Notes under the pieces: generated by a model
What the model was told of the DNA's origin: nothing
The model's database searches: none
What the model saw: the letters and a program-made list of their open reading frames with translations, nothing else
Position numbers and translations under genes: made by a program
Source: Psychrobacillus glaciei
GTDB taxonomy: Bacteria > Bacillota > Bacilli > Bacillales_A > Planococcaceae
NCBI RefSeq assembly: GCF_008973485.1
Contig: NZ_CP031223.1
Location: 3,669,501 to 3,733,500, forward strand
DNA: 64,000 nucleotides
Reading direction: 5' to 3'
Shown: piece after piece, positions 1 to 64,000 of the stretch
Numbering within the stretch: the first letter of the stretch is position 1
Layout: every line of letters begins with the position of its first letter

Positions 1-221
1 CCAAGCTGTTCCGTCTTTTTATTAATTGTATAAAAGCAATAATCACTTGAATCTAATATAGCTACCCTTACAATATACTTAGGAGTTTCAATTGTGTAAG
101 TTCGTTCATCTTTAAAAATAATTCCATAATCAGGTTGCTCTGTAAGCATATTTAAATACATTTCTAAAAAGTCATATTGTATGCTTAAACCTTCTTCACT
201 CAAAGTAGTTGCAGTTAACAT
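1..221 (-). CDS. Partial small protein of the integrated element, 3' end outside window
   Basis: An open frame starts at ATG 221-219 and runs off the left edge without a stop, giving at least 73 residues. The protein begins MLTATTLSEEGLSIQYDFLE and is acidic, with no membrane segment and no motif I recognise. Its start codon shares one base with the stop codon of the 18-codon frame upstream (TAATG), so translation is probably coupled. It lies on the same strand as the recombinase gene at 691-1602 and downstream of it, so it is probably cargo of the same element. Function is unknown. Confidence 0.5.
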   Translation of the reverse strand, partial: MLTATTLSEEGLSIQYDFLEMYLNMLTEQPDYGIIFKDERTYTIETPKYIVRVAILDSSDYCFYTINKKTEQL

Positions 222-277
222 TATTTTTTGCCTTTTTCATCTTTTACAAATTCTTTAATTAGAACTTGATTATCCAT
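221..277 (-). CDS. 18-residue leader-like ORF coupled to the next gene
   Basis: ATG at 277-275 is preceded by an AGGGAG ribosome binding site (minus strand). The frame encodes only 18 residues, MDNQVLIKEFVKDEKGKK, and ends in TAA overlapping the ATG of the next frame. The good ribosome binding site and the TAATG junction support real translation. It could be a tiny protein of the mobile element or a translational leader that opens the following gene. Its length prevents any family assignment. Confidence 0.45.
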   Translation of the reverse strand: MDNQVLIKEFVKDEKGKK

Positions 278-690
278 TTTTTCGCCACTCCCTATTTTTT
301 GACTATCTTTTATTCATATTCCCTTACGTCTCCTAGTACTAATTGTATGTATCACGCTAATAAAAAGCAATTAAAAAAGGTAAAATGATACAAAAGATTT
401 ACAAAAAATGGTCTATAACTAAATTATAGCACTGAAACCATATAAATCTACATATTAAGCGTTGCAAGTAACAAAGATTATCGGTGAATATATTTATCAA
501 TTCACTAAACAGAAGGCTTAAAATTCATTCTAATAGCTTCTGGTAGTTAGTTATGAGACTAGCTCTTTAGTTCAATTTGTTCCTTTAGACAATATAAAAA
601 AGAACCCAATCTAGTGGAAGACTGGATTCTTAAGATTTAAACTTTTGTATTGATAGCTTTTTTTGCATAATTACTACTTAATTGTTTTCT
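278..690. other. Non-coding stretch between small ORFs and recombinase
   Basis: About 410 AT-rich bases with no convincing reading frame on either strand. It holds the recombinase terminator at 594-632 and presumably the promoter of the small gene pair to the left. I see no clear sigma-A promoter and no long repeat. Confidence 0.4.
594..632 (-). terminator. Intrinsic terminator of the recombinase gene
   Basis: The arms at 600-612 and 619-631 pair over 13 positions, two of them G-U, around a 6-base loop. On the minus strand the stem is followed by a T-run (the A-run at 596-600). It lies about 60 bases behind the recombinase stop codon. Confidence 0.7.
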
Positions 691-1602
691 TTATATATTT
701 AAGTTTTTCAATGGATTATGTTTATCATTCTGTTCTTTAAGTTCATTTCCCCACATCGCTACATATCGCATTGTGACATTGATATTTTTATGTCGCATCA
801 TCTTTTGAATTGCAAAGGCTGACATACCACTCATTGCAAGTCGATGACAAAACGTATGCCTAAAAGTATGTGGACTCACCCTTACGTCCTTAAAATTCAT
901 TTGCTTTTGTAAGTTCTTAAACATGAGCATAATGGAGTTGTCTGTCATGGGAGTATTATCACGATTCAAGAACACATATTCATTTTCTTCTCCAAAATGA
1001 TTCTTACAAAAAACTTTATATACAGAAAGTTCCTTTATAAGCTTCTCAGTCAAAAACACTACCTCATACTGGCGGTTTTTACCGTAGACACTCATTGTTA
1101 CATTTGGCATATCAATATCTGACCATTTGAGATTTATTGCTTCCTTCCGTCTCACTCCTGTTCCAAGTAAAAGCATAATCAATAAGTAGCCACGATAACT
1201 GAAGTAACTCTTCTCCTTTCGTCTTAAACTTCGATAGTAAGCCAACATTTGATATATCTGTTCATCTGTAAAAACATCAATTTTCACATCTTCTTTTTGC
1301 AACCTAACCTTACGAGCCATATTTTCACTTACTATTTTTTCTTCGATAAGGTAATTGAAGAATGCTCGGATTCTCATTATTTTTGTATTAATTGTACTTG
1401 GCTTGTTCCCTCTCTCCTGACAATTGATTAGGTAGTTACGTACATGGCTTTGACCAACGTCTTCAATGTTAATTACACCTAGCTCTAGGCAGTGGTCTAT
1501 AAACAGCCCTAACGTTCTCTCATAGTTTCCAATATTGGTCTGCGTTGTGTTCTTAAACTTCCTATCCTCTAAAAAATCTTGATAAGCAAATTTCAAAAGC
1601 AT
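691..1602 (-). CDS. Tyrosine recombinase / integrase
   Basis: A 303-residue site-specific recombinase of the XerC/XerD phage-integrase family, which cuts and rejoins DNA through a covalent tyrosine intermediate. The N-terminal part (about 1-95) fits the SAM-like core-binding domain. The catalytic part shows Arg151 in GTGVRRKEAINL, Lys175 in YGKNRQ, His245 and Arg248 in SPHTFRHTF, His271 in MRHKN and the nucleophile Tyr280. The full set suggests an active enzyme. It reads away from groEL with its start only 95 bases behind the groEL stop, a position where staphylococcal pathogenicity islands and other elements are known to insert. It probably marks the right end of an element extending left of the window. 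Its ribosome binding site lies inside the groESL terminator stem. Confidence 0.9.
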   Translation of the reverse strand: MLLKFAYQDFLEDRKFKNTTQTNIGNYERTLGLFIDHCLELGVINIEDVGQSHVRNYLINCQERGNKPSTINTKIMRIRAFFNYLIEEKIVSENMARKVRLQKEDVKIDVFTDEQIYQMLAYYRSLRRKEKSYFSYRGYLLIMLLLGTGVRRKEAINLKWSDIDMPNVTMSVYGKNRQYEVVFLTEKLIKELSVYKVFCKNHFGEENEYVFLNRDNTPMTDNSIMLMFKNLQKQMNFKDVRVSPHTFRHTFCHRLAMSGMSAFAIQKMMRHKNINVTMRYVAMWGNELKEQNDKHNPLKNLNI

Positions 1603-1607
1603 AAAAA

Positions 1608-1640
1608 ATAACCACCTCTCTAATTTTGAGAAGTGGTTAT
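1608..1640 (-). terminator. groESL terminator overlapping the integrase ribosome binding site
   Basis: The arms 1608-1620 and 1628-1640 form a 13-bp stem with one mismatch and a 7-base loop, followed on the minus strand by TTTTTT at 1602-1607. This is a normal intrinsic terminator for groESL. Its distal arm contains AGAGGTGG, the only ribosome binding site for the recombinase start at 1602. Confidence 0.75.
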
Positions 1641-1696
1641 ATCTTTACTAATTAATTGTGAATTACACAGCTTCACAGAAAGCGATGTAAAAAGAA

Positions 1697-3334
<1,638 letters not shown>

Positions 3335-3362
3335 TTACCTCCTAATTATTGTTTAGTTTTTA

Positions 3363-3647
3363 TTAGCCTATTACAGCTAGAACATCGCTTTCGCGTAATA
3401 TTAAATATTCGTTATTTTCATATTTTACTTCAGTACCTGCATATTTAGAGAAGATGATACGGTCTCCTTCTTTCACGTCTAATTCAACGCGAGCGCCGTT
3501 TTCAAGTACTCGTCCAGTACCGACAGCTATTACTTTTCCTTCTTGTGGCTTCTCTTTAGCAGAGTCTGGAAGTACGATGCCAGATGCTGTTTTTTCCTCA
3601 GCTTCGATTAATTCGATTACGATACGATCACCTAATGGTCTTAACAA
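3363..3647 (-). CDS. groS: 10-kDa co-chaperonin GroES
   Basis: A 94-residue GroES, the heptameric lid of the GroEL chamber. It starts [13 protein letters not shown] and contains the mobile-loop region [18 protein letters not shown] (about 17-34). The start codon is TTG at 3647-3645, preceded by a GGGAGGTAG ribosome binding site; as I recall, B. subtilis groES also uses TTG. It is the first gene of the groESL operon, with the CIRCE operator about 40 bases upstream. Confidence 0.97.
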
Positions 3648-3685
3648 GTGAAACTACCTCCCTAAAATAGTTGAATTTGATATTA

Positions 3686-3712
3686 TTAGCACTCTCACTC
3701 TTTGAGTGCTAA
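3686..3712 (-). promoter_or_regulatory. CIRCE operator (HrcA binding site)
   Basis: TTAGCACTC at 3686-3694 and GAGTGCTAA at 3704-3712 are separated by exactly 9 bases, a perfect match to the CIRCE inverted repeat. HrcA binds this element and represses groESL and dnaK operons until heat shock. Confidence 0.97.
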
Positions 3713-3722
3713 CACACTTATA

Positions 3723-3751
3723 ATGATAATTAATCACAGAACATTTTGCAA
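3723..3751 (-). promoter_or_regulatory. groESL sigma-A promoter
   Basis: On the minus strand TTGCAA (3746-3751) and TATCAT (3723-3728) are 17 bases apart. The CIRCE element begins 10 bases past the -10 box, where a bound repressor would block the transcription start. Confidence 0.65.
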
Positions 3752-3833
3752 GCGAGAAGGCTAATTTTTTCTTTTTATCTTTTATTTCCTATACAATGAA
3801 AGAGAATTGTTTTCTTGAGAGGAATTAAATCAT

Positions 3834-4547
3834 ATGAAACAACAAAAAACAGGCTTGTATATTTTAATTGTTTACTGCGTTATGCAGCTTTCTGGGGCTA
3901 TATTTACACCACTTTTACATAAGTTATTTGTTTCCAGGGACTTTGAAAACCCTGTTCTTCTTTCTTATGGTTGGTGGGTATTCATAAGCATGGGGGTTGC
4001 AACGCTTATTACGCTCCTTTTAGTTAGAAAAAATGATGATTTCTTGACTCCATTGAAAGGAAAGCCGTCACCACTTGGGAAGACAGTTGGATGGGGAGTT
4101 CTGGGATTCTTCCTTGTTTTATTAGGTCAAGGGGTTGCAGCGAATATCGAAATAAAATTAGGGGTTGAACCTGGTTCCGAAAATACTGCGCAGTTCATCG
4201 AAATTGCACACGCGGTTCCACTGGCTATTTTCTCCATTGTTTTATTTGCACCTATTTTAGAAGAGTTAATTTTTCGTCGCCTCATTTTTGGTTCTTTATT
4301 GCCAAAAACGAATTTTTTTGTTGCCGCTGCGGTCAGTGCAATAGTGTTTGGAATTATCCACTTCGACTTTACGCACATCCTACTATATGCGGTATCGGGG
4401 TTTATATTCGCTTTCATTTATCACAAGACGAAGCGTATTATGGCTTCGATAATCTCCCATATGCTATTAAATGGGTTTGTTGTGCTCTTCCAATTTTACG
4501 GTGAAGCAATACAAAAATTTCTCGAAACATACACCAATATGCACTGA
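3834..4547 (+). CDS. CPBP-family intramembrane metalloprotease (YdiL-like)
   Basis: A 237-residue polytopic membrane protein of the CPBP/Abi family, related to Rce1 proteases. Motif 1 is EELIFRR (about 142-148) and motif 2 is FGIIHFD (about 173-179); these hold the glutamates and the histidine of the glutamate-type active site. About six hydrophobic segments surround them. An AGAGGA ribosome binding site precedes the ATG. It is divergent from groES, as ydiL is near groES in B. subtilis. Its substrate is unknown; family members process peptides or confer self-immunity to bacteriocins. Confidence 0.88.
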   Translation: MKQQKTGLYILIVYCVMQLSGAIFTPLLHKLFVSRDFENPVLLSYGWWVFISMGVATLITLLLVRKNDDFLTPLKGKPSPLGKTVGWGVLGFFLVLLGQGVAANIEIKLGVEPGSENTAQFIEIAHAVPLAIFSIVLFAPILEELIFRRLIFGSLLPKTNFFVAAAVSAIVFGIIHFDFTHILLYAVSGFIFAFIYHKTKRIMASIISHMLLNGFVVLFQFYGEAIQKFLETYTNMH

Positions 4548-4601
4548 AGAAATGAAAGAAAATCACAAGTGAGCTCCGGGCAAGTTGAAACAAGTCATCA
4601 G

Positions 4602-4639
4602 AAAAGCCTTCTACCAATTAGATTTGGTGGAAGGCTTTT
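4602..4639. terminator. Bidirectional terminator between CPBP gene and rex
   Basis: Arms 4602-4617 and 4624-4639 form a 16-bp stem with one G-T pair and a 6-base loop. A and T runs on both sides let it serve the two convergent genes. Confidence 0.85.
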
Positions 4640-4648
4640 GTTTATGAG

Positions 4649-5290
4649 TTATTCAATACTTTTATTGCGTATGAGATAAATAAGTGTTTGTACTTCTACA
4701 GATAAATCAATTGTATGTACACGAATTGTATCTGGAACATTTAACCTCACTGGAGTAAAATTCAAAATACCTGTTATTTCCGTTTTTGCTAATCGATCAG
4801 CAACTTCCTGTGCAGAGCGACTTGGAACGGTGCATATCACTAACTCAATGCCATACTCTAGCAACTTCTCTTCCATTACACTAGGATTAAAAACTGGAAT
4901 ATCACTTTTCATCATTCCTTCTACTGGGGCCTTTGTATCGAAGGCAACAACAATTTTCGTATTATGGTTTTTTTGAAAGTTATATTTGAGAAATGCAGTA
5001 CCTAAACTACCAACCCCAATTAGCGCAACATTTGCCGCTTCATCCTGATCTAGTGTCTTCCGAAAAAACTCAAGTAAGTTAGCAACATCATATCCATAAC
5101 CTTTTTTACCTAGAGCACCAAAATGAGAAAAATCTCTTCGGATTGTTGCAGAATCTATTTTCATCGCATCACTTAATTCTTGAGATGAGACTCTTTTATG
5201 TCCAGCGTTGTGAAAACTTTGTAAAAATCTATAATATAAAGGAAGTCTTTTCGTTGTTGCTTGAGGAATTTTCGGTGGTTCAGGTTTCAT
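4649..5290 (-). CDS. rex: Redox-sensing transcriptional repressor Rex
   Basis: A 213-residue Rex, a homodimeric repressor that senses the NADH/NAD+ ratio and controls fermentation and respiration genes. Residues 1-80 hold the winged helix with the recognition region [21 protein letters not shown] Rossmann fold follows with GVGSLGTAF near residues 92-100, and the C-terminus has the helix used for domain swapping. Length and position match B. subtilis rex (ydiH). It is divergent from the ABC-F gene. I saw no full TTGTGAA-N6-TTCACAA site in the shared upstream region. Confidence 0.95.
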
Positions 5291-5420
5291 AAAAACACTC
5301 CTATTTCATTGGAACGAATTGATTTTAACTTACTAAACATTCACCTCATTATAAAGCTATAGCGTTGCAACGACAACCCCTATCTATTACACTTAAGAGA
5401 GAATTGAGGTGCGAATCATC

Positions 5421-7355
5421 GTGATTGTTTTACAAGTCAATCAAGTAACAAAGTCCTTTAACGGGGAAGATATATTAACAAACGTTAAGTTAGAGGTTCA
5501 AGACCGGGATCGGGTCGCACTCGTCGGCCGAAACGGTGCTGGAAAATCTACTTTACTTAAAATAATTGCTGGTGAAATGTCGTATGATTCCGGCGATATT
5601 ATTATGCCCAAAAACATTCGATTAGGCTATCTAGAACAACATGCTGGACTGGAGTCAAAGCTCTCCATTTGGGAGGAAATGAAGTCCATCTTCGGTCATC
5701 TAATCGACTCCGAAAAAGAGCTTCGTTCATTAGAATCACAAATGGCCGATCCTTCCGTATACGAAGATTCAGAAGTTTATGCTCGAGTAGCCGGTACATA
5801 CGACGAGCTTCAACTTGCTTTTAATGAAGCAGGCGGTTATCGATTCGAATCTGACATTCGCTCTATCCTTCACGGGATGCAGTTCTTCCCTGAAGATTAC
5901 GATAAGCCTGTGCAAGCATTATCTGGCGGTCAAAAGACAAGACTTGCACTTGCGAAAATGTTGCTTAGCAAACCCGACTTACTTATTTTGGATGAGCCTA
6001 CCAATCATTTAGATATAGCTACATTAAACTTTTTAGAAAATTATTTAAAAAACTATAGTGGTGCGATTCTAATCGTTTCGCATGACCGCTACTTTTTAGA
6101 TCAAGTAGTGAATTTTGTATATGAAGTTTCTCGACATAATGTAGCAAGATATGTTGGTAATTACAGCAGCTACCTAGATCAAAAAGCAAAAAACTACGAA
6201 CGAGATAAAAAAATGTATGAACGACAACAAGAGGAAAAAGCGAAGTTGGAAGACTTCGTCAACAAGAATTTAGCACGTGCCTCTACAACGAAAATGGCAC
6301 AGTCGAGACGTAAGGTAATTGAAAAAACAGACTGGATGGATTCACCAGACGGCGAAGAAAAATCAGCTAACTTTGGCTTTATAATTGACCGTCCAAGCGG
6401 AAACGACGTACTTCGACTGGAAGAAGTTTCTGTCGGATATCCAAATAAAACGGTCTCTACCAATATTTCGTTTTCTGTTTATAAACAAGACCGTATTGCG
6501 CTTGTCGGGCCAAATGGCGTTGGTAAATCTACCTTGCTGAAAACCCTAATGAAACAACTTGATACTGCCGGCGGTAAGATTCAATACGGAACAAATGTCC
6601 AATTTGGGTACTACGACCAAGAACAAGCAGCTCTAACCGGCAATAAAACAGTGCTACTAGAATTGTGGGATGAATGGCCACTGATGAATGAAAAGGATGT
6701 CCGCTCTGTATTGGGACGTTTCCTTTTTAGCGGAGATGATGTGCAAAAAACAGTTTCTACGTTATCTGGTGGAGAAAAAGCAAGACTTGCCCTAGCTAAG
6801 TTAATGCTATTAAAAGCGAACACATTAGTGCTAGATGAGCCTACCAACCATTTAGACTTAGATAGTAAGGAAGTTCTTGAAAATGCCTTACTAGAGTTTC
6901 CTGGAACAATTCTTTTCGTGTCGCATGACCGTTACTTTATTAATAGAATCGCTACAAAAGTTATTGAGTTATCAAAAGACAGCTCTGCTCTTTTCTTAGG
7001 TGATTATGATTACTACCTAGAAAAGATAGAAGAGCTTGAAGAACTTGCATTAGAAAATGCAGTCATTGAAAAAACGGTTGTCGTTAAGACAAGTACTTCA
7101 ACGATTGATAAAGAAGCGAAGAAGAAAGAACGCCAACTCCGACGCCAATTGGAAGAACTAGAATCACAAATTCCAAAAGTGGATTCAGAAATAGCTTCTA
7201 TAGAAGAAAAGCTTTGCGATCCAGTAATTTTCCAAGATCACGAAGCGGTCCAACATTTACAACTTGAATTGGATGAATTGAAAGTAAAACAAGATGATCT
7301 GTCGAATGAATGGCTGGAATTGCAAGAGCTATTAGAAGAAATAGCTTCAAATTAA
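5421..7355 (+). CDS. ABC-F ATP-binding protein (YdiF-like)
   Basis: A soluble protein with two ABC domains and no membrane part, typical of ABC-F proteins that act on the ribosome. Domain 1 has Walker A GRNGAGKST, signature LSGGQKTRLALAK and Walker B LLILDEPTNHLD. Domain 2 has GPNGVGKST, LSGGEKARLALAK and TLVLDEPTNHLD. A charged linker joins them, and the last 90 residues form a predicted coiled coil. I set the start at GTG 5421 because the GAGGTG ribosome binding site at 5406-5411 lies 9 bases before it; the in-frame GTG at 5409 is inside that site. Neighbours match ydiF of B. subtilis. Translation-factor and antibiotic-protection roles both occur in this family, and the sequence does not decide between them. 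Confidence 0.93.
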   Translation: MIVLQVNQVTKSFNGEDILTNVKLEVQDRDRVALVGRNGAGKSTLLKIIAGEMSYDSGDIIMPKNIRLGYLEQHAGLESKLSIWEEMKSIFGHLIDSEKELRSLESQMADPSVYEDSEVYARVAGTYDELQLAFNEAGGYRFESDIRSILHGMQFFPEDYDKPVQALSGGQKTRLALAKMLLSKPDLLILDEPTNHLDIATLNFLENYLKNYSGAILIVSHDRYFLDQVVNFVYEVSRHNVARYVGNYSSYLDQKAKNYERDKKMYERQQEEKAKLEDFVNKNLARASTTKMAQSRRKVIEKTDWMDSPDGEEKSANFGFIIDRPSGNDVLRLEEVSVGYPNKTVSTNISFSVYKQDRIALVGPNGVGKSTLLKTLMKQLDTAGGKIQYGTNVQFGYYDQEQAALTGNKTVLLELWDEWPLMNEKDVRSVLGRFLFSGDDVQKTVSTLSGGEKARLALAKLMLLKANTLVLDEPTNHLDLDSKEVLENALLEFPGTILFVSHDRYFINRIATKVIELSKDSSALFLGDYDYYLEKIEELEELALENAVIEKTVVVKTSTSTIDKEAKKKERQLRRQLEELESQIPKVDSEIASIEEKLCDPVIFQDHEAVQHLQLELDELKVKQDDLSNEWLELQELLEEIASN

Positions 7356-7385
7356 AAAGATACCCATAAAGGGTGTCTTTTTTCG
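7354..7385 (+). terminator. Terminator of the ABC-F gene
   Basis: Arms 7358-7365 and 7371-7378 form an 8-bp stem with one G-T pair and a 5-base loop, followed by a T-run, directly behind the stop codon. Confidence 0.8.
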
Positions 7386-7600
7386 TTGAGTCCACAAGTA
7401 TATGAATAACCTGGTCTCGGCTAGTAGCAAATTGGTCTCGAAGTGATATTTAGTGTAAATAATTGCACCTAGTTAGCATATTTCCATATTAAAAAGGACG
7501 TTTTTGCATATAAGCCTTAAAATATGTCGAACATAGCGGCATAACAATTTGTCGATTCTTGCCCATATATGTTGGTCAACCCCCTTTTTTCACCTAATCT

Positions 7601-7771
7601 TTTTCCACAAATTTATTCACATCAAAAAATGAGTAATAGCAACATATCAACAGACTTATACACACTATCCACAGATTTGAGAGTTTAACATCTACGGAAT
7701 TGTGTATAAAAAAGACACTATATATTGAAACAGCAATAGTTATACACAACTTATCCACAGATTGTGTATAA
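7601..7771. promoter_or_regulatory. DnaA-box cluster, probable DnaA-binding locus
   Basis: Eight 9-mers fit the DnaA box within 171 bases. Six match TTATNCACA exactly: 7613-7621, 7656-7664, 7740-7748 and 7751-7759 on plus, and 7701-7709 and 7763-7771 on minus. Two have one mismatch: TTTTCCACA at 7601-7609 and CTATCCACA at 7665-7673. The stretch 7386-7851 otherwise has no credible gene. From memory, B. subtilis has DnaA-box clusters away from oriC that bind DnaA and temper initiation, one of them next to gcp (tsaD), the gene beside this cluster. Confidence 0.8.
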
Positions 7772-7810
7772 GTACGAATGTTCTCTCTTGACAATCGAAA
7801 AAAACCCTGT

Positions 7811-7847
7811 TAAAAAATCCCCTTTTCTTGTCGAAGAAAAGAGGATT
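7811..7847 (-). terminator. Terminator of the tsaE-tsaB-rimI-tsaD operon
   Basis: Arms 7816-7829 and 7834-7847 form a 14-bp stem with one mismatch and a GTCG loop. The A-run at 7811-7815 is the T-run on the minus strand. It lies 4 bases behind the tsaD stop codon. Confidence 0.8.
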
Positions 7848-7851
7848 CCGT

Positions 7852-8868
7852 TTACCAATTATGAAGTTCCATCCCTGGTCGACCATTCATCGACAAATCT
7901 CCTGTTTTCCCTGCGGAAAACATAGAGGTACCTGCTGCCGCAATCATTGCTGCATTATCTGTGCACAGTGAGATTGGTGGAACATAAAATGGAATATTTT
8001 CTTTTGCAAATGTTTCTTCGAGCGCACGGCGTAGTCCTTTATTCGCAGCAACCCCACCTGCAGCGATGACTTGCTTTACATTGAACTCACGGGCTGCTCT
8101 TAACGTTTTTGCCGTTAACACTTCCACTACACTTTGTTGAAAACCAGCTGCTAAATGGTTGGGATTGATTTCTTCTCCGCGCTGCTCCGCATTATGTTGA
8201 TAATTAATAACCGCTGATTTCAAACCACTGAAACTAAAATCATATGATCCTTCTTCGAGCCAAGCTCTTGGAAATGCCACTGCACCGTCACTTTCATTTG
8301 CCAGTCGATCAATATGAGGACCACCAGGGTATGGAAGATTCAATACACGAGCCACTTTATCGTATGCTTCACCAGCAGCATCATCTCGCGTTTCGCCGAT
8401 TAATTCAAACTGCCCGTCAGCTTTCATTAGTACAAGTTCGGTATGTCCTCCTGAAACAACTAATGCAAGAAGCGGAAATTCCATTGGCTGCACAAGTGCA
8501 TTCGCATAAATATGACCGGCAATATGATGCACGCCAACAAGTGGAAGACCGTTTGCAAAGGAAAAAGCTTTTGCTGCATTTATTCCAATTAAAAGCGCTC
8601 CTACAAGTCCTGGTCCTTCTGTAACTGCTACTGCATCCAAATCTTTTGGCGACATATCCGCTTGTTTCAATGCTTCTTCAATAACAATTGTAATTTGTTC
8701 TACATGATGTCTTGAAGCAATTTCTGGGACAACTCCACCAAAGCGCTTATGGCTTTCAATTTGAGAAGCGACCACATTAGATATAATCTCATGCCCATTT
8801 TTCACGATGGATGCTGCTGTTTCATCACAGCTTGTTTCTATTCCTAAAATATATTGATCTTTTGTCAT
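7852..8868 (-). CDS. tsaD: tRNA threonylcarbamoyladenosine transferase subunit TsaD
   Basis: A 338-residue TsaD (Gcp/Kae1), which transfers the threonylcarbamoyl group from TC-AMP to A37 of ANN-decoding tRNAs together with TsaB and TsaE. The ASKHA fold begins [14 protein letters not shown]. The metal ligands are His115 and His119 in HHIAGH, with the later aspartate in CTDNAAMIA. Its start overlaps the rimI stop by 4 bases. The gene order tsaE-tsaB-rimI-tsaD is the Bacillus ydiBCDE order. Confidence 0.97.
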
Positions 8869-9326
8869 TTAAATTCCACCCACATCACAAGCGCATCCTC
8901 CTGCGTATCTGTATAATAGTTTTTTCGTATGCCGCCGTCTTGGAATCCTAATTTATGATATAAATTCTTCGCAATGTCATTTGTTACCCTTACTTCCAAT
9001 GTCATAAGCACCACATTTTGTTCTAGCACTACTCGAATTGCTTCACGCATTAAACCTTCGCCAATTTTATGTCCGCGCATACGTTCCACAACCGCTACAT
9101 TTGTGATATGACTTTCATCCATGACGAGCCACATGCCGCAGTAGCCAATAATCTCTTTTGTTTCTGTCTCCGCCACAATATAATGCGAATACAAATTGGT
9201 CGTCATTTCATGTTCAAATGCTTCTCTGGTCCAAGGAGTCGAAAAAGCTTCTTCTTCTATTAAAAGCACTTGATCGATATCTTCCATTGCCATTTTTCGA
9301 TACGTTATTAGTTGATTAGTTTCCAT
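8865..9326 (-). CDS. rimI: Ribosomal protein S18-alanine N-acetyltransferase RimI
   Basis: A 153-residue GNAT acetyltransferase. The acetyl-CoA pyrophosphate loop is [13 protein letters not shown] (about residues 81-93), following the strand ITNVAVV. The C-terminal [13 protein letters not shown] is the usual GNAT helix with catalytic tyrosine. RimI acetylates the N-terminal alanine of S18 in E. coli; in Bacillales the gene sits in the tsa operon, as here. It overlaps tsaB by 11 bases and tsaD by 4, so translation is coupled. Confidence 0.92.
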
Positions 9327-10002
9327 TTTTCTTCTGCTCTTTCATCCAGTTTGCTTCTGCTTCTGTCACGCGCAAATATTCAGGCACTGTCATATGCACG
9401 TCAGCTGGTTCTTCCTTTTTCGCAAGTTCTATTAAAACCGCTGCACTTGGCAAATCGAATGCTGCATTTGGACGATGCACTTTATCCCCAAGTACTTCTT
9501 TTATTTGCCCCCAATGAATTGCAACGTCCATTCCTACAAATAAAACCGGTTGTCCCATTTCATCTACAGTTTTAAGTAGCTCTACTAACGACATATGTGC
9601 TTCCTTTACTACTTCACTGTTCGTATAAATGCCCGCAAATACATTGCCGCGCCTTGCATCCATAATCGCACAAACAACACCCGGAAAATGCGGTACATTT
9701 CCAGCTAACACATGTAAACTAGACACCGAAAAAATAGGAATATTTAGTGTCCATGCAAGTGTCTTCCCTATTGTCACACCGATTCGCACTCCTGTATAAG
9801 AACCAGGACCTTTTGCAACGGCAATCGCATCAATTTCTCCAGGTTTGATGTCCGCTTTTTTCAATATTTCTTCAATTGCAGGCATCGTTCCAATCGAATG
9901 CGTAATTTTAAGGGATGATTTATACTCTGCAATCACTTGATTGTCCTTTACAATAGCTACTGCAAGCGGCGTATGTGATGTATCTATTCCTAACCAAATC
10001 AT
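9316..10002 (-). CDS. tsaB: tRNA threonylcarbamoyladenosine biosynthesis protein TsaB
   Basis: A 228-residue TsaB, an inactive ASKHA-fold paralogue of TsaD that scaffolds the t6A complex. It starts MIWLGIDTSHTPLAVAIV and contains GPGSYTGVRIGVTIGKTLA, the family hallmark. It lacks the HxxxH metal pair of TsaD, as expected. The start overlaps the tsaE stop by 4 bases (ATGA). Confidence 0.96.
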   Translation of the reverse strand: MIWLGIDTSHTPLAVAIVKDNQVIAEYKSSLKITHSIGTMPAIEEILKKADIKPGEIDAIAVAKGPGSYTGVRIGVTIGKTLAWTLNIPIFSVSSLHVLAGNVPHFPGVVCAIMDARRGNVFAGIYTNSEVVKEAHMSLVELLKTVDEMGQPVLFVGMDVAIHWGQIKEVLGDKVHRPNAAFDLPSAAVLIELAKKEEPADVHMTVPEYLRVTEAEANWMKEQKKNGN

Positions 10003-10451
10003 TCAAAAAGCTCCTCGCATAATTGTTCATATCGTTTGCCTAAAGGCTCAAACGTAAACTTTCGCTTATCGTCCTCTAAGCGTAGTATTTGAATCGCCAA
10101 ACGCTCTGTCGGCAAATCTTCTTCTATTATATTAGCCCACTCGATAATGCTCACTGCATCCCCATAAAACAACTCGTCCCAACCTAAATCCTCATCGCTA
10201 TCTGCCAAACGGTACACGTCTAGATGATTTAAAGGGATTCTTCCTTCATATTGTTTTAAAATAGTGAACGTTGGGCTATTTACATTACGCGTGATTCCCA
10301 AGCCTTTTGCAACGCTTTTCGTAAAGGTGGTTTTGCCTGCTCCTAGATCTCCCTCTAGAGTGAGCACATCACTAGTCTGTAGGAGTGCCGATAGTTGTTG
10401 GGCTAGTGCCTCGGTCTCTTGTTCCGAATAAATTATACGTTCATATTTCAT
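9999..10451 (-). CDS. tsaE: tRNA threonylcarbamoyladenosine biosynthesis ATPase TsaE
   Basis: A 150-residue P-loop ATPase that drives the TsaBD catalytic cycle. The Walker A motif is GDLGAGKTTFTK (about residues 34-45), followed by the switch-like SPTFTIL and a Walker-B-like region LNHLDVYRL. It is the first gene of the operon. Upstream, the terminator of ureH at 10557-10603 separates it from the urease cluster. Confidence 0.95.
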   Translation of the reverse strand: MKYERIIYSEQETEALAQQLSALLQTSDVLTLEGDLGAGKTTFTKSVAKGLGITRNVNSPTFTILKQYEGRIPLNHLDVYRLADSDEDLGWDELFYGDAVSIIEWANIIEEDLPTERLAIQILRLEDDKRKFTFEPLGKRYEQLCEELFE

Positions 10452-10556
10452 CTATTGCGATCCTTTCAAGTTCACTTCTATTTGCTTCTATTATAAAGAA
10501 ATACGTGGAAGAATGTAAGTATACAGTCTTTGTTTCCGAGCGTTCCGAAATTAATG

Positions 10557-10603
10557 CAAAAAAAAGACTAAAGAGAGGAGTATTATATCCCCTTTATTAG
10601 TCT
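10557..10603 (-). terminator. Terminator of the urease operon
   Basis: The arms AGACTAA (10565-10571) and TTAGTCT (10597-10603) enclose a partly paired AGAGAGGA / TCCCCTTT stem, and a run of eight A residues at 10557-10564 gives the T-run on the minus strand. It lies about 30 bases behind ureH. Confidence 0.6.
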
Positions 10604-10633
10604 AGTCCCTACTTAATAGAATTCATGAAAAAA

Positions 10634-11293
10634 TTAAATCCAAAGGGAGAATAATCCCTCTGTTACGCCCAAATTATACATATAGTAAATACCGAAAACT
10701 AAACTAATTCCACCAGCAGACAATGCTAAAACTCGATTCACATTATATTTTTGGGAACTGAATACAAATGGAATACCCAGTATTGTTGTAAAGAACAACA
10801 TTCCTAAAATAGTCCCTGCTCCAAAAACTAAAATATAAACGGCAGCCTCCCAAACGGAATTCACAATCGTCATCGTCAATAACACCATTGCTGCGCTTCC
10901 TGCTAAACCATGAACTAGACCAATAGCGGTTGACTTTAAGTAAGACGTTTTGTTACTCGTTTGTTCATTTTGCAGGTGTGTATGTTGCTTTTTCTTGCGG
11001 AAATTAATAATATTCATAATTCCTAAATAGACAAGCATAATTCCAACGACAAATTCAAGAGACATAGACATTCTATCCGAAATTTCATTTTTCATAACGA
11101 TTAAAATAAGACCAACAACTAATAACGTTGCAGTATGTCCAATTCCCCAAAAAACACCTGCTAACGTAGACTGCCAAAGTTTTTTACTTTTACTTGCAAT
11201 CGTTGATACCGCAATCACATGATCCGGCTCGATGGCATGCTTAATACCAAGTATAAAACCTATTGATAATATTGAAAATAACGTTACATCCAC
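10634..11293 (-). CDS. ureH: UreH/NicO-family nickel permease
   Basis: A 219-residue protein with about six membrane segments. The nickel-transporter signature HAIEPDHV (about 19-26) and GHTATLL (about 52-58) are present, and a His-containing hydrophilic loop (HTHLQ) lies near residue 100. UreH of thermophilic Bacillus TB-90 is encoded in the urease operon and supplies nickel to the enzyme; this gene has the same place, 40 bases behind ureD. It could also carry cobalt. Confidence 0.88.
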   Translation of the reverse strand: MDVTLFSILSIGFILGIKHAIEPDHVIAVSTIASKSKKLWQSTLAGVFWGIGHTATLLVVGLILIVMKNEISDRMSMSLEFVVGIMLVYLGIMNIINFRKKKQHTHLQNEQTSNKTSYLKSTAIGLVHGLAGSAAMVLLTMTIVNSVWEAAVYILVFGAGTILGMLFFTTILGIPFVFSSQKYNVNRVLALSAGGISLVFGIYYMYNLGVTEGLFSLWI

Positions 11294-11333
11294 TCATGCA
11301 TCCCCTTTATCATTATATATATATCTATGACTT

Positions 11334-12158
11334 TCAATATTTTCTTAAGGATAAAGCTTTTTTAGCAAACCACTCTTGTCGAATAAAAGATGTACAAATC
11401 GCTAGTATTTCTTCTATTTGTTGTGTAGAGGATGCTAGAATTCGGAGTGTGAATCCTGGCACAGACAACATCGACATACCCATTTTACAATTCCCGATAT
11501 GAGGCTCTACCTTTTCATATAACAAATTTAGAAAATGCTGTGAGCAATGTTCGCTGACAACGATCATCGAACCTAAATGCGTATAACTTTCCATAAAACC
11601 AATATCATTTACTTGTGATTTGGCAGGTTGAAGCATTAAATGATCGAATGCTACTAACTGATCCTCCAAATATATTTCATTTTTCAACTGTAAGTGATCG
11701 TATTTAAACCATTCACCATCCGGGGACCAACCTGGCGTTAAGATATCTATATAAAGAAGTGTCGATCCTTTCTCCATTCTAATCACCGTATGCTGATGAT
11801 ATTTTGCCTCTCGATAGGCAATTAATGGATCGGGAATGTATTCAAGAATACTACCCTTTTTCAAGATAATTTCTGTCTCCTGTAAGACAGGAGCACTCAA
11901 TGTTTTATACACTTTTGTCGCCGATTGTGTAGTTAATACTAATTCCGCTTCTTCCTCAAGTGTAACTTCTATTCGATAGCGGTCACCGCCTACGTAACCA
12001 CCCCCGGGATTCAACATGTAAAAACACGCCTGCCCTGAATTATCTAGATAAATCGGGCGCATTACTTTTAATGCACCCTCATAGAAAACACTTTTTGTGA
12101 TCGTTTTTTCGTTCTTCTTCTCCATCACAAGCTGTAGTATCCCTGTCCAACTTTTCAT
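11334..12158 (-). CDS. ureD: Urease accessory protein UreD
   Basis: A 274-residue UreD (UreH in Helicobacter). It binds apo-urease and, with UreF and UreG, delivers nickel to the active site. Recognisable parts are GGGYVGGDRYRIEV (about 52-65) and LTTQSATKVYKT (about 75-86), both conserved in the beta-rich UreD fold. The start ATG comes one base after the ureG stop codon, so coupling is likely. Length is normal for the family. Confidence 0.94.
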   Translation of the reverse strand: MKSWTGILQLVMEKKNEKTITKSVFYEGALKVMRPIYLDNSGQACFYMLNPGGGYVGGDRYRIEVTLEEEAELVLTTQSATKVYKTLSAPVLQETEIILKKGSILEYIPDPLIAYREAKYHQHTVIRMEKGSTLLYIDILTPGWSPDGEWFKYDHLQLKNEIYLEDQLVAFDHLMLQPAKSQVNDIGFMESYTHLGSMIVVSEHCSQHFLNLLYEKVEPHIGNCKMGMSMLSVPGFTLRILASSTQQIEEILAICTSFIRQEWFAKKALSLRKY

Positions 12159-12159
12159 T

Positions 12160-12771
12160 TTATTTCAACCCTGTCAATAAAACGTTTTTCTTAATCCAGT
12201 CGATTACCTCATCTAAACCAGTGTTGTCTTGCAAGTTAGTAAAGATAAATGGCTTATTGCCACGAAATACTTTCGTATCCGATGCCATAACATCTAAGTT
12301 GGCATGAACATAAGGCGCTAAATCAATTTTATTAATAATAAACAAATCCGATTTAATCATTCCTTGTCCACCTTTTCGTGGGATCTTTTCTCCTTGAGCC
12401 ACATCAATTATATAAATAGAAAAATCTACTAGTTCTGGGCTAAATGTTGCAGCTAAGTTATCACCACCACTTTCAACAAAAATTAGATCCAGGTCGGGAT
12501 GTAGTTTTTTCAATTCTTCAATCGCAGCAGAGTTCATAGAAGTATCTTCCCGAATTGCTGTATGAGGACATCCACCAGTCTCAACCCCAATAATACGATC
12601 TTCTGGAAGAACTCCATTTGTCATTAAAAACTTTGCATCTTCTTTTGTATAAATATCGTTCGTTATCGCTGCCATGCTAATCTCATCTGCCATATGGCGC
12701 GTTAATTTTTCTACTAGCATTGTTTTACCAGCACCTACTGGTCCACCAACTCCAATTTTAATCGGTTCCAT
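12160..12771 (-). CDS. ureG: Urease accessory GTPase UreG
   Basis: A 203-residue SIMIBI-class GTPase that powers nickel insertion into urease. The P-loop is [15 protein letters not shown] (about 8-22). [10 protein letters not shown] (about 67-76) contains the Cys-Pro-His nickel motif. [16 protein letters not shown] and the guanine motif NKID follow. There is no His-rich N-terminal extension. It sits between ureF and ureD. Confidence 0.97.
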
Positions 12772-12828
12772 ACTCCAAGACGTCCTTCCTAATCAAATTC
12801 CACTTTATTTAGCAACCGCTGAATAAGG

Positions 12829-13512
12829 TCAAGACATGAATATTCGGATATTCACTCTTTCATGTTTCATTTGTGCTATTTCTAGACCCGGTGCTACTGC
12901 TCCAAAATCCTCTTCTGACAGATAACCTATTTTATTCACAGCTTCTTCAATATATGATTGAAAATCTCGCAGTAACTGCTGTCCAGCTGTTTGACCAAGT
13001 GGAATTCCACGAACTGCATTTTGAACTAAACTAGATATTGAGGAATAAAGATATGCCGAAATCCCTATTTTTTTTGGAATGTCCAATTGAAAAGCAATAA
13101 TGGAAAATACAATTGCAGAATGCGCAAATGATAAATCTTTTGACACCCGTTCTTTATACATTTCTAACAATGAACTAGTGTATAAATCTACTCCTAAAGT
13201 AAGCATTCGCTCACCCATTTTATGCGCACCTTCCCTCGTTTCTCGAGACAAGTTTTGAACCGTAATACGTCGGTCTAAATCCCATATCTTTTGATAATCA
13301 TTATCCACTAATGCCTCGTAGACAAGTCGACAAGCAAGCCCGTCTGAGTAGACGAGTTGCTCATCTAAATACATTTTTAACCATTTCGAAAAGCTCTCTT
13401 TATCCAAAACTTTATTTTCTTGTATATACGTTTCTAGTCCAAACGAGTGACTAAAGCTGCCCGTTGGCAAATTGGAATCGCATAATTGAAGCAAAGACAA
13501 CATGTTAGTCAT
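12829..13512 (-). CDS. ureF: Urease accessory protein UreF
   Basis: An all-helical UreF, the GTPase-regulating part of the urease maturation complex. The N-terminal block [19 protein letters not shown] is diagnostic, and [19 protein letters not shown] lies in the C-terminal half. I place the start at ATG 13512, which overlaps the ureE stop; ATG 13503 also fits, and the frame is open to 13524. No strong ribosome binding site is visible, so translation is probably coupled to ureE. Confidence 0.92.
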
Positions 13513-13960
13513 GACTATGCCCAATATGACGGAAGGCTTGTTTCACTTTGCGCCTGTCTCGTGTAAAAGGAATTTCAAGCTGTTCCAACAACTCTTCTAC
13601 CAAATAGTCATATTGAACAAGCATTTGGTCTTCCTCAAATTGAGCTGGTAAATGTCTATTTCCTAGTTGATGTGCAATTGTTCCCATTTCATGCATACTT
13701 CGAGGTTGAATAATTAATAAATCATCCGGAAAAACCTCTATTATGATCATATTTTTTTCATCCATATAAAGTACATCGCCTGCTCGCAAATCTTTTGCTT
13801 CCGTTAAGCGAATGCCAATTTCTTTCCCATGATCAGTTGTGACCCGATTAATTCTTTTCACTAGGTCACTACTTTCCATCAATACTTTTTCTTTATGTGT
13901 CTTCGCTAGAACATCTGGATCGATTTGATCGATATGCGCGACAACTTTTTCAATAATCAT
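13505..13960 (-). CDS. ureE: Urease nickel metallochaperone UreE
   Basis: A 151-residue UreE that binds nickel and passes it to UreG. The C-terminal half contains [18 protein letters not shown]; the His of AHQLGNRH corresponds to the interface nickel ligand of the dimer. The tail is short (HIGHSHD), much less histidine-rich than in Klebsiella. It follows ureC after 9 bases. Confidence 0.94.
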
Positions 13961-13969
13961 TTCATCACC

Positions 13970-15682
13970 TCAAAATAAGAAATATCGTTGCCCGAGTGGT
14001 ACTTCATCTACTGGATCACATATTAGATGTTCTCCGTTTACACGTACTTCGTAAGTTTCTGGATCTACTTCAATTTCTGGAGTCTCTCCATTTAGTTTCA
14101 TATCCTTCTTTGTTAAGTTTCGAATCCCACGAACTGGAAGTACCGTTTTCTCTAATCCAAGTTTTTTATGCACACCTGCTTCATATGCAGCTGTAGAAAT
14201 AAATGTAATTGCTGCTTTGTACTTGGCTCGCCCCATTGCTCCGTACATTTTACGATAAAGAATCGGTTGTGGTGTTGGAATAGAAGCATTTGCATCTCCC
14301 ATTACGCCGGATACTACAATTCCTCCCTTAAGTATCATGCTTGGTTTTGCACCAAAAAATTTAGAATCCCACAGAACTAAATCCGCAAACTTCCCTACTT
14401 CAATTGACCCTACGTATTCGGAAATTCCATGTGTAATAGCAGGATTTATCGTATATTTTGCAATATATCGTTTCACACGATTGTTATCTCCAACTCCTTG
14501 GTCTTCCTCAAACTTGCCTCGTTGCTTTTTCATTTTATCTGCAGTTTGCCACGTTCGAATGATTACTTCTCCAATACGCCCCATTGCTTGGGAATCTGAG
14601 CTCGTCATACTGAAAATTCCCATGTCTTGCAGAATATCCTCCGCTGCAATTGTTTCCGCACGAATACGAGAATCGGCAAAAGCAACATCTTCCGGTATAT
14701 CTGGGTTTAAATGATGACAAACCATTAACATATCCATATGCTCGATAACTGTATTTTTCGTATAAGGCAATGTAGGATTAGTAGAGGAAGGTAGTACATT
14801 CATTTGACTAGCTACTTTAATAAGGTCCGGAGCATGTCCTCCTCCCGCACCTTCTGTATGGTACGTATGAATTACTCGATCTTTAAAGGATGCGACTGTA
14901 TTTTCTACGAATCCGCCTTCATTTAACGTATCGGAGTGTAAAGCAACTTGAACGTCATATTCATCTGCTACCTTTAAGGACATATCAATACAGGCGTATG
15001 TTGCTCCCCAGTCCTCATGTACCTTTAGTCCAATCGCACCCGCACGAATTTGTTCAGCAAGCGGCTCTTCTGCAGCTGCATGGCCTTTTCCTAAAAAGCC
15101 AACATTGATAGGCATATCTTCGGCAGCTTCAAGCATTCGATGAATATTCCATTCCCCTGGTGTAACAGTTGTTGCTTTGGACCCTTCAGCAGGACCAGTT
15201 CCTCCTCCAATTAGTGTAGTTAAGCCTGCTGTTAAAGCAGTTTCGACTTGTGCAGGATTAATGAAATGCACATGTGTATCAATACCACCAGCTGTTAAAA
15301 TTTTATGTTCCCCTGCAATTATTTCTGTAGATGCACCAATGACAATATCCACGCCATCCATTACTAATGGGTTCCCTGCTTTTCCGATGGCAAAAATTTT
15401 ACCATCTCGGATACCTACATCAGCTTTGTAAATTCCTGTGTAGTCTAGAACGACCACATTTGTAATAACCACATCTGGAACGTTCTCATCACGTGTTGCA
15501 AGAGGATGGCTACCCATTCCATCTCGAATCACTTTTCCTCCTCCGAAAACTACTTCATCCCCATAATTGGTGTAATCTTTTTCAATTTCAATGAAAAGTT
15601 CCGTATCCGCTAATCGAATTGCATCCCCGGTTGTAGGTCCGTACAAAGATGCATATTGTTCTCTCGACAATTTAAAACTCAT
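13970..15682 (-). CDS. ureC: Urease subunit alpha
   Basis: The 570-residue catalytic subunit of urease, which hydrolyses urea to ammonia and carbamate at a di-nickel centre. Visible active-site parts are THVHF (first His pair), the carbamylated lysine in [11 protein letters not shown], the flap region [12 protein letters not shown] and the aspartate region [11 protein letters not shown]. Length equals that of Sporosarcina pasteurii and Klebsiella UreC. It is the third gene of ureABC and ends LGQRYFLF, the usual C-terminus. Confidence 0.98.
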
Positions 15683-15686
15683 AGCA

Positions 15687-16001
15687 TTACCCCCGATCTA
15701 ATGTGCCTTCCGTTTTATAATTCAATCCGTAAATGCGTCTTTCTCCTCCAAATGCAACGAGTTGAATTTCTTTTGGATCACCTGGCTCAAAGCGAACTGC
15801 AGATCCAGCCGGTATATCTAATCGAAAACCAAATGCTTCATCACGTGTAAATTCGACCGCCGTATTTATTTCATAAAAATGAAAATGGGATCCGACTTGT
15901 ACAGGTCTATCTCCAGTGTTAACAACAGATAAACGTTTCGTTTCTTTCCCTTCGTTACACACAATGTCCCCTTCTTTTAATACATAATCTCCTGGTCTCA
16001 A
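15687..16001 (-). CDS. ureB: Urease subunit beta
   Basis: A 104-residue structural subunit with the conserved parts [17 protein letters not shown] and [16 protein letters not shown]. The start codon is TTG at 16001-15999 with an AGGAGG ribosome binding site 9 bases upstream. The gene stands 4 bases before ureC and 16 behind ureA. As in most bacteria and unlike Helicobacter, beta and gamma are separate genes. Confidence 0.96.
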
Positions 16002-16017
16002 TTCGACATCCTCCTAT

Positions 16018-16320
16018 TTAGCTAATCGGAAAGTGCACAGTAACGAGTTTCACACCATCAGGGAAAGTTGCTTCCACTTGAACGTCTTCAATTAGATCCG
16101 ATATTCCATCCATCACATCTTCGGATGATAAAATTGTCGCACCATATGACATTAGCTCTGCTACAGTCTTTCCATCTCGTGCACCTTCTAGAATCTCATA
16201 CGTAATTAGCGCCACTGCTTCTGGATAGTTTAGTTTTAGGCCTCTTTCTTTTCGGCGCTTTGCTAAGTCAGCTGCAACAACGATTAATAATTTTTCTTGC
16301 TCACGTGGCAACAATTGCAT
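16018..16320 (-). CDS. ureA: Urease subunit gamma
   Basis: A 100-residue gamma subunit starting [20 protein letters not shown], with the conserved [11 protein letters not shown] and [13 protein letters not shown] chose ATG 16320, preceded by GGAGG at 7 bases; the frame is open to 16338, but the extra six residues would overlap the ribosome binding site. First gene of the urease operon; the promoter must lie in the 108 bases shared with the divergent urea transporter gene. Confidence 0.96.
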
Positions 16321-16352
16321 ACGTTTTCCTCCAATCATTTGAGTGTATATTG

Positions 16353-16369
16353 TGTAAAAGAGGGTAAAA
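16353..16369. promoter_or_regulatory. Candidate TnrA/GlnR nitrogen-control site
   Basis: TGTAA-N7-TAAAA differs in one position from the TnrA/GlnR consensus TGTNA-N7-TNACA. It lies between divergent ureA and the urea transporter gene, where nitrogen control would be expected. The region is AT-rich, so a chance match is possible. Confidence 0.3.
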
Positions 16370-16428
16370 TAATTTGAATCTTAACGGATTAAGTAACTTA
16401 AAGCTCCATGAAGAAAGAGGCGACTACC

Positions 16429-17340
16429 ATGAAAGAAAAGTTCATTCAACTTATGAGCGCATCAGTCAAAGGAATTTCACAAGTTGTCTTTATCGAAAAT
16501 ATTTTTTCAGGATTACTCATCTTGGCAGGAATTCTTATCTACTCAATTCCACTTGGCCTCATTGCAATTGGCTCAGCGATTACAGGAACACTTGTTGCAA
16601 GTTTTGGTGGTGCAGATAAAAAGGTATTGAGTAGTGGTTTCTTTGGATTTAACTCGGTCCTTTCAGGATTAGCCATTTATTTATTTTTGGAAGGACCTCA
16701 TAAATGGATTATTGCTTTAGTATGCGCTGGAGTTACTGCCATTGTAACTGCCGCTTTGATAAATATTACAAAGCGTTTCGATACATCTGTTCTCACATTT
16801 CCATACATCATTCTTACTTGGTTTTTTATTGGTACTTCATTTCGTCTAAGTTTCATCAAACCAGGAGCAAATATATTACCCCAAAACTTAATAAATTGGG
16901 AAAGGGAGCTTGGCGGTTCACTCGATTGGCATGGATTAATAAGAGGTATTGGACAAATCTTTTTTTTAGATGAAATGCTTCCTGCCGTCCTCTTCCTCCT
17001 CGCAATTTTCATCGGAAGTTTTAGATATGGAATCTACGCAATCATCGGTTCTGCTATAGGTTGGTTATCAGCTCTATTTCTTGGTGGAGAGATTTCATTA
17101 ATCAACTTAGGTCTTTATAATTACAATGCCGTTTTAACCATGATTGCAGTAACTTCAGTCTTGGAAGTTAAACATAAAAATGCTTGGATTACAGGAATTT
17201 TCGCTTCCTTTTTATCCGTTCAAATTACAGCAAGCTTAGACACTTTTTTACTTCAATACGGTTTACCAGTTTTGACGATGCCTTTTGTGCTATCCACATG
17301 GCTCATTCAAAATGCACGAAAAGTATTCCCTAATATTTGA
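16429..17340 (+). CDS. Urea transporter (UT family)
   Basis: A 303-residue, about ten-helix membrane protein of the UT/Yut family that lets urea cross the membrane. The internal duplication of the family shows in GFNSVLSGLA (first half) and LYNYNAVLTM (second half), and LPVLTMPF near the C-terminus is also typical. I start at ATG 16429 because the AAGAGG ribosome binding site lies 8 bases before it; the frame is open from ATG 16408, which is too close to that site. Divergent from ureA, it completes the urea-use module. Confidence 0.92.
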   Translation: MKEKFIQLMSASVKGISQVVFIENIFSGLLILAGILIYSIPLGLIAIGSAITGTLVASFGGADKKVLSSGFFGFNSVLSGLAIYLFLEGPHKWIIALVCAGVTAIVTAALINITKRFDTSVLTFPYIILTWFFIGTSFRLSFIKPGANILPQNLINWERELGGSLDWHGLIRGIGQIFFLDEMLPAVLFLLAIFIGSFRYGIYAIIGSAIGWLSALFLGGEISLINLGLYNYNAVLTMIAVTSVLEVKHKNAWITGIFASFLSVQITASLDTFLLQYGLPVLTMPFVLSTWLIQNARKVFPNI

Positions 17341-17445
17341 ATCCCTCATCCTGCTATCCTTTCTTTTAATTATTCTTATACATTCTCGCCAGGATGTATT
17401 TAATCTATTCAAATTTTTCTTTCCTTCTTGTCTTTTTAAAAAAAC

Positions 17446-17480
17446 AAAACCGTTTCGGCTAGAGGTTCCGAAACGGTTTT
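17446..17480. terminator. Bidirectional terminator
   Basis: Arms 17446-17458 and 17468-17480 form a perfect 13-bp stem with A and T tracts on both sides. It serves the urea transporter gene and the convergent YugN-like gene. Confidence 0.88.
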
Positions 17481-17485
17481 ATGGA

Positions 17486-17896
17486 TTAGTGGACTAGCCG
17501 CACGACTTGCTCCACTGCCTGTTCTCCAGCGTGTGCCCATCTATTTTTATTTTCAATTTTTCCATCTTTATCGACAGGATCTTGGAATTGGTCGAATCCT
17601 GTAGAGGTTAACAAAGAATTTTCATTTTTGTCTAGCCCAACATTTACGACATGTTTGATAACGTACGGTGTTTGAAACCTAATATATGCTTCGTGATGAT
17701 CCAAATCTCCCTCTAACACTTCAAATGGGAGCCTTAAGTATATCGTCTCTCCTTCATCACGCCACAAAACATTATCAAAACTTCCTTTATGATAGTCCCA
17801 ATTTCCACCAATCGAATATCCGAGACTTTGAATACGATTGCGCAGGTCACCAAAATACGCCATTTTTCCTTCTAAATCAGTTTGCAATTCTAACAA
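17486..17896 (-). CDS. YugN-like protein
   Basis: A cytoplasmic protein that resembles the YugN family of Bacillales, whose function is unknown. The first half contains GGNWDYHKGSFDNVLW and LRLPFEVLEG; the C-terminus holds a Gln/Glu-Val-rich helix. I place the start at TTG 17896, with AAGGAG 9 bases upstream, giving 136 residues. The frame is open to TTG 17971 (161 residues), but that codon has no ribosome binding site. It stands alone between two terminators. Confidence 0.7.
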   Translation of the reverse strand: MLELQTDLEGKMAYFGDLRNRIQSLGYSIGGNWDYHKGSFDNVLWRDEGETIYLRLPFEVLEGDLDHHEAYIRFQTPYVIKHVVNVGLDKNENSLLTSTGFDQFQDPVDKDGKIENKNRWAHAGEQAVEQVVRLVH

Positions 17897-18016
17897 ATGC
17901 ACCCACTCCTTTTCCAACATATCTTTTCCAAAATTCGACGAAAAAATACCAAAATACAATTTTTGCGTCAAATTCTTTCTTGGACATAGAGAGTGAAGAG
18001 ACCCTTTAAATTTAGA

Positions 18017-18063
18017 AACACCCCCATTTAAAAGAGAAATTACTTCTCCTTAACGGGGGTGTT
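18017..18063 (-). terminator. Terminator of purU
   Basis: AACACCCCC (18017-18025) pairs with GGGGGTGTT (18055-18063), and the interior has a second pairing, GAGAA / TTCTC. T-rich sequence follows on the minus strand. Confidence 0.7.
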
Positions 18064-18133
18064 ATTTACAATTAATAGAAATTAAAGACCTGTTGTATTG
18101 GACCCGAGACCAAATGCAATTCTTGAAAATCAC

Positions 18134-19042
18134 TCAATGAAACAAAATCGTTTTATTACACTCCACAATAATCCGATTCTCCAAATGCCATTTTACTGCT
18201 CTTACAAGCACACGCCGCTCAATTTGTCGACCAATTTTCTTCAATTCAATTACATCATCCCGGTGATCGACTCGTTCCACATCTTGCTCGATAATAGGAC
18301 CCTCATCCAGATTATTCGTCACATAATGCGACGTCGCACCAATCAGTTTCACACCACGTTCAAACGCACGCTCATATGGACCAACTCCGATGAACGCCGG
18401 TAAGAAGGAATGGTGAATATTAATAATTCGACTTTCAAAATGGTTTACAAAGTCTGGTGTTAGAATCTGCATATAGCGTGCAAGGATCAACAAGTCAACC
18501 TCGTATTCTGCCATGAGACGAATCTGCTCCGCTTCCACCTGTTTTCGAATATCTTTATTCGCCGGAATATAATGAAAAGGAATTCCCAGTGCTTCTACGA
18601 ATGGTCGCGCATCTTCATGATTACTAATAACAATGACGATATTCGTATCAAGATCCCCATTTTGCCATTCCCACAACAGTTCCATCAAACAGTGTGGTTC
18701 TTTTGAAACAAAGATGGCCGATCGCTTTCGCTCATTCGGATAGGCAAACTCATATTCCATCGAATGGTTAGCAGCTATTTCTTCAAAATCCTTTTCCATT
18801 TGTTCTGATTTTGCGAGCAAACCATCACAGTGATATTCAATCCGAATAAAGAAGGTACCGTTTTCTGGATTACTTGAATACTGACTCGATTCCATAATAT
18901 TCGAGTTATGACTATATAAAAAAGTGGACAACACCGATACAATCCCTGGTTTATCTGGACATTTTACTAAAAGGCGTCCTCTGCTTTCAAGTTGCTTATT
19001 TTGTTTCACGGATTTTCTTTTGGCTTCTGTTTCAGTAGACAT
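18134..19042 (-). CDS. purU: Formyltetrahydrofolate deformylase
   Basis: A 302-residue PurU that hydrolyses 10-formyl-THF to formate and THF and so balances one-carbon pools. An N-terminal ACT domain (about residues 22-95, starting LLVKCPDKPGIVS) is followed by a formyltransferase domain with RYMQILTP, the catalytic IINIHHSFLPAFIG (about 224-237) and LIGATSHYVT with DEGPIIEQD. ATG 19042 has an AGGAG ribosome binding site. The 19 residues before the ACT domain are charged and probably disordered. Confidence 0.95.
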   Translation of the reverse strand: MSTETEAKRKSVKQNKQLESRGRLLVKCPDKPGIVSVLSTFLYSHNSNIMESSQYSSNPENGTFFIRIEYHCDGLLAKSEQMEKDFEEIAANHSMEYEFAYPNERKRSAIFVSKEPHCLMELLWEWQNGDLDTNIVIVISNHEDARPFVEALGIPFHYIPANKDIRKQVEAEQIRLMAEYEVDLLILARYMQILTPDFVNHFESRIINIHHSFLPAFIGVGPYERAFERGVKLIGATSHYVTNNLDEGPIIEQDVERVDHRDDVIELKKIGRQIERRVLVRAVKWHLENRIIVECNKTILFH

Positions 19043-19132
19043 GGATGGACAACTCCTATATGTAATAGTTTAATTTTTTCATTATCCTTTATTATGTGAA
19101 CATTCTCAATAATTATTTCTATTTTGCAAATT

Positions 19133-19174
19133 AAAAGGTACCTATGCAACAAACGTTACATAGGCACCTTTTTA
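19133..19174 (-). terminator. Terminator behind the LysM-3D gene
   Basis: The arms 19133-19146 and 19159-19172 pair over 14 bases with one mismatch. On the minus strand the stem overlaps the end of the gene at 19172 and is followed by A/T-rich sequence. Confidence 0.6.
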
Positions 19175-19915
19175 ATTGATCACTCTTATTTTCACTTTTT
19201 TAACTCCCCATTGCATAGCACTATCATAAGAAGGGATGAAAACATCGATTTTATTCCCCTTAATAGCTCCACCTGTATCCCCAGCGATAGCTTCACCGTA
19301 TCCTTCCACCCAAACCTTTGTGCCAAGTGGAATAATCCTCGGATCGACTGCAATCACTTTCTGATCGGGATTCGCACGTAGGTCAATGCCATAAGCTGTC
19401 GTTCCAGAGCAACCGTTACAGTAAGCTGTATATGCCGTGGCTATCACGGTCATCTCTTTCCCTTCCTGAACTGGTGAGGATGAAATAATCGGCGAATATA
19501 CGACTGCCACCTTATTATCGGACTCCGTTTTAACGACCTCATCTGCCTCTTCATCACCGCTCACGATCAATACATCTTCAGGGTGGATTAAATCACCTGT
19601 AAGATCATTCCAACTCATAAGCTCCTCTAGGGAAATATCGTGCTCCTGTGCAATCCGATATAAGTTATCCCCCTTAACGACTGTATACGTTTCTGGCTTT
19701 AATTCTAAAAACATTCTCCTATTATATGCATCGTCATAATGTACATCAAATTTTTCTGTTTGATCTTCAATGGCTACGACTTCATCTAATAAATCTGGTG
19801 AGACCGATAATTCTACATCATTCGTGGCTACATCGAACATTGGTGATGCATGTGCTACTGAATTCGCTGTGAGTGCTAATAGCGATATTAACAATATAAT
19901 CCTAAGTTTCTTCAA
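19172..19915 (-). CDS. Secreted LysM and 3D-domain protein (YocH/YuiC-like)
   Basis: A 247-residue exported protein. A signal peptide (1-23, ending SVAHA) is followed by one LysM domain (about 77-120, YTVVKGDNLYRIAQEHDIS), which binds peptidoglycan. The C-terminal 3D domain (about 155-247) has the three-aspartate pattern in VIAVDPRIIPLGT, GDTGGAIKGNKIDVF and IPSYDSAMQWG. 3D domains are found in resuscitation factors and muralytic enzymes, so it probably trims cell-wall peptidoglycan. It is monocistronic. I saw no WalR-type repeat upstream. Confidence 0.88.
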   Translation of the reverse strand: MKKLRIILLISLLALTANSVAHASPMFDVATNDVELSVSPDLLDEVVAIEDQTEKFDVHYDDAYNRRMFLELKPETYTVVKGDNLYRIAQEHDISLEELMSWNDLTGDLIHPEDVLIVSGDEEADEVVKTESDNKVAVVYSPIISSSPVQEGKEMTVIATAYTAYCNGCSGTTAYGIDLRANPDQKVIAVDPRIIPLGTKVWVEGYGEAIAGDTGGAIKGNKIDVFIPSYDSAMQWGVKKVKIRVIN

Positions 19916-20015
19916 AATATAGTTCCTCCTCTAAGCTAATCTGACAAACATTTTATAATTTTTCTAAGTATTGCCCAAAAACTCTGAAAACCAAACATTC
20001 TAATAAAACACAAAG

Positions 20016-20060
20016 AAGCCACCTTCCTAAACAACTAAAATCTGTTTAGAAAAGTGGCTT
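20016..20060 (-). terminator. Terminator of the manganese ABC operon
   Basis: The arms AAGCCAC (20016-20022) and GTGGCTT, with an inner CTAAACA / TGTTTAG pair, form a long interrupted stem. On the minus strand T-rich sequence follows. Confidence 0.55.
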
Positions 20061-20127
20061 ATTCTATGAGAATGAAAGGCTATTCACCTGTTTTATTTTA
20101 TGACTTAATAGACAAGCGTTTTTAAGA

Positions 20128-21078
20128 TTATTTTTGTTTCAAACCGTCACAAATTACGTCTACATTCCATTGAATCATTTTTATATAAGTGTCACCGTCT
20201 TTTCCTTTAACACCGAGCGAGTCGGTGAAAATCTTACCTGCTATCGTTACACTTGTGTCTTTTGAGACTGTTTCCATACTACGCGGATCGACACTTGATT
20301 CAAGAAATAAAGCCTTTACTTTCTTTTCATGAATGATATCGATGATTGCTTTTAGTTGTTCTGGAGTACCTTCGCTATGGGAATTGATCTCCCAAATATA
20401 GTAGGCGTCAAATCCATATGCTTTAGAGAAATATTTGAATGCTCCTTCACTAGAGACGAGGATTCGGTCTTCCTTAGGTAACAATTCCACTTCACCCAAT
20501 ATACTTTGATGAAGCTCTTCAAGAGACTTAATGTAGGTAGCTGCATTTTTCTCATACGAATCTTTGTTTTTCGGATCTATTTTAACAAGTGCGTCTTTGG
20601 CGTTTTCCGTATAAATAATCCCATTATTCACATCAAGCCATGCGTGTGGATCTTCTTCTCCGTGATGTTCACTTGATTTTAGATAAAGGGCTTTTACCCC
20701 GTTACTCAAATTGAAAACAGGCGAGTCTTCCTTGTCTTTCCCAGTAGTATTTAGCACATCTTCAAACCAAGAGTTTCCGGTTTCCAAGTTCAATCCATTA
20801 TAAAAAACCAGATCTGCGTTCGTGATATCTTCCAAGTCTTTTGGTAGCGGATCATATTGATGGGGATCCGAACCGATTGGGGCAAGACTACGCACATTGA
20901 CTAAGTTTCCACCGACATTTAGAACGATATCATATAAGATGGAGTTCGTTGTGATGATAGAAAGTCGATCTCCATCTTTATGCTCGCTACCTTTTTTACT
21001 TTCTGAATCATTGGAACAAGCAGTTACGAACAGTAGTGATAAGCATAATACAAGCGGAAACCAATTCAATTTTTTCAT
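20128..21078 (-). CDS. Metal ABC transporter substrate-binding lipoprotein (Mn/Zn type)
   Basis: A cluster A-I solute-binding lipoprotein of the TroA/MntC/ZnuA group. The lipobox is LLFVTAC with Cys21. Metal-ligand regions are GSDPHQYDP and EEDPHAWLD, plus the later EINSHSEGTP and the aspartate near the C-terminus. It has only a short histidine stretch before the second ligand, not the long His loop of ZnuA, which favours manganese. I set the start at ATG 21078 with a GAGGAG ribosome binding site; the frame is open to 21099. Third gene of the operon, 27 bases behind the permease. Confidence 0.9.
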   Translation of the reverse strand: MKKLNWFPLVLCLSLLFVTACSNDSESKKGSEHKDGDRLSIITTNSILYDIVLNVGGNLVNVRSLAPIGSDPHQYDPLPKDLEDITNADLVFYNGLNLETGNSWFEDVLNTTGKDKEDSPVFNLSNGVKALYLKSSEHHGEEDPHAWLDVNNGIIYTENAKDALVKIDPKNKDSYEKNAATYIKSLEELHQSILGEVELLPKEDRILVSSEGAFKYFSKAYGFDAYYIWEINSHSEGTPEQLKAIIDIIHEKKVKALFLESSVDPRSMETVSKDTSVTIAGKIFTDSLGVKGKDGDTYIKMIQWNVDVICDGLKQK

Positions 21079-21105
21079 TAATACTCTCCTCATCCACATG
21101 ATTGT

Positions 21106-21966
21106 TTACTGATTTGCTGTAGCTATTTTTCTCTTCACTCTTATTTTTCTCCAAATGATGCCTTGTTTTGGTGAAAGCAAGAATGCCAATATGAATAATA
21201 TGGTGGCAACAAGGACGATGGTTGCACCGGAGGCCAAATTATAACTAAAACTTAAGTACAGACCAATGGCGGAAGAAAGTGCTCCGCACGTGGCTGAGAT
21301 AAAAATCATCTTCCATAGACGATCTGTCAATAGATAGGCCGTGGACGCTGGGGTGATCAACATAGCCACTACTAAAATGATCCCCACAGTCTGAAGAGAA
21401 GCGACGGTCACCAATGTAAGAAGCGTCATCAGAAAGTAATGTATGAGTTTATTCGGAAGCCCATATGCTTGAGACATCGTGGGGTCGAATGAACTGACCA
21501 GTAGTTCCTTATAAAATAAGTAAACGCTGCCAAGAACGATGATACCTATACCTAGTGTCATCCACATATCACTCGGTCTAACAGCTAAGACATTCCCGAA
21601 CAAAATATGATATAGATCGGAACTGCTCCGTAAAAGGGTGATCATGATAATCCCTAGAGCAAAAGCAGTCGTGAACATGATTCCGATAGAAGCATCATTT
21701 TTGATACGACTGTTTTGACTGATGTACCCAATCCCCATAGCAGTCAAAACTCCCGTTATGACAGCTCCGATAAAAAAGTTAATACCAAGAAAATAGGATA
21801 TTGCGACCCCGGGCAAAACAGCATGAGAAATCGCATCCCCCATGAGGGACATACCCCTTAAAATGATAAAACATCCAATAACCCCGCAAATGATCCCGAC
21901 CATGACGGATGTAATCAATGCTTTTTGTAAGAAGCCATACTGGACCAATCCATCTATAAAATTCAA
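21106..21966 (-). CDS. Metal ABC transporter permease
   Basis: A 286-residue membrane permease of the ABC-3 family (MntB/ZnuB/TroC). It has about eight hydrophobic segments and the family parts LRGMSLMGDAISHAVLPGVA (about 37-56) and ILVVAMLITPASTAYLLTDR. It overlaps the ATPase gene by 4 bases. One permease is encoded here, whereas the B. subtilis mntABCD operon has two, so the channel is probably a homodimer. Confidence 0.92.
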   Translation of the reverse strand: MNFIDGLVQYGFLQKALITSVMVGIICGVIGCFIILRGMSLMGDAISHAVLPGVAISYFLGINFFIGAVITGVLTAMGIGYISQNSRIKNDASIGIMFTTAFALGIIMITLLRSSSDLYHILFGNVLAVRPSDMWMTLGIGIIVLGSVYLFYKELLVSSFDPTMSQAYGLPNKLIHYFLMTLLTLVTVASLQTVGIILVVAMLITPASTAYLLTDRLWKMIFISATCGALSSAIGLYLSFSYNLASGATIVLVATILFILAFLLSPKQGIIWRKIRVKRKIATANQ

Positions 21967-22709
21967 GTAGGTTTCACCACCAAATCCACTAAGAATGATA
22001 ATTGGCTACCGTAAGCATAGGCCACTTTCTCCGGTGTCATCACTTCTTCTACCGCACCGAAAGAAACCAATTCTTTATTTAATAAAACGACTTCATCAAA
22101 ATAGTTTTCAATGCTGCTTAAATCATGATGCACAATCAATACGGTTTTTCCTTCGTCCCGTAAATCTTTTAATATTTTCATAATCATCTCTTCACTAGTC
22201 ACATCAATTCCTACAAAAGGTTCATCTAAAAATAAAATATCGGTTCTCTGAGCCAACGCGCGGGCTAAAAATACCCTTTGTTGTTGCCCTCCGGATAATT
22301 CACCGATTTGCCTATCTTTAAAATCTTGCATGCCCACTTTTTCTAAGCATTCCAAGGCCCACTCTTTTTCTTTCTTTTTAGCTCGCTCAAAGATACGTAG
22401 ATGTGGATATGTCCCAAGTGTGACGGTTTCCAAAACGCTAATGGGAAAATCAAAGTCGATATTGCTCCGCTGAGGAATATAAGCAATTTGTTTTCTCATT
22501 TCCTCAATTTTCTTTCCTTGGATCATGATATTGCCAGCATCTTTAGGGATTAAGCCCAACATCGATTTTAACAAAGTGGATTTACCTGCACCATTCGGTC
22601 CAACAATCCCGACAAGCTTTCGAGCCGGGACATTGAAGTTAATGTTGTTAAGAGCTTCATTCCCAAGATACGAAACATGTAAATTCGATACTTCCAGTAC
22701 GGTATTCAT
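21963..22709 (-). CDS. Metal ABC transporter ATP-binding protein
   Basis: A 248-residue ABC ATPase with Walker A GPNGAGKSTLLKS, Q-loop in AYIPQRSNIDFDFP, signature LSGGQQQRVFLARAL and Walker B DILFLDEPFVGID. The Q-loop region IPQRS..DFPI is typical of Mn/Zn importers. I chose ATG 22709 with GGAGG upstream; the frame is open to 22733. First gene of the operon, 53 bases behind the MntR-like operator. Confidence 0.94.
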   Translation of the reverse strand: MNTVLEVSNLHVSYLGNEALNNINFNVPARKLVGIVGPNGAGKSTLLKSMLGLIPKDAGNIMIQGKKIEEMRKQIAYIPQRSNIDFDFPISVLETVTLGTYPHLRIFERAKKKEKEWALECLEKVGMQDFKDRQIGELSGGQQQRVFLARALAQRTDILFLDEPFVGIDVTSEEMIMKILKDLRDEGKTVLIVHHDLSSIENYFDEVVLLNKELVSFGAVEEVMTPEKVAYAYGSQLSFLVDLVVKPT

Positions 22710-22744
22710 AGTATTCTCCTCCCAATTTTTCATCTATACAATTT

Positions 22745-22783
22745 ACTTTAATTCATGAAATAAAGTTTCTCAAGGGAAACTTT
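22745..22783 (-). promoter_or_regulatory. Promoter with MntR-type operator
   Basis: AAAGTTTC (22762-22769) and GAAACTTT (22776-22783) form a perfect inverted repeat around TCAAGG, similar to the MntR boxes of B. subtilis mntA and mntH. On the minus strand TTGAGA (22768-22773) and TAAAGT (22745-22750) are 17 bases apart and fit -35 and -10 boxes, so a bound repressor would cover the -35 box. Confidence 0.65.
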
Positions 22784-23248
22784 TAATCTGTTATTTAGTG
22801 TATGCCACGTAAGGAGGGTTTGTGAATCTATATTAGATGATAAAATTTGTTCCCCAGTTCAAAAACATAACATTCATGTTTGTTTGAAGTAACTTAAATA
22901 TTTCTAGTAATGGATATGAATTACAACTACTTTATGTGGTGGTCGAGCCGTGTTATGTGGTGCTCGAGCCGTGTTATGTGGTGCTCATTCTGCTTTATGT
23001 GATGGTCACCTCTTGTTATGTAGCACTTCTTCAATTTTTTGCAAAAAAAAAAACCGTCCCTTATACTAACCTATTCAATCATACGGTCACTAAAACAGAG
23101 AAGCGGCACTTACACAATGGCATACGTTTTGGATTTATTCGGAAAACCGTGGCAGCGATCATTTCTATTGTTATCTTTATCCTATTCAAGGATAAAGTGA
23201 AATTCTTCCAAGCAAAAGAAACCGAATTACTCGACATTAGAAACATAA
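22784..23248. other. Gene-free stretch with tandem repeat and unexplained sequence
   Basis: Between the manganese operon promoter and the terminator at 23249 there is no gene I can support. It holds the 21-bp repeats at 22931-23029. A weak plus frame after 23090 includes NGIRFGFIRKTVAAIISIVI, which has a membrane-segment look and could be a remnant, but it has no start with a ribosome binding site and continues into sequence antisense to the next gene. Confidence 0.35.
22931..23029. repeat. Degenerate 21-bp tandem repeat, about 4.7 copies
   Basis: The units start at 22931, 22951, 22972, 22993 and 23014 and share TTATGTGGTG followed by a C/G-containing half (CTCGAGCCG in the best copies). Copies 1-3 are near identical; 4 and 5 are degenerate. 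The period of 21 keeps a plus frame open with a 7-residue repeat (EPCYVVL), but no ribosome binding site precedes it. Confidence 0.75.
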
Positions 23249-23286
23249 AAAGAAGAAGAGAGCCAAAACTCTCTTCTTCTTTTTTG
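23249..23286. terminator. Bidirectional terminator
   Basis: Arms 23249-23262 and 23269-23282 form a perfect 14-bp stem with a 6-base loop and a T-run on the plus strand and an A-run (T on minus) on the other side. It lies just behind the nucleoid-associated protein gene. Confidence 0.85.
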
Positions 23287-23304
23287 TTTTTTTATACAAG
23301 ATGT

Positions 23305-24309
23305 TTACGCTTCTTCTTCGAAATAAATTTTATAAAACTTACGATTTGTCACTTCGTCATAGCCGACTTCAATCAGTTCATTCACTTTCGCGATATCACT
23401 TACATTTACCTGAATTTCGATATTGGCATCCAGTTTAATTTTTCGCTTATAACCTTTTTCAGCCTTCACAATCGCACTCTCAGAAATTTCTGTTTCATAG
23501 GGCTTTACCGTATTAATAAGGACGTCTTTTTGTACTTCATCCGCTGCTTCAAATACAGTTTCAATATAGTCGTCCACCTGAAATTCTTCTTCATTTCTAA
23601 AGTATTCAAGCGTTTTGTTTAAAAAACCTAGTTTATCGGTATTCGTAAAAGTCTCTTCTTTTAAAATATATTTTTTACATTCTGTTAATGCTAAATTCGT
23701 TTTATGGAAGCTTTCGTCTGCCACTTTGAGCTTTAAAAAACGCTCTTGCCAATATACAACATCTTCTTTTCTTTTCGTTTTCAAGAATACAGCTGGTACT
23801 TCGTCTTGGCCCATATCGATAATGACGACGAGATTATTAACTTTTTTCACATTAATGCCATCGATGCCATTCACAACCATTATATTTTGCTCATTTTTCA
23901 CATCTAAAAACATTTCTTTTTCATCAATTTTCACAATGGCTATTACTTGTCTGACTTCATTATTGAACAAGCAATTTTCAAATAAGCCAATGAATAATTC
24001 GCCACTTTTTATATTCGGATGTTGGGATACACTATGTAAGTGCTTAGCGATATGTTGCGATTGTTCAAGGAAATTATGATTATTATCATAAATACTCTTC
24101 GCGTATGTATACACTTCATTTAATCCGATATCCGTCTCATGAAAAAATGCGTATTGTTGGTCTAGATCGAGTTTATGAAACGCAAGTTGTGTAAAGGCCG
24201 CTTCTAGCATGACCTCTGGCTGCGGAAACGCCTCATGTCCTAGCACGAGCGCATCAGCCATATAGTGCACGACATACTGTGCTAATTTACTATCGCTAAC
24301 TTCTAGCAT
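23305..24309 (-). CDS. Nucleoid-associated protein (NdpA/YejK family)
   Basis: A 334-residue cytoplasmic protein of the NA37/YejK family, which in E. coli is found on the nucleoid. Family-type segments are KSGELFIGLFENCLFNNE (about 115-132) and the acidic C-terminal half. Start ATG 24309 has AAGGTG upstream; the in-frame GTG at 24318 lies in that ribosome binding site. It stands alone between a terminator and an oppositely oriented gene. The role in Firmicutes is not established. Confidence 0.75.
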   Translation of the reverse strand: MLEVSDSKLAQYVVHYMADALVLGHEAFPQPEVMLEAAFTQLAFHKLDLDQQYAFFHETDIGLNEVYTYAKSIYDNNHNFLEQSQHIAKHLHSVSQHPNIKSGELFIGLFENCLFNNEVRQVIAIVKIDEKEMFLDVKNEQNIMVVNGIDGINVKKVNNLVVIIDMGQDEVPAVFLKTKRKEDVVYWQERFLKLKVADESFHKTNLALTECKKYILKEETFTNTDKLGFLNKTLEYFRNEEEFQVDDYIETVFEAADEVQKDVLINTVKPYETEISESAIVKAEKGYKRKIKLDANIEIQVNVSDIAKVNELIEVGYDEVTNRKFYKIYFEEEA

Positions 24310-24466
24310 GGAATTCACCTTCTAAAATTTTATTTGTAGATAGTTTACCATATCACACCCGGCAGAAGATTTTCATGCTTTTTAGTATGAGGTGCTCGTA
24401 AATTCAAAAATTAATGCATGTCTTTCTACTTCTTGCAAATACTACCCACAACAGGAGGGAAAGTAC

Positions 24467-24826
24467 ATGGAGGAAATTACGTATACAGAAGCCGTATTAC
24501 AGGAATATAAAGTTGGAATGGGTAGTTTCACAGAAAAATTGCCGGATGTGGCCCGGTCCTTTCATGCGTTCACTGAGTCATGTTTCGAAGATGGTAAATT
24601 GGATCAAAAACAGAAACAACTTATCGCACTCGCCATCAGTGTGCATGCCCATAACGAATATTGCATCGTCTACCATACAAAAGGTTGCTTGGATGCGGGT
24701 GGTACGGAGGATGAAATGATAGAGGCAATCGGAGTAGCTGCTGCTCTAGGCGGTGGATCCGCCATGAGCCAAGGCGTAACCGTTTGGCAAGATTCACTTA
24801 AAGACTTCAAAGGAACCGTTCAATAA
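24467..24826 (+). CDS. Carboxymuconolactone decarboxylase / AhpD-like protein
   Basis: A 119-residue all-helical protein of the CMD/AhpD family. EYCIVYHTKGCLDAGGTEDE carries a Cys-x3-His arrangement at the site where AhpD enzymes have Cys-x2-Cys...His, followed by the typical MIEAIGVAAALGGG helix. A peroxidase-linked or lactone-decarboxylase role is possible. The start is ATG 24467 behind CAGGAGGG; the longer frame from 24392 has no such site. A terminator follows. Confidence 0.85.
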   Translation: MEEITYTEAVLQEYKVGMGSFTEKLPDVARSFHAFTESCFEDGKLDQKQKQLIALAISVHAHNEYCIVYHTKGCLDAGGTEDEMIEAIGVAAALGGGSAMSQGVTVWQDSLKDFKGTVQ

Positions 24827-24830
24827 CTTG

Positions 24831-24863
24831 GAACAGCCATCTTAAACAGGTGGCTGTTTTTTC
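24831..24863 (+). terminator. Terminator of the CMD-like gene
   Basis: AACAGCCATCT and AGGTGGCTGTT pair over 11 bases (one mismatch) with a short loop, followed by TTTTTTC. Confidence 0.85.
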
Positions 24864-25055
24864 ATTTCAATTAAACCCTCTCTGTCACACAAAACTCAAG
24901 TACTACTCCGAATTGTAGGTAGATTGTTTATAACACTGAGGTATGATTGATATTTTTTAAAACATTCACTTTTTAGCGAACTTCTTCTTTGCAATAAAAT
25001 CCCAAGAATAATAAGTAATCTAAAACAGAATTATGACTACACATGAATATTACCT

Positions 25056-25142
25056 TTACTCAACTGGTGAGTAGAAAATAATTGCGATTCCTACAATTAG
25101 AAAAGGTGGCATTAGGATTCAATACCTTTTGTTTTTATTCAT
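25056..25142 (-). pseudogene. Small membrane-protein ORF interrupted by a TGA codon
   Basis: A 29-codon frame starts at ATG 25142 after an AGAGGTG ribosome binding site. It reads MNKNKRY, then TGA at codon 8, then ILMPPFLIVGIAIIFYSPVE to TAA. With Trp (TGG) in place of the TGA it would be a typical one-helix small membrane protein with a basic N-terminus. It is either a nonsense-mutated small gene or a chance frame. The rest of 24864-25232 shows nothing except the ribosome binding site of the isochorismatase gene. Confidence 0.4.
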
Positions 25143-25232
25143 ATGAACACCTCTGTAATTAATTAAAAAGCATATTTGTATTCCTAATCTTACCATTCTA
25201 TAATGACTAATAGAGATTGAGAGGAGAAGGTT

Positions 25233-25757
25233 ATGAAAAAAAGCGCACTATTAATTATTGATGTTCAAAACGGTATGTTCTTAGAAGAAAATCCGGTATT
25301 CAATGACAAATTAGTGATCGGCAACATCCTGCAGCTTATTGGAAATGCAAAAAGCAATAATGTTCCCGTCATTTATATCCAACACAATGCCCCATTAGGG
25401 AAAATGTTAGAACCCGGTACAAAAGCGTGGGAAATACACCCTGCAATTACACCTGCAAAAAGAGACACTGTCATTCAAAAGACAACACCTGACGCCTTTT
25501 ATAAAACTAACTTGCAAGAAGTGCTACAAAAGCTTCCTATTGAACACTTAATAATTGCTGGCATCCAATCCGACGTCTGCGTAGATACTACGTGCAGAAA
25601 TGCTTACAGTTTAGGATACGAGATCACTCTAGTAACCGATGCCCATAGTACCTGGGATTCTGGAAAATTAACTGCGCAACAAATCATCAACCACCATAAC
25701 CAAGTATTAAGATGGTTTGCAGATACGCAAGAAACAAAAGACATTATTTTTCATTAA
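25233..25757 (+). CDS. Isochorismatase-like cysteine hydrolase
   Basis: A 174-residue alpha/beta hydrolase of the isochorismatase/nicotinamidase superfamily. The catalytic Asp is in LLIIDVQNGMF (residue 10) and the nucleophile Cys in GIQSDVCVDTTCRNAYSLGY (about 115); the conserved lysine region lies near VIQKTTPDAFYKT. Substrate cannot be told from the sequence. The ribosome binding site is GAGAGGAG. The MazG-like gene follows after 20 bases in the same direction, so they probably form a two-gene unit. Confidence 0.87.
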   Translation: MKKSALLIIDVQNGMFLEENPVFNDKLVIGNILQLIGNAKSNNVPVIYIQHNAPLGKMLEPGTKAWEIHPAITPAKRDTVIQKTTPDAFYKTNLQEVLQKLPIEHLIIAGIQSDVCVDTTCRNAYSLGYEITLVTDAHSTWDSGKLTAQQIINHHNQVLRWFADTQETKDIIFH

Positions 25758-25777
25758 TAATCAAGGAGGAACAACCG

Positions 25778-26104
25778 ATGCCAATTTACAACAAACTTGT
25801 CCGAGACCTCATACCACAAGTCATCGAAGCATCTGGCGGTAAATTCACAACACGTATACTAGATAAACCCGAACACCTTACTGAAATCAAAAATAAACTA
25901 TACGAAGAAGTAAAAGAATTCCAAGAAACCGAAAGCCGACTAGATGCACTAGAGGAACTCACAGACATATTAGAATTAATCCATGCTGTGTTACCTATTC
26001 ACGAAGCTACATACGATGAGCTAGAGAAAATCCGTATTGCAAAGAAAGAAAAGCGTGGTGGATTTGAGGAAGGAATATTTTTGATAGAGGTTGGGGATGA
26101 ATAA
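25778..26104 (+). CDS. MazG-like nucleotide pyrophosphohydrolase
   Basis: A 108-residue protein related to phosphoribosyl-ATP pyrophosphohydrolase and MazG house-cleaning enzymes. It begins MPIYNKLVRDLIPQVIEASG, typical of this small group, and carries the metal-binding EEVKEF (about 44-49) and LEELTDILELI (about 60-70) motifs. Start ATG 25778 has AAGGAGG upstream; the frame is open to 25712 inside the preceding gene. It probably removes pyrophosphate from a nucleotide or related phosphate ester. Confidence 0.82.
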   Translation: MPIYNKLVRDLIPQVIEASGGKFTTRILDKPEHLTEIKNKLYEEVKEFQETESRLDALEELTDILELIHAVLPIHEATYDELEKIRIAKKEKRGGFEEGIFLIEVGDE

Positions 26105-26164
26105 GCACGACTAATTACTTCGAATCTTATTCAAAATTAAAGAAAGTTATCTGATGATGCATGA

Positions 26165-26501
26165 AGCATTTATTGGATTACAGCTTTTGCTATGAAGTCT
26201 GTCGTGCAGCTTGTACTTCCAACGTTGAAAGAAGCACTCAGTAGGAATGCAGAACTTAAATTGTTAGTTGGTGATTATTTATATATCAGGCAGCCACAAG
26301 CGTTGGAACTGTTAATAGAAGAACTTCCGGGTGCAGAGATTCGCTTACATAGAAGTAATGGTATATCCTTTCATCCCAAAGGCTTATTTGTTTCACTCTG
26401 AATCTAACCATTTAATCGTAGGTTCATTTAATCTATCAGTCTCTGCAGGTGTTCTAGTTGTTGAATTGTCTTGCAAGCTAAAAGCGACATATAACTTGTA
26501 G
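26165..26501 (+). pseudogene. Frameshifted remnant of a PLD-like (HKD) nuclease domain
   Basis: An open frame from 26165 reads SIYWITAFAMKSVVQLVLPT, then KLLVGDYLYIRQPQALELL and a stretch ending SFHPKG before a stop at 26399. A shift of one base at about 26382 continues the family sequence: HPKAYLFHSESNHLIVGSFN and further to TAG 26499. The His-x-Lys and GSxN parts are the phospholipase-D-type nuclease motif found at the N-terminus of some helicase-linked restriction proteins. The start, the helicase and the rest are missing, so this is a decayed fragment. Confidence 0.65.
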
Positions 26502-26549
26502 GCGGGTATAACTCTTGAAGCAAGAAACCAATTTGACAACGTACCTATG

Positions 26550-26581
26550 TAAAAAGGAGAGCGCTATGGCACTCTCCCTTT
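26550..26581 (-). terminator. Terminator of yqeY
   Basis: AAGGAGAG and CTCTCCCTT pair (one bulge) around a short partly paired loop; an A-run on the plus side gives the T-run on the minus strand, at the yqeY stop codon. Confidence 0.65.
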
Positions 26582-27005
26582 AAATCAAACTTTTGACGAC
26601 TTTTGACATGATCGACCCGTCTGCTTTTCCAACAAGTAACGGCTTTGCGATTTTCATCGCATCCCCCATGTTCATACCTTTAGCAATTCCAGCCTCTGTT
26701 AGAACCACTACTATTTCTTCTTCACTTAATTGCTTAGGTAAGAAACTTTTTAGTAATACTAGTTTTGCTTCCTCTTTTTCCATTAAGTCTTCACGATTCG
26801 CTTTTTGAGCACCTTCTAGCGCTTGATTCGTTTGCTTAATTTCACGATTCACGATAGCTGTTTCTTCTTCTGGAGTAAGCGTTGAACCTTTTTCCTTTTC
26901 AGCATTATCAAGTGCTGATTTTACTAGCGTTAGTACCCCTTTAGCAAGCACGTCCTTTTCTTTCATCGCACGTTTTAATTCTTCAAATACGGTTGTTTTT
27001 AACAT
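26580..27005 (-). CDS. yqeY: GatB/YqeY domain protein
   Basis: A 141-residue helical protein of the YqeY family, similar to the tail domain of GatB, which binds tRNA in the amidotransferase. Conserved parts are LKRAMKEKD near the N-terminus, LKSFLPKQLSEEEI (about 89-102) and the C-terminal GKADGSIMSKVVKSLI. In B. subtilis the gene lies behind rpsU; here it stands alone between a decayed gene and an MBL gene. It may affect tRNA-dependent amidation, which is not proven. Confidence 0.9.
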   Translation of the reverse strand: MLKTTVFEELKRAMKEKDVLAKGVLTLVKSALDNAEKEKGSTLTPEEETAIVNREIKQTNQALEGAQKANREDLMEKEEAKLVLLKSFLPKQLSEEEIVVVLTEAGIAKGMNMGDAMKIAKPLLVGKADGSIMSKVVKSLI

Positions 27006-27139
27006 AGTATAGAATCCCCTTTCTTCTCTTTTATATTAATATCGGTCTAGTTTTCATTATACCTTAATACTGGTAACTCTAGGTTAAGAACAAGTGAATC
27101 TGGCGCCAAGAAAAAATGAATAATTTAATTCATATTTTA

Positions 27140-27166
27140 AAAAGGATAGCTCTATTTTGAGCTACC
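27140..27166 (-). terminator. Terminator of the MBL-Excalibur gene
   Basis: GGATAGCTC (27144-27152) pairs with GAGCTACC (27159-27166) with a 6-base loop, and AAAAAG before it gives the T-run on the minus strand. Confidence 0.7.
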
Positions 27167-27181
27167 CTCTAACTATTCCAG

Positions 27182-28459
27182 TTATTTTTCACATGCCCAG
27201 CCATCATTGTCACGGTCCATTTTGGTTTGATACGCTGCATTACTTTTAGAAACTCCATTTGGATACACTTTTCTCAATTCAGTGCAATTGCTAAATACTA
27301 TTTGTGCCGTAGGTGGTGCTGGTTTAGATGTAACGACACCTGTTCCGCTACCAGTCCACGGTTTTGCAGATACGGAATAAGTTACACCATTTGTAGTTAC
27401 GGTAATACTTCCAGATTCAGCAGTTGAGTAAATTTTAGAGCCAACATTTTTAAGCCTACTAACTACAGCTGCGTGTGGATGTCCGTATGAATTATCTTTT
27501 CCGTAGCTTAATATAGTTACTTGTGGTTTCACTCTTTGAATAAAAGCACTGGAGCTACTCGTATCTGATCCATGGTGACCAGCTTTAAGTACGGTTGATT
27601 GCACATTAAATTTCTTGTACATTTGTTCTTCCATATTCGTTCCTGCATCACCGGTCAAAAGAAACGAAACTTGACCGTATGTTACTTTTAAAACAATGGA
27701 AGCATCATTGGTATCGCTCGCATTTTCGTTTGCGTTTAAAACAGTAATATCGATATTTTCATCGAGTGAAATCTTATCTCCAATTTTAGGAACTTTATAT
27801 TTGATGTTCCTATCACCTACTAAGGTTAATAATTCCGCATACGTTTGAGTTGTATGTGCTTTTCCACTATTGATAAATGTACCAACACTATATGAATGTA
27901 AAACATCCACTAACCCGCCAATATGATCCGCATCTGGATGAGTAGCTACTACATAATCCAGTTTACGAACACCTTTTGAAGATAAAAAGCTTACGACATG
28001 GCTTCCCTTTTTACCTCCGTCAACTAGCATTGTTTTGCCGTTAGCTGTTTTGATTAATATGGAGTCTCCTTGTCCAACATCAATAAAGTGAACTTCTAGT
28101 GGGTTTTTACTCACCATATTTAATAGGGCAAGTTTACTTTTCGAAGGAGTTTCATATTTAATAGAAGAACCTTTCTTGACGAATTGTCCTCCACCTAGTC
28201 CATATAAGCCACCATTCGTGCTTTTATAAGAGTAAACTCTATATTCATCGCCTTTTTTGACTGTACGAACACTTTTCAAATTATTGTCTAGAAGACTAGT
28301 ATTGCTTAATACGGTGACCTTACCTATCTGGCCTTTCTTTAACTCTGTTTTCCCCCACATAACTTTTGTTGTCTCGGCACTAGCATTTATGGCATTAATA
28401 GAAATAAAGCTAAATACGAAAACAAAAACGAGGAACACTTTAAACCATTTATTCTTCAC
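27182..28459 (-). CDS. Secreted MBL-fold hydrolase with Excalibur domain (ComEC-like)
   Basis: A 425-residue exported protein. A signal peptide (1-28) is followed by an SH3-like domain of about 80 residues (KVMWGKTELKKGQIGK to GGGQFVKKGSSIKYE). Next comes a metallo-beta-lactamase domain (about 120-360) of the ComEC/Rec2 type, with the metal motif THPDADHIGG and the later GDAG and GHHGSDTSSS. The C-terminus is an Excalibur calcium-binding domain, FSNCTELRKVYPNGVS with DRDNDGWACE. It is probably an extracellular or wall-bound nuclease or phosphodiesterase. It is not the ComEC channel, because no polytopic part exists. The next gene shares both end domains. Confidence 0.88.
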   Translation of the reverse strand: MKNKWFKVFLVFVFVFSFISINAINASAETTKVMWGKTELKKGQIGKVTVLSNTSLLDNNLKSVRTVKKGDEYRVYSYKSTNGGLYGLGGGQFVKKGSSIKYETPSKSKLALLNMVSKNPLEVHFIDVGQGDSILIKTANGKTMLVDGGKKGSHVVSFLSSKGVRKLDYVVATHPDADHIGGLVDVLHSYSVGTFINSGKAHTTQTYAELLTLVGDRNIKYKVPKIGDKISLDENIDITVLNANENASDTNDASIVLKVTYGQVSFLLTGDAGTNMEEQMYKKFNVQSTVLKAGHHGSDTSSSSAFIQRVKPQVTILSYGKDNSYGHPHAAVVSRLKNVGSKIYSTAESGSITVTTNGVTYSVSAKPWTGSGTGVVTSKPAPPTAQIVFSNCTELRKVYPNGVSKSNAAYQTKMDRDNDGWACEK

Positions 28460-28509
28460 TTGTTACACTCCCAACTAATCTAAAGCACATAAAGATAAAT
28501 ACACAGGAC

Positions 28510-29070
28510 TTAATTTCGTTCACATGCCCAACCGTCATTATCTCTGTCATGTTTAGATGCATACGCTGGATGACCTTTTTTTACGCCGTTAGAATAAAAT
28601 TTATTCATTTCAGTACAGTTTTGAAAGCTAGTAGGTGCTCCTGGAATAACTTCTAAACCATTGCCTACACTTGGTTGTGTTGGTTTCGAAGTCGGTTGTG
28701 GATTTTCACTTCCTTGTTTCAATAGAGCTAGTTTTGCTTTAGATGGTGTTTCATACTTCACTTTAGCTACATCTTTTTGTACAAAACTTCCTCCACCTAC
28801 TCCGTATAGGCCATTGTGTTGACTTTTGTAACTATACACACGATATTCTTCGCCTTTTTTCATGGAACGAACGACTGATAAAGAACCATTGCTTTCTATC
28901 TTAACTAGCTTTGTATCTGCTAATATGGTTGCTTTTCCAATCTGACCAATTTTTAGTTCTGTTTTACCCCACATTACCTTGGTTGCTGCTTGGGCAAAAG
29001 ATACATTTGATATAGTAAAACCAAACGCTAACACAATTAATAAAAATACTTTCATAAATCTCGTAAACAT
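28510..29070 (-). CDS. Secreted Excalibur-domain protein, short paralogue
   Basis: An exported protein of about 186 residues that has the same plan as its neighbour without the MBL domain: signal peptide (to about SFAQAA), SH3-like domain (KVMWGKTELKIGQIGKAT, then GLYGVGGGSFVQK), a Pro/Thr/Ser-rich linker and an Excalibur domain (FQNCTEMNKFYSNGVKKG, DRDNDGWACE). The start is ATG 29070 after GGAGG; the frame is open to 29094. It lies 50 bases upstream of the MBL gene in the same direction, so the two arose by duplication and domain gain or loss. A surface-attachment role is possible. Confidence 0.85.
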   Translation of the reverse strand: MFTRFMKVFLLIVLAFGFTISNVSFAQAATKVMWGKTELKIGQIGKATILADTKLVKIESNGSLSVVRSMKKGEEYRVYSYKSQHNGLYGVGGGSFVQKDVAKVKYETPSKAKLALLKQGSENPQPTSKPTQPSVGNGLEVIPGAPTSFQNCTEMNKFYSNGVKKGHPAYASKHDRDNDGWACERN

Positions 29071-29180
29071 TGCATTTCCTCCAATTCTATACATTTACAT
29101 TTTACATACAGTAATTGGATAATGATAGACGCCAAAATATTCCAGATTACAACAAATTAATTTCCTATTTATTCCATAAA

Positions 29181-30224
29181 TTATTCACTACTAATTGTTA
29201 CAACCCTATTCGTTTCTGCTGCTTCTATAAGACCTAATACGACCTTTAGAGCTGCAATTGCATCATTCCCTGTTACAAGTGGGGATTGATCAAGTCGGAC
29301 ACATTCGATAAAGGCATCAATTACTCCGCTGTTTGTTTGACTATCATTTGTTTGAATGCTTTCTAGTTGATATTGTACCTTCTCCCCATCTCTTGTAATC
29401 ACTTCTAACTGATATAAATCACTATGATATATTTTCAAAATACCTTTTTCGCAGTAGATAATTGTACTATTATCTTCTTCGCCATAATACGTCCAAGAAA
29501 AAGAAGCAGTACCTATTCTTCCTTTTTTCGTTTTTAAACTACATGCAATGTTATCGCAAACTTCAATTAGCTCGCCATTTTCATTGACTTTGTCAAGTAC
29601 TCCTTGAAAAGCACTTACTTGCTCTATTTCGTCATCCAATAAGTAGTGTAATAAATCAACTTTATGGATTCCCAAATCTCCAGCAACACCTAGTCCTGAC
29701 CGCTCTTTTTGAAAGAACCATGTCGAGTTCGATTTATTTATACCCCATTGTTCTGGTCCAGCATGTCCAAAAGTCGTTCTAAAAGTCAGCACCTTACCAA
29801 GTTCTTCACTACCTATGATTTCTTTCGCTTTTCGATGAGCCCATGTAAATCGTTGATTGTGAGCGACCATTAGTTTTTTACCAGATTCCTTTTGGGCATC
29901 GAGTATTTCTTTCGCATGATCAATTGTTAGAGATATAGGTTTTTCACATAGCACATGTTTCCCTTGAAGCAATGCTTTTGCAGAAAATATGTAATGATTC
30001 TCATTCGAAGAACAATCGCTAATTAATTGGACAGTAGGATCTGCAAGTAATTGATCTACACTTTTTGCGACAGTTCCATCAAACATGGCCGCTAACGCTT
30101 CTGCACGATCCAGATTTCTGTCATAAAAAACAATTTCGTCTACAAATGGATTCGCTTTATATTCTGGAGCATGACGTAATTTAGCAATAGAACCACATCC
30201 AATAATTCCAACTTTTAACCCCAT
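29181..30224 (-). CDS. Gfo/Idh/MocA-family oxidoreductase
   Basis: A 347-residue NAD(P)-dependent dehydrogenase. The Rossmann motif is VGIIGCGSIAKLRH (about 5-18); the conserved catalytic-lysine segment is HVLCEKPIS (about 90-98). The C-terminal beta-sheet domain follows, with AGDLGIHKVDLLHYLL. Substrates in this family are sugars, inositols and related compounds; nothing nearby points to one. ATG 30224 has AGGAAG upstream; the frame is open to 30266. Confidence 0.9.
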   Translation of the reverse strand: MGLKVGIIGCGSIAKLRHAPEYKANPFVDEIVFYDRNLDRAEALAAMFDGTVAKSVDQLLADPTVQLISDCSSNENHYIFSAKALLQGKHVLCEKPISLTIDHAKEILDAQKESGKKLMVAHNQRFTWAHRKAKEIIGSEELGKVLTFRTTFGHAGPEQWGINKSNSTWFFQKERSGLGVAGDLGIHKVDLLHYLLDDEIEQVSAFQGVLDKVNENGELIEVCDNIACSLKTKKGRIGTASFSWTYYGEEDNSTIIYCEKGILKIYHSDLYQLEVITRDGEKVQYQLESIQTNDSQTNSGVIDAFIECVRLDQSPLVTGNDAIAALKVVLGLIEAAETNRVVTISSE

Positions 30225-30356
30225 ATGATCACTTCCTATTCTATTTTTGGAATACTCAAATGACAAATTATTTATTACCTTCTGTAAGCAAACATCATCA
30301 AATTTAATTAGTTATTATAATCATTTAAAGCCAAACAAATGAATTGATGTTCGACC

Positions 30357-30402
30357 GAAAAATAAACATAGTCATTTCATCTTTAAATGACTATGTTTAT
30401 TT
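30357..30402. terminator. Bidirectional-type terminator
   Basis: AAATAAACATAGTCATTT and its complement AAATGACTATGTTTATTT flank a short loop and form an 18-bp stem with A and T flanks. On the minus strand it ends the hemolysin III transcript. Confidence 0.8.
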
Positions 30403-30454
30403 AGAACTAATTTATTTCTTGCATTTTTTCTTCTAGTATTCACTTTTATATTCG

Positions 30455-31093
30455 TTATGCCAACAGTGTCATCACTGCAAAGAAATGTAGCACGGACGCT
30501 GCGAGCACAAATATATGCCATACTGCATGATGATAAGTAAAGCCCCGCCACACATAAAAAACCGCACCAACTGTATAGAGAACACCGCCCACTGCTAGCA
30601 AAACCAACCCCTGTGTAGACAAATTCATCACAAGTGGATTCCATGCAAACACTATTAGCCAGCCCATCAATACGTATAACAATGTCGATGTATGTAAGAA
30701 ACGCTTCACAAAGTAAGCCTTAAAAACCGTACCAGCAATTGCAAGCCCCCATACAATCCCAAATAATGTCCAACCAAGTGTCCCTTTTACTGCGAGAAAT
30801 AAAAAAGGGGTATACGTCCCGGCTATAAAAAAGTAGATGGAGGAGTGATCCATGATTTCAAACACATCCTTCGCTCTACCCGCCGGAAGCCCATGGACTA
30901 GCGTGGACGATATATACAAAAGCAGCATGGTTGTCCCAAACAACGTAAAACTTACGACATGCCATACAGTTCCTCGTGTTACAGATGACACAATTAAAAA
31001 GACAAGTGCCGTCACACTTAAAAGAGCACCAATGCCATGAATAATCGCATTTGCTATTTCTTCACGCTTCGAAAATATATGCGTGTTGCTCAT
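30455..31093 (-). CDS. Hemolysin III family membrane protein (YplQ-like)
   Basis: A 212-residue protein with seven hydrophobic segments of the HlyIII/PAQR superfamily. The conserved parts are REEIANAIIHGIGALLS near the N-terminus, DHSSIYFFIAGTYTPF (about 86-101) and AVWHIFVLAASVLHFF (about 188-203). The three histidines and the Ser/Asp fit the metal-dependent hydrolase site proposed for the superfamily. Despite the name, most bacterial members are not proven toxins. Confidence 0.92.
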   Translation of the reverse strand: MSNTHIFSKREEIANAIIHGIGALLSVTALVFLIVSSVTRGTVWHVVSFTLFGTTMLLLYISSTLVHGLPAGRAKDVFEIMDHSSIYFFIAGTYTPFLFLAVKGTLGWTLFGIVWGLAIAGTVFKAYFVKRFLHTSTLLYVLMGWLIVFAWNPLVMNLSTQGLVLLAVGGVLYTVGAVFYVWRGFTYHHAVWHIFVLAASVLHFFAVMTLLA

Positions 31094-31243
31094 ATTTTTT
31101 CATCCCTATCTGAAAATCTCTTTACTCTTATACTATCGTATAAGTTTATTCAAATAAAAGCAGAAGCCTTGTAAAAGATCCAAACTAGTTTTATCCGGTC
31201 ATAAATATTTCCTTCTGGTCTCATCGTGTTTTATGAATAAAAC

Positions 31244-31280
31244 AAAAAAGAGACACCCATAATAGGTGTCTCGATTTTTT
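31244..31280 (-). terminator. Terminator of the cold-shock gene
   Basis: GAGACACC and GGTGTCTC pair around a short loop with A and T runs on both sides (31244-31249 and 31274-31279). Confidence 0.88.
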
Positions 31281-31308
31281 GGTTAAACATTTATTTAATT
31301 TCTAGGAA

Positions 31309-31509
31309 TTAAAGTTTTGTAATGTTAACTGCTTGTGGTCCGCGGTTACCTTCTTCAACTTCAAATTCAACTTTTTGACCTTCGTCAAGTGATTTGAAAC
31401 CGTCACCTTGAATAGCTGAGAAGTGAGCGAATACGTCGTTTCCGCCTTCTACTTCGATAAATCCAAAACCTTTTTCTGCGTTAAACCATTTTACTGTACC
31501 TTGTGTCAT
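31309..31509 (-). CDS. Cold-shock protein (CspA/CspB family)
   Basis: A 66-residue single cold-shock domain. RNP1 is KGFGFIEV and RNP2 is VFAHFSAI; the protein starts [17 protein letters not shown]. These proteins bind single-stranded RNA and DNA and melt mRNA structures in the cold. The SD is GGAGG at 31518-31522. The 5' leader is long, about 120 bases from the proposed promoter, and contains a terminator-like hairpin. Confidence 0.97.
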
Positions 31510-31534
31510 TTAAAAAACCTCCATTTTTGTGAAT

Positions 31535-31598
31535 AAAAAAATTCACATATTACAACAAGTACCGAACAAATCACGATTACTCATTGTAATATGTGAAT
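31535..31598 (-). terminator. Terminator-like hairpin inside the csp leader
   Basis: The arms 31541-31555 and 31584-31598 are a perfect 15-bp inverted repeat with a 28-base loop. On the minus strand six T residues follow directly (31535-31540). Only 25 bases remain before the csp ATG, too few for a promoter, so the csp transcript must pass through it. A short alternative pairing exists between 31541-31546 and 31529-31534. Confidence 0.75.
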
Positions 31599-31635
31599 TC
31601 ATTGTTTCTAGTTAAGCAATTTAATTATTGTCCTT

Positions 31636-31664
31636 AGTATATAACAGTATTATACATTTGTCTA
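31636..31664 (-). promoter_or_regulatory. Proposed csp promoter
   Basis: On the minus strand TAGACA (31659-31664) and TATACT (31636-31641) are 17 bases apart. It places the leader hairpin about 30 bases into the transcript. Confidence 0.55.
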
Positions 31665-31678
31665 GTAAAGTACATTAA

Positions 31679-32194
31679 TTATATTTCATTCAATACTTTC
31701 AACGTTTGTAGCACATGTTCAAGAAACTCTGGTATGTCACTTATATGCTCTTCGTTAATTTTTTTGTTGAATTGCATTTGGATATTGTTTAAGTGACTTG
31801 ATGTATCTTGTTCATAGATGAAACTTAGTGTTTGGGTTACATGAGCTTCATTTTCCCAAATGGTATGAAGCGCTTGTTCAATTTTTTTACACTGTGTGGG
31901 CACATCTTGGACATGCTTATGAAATCGAAGTAATAAGAAGCAACCTAGATTTTGTCCAGACTGCTCTAATATCTCCCCTGCTAGATCTTCTAAAGAAGTT
32001 TGTAATATAATTTCTGCTGCTACGTTTGGTTGATTGGTTAGTGTAAACCCAATGGAAAAATCCCTAGAAAGAACAGCAAAATCCATTCGATCCATCCGAT
32101 TGGTAATCTTTATTTGGTGTTCTAAATTGTCTAGATCGTACACCTGATTTTCAAACGTGACTTTTAAATTTTCAAAAATGGTTGGATCATACAT
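31679..32194 (-). CDS. Conserved-looking protein of unknown function
   Basis: A 171-residue soluble protein starting MYDPTIFENLKVTFENQVYD, with an ATCGGAGG ribosome binding site. The first 90 residues look like an alpha/beta domain (FENQVYDLDNLEHQIKI, RMDFAVLSRDFSIGFTL), the last 80 are mostly helical and acidic. No signal peptide or membrane segment is present. I do not recognise the family. It ends 15 bases before the proposed csp -35 box, and no separate terminator precedes it, so some read-through into the csp leader is possible. Confidence 0.75.
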   Translation of the reverse strand: MYDPTIFENLKVTFENQVYDLDNLEHQIKITNRMDRMDFAVLSRDFSIGFTLTNQPNVAAEIILQTSLEDLAGEILEQSGQNLGCFLLLRFHKHVQDVPTQCKKIEQALHTIWENEAHVTQTLSFIYEQDTSSHLNNIQMQFNKKINEEHISDIPEFLEHVLQTLKVLNEI

Positions 32195-32728
32195 ATCGAT
32201 TCCTCCGATTGAAATTTTTTTAAATTAGTTTCCCGGTTTTAGCTATAATTTCAGGAACAATTGAATTTGATACATGAAAATCTAGAGCAAGCAATTTGTT
32301 GGTTACAATAAAATGGTTGACCTTATGCTTATTTCAATCTCTTTCTATACATTTTCAAAATTATCGTTTGGATTCTGTTTTAGTCTTTGCTGAAAAGCTT
32401 TTCGTATTCTTCAGTTGTTAATTGATCTGTGTCATTTCGATGTTTACCTCTTCTTTAAAGGTAGCTATAAAACTCAATCTGTTCAATTAACTACTTTCCC
32501 GTATCTACCGCAAATTGTGGGACATTTGAGTATCTCACCAGGAAGTTGGATTTTCTTATCTAATGTACGATCACTCCTTCTATTTATTAATCTTACTTAC
32601 TTAGGTCTATAATGTGTCTTCGATTCGATTGATGGAATAATGATTTTGAAATGAATAGTCCTTGCAAAGAAAATTTCATCGAATACGTAATCTGCAAATT
32701 TTACAAAACTATCGTTTTAATCTTTCTA
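32195..32728. other. 534-base stretch without a clear gene
   Basis: No frame has a ribosome binding site and normal codon use. On the minus strand a short end-like segment, TDQLTTEEYEKLFSKD followed by TAA at 32380-32382, looks like the tail of a lost gene. No repeats or mobile-element ends are visible. Confidence 0.35.
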
Positions 32729-33298
32729 TCAATCCCTATCTATCTTCACATTCAAAATTTTCACGAGTTGCTGATTTAAGTAATCTGCACTTTGTTGGAA
32801 GTCTTCTTTGTACCATTGGATGATGATTCCGAGAATGGCATTTGCTTGATAGGCGCAGTATACATTCATATCGAATTCCTCTTCACTCTTCATTCCTTTA
32901 TCTTTATTTAAGAGTTCGTTTATTTCCTCAAATAATAAGTAATAGTATGTTAAAGGCGCATTTTTGGAAAAGACAATTTTGTAAAATGGTTTGTATTTTT
33001 CAATATGGTGAAAAATTCGAATGGTTGCTGGATTTAGGCTACTCGACTTCAAAATGGATACATGGCGATAGGGTTCTTCATAAGAGATTGCTAAATCCTC
33101 CATAATTTCTTTAAAATACTCCTCAAATAAATCTTCTACTTGGGCATAATGTAAATAGAATGTCCCTCTATTAACTCTAGCTCTTCTACATATTTCTGAC
33201 ACCGAGATAGTTTCCAATGCTTTTTCTTTAAGTATTTCTAATAATGATTGATGTAAGGCTTCTTTCGTTTTTACAATACGTATATCTATAGAAGACAT
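32729..33298 (-). CDS. TetR/AcrR-family transcriptional regulator
   Basis: A 189-residue TetR-type repressor. The N-terminal helix-turn-helix (about 20-55) is ISVSEICRRARVNRGTFYLH, and the C-terminal helical domain would bind a ligand. The start is ATG 33298 with GAGGTG 6 bases upstream. The neighbouring SDR gene is divergent, and a palindrome lies in the shared promoter region, so it most likely represses the SDR gene and perhaps itself. The ligand is unknown. Confidence 0.9.
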   Translation of the reverse strand: MSSIDIRIVKTKEALHQSLLEILKEKALETISVSEICRRARVNRGTFYLHYAQVEDLFEEYFKEIMEDLAISYEEPYRHVSILKSSSLNPATIRIFHHIEKYKPFYKIVFSKNAPLTYYYLLFEEINELLNKDKGMKSEEEFDMNVYCAYQANAILGIIIQWYKEDFQQSADYLNQQLVKILNVKIDRD

Positions 33299-33368
33299 TT
33301 TTTTCACCTCTTATTGAACACTTAATAGAAATATGCTTCTTATTGAACACTTTGCTTTTTTTTGCTTA

Positions 33369-33422
33369 TTGTAAGCGTTTACTACTCTTTATTATAATAG
33401 TTATTGAACAACTGTACAATAA
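33369..33422 (+). promoter_or_regulatory. SDR promoter with TetR operator palindrome
   Basis: TTGTAA (33369-33374) and TATAAT (33393-33398) are 18 bases apart. Directly behind, 33401-33422 is a 22-bp palindrome, TTATTGAACA-AC-TGTACAATAA, with one mismatched pair. The half-site TTATTGAACA occurs again at 33311-33320 and 33340-33349, near the TetR gene start. Confidence 0.65.
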
Positions 33423-33443
33423 AATTCAGGGAGGTATATTCTT

Positions 33444-34202
33444 ATGAGATTAGAAGGTAAAGTTGCGATTGTCACTGGCGCTGCATCAGGGATGGGAAAA
33501 GCAATTGCTGAAGGTTATGCACAAGAAGGAGCAATGGTTGTTGTTTCCGATATGAATTTAGAAGGAGCAACTGCTGTAGCTGAATCTATTAAAGCAACAG
33601 GTCGCAAAGCTATTGCTGTTCAAACGAACGTTACTTCGGAAGATGATGTGAAAAGTTTATTCGACTTAACGTTAAAAACTTTTGGTAAGTTAGACATTCT
33701 GGTAAATAACGCAGGGATTATGGATGGAATGGAACCTGTTGGCGACATTTCCGATGAACGTTGGGAACTTGTATTTTCAGTTAATACTGTTGCCGTTATG
33801 CGTTCAATGCGACTTGCTATACCTATTTTTCTTGAACAAGGTCACGGTACATTTGTAAACAACATTTCAGCAGGCGGTTTATACGGAGCACGCGCTGGGG
33901 CTGCGTACACTGCATCTAAACATGCAGTTGTCGGCTTAACTAAAAATACAGCGTTCATGTATGCAGACAAAAATATACGTTGCAATGGGTTTGCTCCTGG
34001 TGCAGTAGCAACAAATATTGGGGCATCAATGACAAATATTAATGCACTAGGTGCATCTCGCCAATCTTTAGGTATGGCAATCAACCCACGAATTGGGCAA
34101 CCAGAAGAAATTGCTAAACTAGCTATTTTCTTAGGATCAGATGAAGCAAGCTTTGTAAATGGGCAAGTTATAGCTATTGACGCCGGCTGGTCCGCTTATT
34201 AA
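33444..34202 (+). CDS. Short-chain dehydrogenase/reductase
   Basis: A 252-residue classical SDR. The cofactor motif is TGAASGMG (about 12-19) with NNAG at about 87-90; the catalytic Ser is in NNISAGG and the Tyr-x3-Lys in YTASKHA (about 155-161). An Asp at the end of strand 2 (VVVSDMN) favours NAD(H). An excellent GGGAGG ribosome binding site precedes ATG. It is divergent from the TetR gene, which likely controls it. The substrate is unknown. Confidence 0.93.
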   Translation: MRLEGKVAIVTGAASGMGKAIAEGYAQEGAMVVVSDMNLEGATAVAESIKATGRKAIAVQTNVTSEDDVKSLFDLTLKTFGKLDILVNNAGIMDGMEPVGDISDERWELVFSVNTVAVMRSMRLAIPIFLEQGHGTFVNNISAGGLYGARAGAAYTASKHAVVGLTKNTAFMYADKNIRCNGFAPGAVATNIGASMTNINALGASRQSLGMAINPRIGQPEEIAKLAIFLGSDEASFVNGQVIAIDAGWSAY

Positions 34203-34229
34203 AATTAGACACTTTCGCATTTAGAAATT

Positions 34230-34268
34230 AGAAGAGCTCCTAACGATTGGCTAGGAGCTCTATTTTAT
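34230..34268 (+). terminator. Terminator of the SDR gene
   Basis: AGAGCTCCTA (34233-34242) and TAGGAGCTCT (34252-34261) pair perfectly and are followed by ATTTTATT. From here to 34510 I see nothing more. Confidence 0.8.
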
Positions 34269-34510
34269 TGATTAATTTTGAGTTGTCAGTTTACAATTCT
34301 ACGTTACCTGAGAATCTGAAAAACCTTCCATATCTAGAGGGTCTTCTTATCATGAAATTGAAGTCTATACACCATTTAATACTTCCAAAGTCTTTGTTCG
34401 CTATGGCATAGACTTGTGTATTTTTTATCTTTTGATTGAATTTCATTTTCCCATTCAAGTTACGTTTCCGTTAGCTTATAGGATTCTAACAAACTGGTTT
34501 ATATAACGCT

Positions 34511-35899
34511 TTACTTTCCGCAGCACTTCTTATATTTCTTCCCGCTTCCACATAGACAGGGATCGTTTCGACCAGTTTTGCCACCGTCAATTACGTTTAA
34601 TGAGGTCGATGGCATTGGCTTTAGATAGTGTTTCTCCATTTGAAAAAGCTCTTCTGGTGTATGCCCGCGATTTTCCCAAATGCGTGTGTTGTTAGCTATG
34701 TCGAAGATCATTTGAGCGTATTCATTTAGGTGCTCCATATCTTTCATCTGAAAACGGGTTAAAAACTTTTGCAAAACTTGTTGGACGTTTGCATGCACTA
34801 CTTGTAATTCTAAAACTAACTCTTTTATTTCCTTTTTAACAGTAAATTTACTGCCTCCGAAAAAGTCTTTCTCAAGCATTTTAGCGAGTTTTTCTTGATG
34901 GCTTGTCTTTTCATAATAAAACTCATCTGTGTAACGCAATAGTTCCTTTTTTCCAGGTACATAAAATGGTTTACCAACTACGCTTTGTATAAATTGGGTT
35001 TGGTCTTCAAATTCTTCCATTGTCTTATGGATTAATGCATTTTCATATACAAAAACATATTTTTCCTCAAGCTGTTTTTCATATAGTGGATTTGTTAGTA
35101 GATCGTGTAGCTCACTACTAGACACAGACGGTGTATTTTGGGAATTATAAATCTCCATTAACTTCGGGTACTCAATACTCCCATATAAATTAACACACGC
35201 TACTGCATATCGGATTAATAGATCTTTATTTGGAAGTACATCTAAATCAATCCAATCTGTACCTCGATATTTATCAGATAAAACGAAATAATTTTCATGA
35301 TCAATGTATTGCCATTCTGTCTTTTTATATTTTACAATTTTTAAATATTCTTTTATCTTTTCAATGTCCAATGGCAAATATAATTGCCCTTCCGCCCATG
35401 CATACGTACTTAAATAATCTGGATGTGTTGAATCTTGAAGCACTTTTAGAAACTCTTTATATCCAGGTGGTCCTCCTACATCTTCTGGCGGTGCCGTGCC
35501 TTCCCCTTCTAATAATGTCGGATAACCAAAATAATAATCTTCTACAGTTTCTTCAAGCTTTACGCAAATGCGCCAGTCATCTCCAAAGTCATAGTTGTAG
35601 ATGAATTGACCATGTTTTTCTAAAAATGAATCAATTTTAATACGTGTTGGTTGTTTAACCGTTCTACCAACATACTTCTTTCCTTTATATTCATCTAAAA
35701 TCGCTTCATTGTTTGTAATAAAGTTATCTTCTATTTCCACACCAAAAGAATGGTACGGAGATATTTCGCTTTGAAAATTCGTCGCGTATTGAATCGTTTC
35801 ATGCAGACGGTTAAATGTTGCCCCTGCTGGTAAAATAACACGTCTCCAAACTAGAGGATTAATGTCTTCAAAAGTTAGTTTTAGTATATATGCTTTCAT
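34511..35899 (-). CDS. pRiA4b ORF-3-like protein with SEC-C motif
   Basis: A 462-residue soluble protein. The N-terminal domain (about 1-175) fits the plasmid pRiA4b ORF-3-like family: LKLTFEDINPLVWRRVILPA, FGDDWRICVKLEE and GPPGYKEFLKVL are typical. A middle helical part (180-430) has no family I recognise. The C-terminus GRNDPCLCGSGKKYKKCCGK is a SEC-C zinc motif as in SecA tails. ATG 35899 has GAGGGAG upstream; the frame is open to 35929. Function is unknown. A second SEC-C protein lies at 46170-47315. Confidence 0.85.
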   Translation of the reverse strand: MKAYILKLTFEDINPLVWRRVILPAGATFNRLHETIQYATNFQSEISPYHSFGVEIEDNFITNNEAILDEYKGKKYVGRTVKQPTRIKIDSFLEKHGQFIYNYDFGDDWRICVKLEETVEDYYFGYPTLLEGEGTAPPEDVGGPPGYKEFLKVLQDSTHPDYLSTYAWAEGQLYLPLDIEKIKEYLKIVKYKKTEWQYIDHENYFVLSDKYRGTDWIDLDVLPNKDLLIRYAVACVNLYGSIEYPKLMEIYNSQNTPSVSSSELHDLLTNPLYEKQLEEKYVFVYENALIHKTMEEFEDQTQFIQSVVGKPFYVPGKKELLRYTDEFYYEKTSHQEKLAKMLEKDFFGGSKFTVKKEIKELVLELQVVHANVQQVLQKFLTRFQMKDMEHLNEYAQMIFDIANNTRIWENRGHTPEELFQMEKHYLKPMPSTSLNVIDGGKTGRNDPCLCGSGKKYKKCCGK

Positions 35900-36027
35900 A
35901 TAATCTCCCTCGTCTTTTTCTTTTATCATACGCTATTTAGTGATTTTCATCGAGTACCATTAAGAGTAGTGCTCTTTAGTTAAAATCACCTCTCATATTA
36001 ATTCTTTGCAATTCTCTCAACAAAATA

Positions 36028-36058
36028 AAAATGCAGATCCTTATGAGATCTGCATTTC
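36028..36058 (-). terminator. Terminator of the sugar ABC operon
   Basis: AAATGCAGATC and GATCTGCATTT form a perfect 11-bp stem around a short loop, with A-rich sequence on the plus side giving T on the minus strand. Confidence 0.75.
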
Positions 36059-36091
36059 GATATATAGGCCAATATAGGTTTACACAGGGTA

Positions 36092-36919
36092 TTATTTCCC
36101 TCCAGAAAAAGAAATACCTTTTATAAAATATCGGCTGAAAAATGCGTATAAAAGCAAAATTGGCAAAGTGAATACCATTGATGCTGCCATGATGTAGTTC
36201 CAGTAGCTAATGTATTGACCTTTAAATGTATTGAGCCCAATTGGTAATGTAAATAGTTCTGGACTCGATAAAATAATTAAAGGTCTCATGAAGTCATTCC
36301 AAGAGCCCATAAAAACGAAAATGGCTTGTGCTGCTAATGCTGGTTTGGCTAGTGGAAGGACAATTCGAAAGAACGTTCCTATTTTACTTAGTCCGTCCAA
36401 TTCCGCTGCTTCCTCTAGTTCTTTAGGGAAGTTCACAAAGAATTGGCGCATCATAAATATAAAGGTCGCATTGATCATCGTTGGAATAATCATCCCTTGA
36501 TAAGAGTTCAGCCAACCAAGAGACTTTAATATTAAATAATTTGGAATCATCGTTACTTGCATAGGAATCATTAAGACAGCAAGAATGACTACAAAAATCG
36601 TCCGTTTCCCTGGAAAGTGAAGTCGTGCCAAGGCATAGCCAGCCATGGAATTAAAGAACATATTTAGCAAAGTAACCATCGTGGCTATAAATAAGCTATT
36701 AAACAGCCAACGTGGGAATAAGCCCTGCTCAACAAAGATTACCTTATAATTATGAAAGGTGAAATGTTTTGGTATAAAGTTAATTGCACCACTTACAATT
36801 TCATCTAAGTTTTTAAACGATGAGGAAAGTGCCCATATAAATGGAATGACTGTAATGACAGCATAGACAATTAAAATGCCATATAGAAATGCTTTGCCAA
36901 ACGATAATTTCTTTTTCAC
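36092..36919 (-). CDS. Carbohydrate ABC transporter permease (MalG-like)
   Basis: A 275-residue permease of the CUT1 sugar ABC family with six membrane segments. The EAA loop that contacts the ATPase is EEAAELDGLSKIGTFFRIVL (about 166-185). Last gene of the operon, 12 bases behind the MalF-like gene. No ATP-binding subunit is encoded in the operon, so a shared MsmX-type ATPase from elsewhere is likely, as is common in Bacillales. Confidence 0.94.
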   Translation of the reverse strand: MKKKLSFGKAFLYGILIVYAVITVIPFIWALSSSFKNLDEIVSGAINFIPKHFTFHNYKVIFVEQGLFPRWLFNSLFIATMVTLLNMFFNSMAGYALARLHFPGKRTIFVVILAVLMIPMQVTMIPNYLILKSLGWLNSYQGMIIPTMINATFIFMMRQFFVNFPKELEEAAELDGLSKIGTFFRIVLPLAKPALAAQAIFVFMGSWNDFMRPLIILSSPELFTLPIGLNTFKGQYISYWNYIMAASMVFTLPILLLYAFFSRYFIKGISFSGGK

Positions 36920-36931
36920 ATTTTCGCCTCC

Positions 36932-37831
36932 CTAGTAAAGAGATTCTTCTTTAGAGAACTTTCGCTGAATCAATGTAGCAATAAGAATAATAATTGCTAG
37001 TGAAAAAGCAAGAGCTGCCGCATAGCCCATCGTTCCCATATTTTTAAATGCATATTGGTAGATTAATAGCACAACTGTTAATGTCGAGTTATTTGGACCC
37101 CCAGAACCCCCAGAGAAAATATAGGATTGGTCAAATAATTGGAATGTCCCAACTATTCCCATGATTACTACAAATGAAGTCACAGGTCGCAAATGAGGAA
37201 TAGTTACATAGAGAAACTTTTGAATGGCACTTGCCCCGTCCAACTCTGCGGCTTCATAAAGTGATTCTGGTATATCCTGTAATGCTGCCAAATAGATGAC
37301 CATATAAAATGGTGCGGTAGACCAAATATTCATGGCCATAATTGCATATAACGCAATAGAAGGATCATTTATCCAGTTATAAGTTGGCAGATGGATGAAA
37401 TCTAACACTTTATTAATTAGTCCATTTTGGTTATACATCCACATAAAGATTAACGTTAACACCGCAGAAGATGTTAATGTAGGTAAGAAATAAATAATCC
37501 TAAAAAACTTTTCACCTTTCATCCCTGCATTTAAAGTTGCGGCGAGTATAATCGCTAATAATGTTTGACACGGTACTACAATCAAAACGTATTTAGCTGT
37601 ATTCCACACAGCAATTTTGGCCCGAAGATCATCAAAAATATTCATATAGTTCTTTAATGCAACAAATTCAAAGCTTGTTGTCCCTAATAACTGCACTTTG
37701 TGGAAGGACAGAAAAATTGCATAAAAAATAGGTCCTACAAGAAAGAGTAATAAAACGAATAATGCAGGCAGTAAAAATAAATAGCCTTGCAAGGATTCTC
37801 TAACTGTTCTTTTTAAAAACCTGCTTTTCAA
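36932..37831 (-). CDS. Carbohydrate ABC transporter permease (MalF-like)
   Basis: A CUT1 permease of about 299 residues with six membrane segments and the EAA loop YEAAELDGASAIQKFLYVTI. I start at TTG 37831, which has GGGAG 9 bases upstream; the frame is open to TTG 37840, which abuts that site. It pairs with the MalG-like subunit to form the channel. It is separated from the binding-protein gene by a 157-base gap with two stem-loops. Confidence 0.93.
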   Translation of the reverse strand: MKSRFLKRTVRESLQGYLFLLPALFVLLLFLVGPIFYAIFLSFHKVQLLGTTSFEFVALKNYMNIFDDLRAKIAVWNTAKYVLIVVPCQTLLAIILAATLNAGMKGEKFFRIIYFLPTLTSSAVLTLIFMWMYNQNGLINKVLDFIHLPTYNWINDPSIALYAIMAMNIWSTAPFYMVIYLAALQDIPESLYEAAELDGASAIQKFLYVTIPHLRPVTSFVVIMGIVGTFQLFDQSYIFSGGSGGPNNSTLTVVLLIYQYAFKNMGTMGYAAALAFSLAIIILIATLIQRKFSKEESLY

Positions 37832-37868
37832 CTTGATCAACTCCCTATTGCAAAGGTTACAAAGATTA

Positions 37869-37979
37869 TTGTTAGAACTCGTTCTATTGATGAAAAATCG
37901 CCTGCATCAACAGAAGGTGTTCTAACAAATACTTACTAGAAAATACAATATGGAGGAAAAGGGAATCTCCCTTCTCCTC
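37869..37979 (-). promoter_or_regulatory. Two stem-loops between binding-protein and permease genes
   Basis: TTGTTAGAAC (37869-37878) pairs with GTTCTAACAA (37919-37928); inside, TTCTATTGATG pairs with CATCAACAGAA with one G-U on the minus strand. A second hairpin, 37953-37964 with 37968-37979, has a perfect core. Neither is followed by a T-run on the minus strand, so they look like RNA-stabilising structures rather than terminators. Confidence 0.6.
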
Positions 37980-37988
37980 ATTTTTTTG

Positions 37989-39248
37989 TTATTGTTTATC
38001 GATCTCTTTATTAGCTGTTTCTTGTGCTTCTTTTAGTGCATCCGCAAGTTTTGATTGTCCTAAATAAACGCTTACAAATTGATTGTTAAAGTTGTTAAAG
38101 ATGATTGGTAAGTTGGTTCCGTTTGACCAAACTGTCGCATATGGAGCTCCAGCAACAAGCGCACCACGTAACTCATCTTTATCGTAACCAAGCTTTTCTG
38201 CTACAGATTTACGAGAAGGCAATTCGAAACCTTTACTAGTCCAAGTTTCCATTCCTTCTTTCCCTGTTAGGTAAGACATTAATTCCCAAGCAGCTTCTTT
38301 CTTTTCTGATGCAGCATTCATTACATAAGCAACCGTAAATGCCATTGTTCCTTTTTTACCTTTAATAGTCGGTACTTCTGCCATTCCATAATCAATATCA
38401 GGGAAAGTGCTATCTAAATATGGAATAGCCCAGTTACCCTCAATTACCATTGCAGCTTTACCTTGCCCAAACATTTCTCCTGTCCAACCAGTTCCAACGT
38501 CAGAAGGCTGAGCAGCAGTTTTATCTACTAAATGCTGATCTACATATGGTTGTAAAGCATCCAACACTTTTTGATCTGCAAAATTAGCTTTGTTATCAAC
38601 CACTACTTTTCCACCGAATGATTCCGCTATAAAATACGCGCGCGCTAGCTCAGGATTTTGTCCGAATCCATAAACATTTGTTCCATCCGTTAATTTCTTA
38701 GAAACTTCCCGTAACTCATCCCATGTAGTTGGTACTTTTACGCCAGCATCTGCAAACATTTTTTTATTATAAAATAACCCAAGCGTTGAATAGCCTTTTG
38801 GGAAACCGTAATACGTTCCATCTTTTTGAAATGCTTCAATTAGAGGTTTCTCAAAGTCGTTTAAATCAAAATCATCTTTTACGTATTTATTTAATGGTTC
38901 AAGTACCCCTGTCTCGATTAAAGCAGGAGCCTCCACCGCATCCAGGTAAAATACGTCTGGACCTTCTCCCCCAATTAAACGAGTTTTTACAACATCCATA
39001 TACTGATCCGCAATGACCTCATGCTTGACTTTAATATTCGGATGCGAGTCTTCAAAGTCCTTTAATACTTGGCTTAATAATTCAGCCTCTTCTGGTGATG
39101 AGCCCCAACCAGCAAGCGTTACTTCCACTGGCTTACCACCATCCACTTTTATTGCTTTATCCCCGGTATCTTCCGAACATCCCGAAAGTACGCCTCCAAC
39201 CAATAAAGCTGAAATTCCAAGTGTAGCTACCCATTTCTTTTTAAACAT
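37989..39248 (-). CDS. Carbohydrate ABC transporter substrate-binding lipoprotein
   Basis: A 419-residue cluster-D solute-binding lipoprotein of the CUT1 type. The lipobox is VLSGC with Cys24, and the mature part shows LAGWGSSPEEAELLSQVL, GPDVFYLDAVEAPALIETG and WELMSYLTGKEGMETWT. It delivers an oligosaccharide to the MalFG-like permeases. The genes beside it (a GDE-type glucosidase and a LacI repressor) suggest an alpha-glucoside, which is inference only. Confidence 0.93.
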   Translation of the reverse strand: MFKKKWVATLGISALLVGGVLSGCSEDTGDKAIKVDGGKPVEVTLAGWGSSPEEAELLSQVLKDFEDSHPNIKVKHEVIADQYMDVVKTRLIGGEGPDVFYLDAVEAPALIETGVLEPLNKYVKDDFDLNDFEKPLIEAFQKDGTYYGFPKGYSTLGLFYNKKMFADAGVKVPTTWDELREVSKKLTDGTNVYGFGQNPELARAYFIAESFGGKVVVDNKANFADQKVLDALQPYVDQHLVDKTAAQPSDVGTGWTGEMFGQGKAAMVIEGNWAIPYLDSTFPDIDYGMAEVPTIKGKKGTMAFTVAYVMNAASEKKEAAWELMSYLTGKEGMETWTSKGFELPSRKSVAEKLGYDKDELRGALVAGAPYATVWSNGTNLPIIFNNFNNQFVSVYLGQSKLADALKEAQETANKEIDKQ

Positions 39249-39305
39249 GTTTTTTCCCCTTTCCTATATAAATCCTCTTTTAGAGTGGTAAAACCAAGTT
39301 AAGAA

Positions 39306-41402
39306 TTAATGTATAACAACTTCAAATCCAGTGGTATTCTTATCAATATCTACCTGGATACCACCTGTATTACGTGTAACTTTGACAGAGAGAAGTCCAT
39401 TTCCGATTGAAATGTTTTCCACCTTCAAAATGTCCATATTTTCTAGAAGATTTGGGGACAAGCGAATTTCCTTTTGTAGGCTATTCGGAAACAACCCCAA
39501 CAGAGATTGGATAAACACGAGCGGTGTTCCTGCAGCCCAAGCTTGAGGAGAACAAGCAACTGGATATTTCACTGGCCTTCCTCTCTCTTTTCCATATCCG
39601 CAAAATAATTCCGGTAGTCTATCATACTCGAATTCTTCAGCAGCTTTTACTAGTCCGTTAATGACTACATTGACATCCTTTTTATAACCAAGCTTACTCA
39701 TTCCAAGCAGAATCATACTATTATCATGTGGCCAAATGCTGCCGTCATGGTAGCTCATCGGATTGTATCCAGATTCTCCTACACCCATTGTGCGAATGCC
39801 AAAACCAGAGAACATTTTATCTGAGACTAATGTTTCAACAACTGCTTTCGCCCTATCTTCACCCAACATGTTAGAGAAGAGAGCATGCCCTGGATTAGAA
39901 GTAATCGTTCCAACTTGCTCTTTCTCTTTATCAAGCGCAATGGCGTAAAATTGTTGGTCATCCATCCAAAAAGCTTGCTCAAATCTATCTTTTAACTGTT
40001 CAGCTTCTGTACGTAGTTTGAATGCTATGTCAGCGTTGCCAAGGTTATCGAATATACTCGCTATCCCCATTTTCGCATGGTATACATATCCCTGAACTTC
40101 ACTTAAGGCAATAGGAGCTTCCGCATAATCTCCATTTCGATGGACGATAGAATCGCTCGAATCTTTCCAACCTTGATTGGCAATGCCTTTGTTCGCCTCT
40201 TGATAATATTCAACAAAACCGTCTCCATCGCGGTCGCCGTAATGATCAATCCAGTTTAGTGCTGCATCAATATTTTCTTTCAATTTTTTTACAATTTCAA
40301 AGTCCCCCGTCCACTTCACATATTCTGTAAGTAGCACTAGAAATAGTGGTGTCGCATCGACCGTTCCGTAATAAGGAGAAAATGGAATTTGTCCTGTCTC
40401 CGCAAGTTCACCAAAACGAATTTCATGCATAATTTTGCCAGGTTGTTCATCTCGGAAAGGATCTACATTTTTCCCTTGTTTTTCAGCCAATGTTAATAAA
40501 GTTCCTTTCGCTACTTCCGGGTTAAATGGAAGCATTTGCAATGCTGCAATCAGGCTATCTCTGCCGAATGGTACGCCAAACCACGGAAGCCCAGCTACAG
40601 GGAACTGACCATACCCCAAGTCGGTTAATAGTACTCGTAAATCGCCGATTCCTCGATCAACCAACCGTTGTAACGGTTGAAAATTAGTTTCTACCTTTGT
40701 AACCTTGTCATTCCATTTCGCATAGGAATTTTCAAGTAGCTTTACTGCTTGGTCGCGAGGCATTATTTCCTTATGATTGGTTTCTCCGATTTGCGGCTGA
40801 ATCATGAGTGTGAATGTTTCTTCTTGGTCATGTTCCAAGTGGAATTCAAATGTAATATCTCCTTGATCCGTTAGATTTTTAGCATCTTTATCCCAAGATA
40901 CGCTCGTTGACCGTTTGACCTCATCCGCTCCGATGTAATGATAGGATAAAGATTGATTTTCTACCGTTTGTCCGGTTCTATGCCCTATGTTCCCCGTTTG
41001 AAATCCTCTGACTATGAACATATCGGCAAAATCAACATCCATATGCAAGCTAATCGTAAAAGAAATCGGCTTCGGAAAATAATTTTTTACTTTAATCGAT
41101 TCATATAACACATCATCGAAAATAAACCTTGTTCGCTCAATTTCTACTGATTCACGCCATAAGATCAGGCCCTCATCGTTTTCCATATGCGGGTTGGTGA
41201 GTAAAACCTTTGCCATATAGTTTTCTGCTGCATCCGAAGTTAATAATATTGGCTCTTCTCCATTAATTTTTAAATCAAGTTTACTTAAAAAACGGGTATC
41301 TTTTGTGTATAACCCTAAACCATAATAATGATTTTCCGGTATATTTCCTTTTGCATCTGTTAGGAAAAAGAGATCATTTTCTTTAATTACTCGGTAATCC
41401 AT
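39306..41402 (-). CDS. Amylo-alpha-1,6-glucosidase / glycogen-debranching-type protein
   Basis: A 698-residue cytoplasmic protein (no signal peptide). Residues about 10-200 fit the GDE N-terminal bis domain (FLTDAKGNIPENHYYGLGLY, TKDTRFLS). The rest is an (alpha/alpha)6 barrel of the amylo-alpha-1,6-glucosidase group: GLPWFGVPFGRDSLIAALQM (about 271-290), YYGTVDATPLFL, GWKDSSDS, YHDGSIWPHDNSMIL and PQAWAAGTPL. It probably hydrolyses an alpha-linked oligosaccharide imported by the adjacent ABC system. The AGTAGGAGG ribosome binding site precedes ATG. The gene is the first structural gene behind the LacI gene. Confidence 0.9.
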   Translation of the reverse strand: MDYRVIKENDLFFLTDAKGNIPENHYYGLGLYTKDTRFLSKLDLKINGEEPILLTSDAAENYMAKVLLTNPHMENDEGLILWRESVEIERTRFIFDDVLYESIKVKNYFPKPISFTISLHMDVDFADMFIVRGFQTGNIGHRTGQTVENQSLSYHYIGADEVKRSTSVSWDKDAKNLTDQGDITFEFHLEHDQEETFTLMIQPQIGETNHKEIMPRDQAVKLLENSYAKWNDKVTKVETNFQPLQRLVDRGIGDLRVLLTDLGYGQFPVAGLPWFGVPFGRDSLIAALQMLPFNPEVAKGTLLTLAEKQGKNVDPFRDEQPGKIMHEIRFGELAETGQIPFSPYYGTVDATPLFLVLLTEYVKWTGDFEIVKKLKENIDAALNWIDHYGDRDGDGFVEYYQEANKGIANQGWKDSSDSIVHRNGDYAEAPIALSEVQGYVYHAKMGIASIFDNLGNADIAFKLRTEAEQLKDRFEQAFWMDDQQFYAIALDKEKEQVGTITSNPGHALFSNMLGEDRAKAVVETLVSDKMFSGFGIRTMGVGESGYNPMSYHDGSIWPHDNSMILLGMSKLGYKKDVNVVINGLVKAAEEFEYDRLPELFCGYGKERGRPVKYPVACSPQAWAAGTPLVFIQSLLGLFPNSLQKEIRLSPNLLENMDILKVENISIGNGLLSVKVTRNTGGIQVDIDKNTTGFEVVIH

Positions 41403-41431
41403 GGGGTCCTCCTACTGTGAAAATATATTTT

Positions 41432-41445
41432 CCGAAACGTTTTGG
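41432..41445. promoter_or_regulatory. LacI-family operator upstream of the glucosidase gene
   Basis: CCGAAACGTTTTGG is a 14-bp palindrome with a central CG and one mismatched pair, the normal form of LacI/GalR-family sites. It lies 30 bases before the glucosidase start. The same 16 bases with two leading T occur at 42510-42525. It resembles a cre site, so CcpA is an alternative binder. Confidence 0.7.
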
Positions 41446-41482
41446 TTATTGTGCGCAGAAGGTAGTCTTCTGTTATTCATTC

Positions 41483-42496
41483 TCATCTAGATTTACTCGT
41501 TGACTCACGTATCATTAGTTCCGTTCCTAAGGAAACAACATGGGACTCTGCTTCATTTTCGAAAATGGAAAGCAATAATCTTCCCGCTTCATACCCCATT
41601 TGAAAGGTGTTTTGTGCAATGGATGATAACGAAGGAGTTACATAAGATGCAAGCATAATATCGTCAAACCCAATAATCGATAACTCATTTGGTACGTCAA
41701 TCCCAAGTTTGCGCGCAGCCTGTATAACTCCCAATGCCATAAGGTCACTTGCACAAAAAATTGCTGTTATTTCTTGGTGGGCTTCTAATAGTTTTAATGC
41801 TACTTTTTCTGCCACCTCTTCACTAAATTCTCCATTTCCAATCCACTCAGTTTTAATGGCTATATTAGCTTCTTTAAGTGCCTCTTCATATCCTGTCAAC
41901 CGTTGCTGGCTGACAAATGCAAAGTCATGACCATTGATAAAGCCTATTTTTTTATGCCCCATTTGAATTAAATGCTTTACTGCTTTCTTTGCTCCAAAGA
42001 TATTATCCGTTGTTACATAGCCAACTGTTGGTGAAGTAAGTGGAATGTCAATTAGTACGCAAGGAATATCGCTTTCAACAACTTCTCTCAAATAAGGGTC
42101 ATCTGTACGAATACCCTGAATAATCACACCGTCGACTCTTCTTTCTCTACATAGCTGGGTGTATGTCTTTTCTCTTTGTTTTGTTGAGTCTGTACTAAGA
42201 AGGATTATGTCATAGCCACATTCTCCGACAAACTTATTAATTCCAGCTAACATATCAAATGTAATATTATCTTTTGCACTAGATTGATTTAAGCCTGAGA
42301 CAAGTAGACCGAATGTTTTTGACTTATTCATCACCAAGCTGCGAGCAAGTGTATTTGGGCTGTAATTTAGTTCCTTTGCGATTCTTACTATTTTTTCTCT
42401 TGTCTTTTCACTTACATCCGAGTAACCGTTCAATCCTCTTGAAACAGTTGTAATGGATACGCCGGCTGCCCTTGCTATATCTTTAATAGTTGTCAA
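41483..42496 (-). CDS. LacI-family transcriptional repressor
   Basis: A 337-residue LacI/GalR regulator. The N-terminal helix-turn-helix is TIKDIARAAGVSITTVSRGL, the hinge helix SPNTLARSLV, and the rest is a periplasmic-binding-protein fold that would sense the sugar. The start codon is TTG at 42496 with AAGGAA upstream. It is oriented with the glucosidase and transporter genes and probably represses them and itself through the two identical operators. Confidence 0.93.
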   Translation of the reverse strand: MTTIKDIARAAGVSITTVSRGLNGYSDVSEKTREKIVRIAKELNYSPNTLARSLVMNKSKTFGLLVSGLNQSSAKDNITFDMLAGINKFVGECGYDIILLSTDSTKQREKTYTQLCRERRVDGVIIQGIRTDDPYLREVVESDIPCVLIDIPLTSPTVGYVTTDNIFGAKKAVKHLIQMGHKKIGFINGHDFAFVSQQRLTGYEEALKEANIAIKTEWIGNGEFSEEVAEKVALKLLEAHQEITAIFCASDLMALGVIQAARKLGIDVPNELSIIGFDDIMLASYVTPSLSSIAQNTFQMGYEAGRLLLSIFENEAESHVVSLGTELMIRESTSKSR

Positions 42497-42511
42497 TGGA
42501 TCAAATTCCTT

Positions 42512-42525
42512 CCGAAACGTTTTGG
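42512..42525. promoter_or_regulatory. LacI-family operator at the repressor gene
   Basis: An identical copy of CCGAAACGTTTTGG, directly adjacent to the ribosome binding site of the LacI gene (42506-42511), which points to autorepression. Confidence 0.7.
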
Positions 42526-42651
42526 ATTTAAACCTTAATTAGAGTTTATTATAAATTGAAATCGTTTTCAATACTTTTAAAATATTTTATTTTCAGTTTA
42601 TTTTATGAGGAGTTTAAGGAAATTAGAATATAAAGAGGAATAAATTATACA

Positions 42652-42704
42652 AAAAAGAGACTTTTCAGAGTAGTTCGCTAAAAAGCAATACTCAAAAAGT
42701 CTCC
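42652..42704 (-). terminator. Terminator of the VOC gene
   Basis: GAGACTTTT (42657-42665) and AAAAAGTCTC (42694-42703) form the base of a long hairpin, with an A-run at 42651-42656 that is a T-run on the minus strand. Confidence 0.7.
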
Positions 42705-42712
42705 ATTGTAAT

Positions 42713-43093
42713 TTACTTTTTCTCCATTATTGCAAAGTAATTTCCTTCATTGTCCGCAAAGTTAAAAACTCTACCTGAAGGCATCGTTACTAGTTCTCCT
42801 ACTGTAATTTCTTTTTCCGAGAAGTCTTTATACAATTGATCTAAATTTTCTGAAAAGAATAGTAATGAAGGTGTGTTAAGGTTTAGTTCCGGCTGCATCT
42901 TTGCGATTAGTTCTTTATTGTGTAGAACAATACTTGTTTCTGCATCATTCGTAGGTGCAATTTCGATCCATCGCATTCCTTGCCCATTATCTTCATCCGA
43001 AATAACGCTAAATCCTGCCTTTTCTGTCCAAAATTTTACTGTCTCTTCTTGGTTGTTTACGTATAGCATAATTTGACCGACTTTATTAATCAT
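42713..43093 (-). CDS. VOC-family protein (glyoxalase/bleomycin-resistance fold)
   Basis: A 126-residue protein with the two beta-alpha-beta-beta-beta modules of the vicinal-oxygen-chelate superfamily. Segments are VGQIMLYVNNQEETVKFWTE at the N-terminus and VFNFADNEGNYFAIME at the C-terminus. The metal ligand set is incomplete to the eye (the terminal Glu of NYFAIME is missing its usual upstream His), so binding without catalysis is possible. Monocistronic, between a terminator and a gene-poor gap. Confidence 0.85.
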   Translation of the reverse strand: MINKVGQIMLYVNNQEETVKFWTEKAGFSVISDEDNGQGMRWIEIAPTNDAETSIVLHNKELIAKMQPELNLNTPSLLFFSENLDQLYKDFSEKEITVGELVTMPSGRVFNFADNEGNYFAIMEKK

Positions 43094-43475
43094 TCTCTTG
43101 TCTCCCTACTATTAATTTTGCCCACCGTAACTCTAACTTCATTATAGGTAAGTAACTATGAAGTGTCAAAAATTAAGAACTAATGTTCCTATACTTTCTT
43201 CATTCATTCCTCTTCTCCCAAACGACTTGCGATTATCCCATGTTAATGGATAGTTCATGGGATATTGGTATACAGATAAAACTGCTTTCTTGTCGCGATT
43301 GCTCGTTTTTACCTCATGCAATTGTCTTTATGATTACATCATTTACTTTAAAGTATCTAACTAAATTATTTTGTAGTTGCCATTAAATAGACACTTTATT
43401 TCTTACTATCTATCTTTACAATTTAGACATTTCGAAGTAAGATGTTCTTCATGTCCTTAAAAAGAGGTGGATAAA
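43094..43475. other. Gene-free stretch with MarR promoter
   Basis: About 380 bases without a supportable gene. It contains a promoter candidate for the MarR gene, TTTACA (43415-43420) and TAAGAT (43438-43443) with 17-base spacing. A short plus frame at 43183-43386 has no ribosome binding site. Confidence 0.4.
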
Positions 43476-43916
43476 TTGGATATAAAAAATGACATCACTA
43501 TTGATATGTTATTAGACATCTATTATGAGGTTTCTAAGAAAATGTCGAGCCAACGAGCAAAAGCATTGGCTGAACACTTAAGAAAAATTGATCTAACGCT
43601 CAACCAATATTTAATTTTAAGTATTATTGAACATGATGGTGCTTGCTTATCAATCCATTTGGCAGAGAAATTAAGATTAAAAGCAGCATCCATTACGTAT
43701 TTAGTTGACTCATTAGAAAAGAGAGGATTGGTCAAACGAGTTGACAATCCTGAAGATCGGAGAAGTCATTATATTAATTTAACGGACGAAGGGATAAAAG
43801 TTATGTCTTTTCCAATGAAAGACAATGTTATTACTCAATTTTTTAAAAAAATGGACCAAGATGAGTTAGAAATGTTCTATTTCATGTTGCGTTTGTTAAA
43901 TAGGAAAATTACTTAA
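43476..43916 (+). CDS. MarR-family transcriptional regulator
   Basis: A MarR protein of about 146 residues. The winged helix region is SIHLAEKLRLKAASITYLVD with the wing RVDNPEDRRSHYINLTDEG. I take TTG 43476 as start since AAGAGGTGG lies 7 bases upstream; the GTG at 43467 is inside that site. The exporter gene follows 33 bases downstream, so it probably represses this small operon. Confidence 0.9.
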   Translation: MDIKNDITIDMLLDIYYEVSKKMSSQRAKALAEHLRKIDLTLNQYLILSIIEHDGACLSIHLAEKLRLKAASITYLVDSLEKRGLVKRVDNPEDRRSHYINLTDEGIKVMSFPMKDNVITQFFKKMDQDELEMFYFMLRLLNRKIT

Positions 43917-43949
43917 TATTTATTATTATTTAGATAGGAATGTGAGATT

Positions 43950-45200
43950 TTGAAAACATTATTAAAAGTAAAATTTGCGTGGTTTCCCGTTTGGTCTACT
44001 GCTTTACTTATGCTAAGCATGATCAGTATTTATTTACCTGTGTTTGGTGGAAATGAACAAAAAATGACCAATTTCCCGCTCATCATTGTGAGTGAGGATG
44101 AAGAATTTGCATCCTCCGATTTGGGAAAAGCAATGATAAATAACTTAACGGAACAACAGGATGGCCATTCTATTCAATGGAAGATTGAATCAAGTGAAAA
44201 AAATGCTGTTCAAGCAATTAAAGAAAATAAAGCCTACGGGGCACTGGTAATTCCAACAGATTTTTCTCAATCACTTTCTATCTTAAAAAGTGATTTAATG
44301 GCAGAACAAACAGAAGGAAAACCTGCCGAGATGAAGATTCTGATTAATGAAGGTGGAGGACAGATGGCTACATCTATTGCAGCTAATGTACTTGAGTCTA
44401 TCGCTTCTTCTACATCATCCGCTATAAGTGTTAATTTAAAAGAGACTATGGTACAAGAGGGTTTACACGTTTCCCCACTCGTAACCTCATTATTAGATGA
44501 CCCCATCCAATATTCATCTTCCAATGTTCTGGGATTGTCTACTAATCTTAATAAAGGGATGACTCCCTTCATGATGGTACTCATCACTTCGATTACAGGA
44601 CTTATGGGTGCACAAATGATTCAAGGTTATTTAGGCGGTATAAGTGAAGGATTTAGAAAAAAAGGGTATCCAATAAGTGGTTCAACATTACTTCTTACTG
44701 AAATGCTTCTTGGTATATTATTAGCGCTCCTTGTATCTTCCATTTTACAGTTAGCGGTATTTGGGATCTTTGGTAGTGCTCACTCAACGAGTATTTGGAA
44801 AATTTTCTTCTTTACACTTCTATGTAGTATAACCATGTTCTTTCTGTTTAAAATGATTGGCTTACTGTTCGGTAAATGGGGTATGCTTGTCATGTTCCCT
44901 ATTAATATTTTAGGAATATTTGCAAGCGGAGGTGCCATTCCACTTGCTAACTTACCGGCATTCCACCATTTTTTCAGCCTTTTCTTACCGACTCGTTATA
45001 TGCTTGATGGAATGAGATCGTTGCTTTTTTATGATGGCAACATGCAATCTGGACTTGGCACTGCATTATGGGTGATTTCAGTCTATTTGGTAGCATTCCT
45101 TGCTGTGTGTATGATCTTTCTTATTCGTACAACTAAAAAAGAAAGTCCTTCCAAAGCGCGCTCTTTAGACGAGCAAGCTGATCCAACGGTCGCTTTATAA
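43950..45200 (+). CDS. ABC-2 / YhgE-Pip-type membrane exporter subunit
   Basis: A 416-residue membrane protein. One N-terminal helix (about 12-32) is followed by an extracytoplasmic domain (about 33-200) and five to six helices (about 205-395). LIIVSEDEEFASSDLGKAMI and NKAYGALVIPTDFSQSL are typical of the YhgE/Pip/ABC-2 group. The start is TTG 43950 with AGGAA upstream. No ATPase gene is adjacent. Homologous MarR-linked genes are often drug-resistance exporters; the substrate is unknown here. Confidence 0.82.
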   Translation: MKTLLKVKFAWFPVWSTALLMLSMISIYLPVFGGNEQKMTNFPLIIVSEDEEFASSDLGKAMINNLTEQQDGHSIQWKIESSEKNAVQAIKENKAYGALVIPTDFSQSLSILKSDLMAEQTEGKPAEMKILINEGGGQMATSIAANVLESIASSTSSAISVNLKETMVQEGLHVSPLVTSLLDDPIQYSSSNVLGLSTNLNKGMTPFMMVLITSITGLMGAQMIQGYLGGISEGFRKKGYPISGSTLLLTEMLLGILLALLVSSILQLAVFGIFGSAHSTSIWKIFFFTLLCSITMFFLFKMIGLLFGKWGMLVMFPINILGIFASGGAIPLANLPAFHHFFSLFLPTRYMLDGMRSLLFYDGNMQSGLGTALWVISVYLVAFLAVCMIFLIRTTKKESPSKARSLDEQADPTVAL

Positions 45201-45206
45201 TTTAAA

Positions 45207-45262
45207 TAGCTGTTTCTAAATGATTAGCTCCATACAATCATTTGGAAACAGCTTTCTTTTTA
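45207..45262 (+). terminator. Terminator of the MarR operon
   Basis: An 18-bp stem, AGCTGTTTCTAAATGATT with AATCATTTGGAAACAGCT (one mismatch), and a T-rich tail. Confidence 0.85.
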
Positions 45263-45276
45263 TTCATTTCCGCATT

Positions 45277-45672
45277 CTATAGCATTTTTCTATTAGAATC
45301 GAGTAACCACTCCAGCTTACGATCCGTGCGTAGTAGGACTTGTTTGATTTGCTTGATTTGTTCTTCTTTTTTTAGCATCTCATTGTACTTGTTTTGAAAC
45401 ATCTTTTTTAATAGTAAAGTTTTCTCTATTTCCTCTTTCGTCAATGTTTTATCTTTATCCATATTTTGAGACCAGTCAAAAAGCATTTTTATTTCCAGTA
45501 AAGAAAAGCCGTTTTGCTTTAGTTTGACTATGGTCTCCATTTTAATGATATCTTCTTCGTTGTACGATCGTTGTTTGTTGTGTATTTCCGGCTGGAGTAA
45601 TTCTTTTTTTTCATAATAACGAATCGTATCTTTACTTAGTCCTGTGCGTTCTGCAATTTCTCCTATTTTCAT
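45277..45672 (-). CDS. MerR-family transcriptional regulator
   Basis: A 131-residue MerR protein. The helix-turn-helix is MKIGEIAERTGLSKDTIRYY with the wing YEKKELLQPEIHNKQRSY, followed by a long dimerisation coiled coil (about 75-120) rich in Lys and Glu. No cysteines for metal binding are seen in the C-terminal part. ATG 45672 is behind AGGTG; the GTG at 45681 lies in that site. It is the second gene of an operon with the small membrane protein, and the operon promoter has the MerR-type 19-base spacer, so it is autoregulated. Confidence 0.9.
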   Translation of the reverse strand: MKIGEIAERTGLSKDTIRYYEKKELLQPEIHNKQRSYNEEDIIKMETIVKLKQNGFSLLEIKMLFDWSQNMDKDKTLTKEEIEKTLLLKKMFQNKYNEMLKKEEQIKQIKQVLLRTDRKLEWLLDSNRKML

Positions 45673-45684
45673 TGAAATCACCTA

Positions 45685-46002
45685 CTATTTTATTAATATA
45701 AATACAAATACTAAAAGTACGAGATGAAAGTTCAATCGAATGATGTGATGACTATACGTAAGCTTTCCATTTTTCAGCATACCCTCTGCAATTGCCAGTA
45801 TATGCAACACAATAAATAGTACGATCAATGAAACAAACATCATATTTTTATTCAGCAGAAATAACGTAACCAACATTCCCATTGCAACGATAACAAATAA
45901 AAGCGAGCGAATTTGAAAACCTGTTTCTTTCCATTGTACTATTCCCGCTACTCCGGTTAGTATTGCATACAAACTTATAAGTACATAAGTGATCACTGTC
46001 AT
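45685..46002 (-). CDS. Small four-helix membrane protein, MerR-linked
   Basis: A 105-residue integral membrane protein with about four helices (MTVITYVLISLYAILTGVAG, then three more) and a short loop with two His (YSHHIIRLNFH). I do not recognise the family. The start is ATG 46002 with AGGAG; the frame is open to ATG 46053, which falls inside the promoter, so it is excluded. The MerR gene follows after 12 bases. Export, detoxification or stress sensing are all possible. Confidence 0.8.
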   Translation of the reverse strand: MTVITYVLISLYAILTGVAGIVQWKETGFQIRSLLFVIVAMGMLVTLFLLNKNMMFVSLIVLFIVLHILAIAEGMLKNGKLTYSHHIIRLNFHLVLLVFVFILIK

Positions 46003-46027
46003 GTTCAACACTCCTATCTTTTTATAT

Positions 46028-46058
46028 AGCATAAAAGATGGAGTACACTCCATGTCAA
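46028..46058 (-). promoter_or_regulatory. MerR-type promoter with 19-base spacer and operator
   Basis: TTGACA (46053-46058) and TATGCT (46028-46033) are separated by exactly 19 bases, the distorted spacing MerR activators correct. The palindrome ATGGAGTACACTCCAT (46038-46053) is perfect and lies between them. Confidence 0.9.
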
Positions 46059-46169
46059 GAGTTTAGATAAAAAAAGAAGACTCATATTGTTAGCTGGTCT
46101 GCTCCTTTATTTATGAACGATTCAATTAGAACTCTAAAAATAAGTTCAACACTTATTCATTTTTCTTTA

Positions 46170-47315
46170 TCAGCCACAACATTTCTTGAATTTTTTTCCA
46201 CTTCCACAAGGACAAGGATCGTTTCTACCTATTTTTTCAGAGACAGCCGGTGCGAATTTTTTTATCGTTTCCTTAATATAAGCTTCGTTCTCGAGTGCAA
46301 ATTTTTTCCAGTCTTCCATATCTGGGTGGGTACGCCCCATAACTTTATAAAAACTATATAATGTGTGCTCTAGCTCGATCATTCCTCCATAATATTCCTT
46401 GTTCCAAAAGTCCTCCATCAGAGGAAATGCTTTATCTGAAAGATGCGCTGCAAGGTTTTCAATGACTAGTTCTTTTCCAGACTCGTCTAACTTTGGATAG
46501 CAATTCACTAATACTTCTTCAGCACTTTTTGTTTTTGTTTCTTTCAAGATTCCCAGTGCGAATATATACTTGTCGTCGTTCATTGCATATGGGGCTACTG
46601 CGTATACAACTTCATCTGATTGAAACTTACTTAATGCCTCTGCCACTTCTTCTAACAAAATATCTTCATCACGTTCAAGCAAACTTGCAAGGGTCGGAAT
46701 ATGCTCAGTTAATTGTAAAATACCTACTGCTCGTACTCCTAAAATACCATAAATGGAAAACCACTCGTCTTCCAATTCGTTTTTTAGGATAACGTCAACT
46801 TCCCCCGCGTTATAAGAGCCCTTTCCTATAAGCACATCTTGCATTTTTTTCGCTTTTTGGAACTCAAGTGCATTAAAGGTATCTCCTTCGATGTTTTTAA
46901 CCATCTCCATATACGTATCCCAAAGTGTGTCTTCATCAGCCGATAATAATAATTGGCAAAACGAGTTGTATTCCTCGCCGATATATGGATTAAATTTTTC
47001 TTTATTCTCCACGATTAATTGTGCAGGTAAATGCATTACGTATTGTAGTACCAAATGCCGATGTGATGTTGGTACTTTTTCGAGTAGCTCTAGTATGATT
47101 GGCAAAGAGTCTTCATTAACATTTTTCTCCTGCCCCCATATTAATAGGAAGTTTCTTTCTTCCTCTTCTGCATGAAGTGCATTTGTTAGTTGCTGATTGA
47201 CTGCTTCGACTGGGGTATACGGGAACTCGTGCAATGCGTAAGCTGCAAACTTTCTTACCAATTCCTCTTCGTCATTTATATATGGTGTGACTTTGTTTAA
47301 AAACGTTTTTTGCAT
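46170..47315 (-). CDS. Helical-repeat protein with C-terminal SEC-C motif
   Basis: A 381-residue soluble, acidic protein, nearly all helical, with repeating HEAT-like segments (for example [14 protein letters not shown] and [18 protein letters not shown]). The C-terminus [19 protein letters not shown] is a SEC-C zinc finger. The N-terminal start [15 protein letters not shown] is ATG 47315. The role is unknown; SEC-C tails commonly bind ribosomes or SecB in other proteins. It shares only the tail with the protein at 34511-35899. Confidence 0.85.
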
Positions 47316-47356
47316 AATTTATTTCCCCCACTCTATCTAATTTCCTTAGTATAACA

Positions 47357-47387
47357 AATGTTACAAGTGCCAGGCACCTGTAACATT
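47357..47387. repeat. Palindromic intergenic element
   Basis: AATGTTACA (47357-47365) and TGTAACATT (47379-47387) flank GTGCCAGGCAC (47367-47377), itself a palindrome with one central base. Similar GTGCCAGGCAC-type elements are frequent between genes in Bacillales, from memory. A T-run follows on the plus strand. Confidence 0.65.
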
Positions 47388-47404
47388 GTTTTTTGCTTTA
47401 AAAC

Positions 47405-47437
47405 ATAAAACAAGCTCCTAACAATAATGCTAGGAGC
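47405..47437 (-). terminator. Terminator of the PstS-like gene
   Basis: GCTCCTA (47414-47420) and TAGGAGC (47431-47437) form a 7-bp stem with a 10-base loop, followed on the minus strand by TTGTTTTATG. Confidence 0.5.
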
Positions 47438-47442
47438 ACATG

Positions 47443-48606
47443 TCATTCACTTATAGGTACATAACCAACTTTTTCAACTAATCCTTGGCCTTGTGGTGAC
47501 AAGACCCATTCGATTAATTTCTCCACATTCGGATTTTCTGTTCCGGCAGTAACAATATAAAACTCAGCAGTAATAGGATAAGTACCAGACCGAATAGTTT
47601 CTTTCGTTGGTGCAACGCCTTCTATTTCTAATAATTTTATTTGATTGTTTTTCACCATTTCTGTGGAATAAAATCGAAATGTATAGCCGATTGCATTATT
47701 ATAGTTTTTATACTTGGATACTTCATTAATAATACCACCCATACCTGTCGCAACGTCCTCCAAAGGTGCATCCATGATTGGTGTCGTTCTCATTAAGTGT
47801 TCAAGTGCTGTCTGACTTCCGCTATCGGCAGGACGCTGAAATGCGCGGATAGCATTATCCTTGCCTCCTACTTCTTTCCAATTCGTCACTCTGCCAGAGT
47901 ATATTGCCTTTATTTGCTCAATAGCAAGTCCGTCAATGGGATTCTTTTGATTGACAAAAAAGACAAATGCTTCTCGACCAATCGGCGTCATTTTGAGATC
48001 CAAATCTTTTTGTTCAGCCGTTTTCTTCTGTGCCTCGGAAGGTGCAGCAGCGAAAATCATATCTACTTTGCCATTGAATAGATTGCTGTATGCATCTGGT
48101 GTTGTATTAACCATCACTTCACTGTCGTAAGGTGAATAGTAATTTTTAGGATAAGTTGCTTCTACAAATGATGCATATAACGGATACAGTGCCGTTGCAC
48201 CATCCATCTTCGGCAAATTATCTCTTAGCTGCATTGTCGCTTGTTCGTCTAAAATAGAAACCCCATGTGAATTTGTAAACGGTTCGAATTCATATGTATT
48301 GACCTCAGCACCAACAGTAGGAATTCGATTCTTATATTCATGCTGAATCGGTGAGATCGCACTCACTAAAATAGCAACTCCTGCAATGGCACAAAACATC
48401 CTCTTCCGCTTCTTCGTTTTGAAAAAATGGAAAAGGGTTAATACATTAAAGACATATAACACTATCGCACTTGTAATGATCAATGCAACATAATATATTT
48501 TTCCTGTTAAAAGAATAACAAATAGAATTACTACAGTGATGAAAAACATGCCAAACAGTCCAAAAATGGCATATAAGATTGGTGTCACTAGCGACTTCTT
48601 CTCCAA
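47443..48606 (-). CDS. Membrane-tethered PstS-like substrate-binding protein
   Basis: A 387-residue protein with three hydrophobic segments (about 12-32, 38-58 and 70-87) and a C-terminal PstS-type binding domain (about 110-387). Typical features are DGATALYPLYASFVEATYP, VDMIFAAAPSEAQKK, GREAFVFFVNQKNP, IKAIYSGRVTNWKEVGG, and FQRPADSGSQTALE, where PstS binds phosphate. It has no lipobox, and no pst genes are near. The anchor is therefore a multi-helix membrane part. It might sense or gather phosphate or another oxyanion. Confidence 0.85.
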   Translation of the reverse strand: MEKKSLVTPILYAIFGLFGMFFITVVILFVILLTGKIYYVALIITSAIVLYVFNVLTLFHFFKTKKRKRMFCAIAGVAILVSAISPIQHEYKNRIPTVGAEVNTYEFEPFTNSHGVSILDEQATMQLRDNLPKMDGATALYPLYASFVEATYPKNYYSPYDSEVMVNTTPDAYSNLFNGKVDMIFAAAPSEAQKKTAEQKDLDLKMTPIGREAFVFFVNQKNPIDGLAIEQIKAIYSGRVTNWKEVGGKDNAIRAFQRPADSGSQTALEHLMRTTPIMDAPLEDVATGMGGIINEVSKYKNYNNAIGYTFRFYSTEMVKNNQIKLLEIEGVAPTKETIRSGTYPITAEFYIVTAGTENPNVEKLIEWVLSPQGQGLVEKVGYVPISE

Positions 48607-48663
48607 TTTACCCCCCCCTTACTTAGGAATTCTATATGTAGGAGGGTAAATCCTTTTATAACC

Positions 48664-48905
48664 TTATAGAGTACATGCATTTAGTATTGCTCTCACTTTT
48701 TCTACGTGAATATCCGTTAAATCTGCTATTACTTCTACAGACTTTCCTTTAAGAAACATATGAAGAACAATTTACTCTTAATTTTGATATGTACTTATTT
48801 CTATGTCTAGTTCCATCCCTCTTCAACCTCTAATAATTATGCGTCTTTTCCTTTTGAATCTAGCCTCTCAAATGGATTTTCCGTGCGATGGTAAGGGTTC
48901 TGGTT
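48664..48905 (-). pseudogene. Remnant of an Rpn-type (PD-(D/E)XK) transposase-like nuclease gene
   Basis: On the minus strand a 31-codon piece, MFLKGKSVEVIADLTDIHVE and onward to TAA at 48664-48666, matches the C-terminal helix-turn-helix pattern of Rpn-family nucleases. Upstream, another frame reads NPYHRTENPFERLDSKGKDA and ends at 48837. The two fragments are collinear but lack the catalytic core. The rest of 48607-49060 has nothing clear. Confidence 0.4.
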
Positions 48906-49060
48906 TCATTAATTAATATACTACTCAAAAAGTTTATTATTGACTACATAGGGAAATGAATACTATATTAATTATTTGTTATTTTAAAATAATGTTGCCA
49001 TTGTCTTTTATTTGTCGTTTAATTATCTAGTTCTAAAATAATATAAAAGGAATGTGATGA

Positions 49061-51220
49061 ATGAAGAAGATTATTACTAGCCTGACTTTGACTATGCTAG
49101 TCGGAATGTCGTTAGTGGCGTGTACCCCAAAAGAAGAATCTACAAGTGTGAATAAAGGAAATACCCAAGAGGAAGAAGTCTCTACTATTGAGGATGCAGA
49201 TAGCAATTATCTTTCTGCAGTAGACGTGGACTATGCATATAATTTCACAAAAAGTCTCGAAGAATTTAAATCGAATGAGAAGCTTGGTTATCGCACCGCT
49301 GGGTCAGTAGCAGAGTTTAAAACTGGTGAAAAAATTGGAAGCGAAATGAAGAAAATTGGACTTACTGAAGTGACAAAAGATGAGTTCAAAGTGGACTCAT
49401 GGGAATTCGAAAAAGCTGATTTAACTTTTACAGATGAAAACGGTAAAGAACAACTTGCTGTTTTAGGTGGATACCAAGTTAATTTTGATACTAATGGCGT
49501 TAAGGAACTGGATGTTGTCTATGCTGGAAAAGGAACAGCAGATGATCTTGCAGGATTGGATGTTAAAGGTAAGCTTGTATTAATAGATATTAATCAACGC
49601 GAAGAATGGTGGATTAACTATCCTGCTTATCAAGCCCATTTAAAAGGGGCAGCTGCCGTAATCGCTGTTCAAGAAGCTGGGTATGCAGAAGTTGACCCGG
49701 ATGCATTAAATGCACAAGATATATGTGGACCAGACGATGCTCCTGCTTTTTCTATGTCCCAAACGGACGTAAAGAGTTTAAAGAAAGCACTAGAAGCAAG
49801 TAAAAATAAGCTTAAAGTGAAGTTCGATGCGAAATCTACTGTGAAAATGGATGGCAAATCGTTTAACTACTACGGTAAAATTATCGGAAAAGACCCGGAA
49901 TCATATATCATACTATCTGCTCACTACGATTCATATTTTTCTGGATTCGAAGATGATAACGCAGCGATTGGGTTATTGATGGGAGTAGCAAAAGGATTAG
50001 TAGATAGCGGATACCAACCAGAAAAAACAATTATTTTCAATGCTCTTGCTGCGGAAGAATGGGGCGTTTCAAACTCTCGTTACGACTGGTCAACAGGCGC
50101 ATACAACCAAATTTTCAAGGTGCATCCTGAATGGGTTGGAAAAGCCTTTGCCAATATGAACTTCGAACTTCCTGCTTATGAACATACAACACAAGATGAA
50201 ATTCGTTCCGTTTATGAATTAAATAACTATTTAACAAAGTTTGCAAAAAAAGTACCAAGCATAGATGGAGTATATAAAGATGGCATTTCTATCGTTTCTC
50301 CACTGCGTACTTGGTCAGATGACTTCTCATTTGGTATTGCAGGTGTTCCTGCACTTCGTAACGATTTCCAAGATAGTGAGTTTATGCATTCACATTATCA
50401 CTCTCAATTTGATAATGAAGGCCCTTATAATATGAATGCCTACAAATTCCATTTAAACTTATATGGTTTACTAGCAATGCATTATGATGAAACAGCTGTC
50501 GTTCCACTTGATTTTACTACTCGCTTAAGTGCAATGAAAGAAGACATTAATGCAGAAGTATTTAAACAAGCTGGCGTGTCATCGGACAAACTATTTAGTA
50601 ATATTGACAGCGCAATTGCAACTGCAGAAGAAGTAAATGCAAAAGTCATGAAAGTGAATGAAGATTACTTAGATGCTCTAACTGATGGCAATACTGATTC
50701 AGTTAAAAAGTTTTATGAAGAAAGTCGTGAGTTAAACAGTGGATTACTTGCTGCATTTAAATATGCAGAAGATCAATTTGTTCGTTTAACTTGGGAAGAC
50801 GAACAAATTTTCCCTCACAAACATGCACAAACTAACATTGAAAACTTGTCATTATCAATCGATGCACTAGAAAAAGGCGATATTGCTACTCCTCTAGACG
50901 ATTACTTGTTTACAATCGATAACAACTGGTACGCATATTACTTCGATAAAGAAGTATACAACTATTTTACGGACTATGTTCTAAAAGCTCCAAAAGAAAA
51001 ACTTATGTGGGGTGCGGACAGAATCATGGGTCACGAAGACTTATTTGACACAATCAAATCATTAAAAGAAAAAAGAGAACAAACTGGTGTGGATGTGTCT
51101 GCAGAGCTTGCAACACTGAATAGCGCACTAGTAAATGAAAAAGAACTGTTGAAAACGACAGTTGCCGAAGAAACAGCTAGCGTGAACAAGCTTGGTAAGA
51201 TGTTGGCTGAGTTGAAATAA
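49061..51220 (+). CDS. M28-family metallopeptidase lipoprotein
   Basis: A 719-residue lipoprotein with lipobox SLVAC (Cys21). A PA domain (about 150-260, LAGLDVKGKLVLIDINQREE) is inserted before the M28 zinc-peptidase core. Zinc-ligand regions are SAHYDSYFSGFEDDNAAIG (about 286) and ALAAEEWG (about 330), with a later HSHYHSQFD. The remaining C-terminal 200 residues are helical and of unknown function. It is likely an extracellular aminopeptidase. AGGAATGTG precedes ATG. Confidence 0.9.
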   Translation: MKKIITSLTLTMLVGMSLVACTPKEESTSVNKGNTQEEEVSTIEDADSNYLSAVDVDYAYNFTKSLEEFKSNEKLGYRTAGSVAEFKTGEKIGSEMKKIGLTEVTKDEFKVDSWEFEKADLTFTDENGKEQLAVLGGYQVNFDTNGVKELDVVYAGKGTADDLAGLDVKGKLVLIDINQREEWWINYPAYQAHLKGAAAVIAVQEAGYAEVDPDALNAQDICGPDDAPAFSMSQTDVKSLKKALEASKNKLKVKFDAKSTVKMDGKSFNYYGKIIGKDPESYIILSAHYDSYFSGFEDDNAAIGLLMGVAKGLVDSGYQPEKTIIFNALAAEEWGVSNSRYDWSTGAYNQIFKVHPEWVGKAFANMNFELPAYEHTTQDEIRSVYELNNYLTKFAKKVPSIDGVYKDGISIVSPLRTWSDDFSFGIAGVPALRNDFQDSEFMHSHYHSQFDNEGPYNMNAYKFHLNLYGLLAMHYDETAVVPLDFTTRLSAMKEDINAEVFKQAGVSSDKLFSNIDSAIATAEEVNAKVMKVNEDYLDALTDGNTDSVKKFYEESRELNSGLLAAFKYAEDQFVRLTWEDEQIFPHKHAQTNIENLSLSIDALEKGDIATPLDDYLFTIDNNWYAYYFDKEVYNYFTDYVLKAPKEKLMWGADRIMGHEDLFDTIKSLKEKREQTGVDVSAELATLNSALVNEKELLKTTVAEETASVNKLGKMLAELK

Positions 51221-51233
51221 CATAAACACAAAT

Positions 51234-51276
51234 TAAGCTGTCCAAAGTGTCATTTTGACCTAGGGACAGCTTTTTG
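51234..51276. terminator. Terminator of the M28 gene
   Basis: AAGCTGTCC (51235-51243) and GGACAGCTT (51264-51272) pair perfectly, followed by TTTTTG; the other strand can serve the convergent dehydrogenase gene. Confidence 0.8.
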
Positions 51277-51292
51277 TATTAGTTTGTGGTAA

Positions 51293-52249
51293 TTATAGCT
51301 GTCTTAGTATTGATCCTTCTAAAAATGCTTGAATATCTTCAACTGTTTCTCTGTAATACGTACTATAATTTTGTTCGCTCACATAACCAAGATGTGGTGT
51401 TGCAAGGATATTGGGAAGCATGCGGAATGGATGACTTTCTGGAAGTGGCTCCATGTCAAACACATCGATCCCTGCTCCAGCTATCCAATTTTCGCGTAGT
51501 GCTTCTATTAGTGCTTCTTGGTCAAGAATAGCGGCACGTGATGTATTAATCAGGTATGCTGAAGGTTTCATAAGCTTCAATTCATTTGTGCCGATTAATC
51601 CTCTAGTTCTATCACTCAGCACAAGATGAATAGAAACAAAGTCACACGTTTCAAGTAATTCTTCTTTAGTCAATGCTAGCTGCACACCACATTTATCGGT
51701 TTGTTCCTTCGTTAAGTTTTGACTCCATGCAACAACTTCCATACCAAATGCCTTAGCAATTACTGCCATTCGACTTCCTATTTTGCCAAGACCTATTAGA
51801 CCAAGACGTTTGCCATACAGATCTGTCCCTATAGTACTTTGCCAAGGTCCATTGTTTCTAAGCTCATTGTTTTCTTTCGTAATCTTGCGAGCAACATTTA
51901 ATAGTAACGCCCAGGTTAACTCTGTTGGTGGCTCTGACATACTCGCAGTTCCACAGACAGTTACTCCGTATTTTTTCGCAGCAATAAGATCAATTGATGC
52001 ATTTCTCATGCCGGATGTTACAAGTAATTTTAGTTTTGGTAGTTTCTCAAAAAGAGATGCAGTAAAGGGAGTTCGTTCACGCATAATGACTATGATGTCA
52101 AAATCGCTAATTATCTCTATCAATTGATCCTCACTTTTAAAATGTTGACAAAAAGTTTGCACTTCAACCATATCCAGTATTCGGGACCAATCAGCCAATC
52201 TAAGTGCTGCATTTTGATAATCATCTAGTATTGCACATCTCATTTTCAT
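51293..52249 (-). CDS. D-isomer-specific 2-hydroxyacid dehydrogenase family protein
   Basis: A 318-residue NAD-dependent dehydrogenase (phosphoglycerate-dehydrogenase-like). The NAD site is GLIGLGKIGSRMAVIAKAFG (about 149-168), with the signature STSRAAILDQEALIEAL around 230-245 and the catalytic region GIDVFDMEPLP. The final catalytic His is in LATPHLGYVSEQNYS. The substrate is open; glyoxylate, hydroxypyruvate and phosphoglycerate enzymes all belong here. It lies 22 bases behind the TauE gene and may be cotranscribed. Confidence 0.9.
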   Translation of the reverse strand: MKMRCAILDDYQNAALRLADWSRILDMVEVQTFCQHFKSEDQLIEIISDFDIIVIMRERTPFTASLFEKLPKLKLLVTSGMRNASIDLIAAKKYGVTVCGTASMSEPPTELTWALLLNVARKITKENNELRNNGPWQSTIGTDLYGKRLGLIGLGKIGSRMAVIAKAFGMEVVAWSQNLTKEQTDKCGVQLALTKEELLETCDFVSIHLVLSDRTRGLIGTNELKLMKPSAYLINTSRAAILDQEALIEALRENWIAGAGIDVFDMEPLPESHPFRMLPNILATPHLGYVSEQNYSTYYRETVEDIQAFLEGSILRQL

Positions 52250-52271
52250 CCTTCATTCTCCCTTCACTTTT

Positions 52272-53006
52272 TTACTTCAAATAATCCACCAAAATTTGAA
52301 CGATTAATAAAATAGTAACCAATCTTAGCAATGGTTTTACTTGTTCTGATTTTAATTTGCGAGCTAATCGAACCCCAAGCTGCGCACCTACAATTGCACC
52401 AAGCATTAATGCAATGGTGAGTGGCCAGATAATTTTCCCTGTCGAGATATAAGTGATAGATGCCCCAAAACAACTAGCAAAAACACCGATTCTGGCTAAA
52501 CCAACTGCTCGAATATAAGCTATTTTTTGACTCGCATATAAGTAGAGAGCTAACGTGCTGCTCCCCGGTCCAAACATACCGTCGTACATTCCAATTCCAA
52601 GTAGTGCAGGTGCTATTTTTTTATTTAAACGAAAGTCTTCTGTCCCATCAAAGTTTCCCTTTCCCATAAAAGAAGTGATAAACGCAAAGCTTAGTAACAC
52701 GATGGCAATGATAGTTAGTGTATCACCACTTAAAAAGGATGCGATTAGACCACCTAAAATACCTCCCCCTAAGCAAAATGCAAGAACAGACAATGCCTCT
52801 TTCACCGAAACCTCTTTCCCTTTAAAAATAACGAGAAAGCTAGATAGCGAGCTAACTGTATTGGATACTTTGTTCGCACCAATTGCTGAGTGCACGGGTA
52901 GCCCCATAAGAAGCATCGTTGGTAAGCTAATGAGTCCTCCGCCTCCGACTAATGTTCCGACTACATTGCCTACAACTCCGACAATAAAAAAGAGGATGAA
53001 TTCCAT
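52272..53006 (-). CDS. TauE/SafE-family membrane exporter
   Basis: A 244-residue protein with seven to eight helices of the TauE/SafE (DUF81) family. Family repeats GVVGNVVGTLVGGGGLISLP (about 9-28) and GPGSSTLALYLY (about 145-156) fit. Known members export sulfite, sulfoacetate or related anions. It is followed closely by the dehydrogenase gene, which suggests removal of an organic acid, though this is inference. Confidence 0.88.
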   Translation of the reverse strand: MEFILFFIVGVVGNVVGTLVGGGGLISLPTMLLMGLPVHSAIGANKVSNTVSSLSSFLVIFKGKEVSVKEALSVLAFCLGGGILGGLIASFLSGDTLTIIAIVLLSFAFITSFMGKGNFDGTEDFRLNKKIAPALLGIGMYDGMFGPGSSTLALYLYASQKIAYIRAVGLARIGVFASCFGASITYISTGKIIWPLTIALMLGAIVGAQLGVRLARKLKSEQVKPLLRLVTILLIVQILVDYLK

Positions 53007-53266
53007 AATAAAGCCTTCTTTCCATTCTTTCTAATCTAAGATTTAGCATACCTCTCCATTTATGATAAGTAAATTCAATAGTATTTATCATTTTACATTT
53101 GAAAAACTTATTAACTTTAGAAGGAAGAACTAATCCATAGGAGAAATAAGGCGTTCCATCACCACAGTATTCTGGCGTGAACGTAATGTATTTTCAGATG
53201 TAGCCTCTCTTTACTTTATTACAAATAATACTGATGGTCGGGGCACACTTAGCTAAGTCGATGACA

Positions 53267-53764
53267 TTAAGTATTCCTTGATAGATGGATTTCCGATAAC
53301 TGCAAACACATTGCGATTTGTGTACCTGATCTTCCTGTGAATCTTCTTCCTTCATCCATAAAACCTGATGTTAAATATACGGATTGCGCTACCTTATTTG
53401 CTTCGTTAACACCAAGTACTATTTGGCTAACTTGAGGAAAATGCTCCATTGTATATGTAACAAGTAGATCTAACGATGCCTTAGCAATTCCTTGACCTTG
53501 ATAAGCTGGATGAATCGAATATCCACGAAGTAAAATGCTCTCTTGAATGTCTGTATAATGAAATTTATCTTCACCTATATCGAGCACGAAAAACCCTGCA
53601 ACCACACTATTTTCTAATATAACTATTGGTGAATAGGTGGACGTGCTTTCACAGCATTCCAATAGTTCAAGTGGATGGCGAGTGAAGGATAGATGTTCCG
53701 CAGAAAGTGGATAATTCTCAAAAGCAGTTCTAAATTGCTTTTCACATGGTGCAAGTGTAATCAT
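53267..53764 (-). CDS. GNAT-family N-acetyltransferase
   Basis: A 165-residue acetyltransferase. The acetyl-CoA loop is YQGQGIAKASLDLL (about 101-114) after the strand LLRGYSIHPAY; VNEANKVAQSVYLTSGF is the usual C-terminal helix. The start is ATG 53764 with GGGGGAG; the frame is open to 53797. The substrate is unknown. The 260 bases between it and the TauE gene hold nothing I recognise. Confidence 0.88.
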   Translation of the reverse strand: MITLAPCEKQFRTAFENYPLSAEHLSFTRHPLELLECCESTSTYSPIVILENSVVAGFFVLDIGEDKFHYTDIQESILLRGYSIHPAYQGQGIAKASLDLLVTYTMEHFPQVSQIVLGVNEANKVAQSVYLTSGFMDEGRRFTGRSGTQIAMCLQLSEIHLSRNT

Positions 53765-53853
53765 GAATAACTCCCCCTTTAAACCATATACTAGCATAGC
53801 AGATTTATAAGAAAAAGATGTGTCTCACTTATCTACTAAGTAAGGCACTTTTT

Positions 53854-54555
53854 TCAATTAAACTGTAATCCATCTTTATCTATAACATTCATATGTTTCG
53901 GTACTTTTAAGTATATATACATGTCTCCTCCCAACCAACTTAGTTCATAGTCTGACAAATACATCTCTTTAGAAAGTAATCCTAATTCATTGGAAAAGCT
54001 ATAAAAAGTCACTTCTTTATTTTGGGGCTCCGTTATTACTAGATGATTATCCTCCCATTGAATTGTGGACATTGGAATTTTATCAGTCATATTCAATTCG
54101 TACCTAATTATATTTGTCCGATACACTTTACCTTCTACTAATTGTTCCTTTGAATCAGTCCATTCCACATGTACTTTGAGATTTAGTTTATATGACCCAC
54201 GAAAAATTATTTCTAATGTGTCATCTTCTAATTGTTGCGTCCATTCTTCCACTAAAAACTTTGAATCTAGTTTACCTTCCTCATTATTTCTAAATGCTTG
54301 TTCAAATACCTCATTCTCCTCTTTAAACCCCTGATAATCTTTTGAAGAAACCACCCGATAGCCAGTAGCAGGTATGAATCCATATACGACCGTCGCCAAT
54401 AAAAGAATGATTACATAAGAGGAAATAAGCCTTTTATTGAAACGCCCAGTCAAAATAATTCGTTTTGATGAACTTCCCATTACTCGGTTAATACGCCATG
54501 CAAGATAGAGTATACCGATAAAAGGAAGGATTGTTAGAATCACTATACTATTCAT
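53854..54555 (-). CDS. Membrane-anchored protein of a GntR/ABC operon
   Basis: A 233-residue protein with two membrane helices (about 1-20 and 47-65) and a C-terminal, probably extracytoplasmic domain of about 165 residues (YRVVSSKDYQGFKEENEVFE and onward). I do not recognise the domain. Its start overlaps the permease stop by 4 bases. As the last gene of the operon it may be an auxiliary sensor or partner of the ABC permease. Confidence 0.75.
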   Translation of the reverse strand: MNSIVILTILPFIGILYLAWRINRVMGSSSKRIILTGRFNKRLISSYVIILLLATVVYGFIPATGYRVVSSKDYQGFKEENEVFEQAFRNNEEGKLDSKFLVEEWTQQLEDDTLEIIFRGSYKLNLKVHVEWTDSKEQLVEGKVYRTNIIRYELNMTDKIPMSTIQWEDNHLVITEPQNKEVTFYSFSNELGLLSKEMYLSDYELSWLGGDMYIYLKVPKHMNVIDKDGLQFN

Positions 54556-55286
54556 GATCTAACCTCCAATCGATTCGAGCTTAAAATGGCAACCCCAAAA
54601 AGTAGAACAGATACACAAATTAGTTTAATCATTAAAACTAACATTGAAATATTTCCTATAAAGATGTACTGAATAAACGTTTGACCAAACTGGGTAGCTA
54701 GCATTGCAACTATTAAAAGTGGTAAAAGAATCATAAATATTTTAGTAATTTGAACAAGTACCCCCCATAAATAACCCGCAGCCGAAATCGTTAAAATTAC
54801 AAATATCATCACTGCTACATTAATAAGGGAACTAATCGGATTTTCTAGAAGACCCGGGCCTTTGTCATAATCTAAATTGCTAAATAAAAGAACTATAATG
54901 CGCAATAAATAAGTAGATAAAAATGTAGTTACTCCAGCAAATACACTAAGCAGACAAAGAACGACGATGTTTGCCAAGTTATTACTTAGTCGAGTTGTTA
55001 CAAACGAAAAATCGTCATAGCGATATGCTTTCGTCGTTATTAAATTACCTACAAAAAGCGCCCATATTACAACGAAAATAAAAACAATATCATAAGAAAT
55101 TACGGATACTTTAATAGAGATATTATTTATGCTCGTTCCCATAGAACTTGAACCATTTATCGAAAGTAAAAGCCCCAGTAATTGTATGAAAATAAAGGAT
55201 ACAACCGCACCCATATATGCATTCAACTTGAATTTCACTTGAGTTTTAACTACGTCGCCTAATTTACTATTACTTAAAAACATCAT
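54552..55286 (-). CDS. ABC transporter permease of a YtrA-type operon
   Basis: A membrane protein of about 245 residues with six helices and a first cytoplasmic stretch (NSKLGDVVKTQVKFKLNAY), the usual form of ABC-2 type permeases linked to GntR regulators. I start it at ATG 55286, where AAGGAGG is upstream; the frame is open to 55307 within the ATPase gene. It probably forms the membrane part for the ATPase upstream. The substrate is unknown. Confidence 0.8.
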   Translation of the reverse strand: MMFLSNSKLGDVVKTQVKFKLNAYMGAVVSFIFIQLLGLLLSINGSSSMGTSINNISIKVSVISYDIVFIFVVIWALFVGNLITTKAYRYDDFSFVTTRLSNNLANIVVLCLLSVFAGVTTFLSTYLLRIIVLLFSNLDYDKGPGLLENPISSLINVAVMIFVILTISAAGYLWGVLVQITKIFMILLPLLIVAMLATQFGQTFIQYIFIGNISMLVLMIKLICVSVLLFGVAILSSNRLEVRS

Positions 55287-56157
55287 CGATTCCTCCTTTC
55301 TGTTCACTAGTCACAAGCATACAAACTTCACTCGCAGATACAGGTTGGATAGTAATCTCTCCATTCCGTCCAAGTTCTAATGAGTTTTCATTTTTTACAA
55401 TTATATACTTTTGAAGTCCATCCAATTCCCTTGTATGAAGAATCTCCATTTGATCAGTTAGCTTCACTACTAAGTCAGTTGGTCCTTGAATAGCAACTGC
55501 GTACTCCTTCACTTCATCTAGGGATTTATGAAATACTACCTTTCCTTTATCAATAAGTAGAATATCTTCTAGCAAATGCTCCATCTCGGCTAAATGATGA
55601 CTAGATAATAGAATAGAGCGAGGATACGCTATATATTCTTTGAGCAATGCTCGGTAAAAATCGGATCGAACTGCTTCATCCATCCCATTAGTAGGTTCAT
55701 CAAACATCGTTAGCTGACAACGTGTCGCTAATCCGAAAATCATATTAAACGTAGCTTGAGTTCCTTTGGATAGTTTTGAATGCTTCTGTTTTGAGTCCAA
55801 ATTAAAATAATTAAATAATCGCGAAGCAAGCTCCGAATCCCATTTAGCATAAAAACTTGAACCTACTTCCAAAATATCTGCCAGTGTCAATGAATCGGGA
55901 AAGCTCATTTGATCGTCTACTAAAATGCTATTGGCTGATACACACAAATTATTGAATGGTTTGTTAGAAAATACTTTCACCTCTCCAGCACTTTCTTTGA
56001 TAAATCCAGCTAGTATTTTTAGTAAAGTTGTTTTCCCAGCACCATTGCGTCCAATTAAACCAGTTATTTTTTGATCATTTAGTTGAAATGTTATATCTTC
56101 AAGAGCATACATTCGCTTATAACGCTTTTTTAACCTTTTACAATCAATTACCCTCAA
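55270..56157 (-). CDS. ABC transporter ATP-binding protein of a YtrA-type operon
   Basis: A 295-residue ABC ATPase with Walker A GRNGAGKTTLLK and Walker B CQLTMFDEPTNGMDEA. The signature region SKLSKGTQATFNMIFGLA replaces the classical LSGGQ by LSKGT, as seen in other YtrB-like proteins. An extra C-terminal domain of about 70 residues follows. It overlaps the GntR gene by 4 bases and the permease start by 17. Confidence 0.9.
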   Translation of the reverse strand: MRVIDCKRLKKRYKRMYALEDITFQLNDQKITGLIGRNGAGKTTLLKILAGFIKESAGEVKVFSNKPFNNLCVSANSILVDDQMSFPDSLTLADILEVGSSFYAKWDSELASRLFNYFNLDSKQKHSKLSKGTQATFNMIFGLATRCQLTMFDEPTNGMDEAVRSDFYRALLKEYIAYPRSILLSSHHLAEMEHLLEDILLIDKGKVVFHKSLDEVKEYAVAIQGPTDLVVKLTDQMEILHTRELDGLQKYIIVKNENSLELGRNGEITIQPVSASEVCMLVTSEQKGGIDDVFK

Positions 56158-56528
56158 ATTTGTTCCTCCTCACATTTTTTAATTAGTTGGATAAGTTCCT
56201 CTTCTGTCACAGAAAGCCTTCTCGCTTCCATTACAAGCTCTCTAACCATATGGGCTAACGTTTCACTTCGTCTCTTTTCCAAAATCTTTATTTTGGCTTC
56301 TGGTTTTACAAACATACCAAGACCCCTTTTCTTGTAAAGAATTTGATCTTCCACGAGTATCGTCAACCCTTTAGCTGCTGTTGCTGGATTAATATTGAAG
56401 AGGTCTGCTAATTGGTATTGAGAATGTACTTTCTCATCGCTTTGAAATCGATCGGCTATTATTTCATTCTCTATCCATTCGGAAATTTGAATATAGATAG
56501 GCTTCGTACTATCAGCATTTAGATTCAA
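56154..56528 (-). CDS. GntR-family regulator, YtrA subfamily
   Basis: A small GntR protein of about 124 residues. The winged helix is QYQLADLFNINPATAAKGLT (about 38-57), and only a short helical tail follows the wing, the hallmark of YtrA proteins, which have no ligand domain. I use TTG 56528 as start since AAAGGAGG lies 9 bases upstream; the frame is open to ATG 56552. It is the first gene of the operon and should repress it. Confidence 0.9.
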   Translation of the reverse strand: MNLNADSTKPIYIQISEWIENEIIADRFQSDEKVHSQYQLADLFNINPATAAKGLTILVEDQILYKKRGLGMFVKPEAKIKILEKRRSETLAHMVRELVMEARRLSVTEEELIQLIKKCEEEQI

Positions 56529-56576
56529 TTTGATAAACCTCCTTTTATACATGTTAGTGCATTAGTGTTGTAATGT

Positions 56577-56605
56577 AGTATATAATATAAATATTAAATT
56601 GTCTA
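56577..56605 (-). promoter_or_regulatory. Promoter of the GntR/ABC operon
   Basis: On the minus strand TAGACA (56600-56605) and TATACT (56577-56582) are 17 bases apart. CACTAA occurs twice just downstream (56549-56564 region), a possible YtrA-type operator. Confidence 0.55.
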
Positions 56606-56727
56606 ATTTATTTCGCCAATTAAAAACACATTCTAGATATTTGGTTTAATTATTTTTTTTTTTAATATTAAAAAGGGTTATTGACAATAATCTAGAATTT
56701 ATATATAAGAGATGGAGGTTATTCTAT

Positions 56728-57081
56728 ATGAAGTTAGGACAAGTTGCAGTAAATGTAGAAAATGTAGCACGTGCTGTCGTATTTTATAAGGATGTAATCG
56801 GATTACCTTTATTATTTGAAATTGATGGTTTAGCATTCTTTCAATGTGAAGATACAAGATTATTATTAAGTAGACCTGAAACAGCAGAATTCGACCACAA
56901 AAGCTCAGTATTATATTTTAAAGTGGATAATTTGCATGGAGAAGTTGCACGAATGCAAGAAGCAGGTGCATTATTCATAGACGAACCACATATGGTTGCA
57001 AAGATGGATAACACCGAAACATGGATGGCATTCTTTAAAGACACGGAAGGCAATACCCATGCATTAATGAGTGAAATATAA
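56728..57081 (+). CDS. VOC-family protein
   Basis: A 117-residue vicinal-oxygen-chelate protein. It starts MKLGQVAVNVENVARAVVFY and ends with the module FFKDTEGNTHALMSEI, whose EGNTHALM holds one metal ligand. The other ligands are not obvious. It is unlike the VOC protein at 42713 in detail. AGATGGAGG precedes ATG. A strong terminator follows. Confidence 0.87.
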   Translation: MKLGQVAVNVENVARAVVFYKDVIGLPLLFEIDGLAFFQCEDTRLLLSRPETAEFDHKSSVLYFKVDNLHGEVARMQEAGALFIDEPHMVAKMDNTETWMAFFKDTEGNTHALMSEI

Positions 57082-57083
57082 AG

Positions 57084-57110
57084 TAGCCCCTCATTGGAGG
57101 GGCATTTTTG
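57084..57110 (+). terminator. Terminator of the VOC gene
   Basis: GCCCCTC (57086-57092) and GAGGGGC (57097-57103) pair perfectly with a 4-base loop, followed by ATTTTTG. Confidence 0.85.
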
Positions 57111-57513
57111 CATTTGTAACCGAATAAAAAAATTCTGATTGGACAGTGAAAGATGCGACTGGATAGCATTTTTCACTCATTTTATATTTAGTTGCTTTCC
57201 CTTCTCTCAAAATTATTAATCCCATACTCTGTAACATTCTTGTGATGGTTTGATGCTCTTGAATATGCAAAAATCTGCGGCATTCGCCTCTTTATAACAG
57301 CACGCTGGACTATAAAAAATACTTTTCAAGACGAAATTATACGCAAAAACTTAATTTATAATTTTTGTGTCTTAATGTCGGTATATGTAATTATTTCCCG
57401 GGTAATGTCGTATCAAGTTGAGTACAAGTCTATATCTAATTCCCATAAAATCTTGGCCTTTTCTCATCAACTAAGTAAGCATTCCAAGTCATAACCATTT
57501 GAAAGTATATACA
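57111..57513. other. Gene-free stretch before the rRNA operon end
   Basis: About 400 AT-rich bases between the VOC terminator and the rRNA terminator. I found no frame with a ribosome binding site, no repeat and no tRNA. Confidence 0.5.
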
Positions 57514-57552
57514 ACAAAAAAAGTCGTTACCGATTACTCGGTAACGACTTTT
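57514..57552 (-). terminator. rRNA operon terminator
   Basis: Arms 57519-57533 and 57538-57552 form a perfect 15-bp stem with a TTAC loop and an A-run (T on the minus strand). The identical structure ends the second operon at 63258-63291. Confidence 0.95.
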
Positions 57553-57558
57553 CATAGT

Positions 57559-57675
<117 letters not shown>

Positions 57676-57733
57676 AATGAGTGCTTGTTCACTCAAAACT
57701 GGATAAAAGACATTGAAATATATAAATTCTATT

Positions 57734-62447
<4,714 letters not shown>

Positions 62448-62623
62448 AGAACTTAAAAAGCTCATTTTGTTTTGCTGGCATCATCATTAAATGATGTCCA
62501 AATTGTTTTACTATCAAACTAACCTAAGCTAGTCTTTCTAGTTATATTTCTTAACGTTTTACATGTTCAGTTTTCAATGTTCATGTTCTGCTTTTGTTGT
62601 TATGTCGTTTTGACGACTTTATT

Positions 62624-62652
62624 ATCATAACAAATCTTGTTATTAATGTCAA
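62624..62652 (-). promoter_or_regulatory. rRNA promoter P2
   Basis: TTGACA (62647-62652) and TATGAT (62624-62629) on the minus strand with 17-base spacing, about 180 bases before the 16S gene. Confidence 0.85.
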
Positions 62653-62706
62653 CAACTTTTTTTAATTACTTTTTGAAAAAACAGTAGTTAAAATGACAAC
62701 TTAATT

Positions 62707-62735
62707 AATATACCACTCTCTAAAGAGAATGACAA
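62707..62735 (-). promoter_or_regulatory. rRNA promoter P1
   Basis: TTGTCA (62730-62735) and TATATT (62707-62712) on the minus strand with 17-base spacing, 83 bases upstream of P2, the usual tandem arrangement. Confidence 0.75.
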
Positions 62736-63252
62736 GTGTTTTTCTTTGTTTTTTTAATAAAACTTACATCTATTATTACCTATACAATATATAGATGAAA
62801 TAAAATGGTGAGACACTACCAATAGTAATTACTCACCTTTTCTTTAGAAAACTGTTTATTTTATAAGGTTTTTCTCACGTGTATTAAAAACTCCTATAAG
62901 TTAATCAACTTTACTTATAATCTATTTATAATAGTGTACTAGTAATATTTTTACTTGAAACCGCAACTTTTATCACCAAATGAATTACGTTTGCGCTTCT
63001 TCTCACATAACCTCTCAAATCTGCGATTTCGATCATACAAGTTCAAGTATAAAATTCGGAAGATGCCAAGCATTTTGCACTTAGTTGTGTAAAAACCACA
63101 ATATTTATTATAGAATCTAAAAATACTATACCTTCTAAATTATGTGAACTTACGTATAATAACTTCTACATTACGATCTGCATTTTTTATGGATAATTGT
63201 AGGAAAACCCCAACAAATATTATAGAACCTTTAAAACAGTTAAATTTATACA
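62736..63252. other. Gene-free region between tandem rRNA operons
   Basis: About 520 AT-rich bases upstream of P1 and behind the next operon's terminator. No gene, tRNA or clear repeat is visible. Confidence 0.5.
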
Positions 63253-63291
63253 GCAAAAAAAGTCGTTACCGATTACTCGGTAACGACTTTT
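63253..63291 (-). terminator. Terminator of the second rRNA operon
   Basis: The same 15-bp perfect stem as at 57519-57552, here 63258-63272 and 63277-63291, with an A-run on the plus side. Confidence 0.95.
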
Positions 63292-63297
63292 CATAGT

Positions 63298-63414
<117 letters not shown>

Positions 63415-63472
63415 AATGAGTGCTTGTTCACTCAAAACTGGATAAAAGACATTGAAATGTGCAAATTCTATT

Positions 63473-64000
<528 letters not shown>

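Follow-up and report, generated by a model that had tools for sequence, protein, structure and literature searches.

Several clusters of DnaA boxes lie outside oriC in Bacillus subtilis. According to extracts of PMC5295017 and PMC13220808, B. subtilis without six of these clusters initiates replication early. In the extract of PMC5295017, the strong phenotype is seen only after all six have been removed, one cluster put back at various places partly relieves the early initiation, and the clusters that matter significantly have yet to be identified in B. subtilis. About ten-fold overproduction of DnaA caused no over-initiation in B. subtilis (PMC13220808, in the part available). A model of pure titration is weakened by this result. 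The gcp cluster is reportedly among the six extra-oriC clusters deleted in Okumura 2012.

The closest described locus is region 4 in Table 1 of PMC4447404, given there as "downstream of gcp; downstream of ydiF", which has 10 sites and was bound by B. subtilis DnaA in vitro (Kd 0.15 µM for ATP-DnaA and 0.33 µM for the ADP form; 16-fold preference for ATP at 55 nM). Strong, ATP-preferring binding of DnaA at the gcp-ydiF gap is thus an in vitro result of those authors for B. subtilis. The available part of the same paper also has ywlC and yydA among the B. subtilis DnaA regions. An earlier note on the DNA treated here, made from the letters alone, had pointed to a cluster of this kind beside gcp, and region 4 bears it out. 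Escherichia coli datA acts via a nucleoprotein complex, and the regulators known in B. subtilis target the oligomerisation of DnaA, not its nucleotide state (PMC5295017, extract). For conservation of the array described below, or for an NrdR site in it, no description was found in the titles and abstract openings of the open-licence literature, a body of work that excludes most subscription papers.

The box array between ydiF and tsaD

The window is the whole stretch of Psychrobacillus glaciei DNA that was analysed, 64,000 nucleotides long; its own family is called f1 here. A recount confirmed eight boxes in both orientations within the 171 bp at 7601-7771, i.e., six exact copies of TTATNCACA and two copies with one mismatch (Table 1). 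The gap that holds them had been described as otherwise empty, and it is: 496 bp long, it lies between the facing 3' ends of ydiF and tsaD and has no ORF of at least 70 aa. Both terminator hairpins fall outside the box array.

Six of the 13 exact boxes in the window fall in the array. Whole-window shuffles gave a mean of 3.71 and a maximum of 10 exact boxes per 64 kb, and one-mismatch boxes are not enriched across the window (90 vs. 86 expected). In the genome that holds the array (G000; 4,351,338 bp in two contigs), the exact box occurs 273 times and the reversed pattern 213 times. With 273 exact boxes in the whole genome, six per 171 bp are far beyond chance, as the earlier note had supposed: at the genome-wide density, the probability of at least six exact boxes in 171 bp is 2e-15 per place.

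Table 1. Positions in the window of the array, its neighbouring genes and associated blocks
Feature	Position	Strand	Remarks
ydiF, ABC-F gene	5409..7355	+	ORF; name from the earlier note and from synteny with PMC4447404
ydiF terminator hairpin	7354..7382	+	-15.1 kcal/mol, z -5.6
Upstream block CATATATGTTGGTCAA, ahead of R1	7564..7579	+	Co-occurs with NrdR-like box; -1.1 bits on RNR-derived matrix
R1, DnaA box TTTTCCACA, one mismatch	7601..7609	+	Kept in place in many f1 relatives
R2, exact DnaA box TTATNCACA	7613..7621	+	42-43 bp ahead of R3 in 30 of 31 f1 arrays
R2b, degenerate box ATATCAACA	7644..7652	+	12 bp ahead of R3; column conservation 1.59 bits
R3, exact DnaA box	7656..7664	+	Sequence match
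R4, DnaA box CTATCCACA, one mismatch	7665..7673	+	Abuts R3
R5 place (box in relatives)	7688..7696	+	The window has no recognisable box here
R6, exact DnaA box	7701..7709	-	Conservation weak, 0.59 bits
NrdR-like box ACACTATATATTGAAA	7715..7730	+	Between R6 and R7; resembles RNR operators
R7, exact DnaA box	7740..7748	+	Sequence match; f1 alignment
R8, exact DnaA box	7751..7759	+	Sequence match; f1 alignment
R9, exact DnaA box	7763..7771	-	Highest conservation of all boxes, 1.88 bits
Conserved block GTACGAATGTTC, abuts R9	7772..7783	+	1.59 bits; in 33 of 37 f1 intervals
TTGACA	7788..7793	+	Follows R9 in many f1 arrays; 15-genus conservation 0.58 bits
tsaD terminator hairpin	7814..7849	-	-17.9 kcal/mol, z -4.7
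tsaD (gcp)	7852..8868	-	ORF; relatives in 61 of 61 genomes

Other identities for the gap were considered and rejected. A scan for the sigma-70 consensus found no promoter-like site in it and no RNA family reached its gathering score there, so that a promoter or an RNA gene in the gap was dropped. A second oriC was discarded since dnaA and dnaN are not adjacent to the array (dnaA is at C1:22) and DnaA-trio-like repeats are lacking near the boxes on either strand, as judged with one simple pattern, (T/A/G)AG at least three times. LexA operators have the form GAAC-N4-GTTC. An SOS operator of this kind was rejected for GTACGAATGTTC, given that the blocks in the f1 alignment read GTAC (L028, L032, and L039 have no block); the pattern shows no genome-wide enrichment either (13 vs. 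24 reversed). The block itself recurs adjoining R9 in another family (L102), and its pattern occurs once in an interval that has no array (L062).

Conservation in the family and in the class

The interval 3' of tsaD was read in 37 genomes of f1, in 44 genomes that represent 40 further families of the class (24 taken from the set of relatives and 20 from a class sample of 161 genomes), and in a named set consisting of the best 80 of 295 records. The named set is mostly Bacillaceae and includes Paenibacillus sp., one Pseudomonas sp., and MAGs; its query was a B. subtilis TsaD sequence, which has 99% identity to B. spizizenii TsaD. Intervals in which ydiF was not found were cut at 600 bp. TsaD is present in 61 of 61 relatives and in 161 of 161 class genomes.

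The earlier note had linked a selected role to conservation of the site at the same gene in another family, and many families of the class indeed carry the site at the same gene pair. The tsaD 3' interval contains at least two exact boxes in 36 of 37 f1 genomes, in 78 of the 80 records of the named set, and in 25 of the 44 genomes from other families. The exact boxes total 165, 309, and 91 in these three sets, vs. 0, 2, and 2 for the reversed motif, and an abutting pair of the R3/R4 type is present in 31 of 37, 76 of 80, and 18 of 44 genomes, respectively. Fewer than two exact boxes remain in 19 of the 44 other-family genomes, and the element is therefore dispensable in many lineages.

The cluster accompanies ydiF as a converging neighbour: it is present in 118 of 120 genomes having this arrangement and in 21 of 41 without it. 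Seven f1 genomes were counted as lacking ydiF; in longer stretches of two of them (G003 and G008) ydiF is 1540 and 1487 bp off and the array is kept, and in two others (G004 and G009) ydiF was not seen in the longer stretches either. In Bacillus testis (L172), all marked boxes of the tsaD-ydiF gap are on the other strand, which looks like an inversion of the array.

Spacing of the boxes

According to the alignment, f1 arrays have a common plan. R1 is followed by R2 (+12), R2b, R3 (43 bp after R2), the abutting R4, R5 (31 or 32 bp after R3), and the reversed R6; the right end comprises R7, R8 (+11), and the reversed R9 (+12). Spacing was counted in 31 of the 37 f1 arrays, leaving out L022, L025, L032, L034, L039, and L044, which have no abutting pair or no R9 at the allowed mismatch. 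The distance from R3 to R9 is 107 bp in 27 arrays, 108 bp in one, and 118-119 bp in three, and that from R2 to R3 is 43 bp in 28 and 42 bp in two (R2 was not found in one). The flanks of the same 31 arrays vary in length, from 68 to 312 bp towards tsaD and from 120 to 1291 bp towards ydiF. In three genera (L038, L040, and L042) the stretch from the NrdR-like box to R9 is longer by 11-12 bases, which is about one helical turn. In L039 the array is shortened (102 bp).

The R2-R3-R4-R5 spacing recurs in Bacillaceae. Among the 76 genomes of the named set with an abutting pair, 62 have a box at -43/-42, 64 have one at +31, and 48 have one at -55/-54; over the offsets from -120 to 120 in these 76 genomes, the median occupancy is 0 and the 90th percentile 5. 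Mean conservation was calculated over 15 of the 19 f1 genera (L032, L034, L039, and L044 left out; one genome for the genus of the window). It is 1.49-1.88 bits for R1-R4 and R7-R9, 0.67 bits for the spacers, and 0.50 bits for the flank.

The length of the spacers is kept despite the drift of their letters and the main change within f1 is about one helical turn, which suggests DnaA-DnaA contacts along the DNA. Spacing kept nearly to the base pair across many families argues for a selected structure, and it supplies exact spacer changes with which such a structure may be probed.

A plain DnaA sink, the spacing of which is kept by common descent alone, is a possible but somewhat improbable explanation of the array. 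The many boxes of high-affinity type would suit a sink, and so would the early initiation of B. subtilis after loss of six clusters and its partial relief by one re-added cluster (PMC5295017, extract). The same reading has difficulty with spacers whose letters are near the level of the flank and whose length is nevertheless kept, with a main length change of about one helical turn, and with a geometry common to f1 and Bacillaceae. Titration by itself is not a sufficient explanation of the fixed geometry.

Chromosomal position and other clusters

The array of G000 is 654.9 kb away from dnaA, i.e., at 15.1% of C1 if this contig is circular. The distance between array and oriC is 8.4-16.7% in the 11 cluster-bearing genomes having dnaA and tsaD on one contig, five of these distances wrapping round the end of a contig that was assumed to be circular. 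Eight f1 genomes (G000, G003, G004, G008, G012, G015, G032, and G035) have the array on one arm, and three (G027, G037, and G049) on the other.

G000 has four places, belonging to three loci (the tsaD array, ywlC, and rlmH), at which two exact boxes on the same strand are separated by 1-31 bp, vs. one place for the reversed pattern. The earlier note had named many equally dense intergenic sites as a ground for refutation; this search for close pairs gave two loci besides the tsaD gap. For comparison, oriC of G000 has 5 exact boxes ahead of dnaA and another 2 between dnaA and dnaN.

The ywlC/tsaC cluster (G000:C1:705.2-705.6 kb; L004 1147-1529) has 7 exact boxes in 383 bp, and the array and this cluster make two DnaA-box clusters at t6A-synthesis genes. 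At least two exact boxes were found in 22 of 30 ywlC loci (31 genomes searched); this cluster is likewise kept, and conservation is thus not peculiar to tsaD. The ywlC cluster overlaps the gene start, a place at which DnaA can influence transcription.

The rlmH (yydA) cluster (G000:C1:4296.7-4297.1 kb; L070 2710-3092) has 6 exact boxes in 383 bp; it lies 35 kb ahead of oriC, with rlmH on one side and the gene for a trypsin-PDZ protease on the other. A further 6 exact boxes in 384 bp are found at an unassigned site, C1:422.2-422.6 kb (L071 1200-1583), where they form two copies of a pattern about 286 bp apart; no ORF of at least 60 aa runs across these boxes.

The NrdR-like box and the upstream block in f1

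The exact sequence ACACWATATATWGWRW has two places in the genome, the first in the array and the second some 0.4 kb ahead of the gene for the large subunit of ribonucleotide reductase (RNR); at one mismatch it has 13 matches, vs. 5 for the reversed sequence. A matrix was derived from 46 sites (23 pairs) at 23 of 30 f1 RNR loci. The sites were picked with an NrdR consensus. The top match of this matrix in the 64-kb window is the array box, with 16.2 bits, and the next match has 13.2.

The box and the upstream block are found together in 31 of the 37 f1 genomes, at a GGTCAA-to-core distance of 142-144 bp in 30 and of 102 bp in one. An f1 genome was scored as having none if either block was absent; five of the six so scored lack both, and the sixth, L044, shows a stray GGTCAA but no array. 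L022 was scored as having both by way of a one-letter variant of the box, and of the two GGTCAA in L019 the one in register was taken. The six genomes fall in three places of a FastTree tree of the joined TsaD and ydiF proteins. The two blocks appear to have been lost together in these three places, a reading that depends on a tree with low support at some nodes. Of 250 f1 genomes searched by pattern, 144 gave matches, chance matches included, and these belong to 15 of 19 genera (reversed pattern, 41 of 250); among the matches listed, those containing DnaA boxes span 152-154 bases.

An NrdR box outside f1 was rejected: the strict core CWATATATWG is present in 29 of 37 f1 intervals and in none of the 80 named and 44 other-family intervals (124). 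The gene for NrdR itself is present in 41 of 41 f1 genomes. In the extract of PMC12051234, NrdR needs two boxes with a spacer of 14-17 or 24-27 bp and otherwise binds far more weakly, and binding of E. coli NrdR drops drastically when either box is mutated. A canonical partner box was likewise discarded, as the matrix scan found none at these spacers in any of the 31 f1 arrays (best score 1.5 bits, vs. 7.9-23.2 for RNR sites). With no canonical partner box, a low score for the upstream block, and a core that is absent outside f1, binding of NrdR at the array is kept as a lead and not as a result.

A store of DnaA gated by NrdR is a tentative alternative, about as doubtful as the plain sink. 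In this reading dATP-NrdR on the mid-array box would split R1-R6 from R7-R9, so that a plentiful supply of dNTPs sets DnaA free; in a variant NrdR perhaps loops to the upstream block. The match of the box to the f1 RNR operators, its exact occurrence in G000 at the array and the RNR promoter only, the constant distance to the upstream block in 30 of 31 arrays together with the absence of both at three places of the tree, and the general presence of the NrdR gene in f1 all fit such a gate. It is opposed by the lack, in all 31 arrays, of the second box required by the rule in the extract of PMC12051234, by an upstream block that scores poorly and is about 14.5 turns off, by the absence of the strict core from the named and other-family intervals, and by f1 genera that have no box and still keep NrdR.

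Proposed role of the array

The array consists of DnaA boxes in fixed order, strand, and spacing, placed between converging genes and conserved in many families. It probably corresponds to the gcp-ydiF cluster of B. subtilis, i.e., a platform for an ordered oligomer of ATP-DnaA between two terminated genes. In P. glaciei the array would bind DnaA, ATP-DnaA would assemble on it as an ordered oligomer, and the platform would do so at about 8-17% of the chromosome from oriC, where this is measurable. By holding DnaA, or by changing it, the array would delay initiation at oriC. Its spacing would be kept through DnaA molecules touching along the array, beyond the number of boxes that a sink provides. 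The poor conservation of R6 and the missing R5 box of the window count against such a platform. The tsaD array has no detectable local promoter, which favours a role in the control of DnaA itself. A role in timing may be predicted for P. glaciei by analogy with the B. subtilis strain lacking six clusters, as far as the extracts describe it.

In the family of the window a second protein, possibly NrdR, might occupy a mid-array position and tie the array's capacity for DnaA to dNTP levels. It is unlikely, on balance, that the platform is gated by dNTPs in this way, NrdR being wired into an ancient fixed array away from any RNR gene and precursor supply setting the amount of free DnaA. If the NrdR-like box works, nucleotide supply would be tied to initiation, a link that is an old open question.

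A site like E. coli datA or DARS, which would alter the nucleotide bound to DnaA, is unlikely, even though the fixed geometry, the strong ATP preference of the B. subtilis site (PMC4447404, available part), and the action of datA via a nucleoprotein complex would agree with it; the extract of PMC5295017 has the B. subtilis regulators working on oligomerisation and not on nucleotide state. Control by the boxes of a local promoter, for a small RNA or an antisense transcript to tsaD, is very improbable, since the TTGACA that follows R9 in many f1 arrays is poorly conserved over the 15 genera, neither the sigma-70 nor the RNA family scan of the gap gave a candidate, and both terminators shut the gap.

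Comparison with known systems

The array may be set beside four kinds of known locus. With the NrdR operators of RNR genes the array shares the sequence of a box; it differs from them in having no second box 3-4 turns away, and no RNR gene was found alongside. E. coli datA and DARS are also DnaA-box loci in non-coding DNA, and they control DnaA from outside oriC (PMC5295017, extract); the genes around them are different.

The B. subtilis clusters at ywlC and yydA have their equivalents in G000 at ywlC/tsaC and rlmH/yydA. These are upstream of gene starts or over them, unlike the tsaD array, which has the 3' end of a gene on either side. The B. subtilis gcp-ydiF cluster has the same converging gene pair and multiple TTATNCACA boxes. 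B. subtilis itself was absent among the loci returned, and the Bacillus locus used for comparison is that of B. spizizenii (L109). It has neither the GGTCAA and GTAC blocks nor the CWATATATWG core of most f1 arrays, but its boxes at 34, 77, 86, and 108 give R2-43-R3-9-R4-22-R5, which is the f1 spacing.
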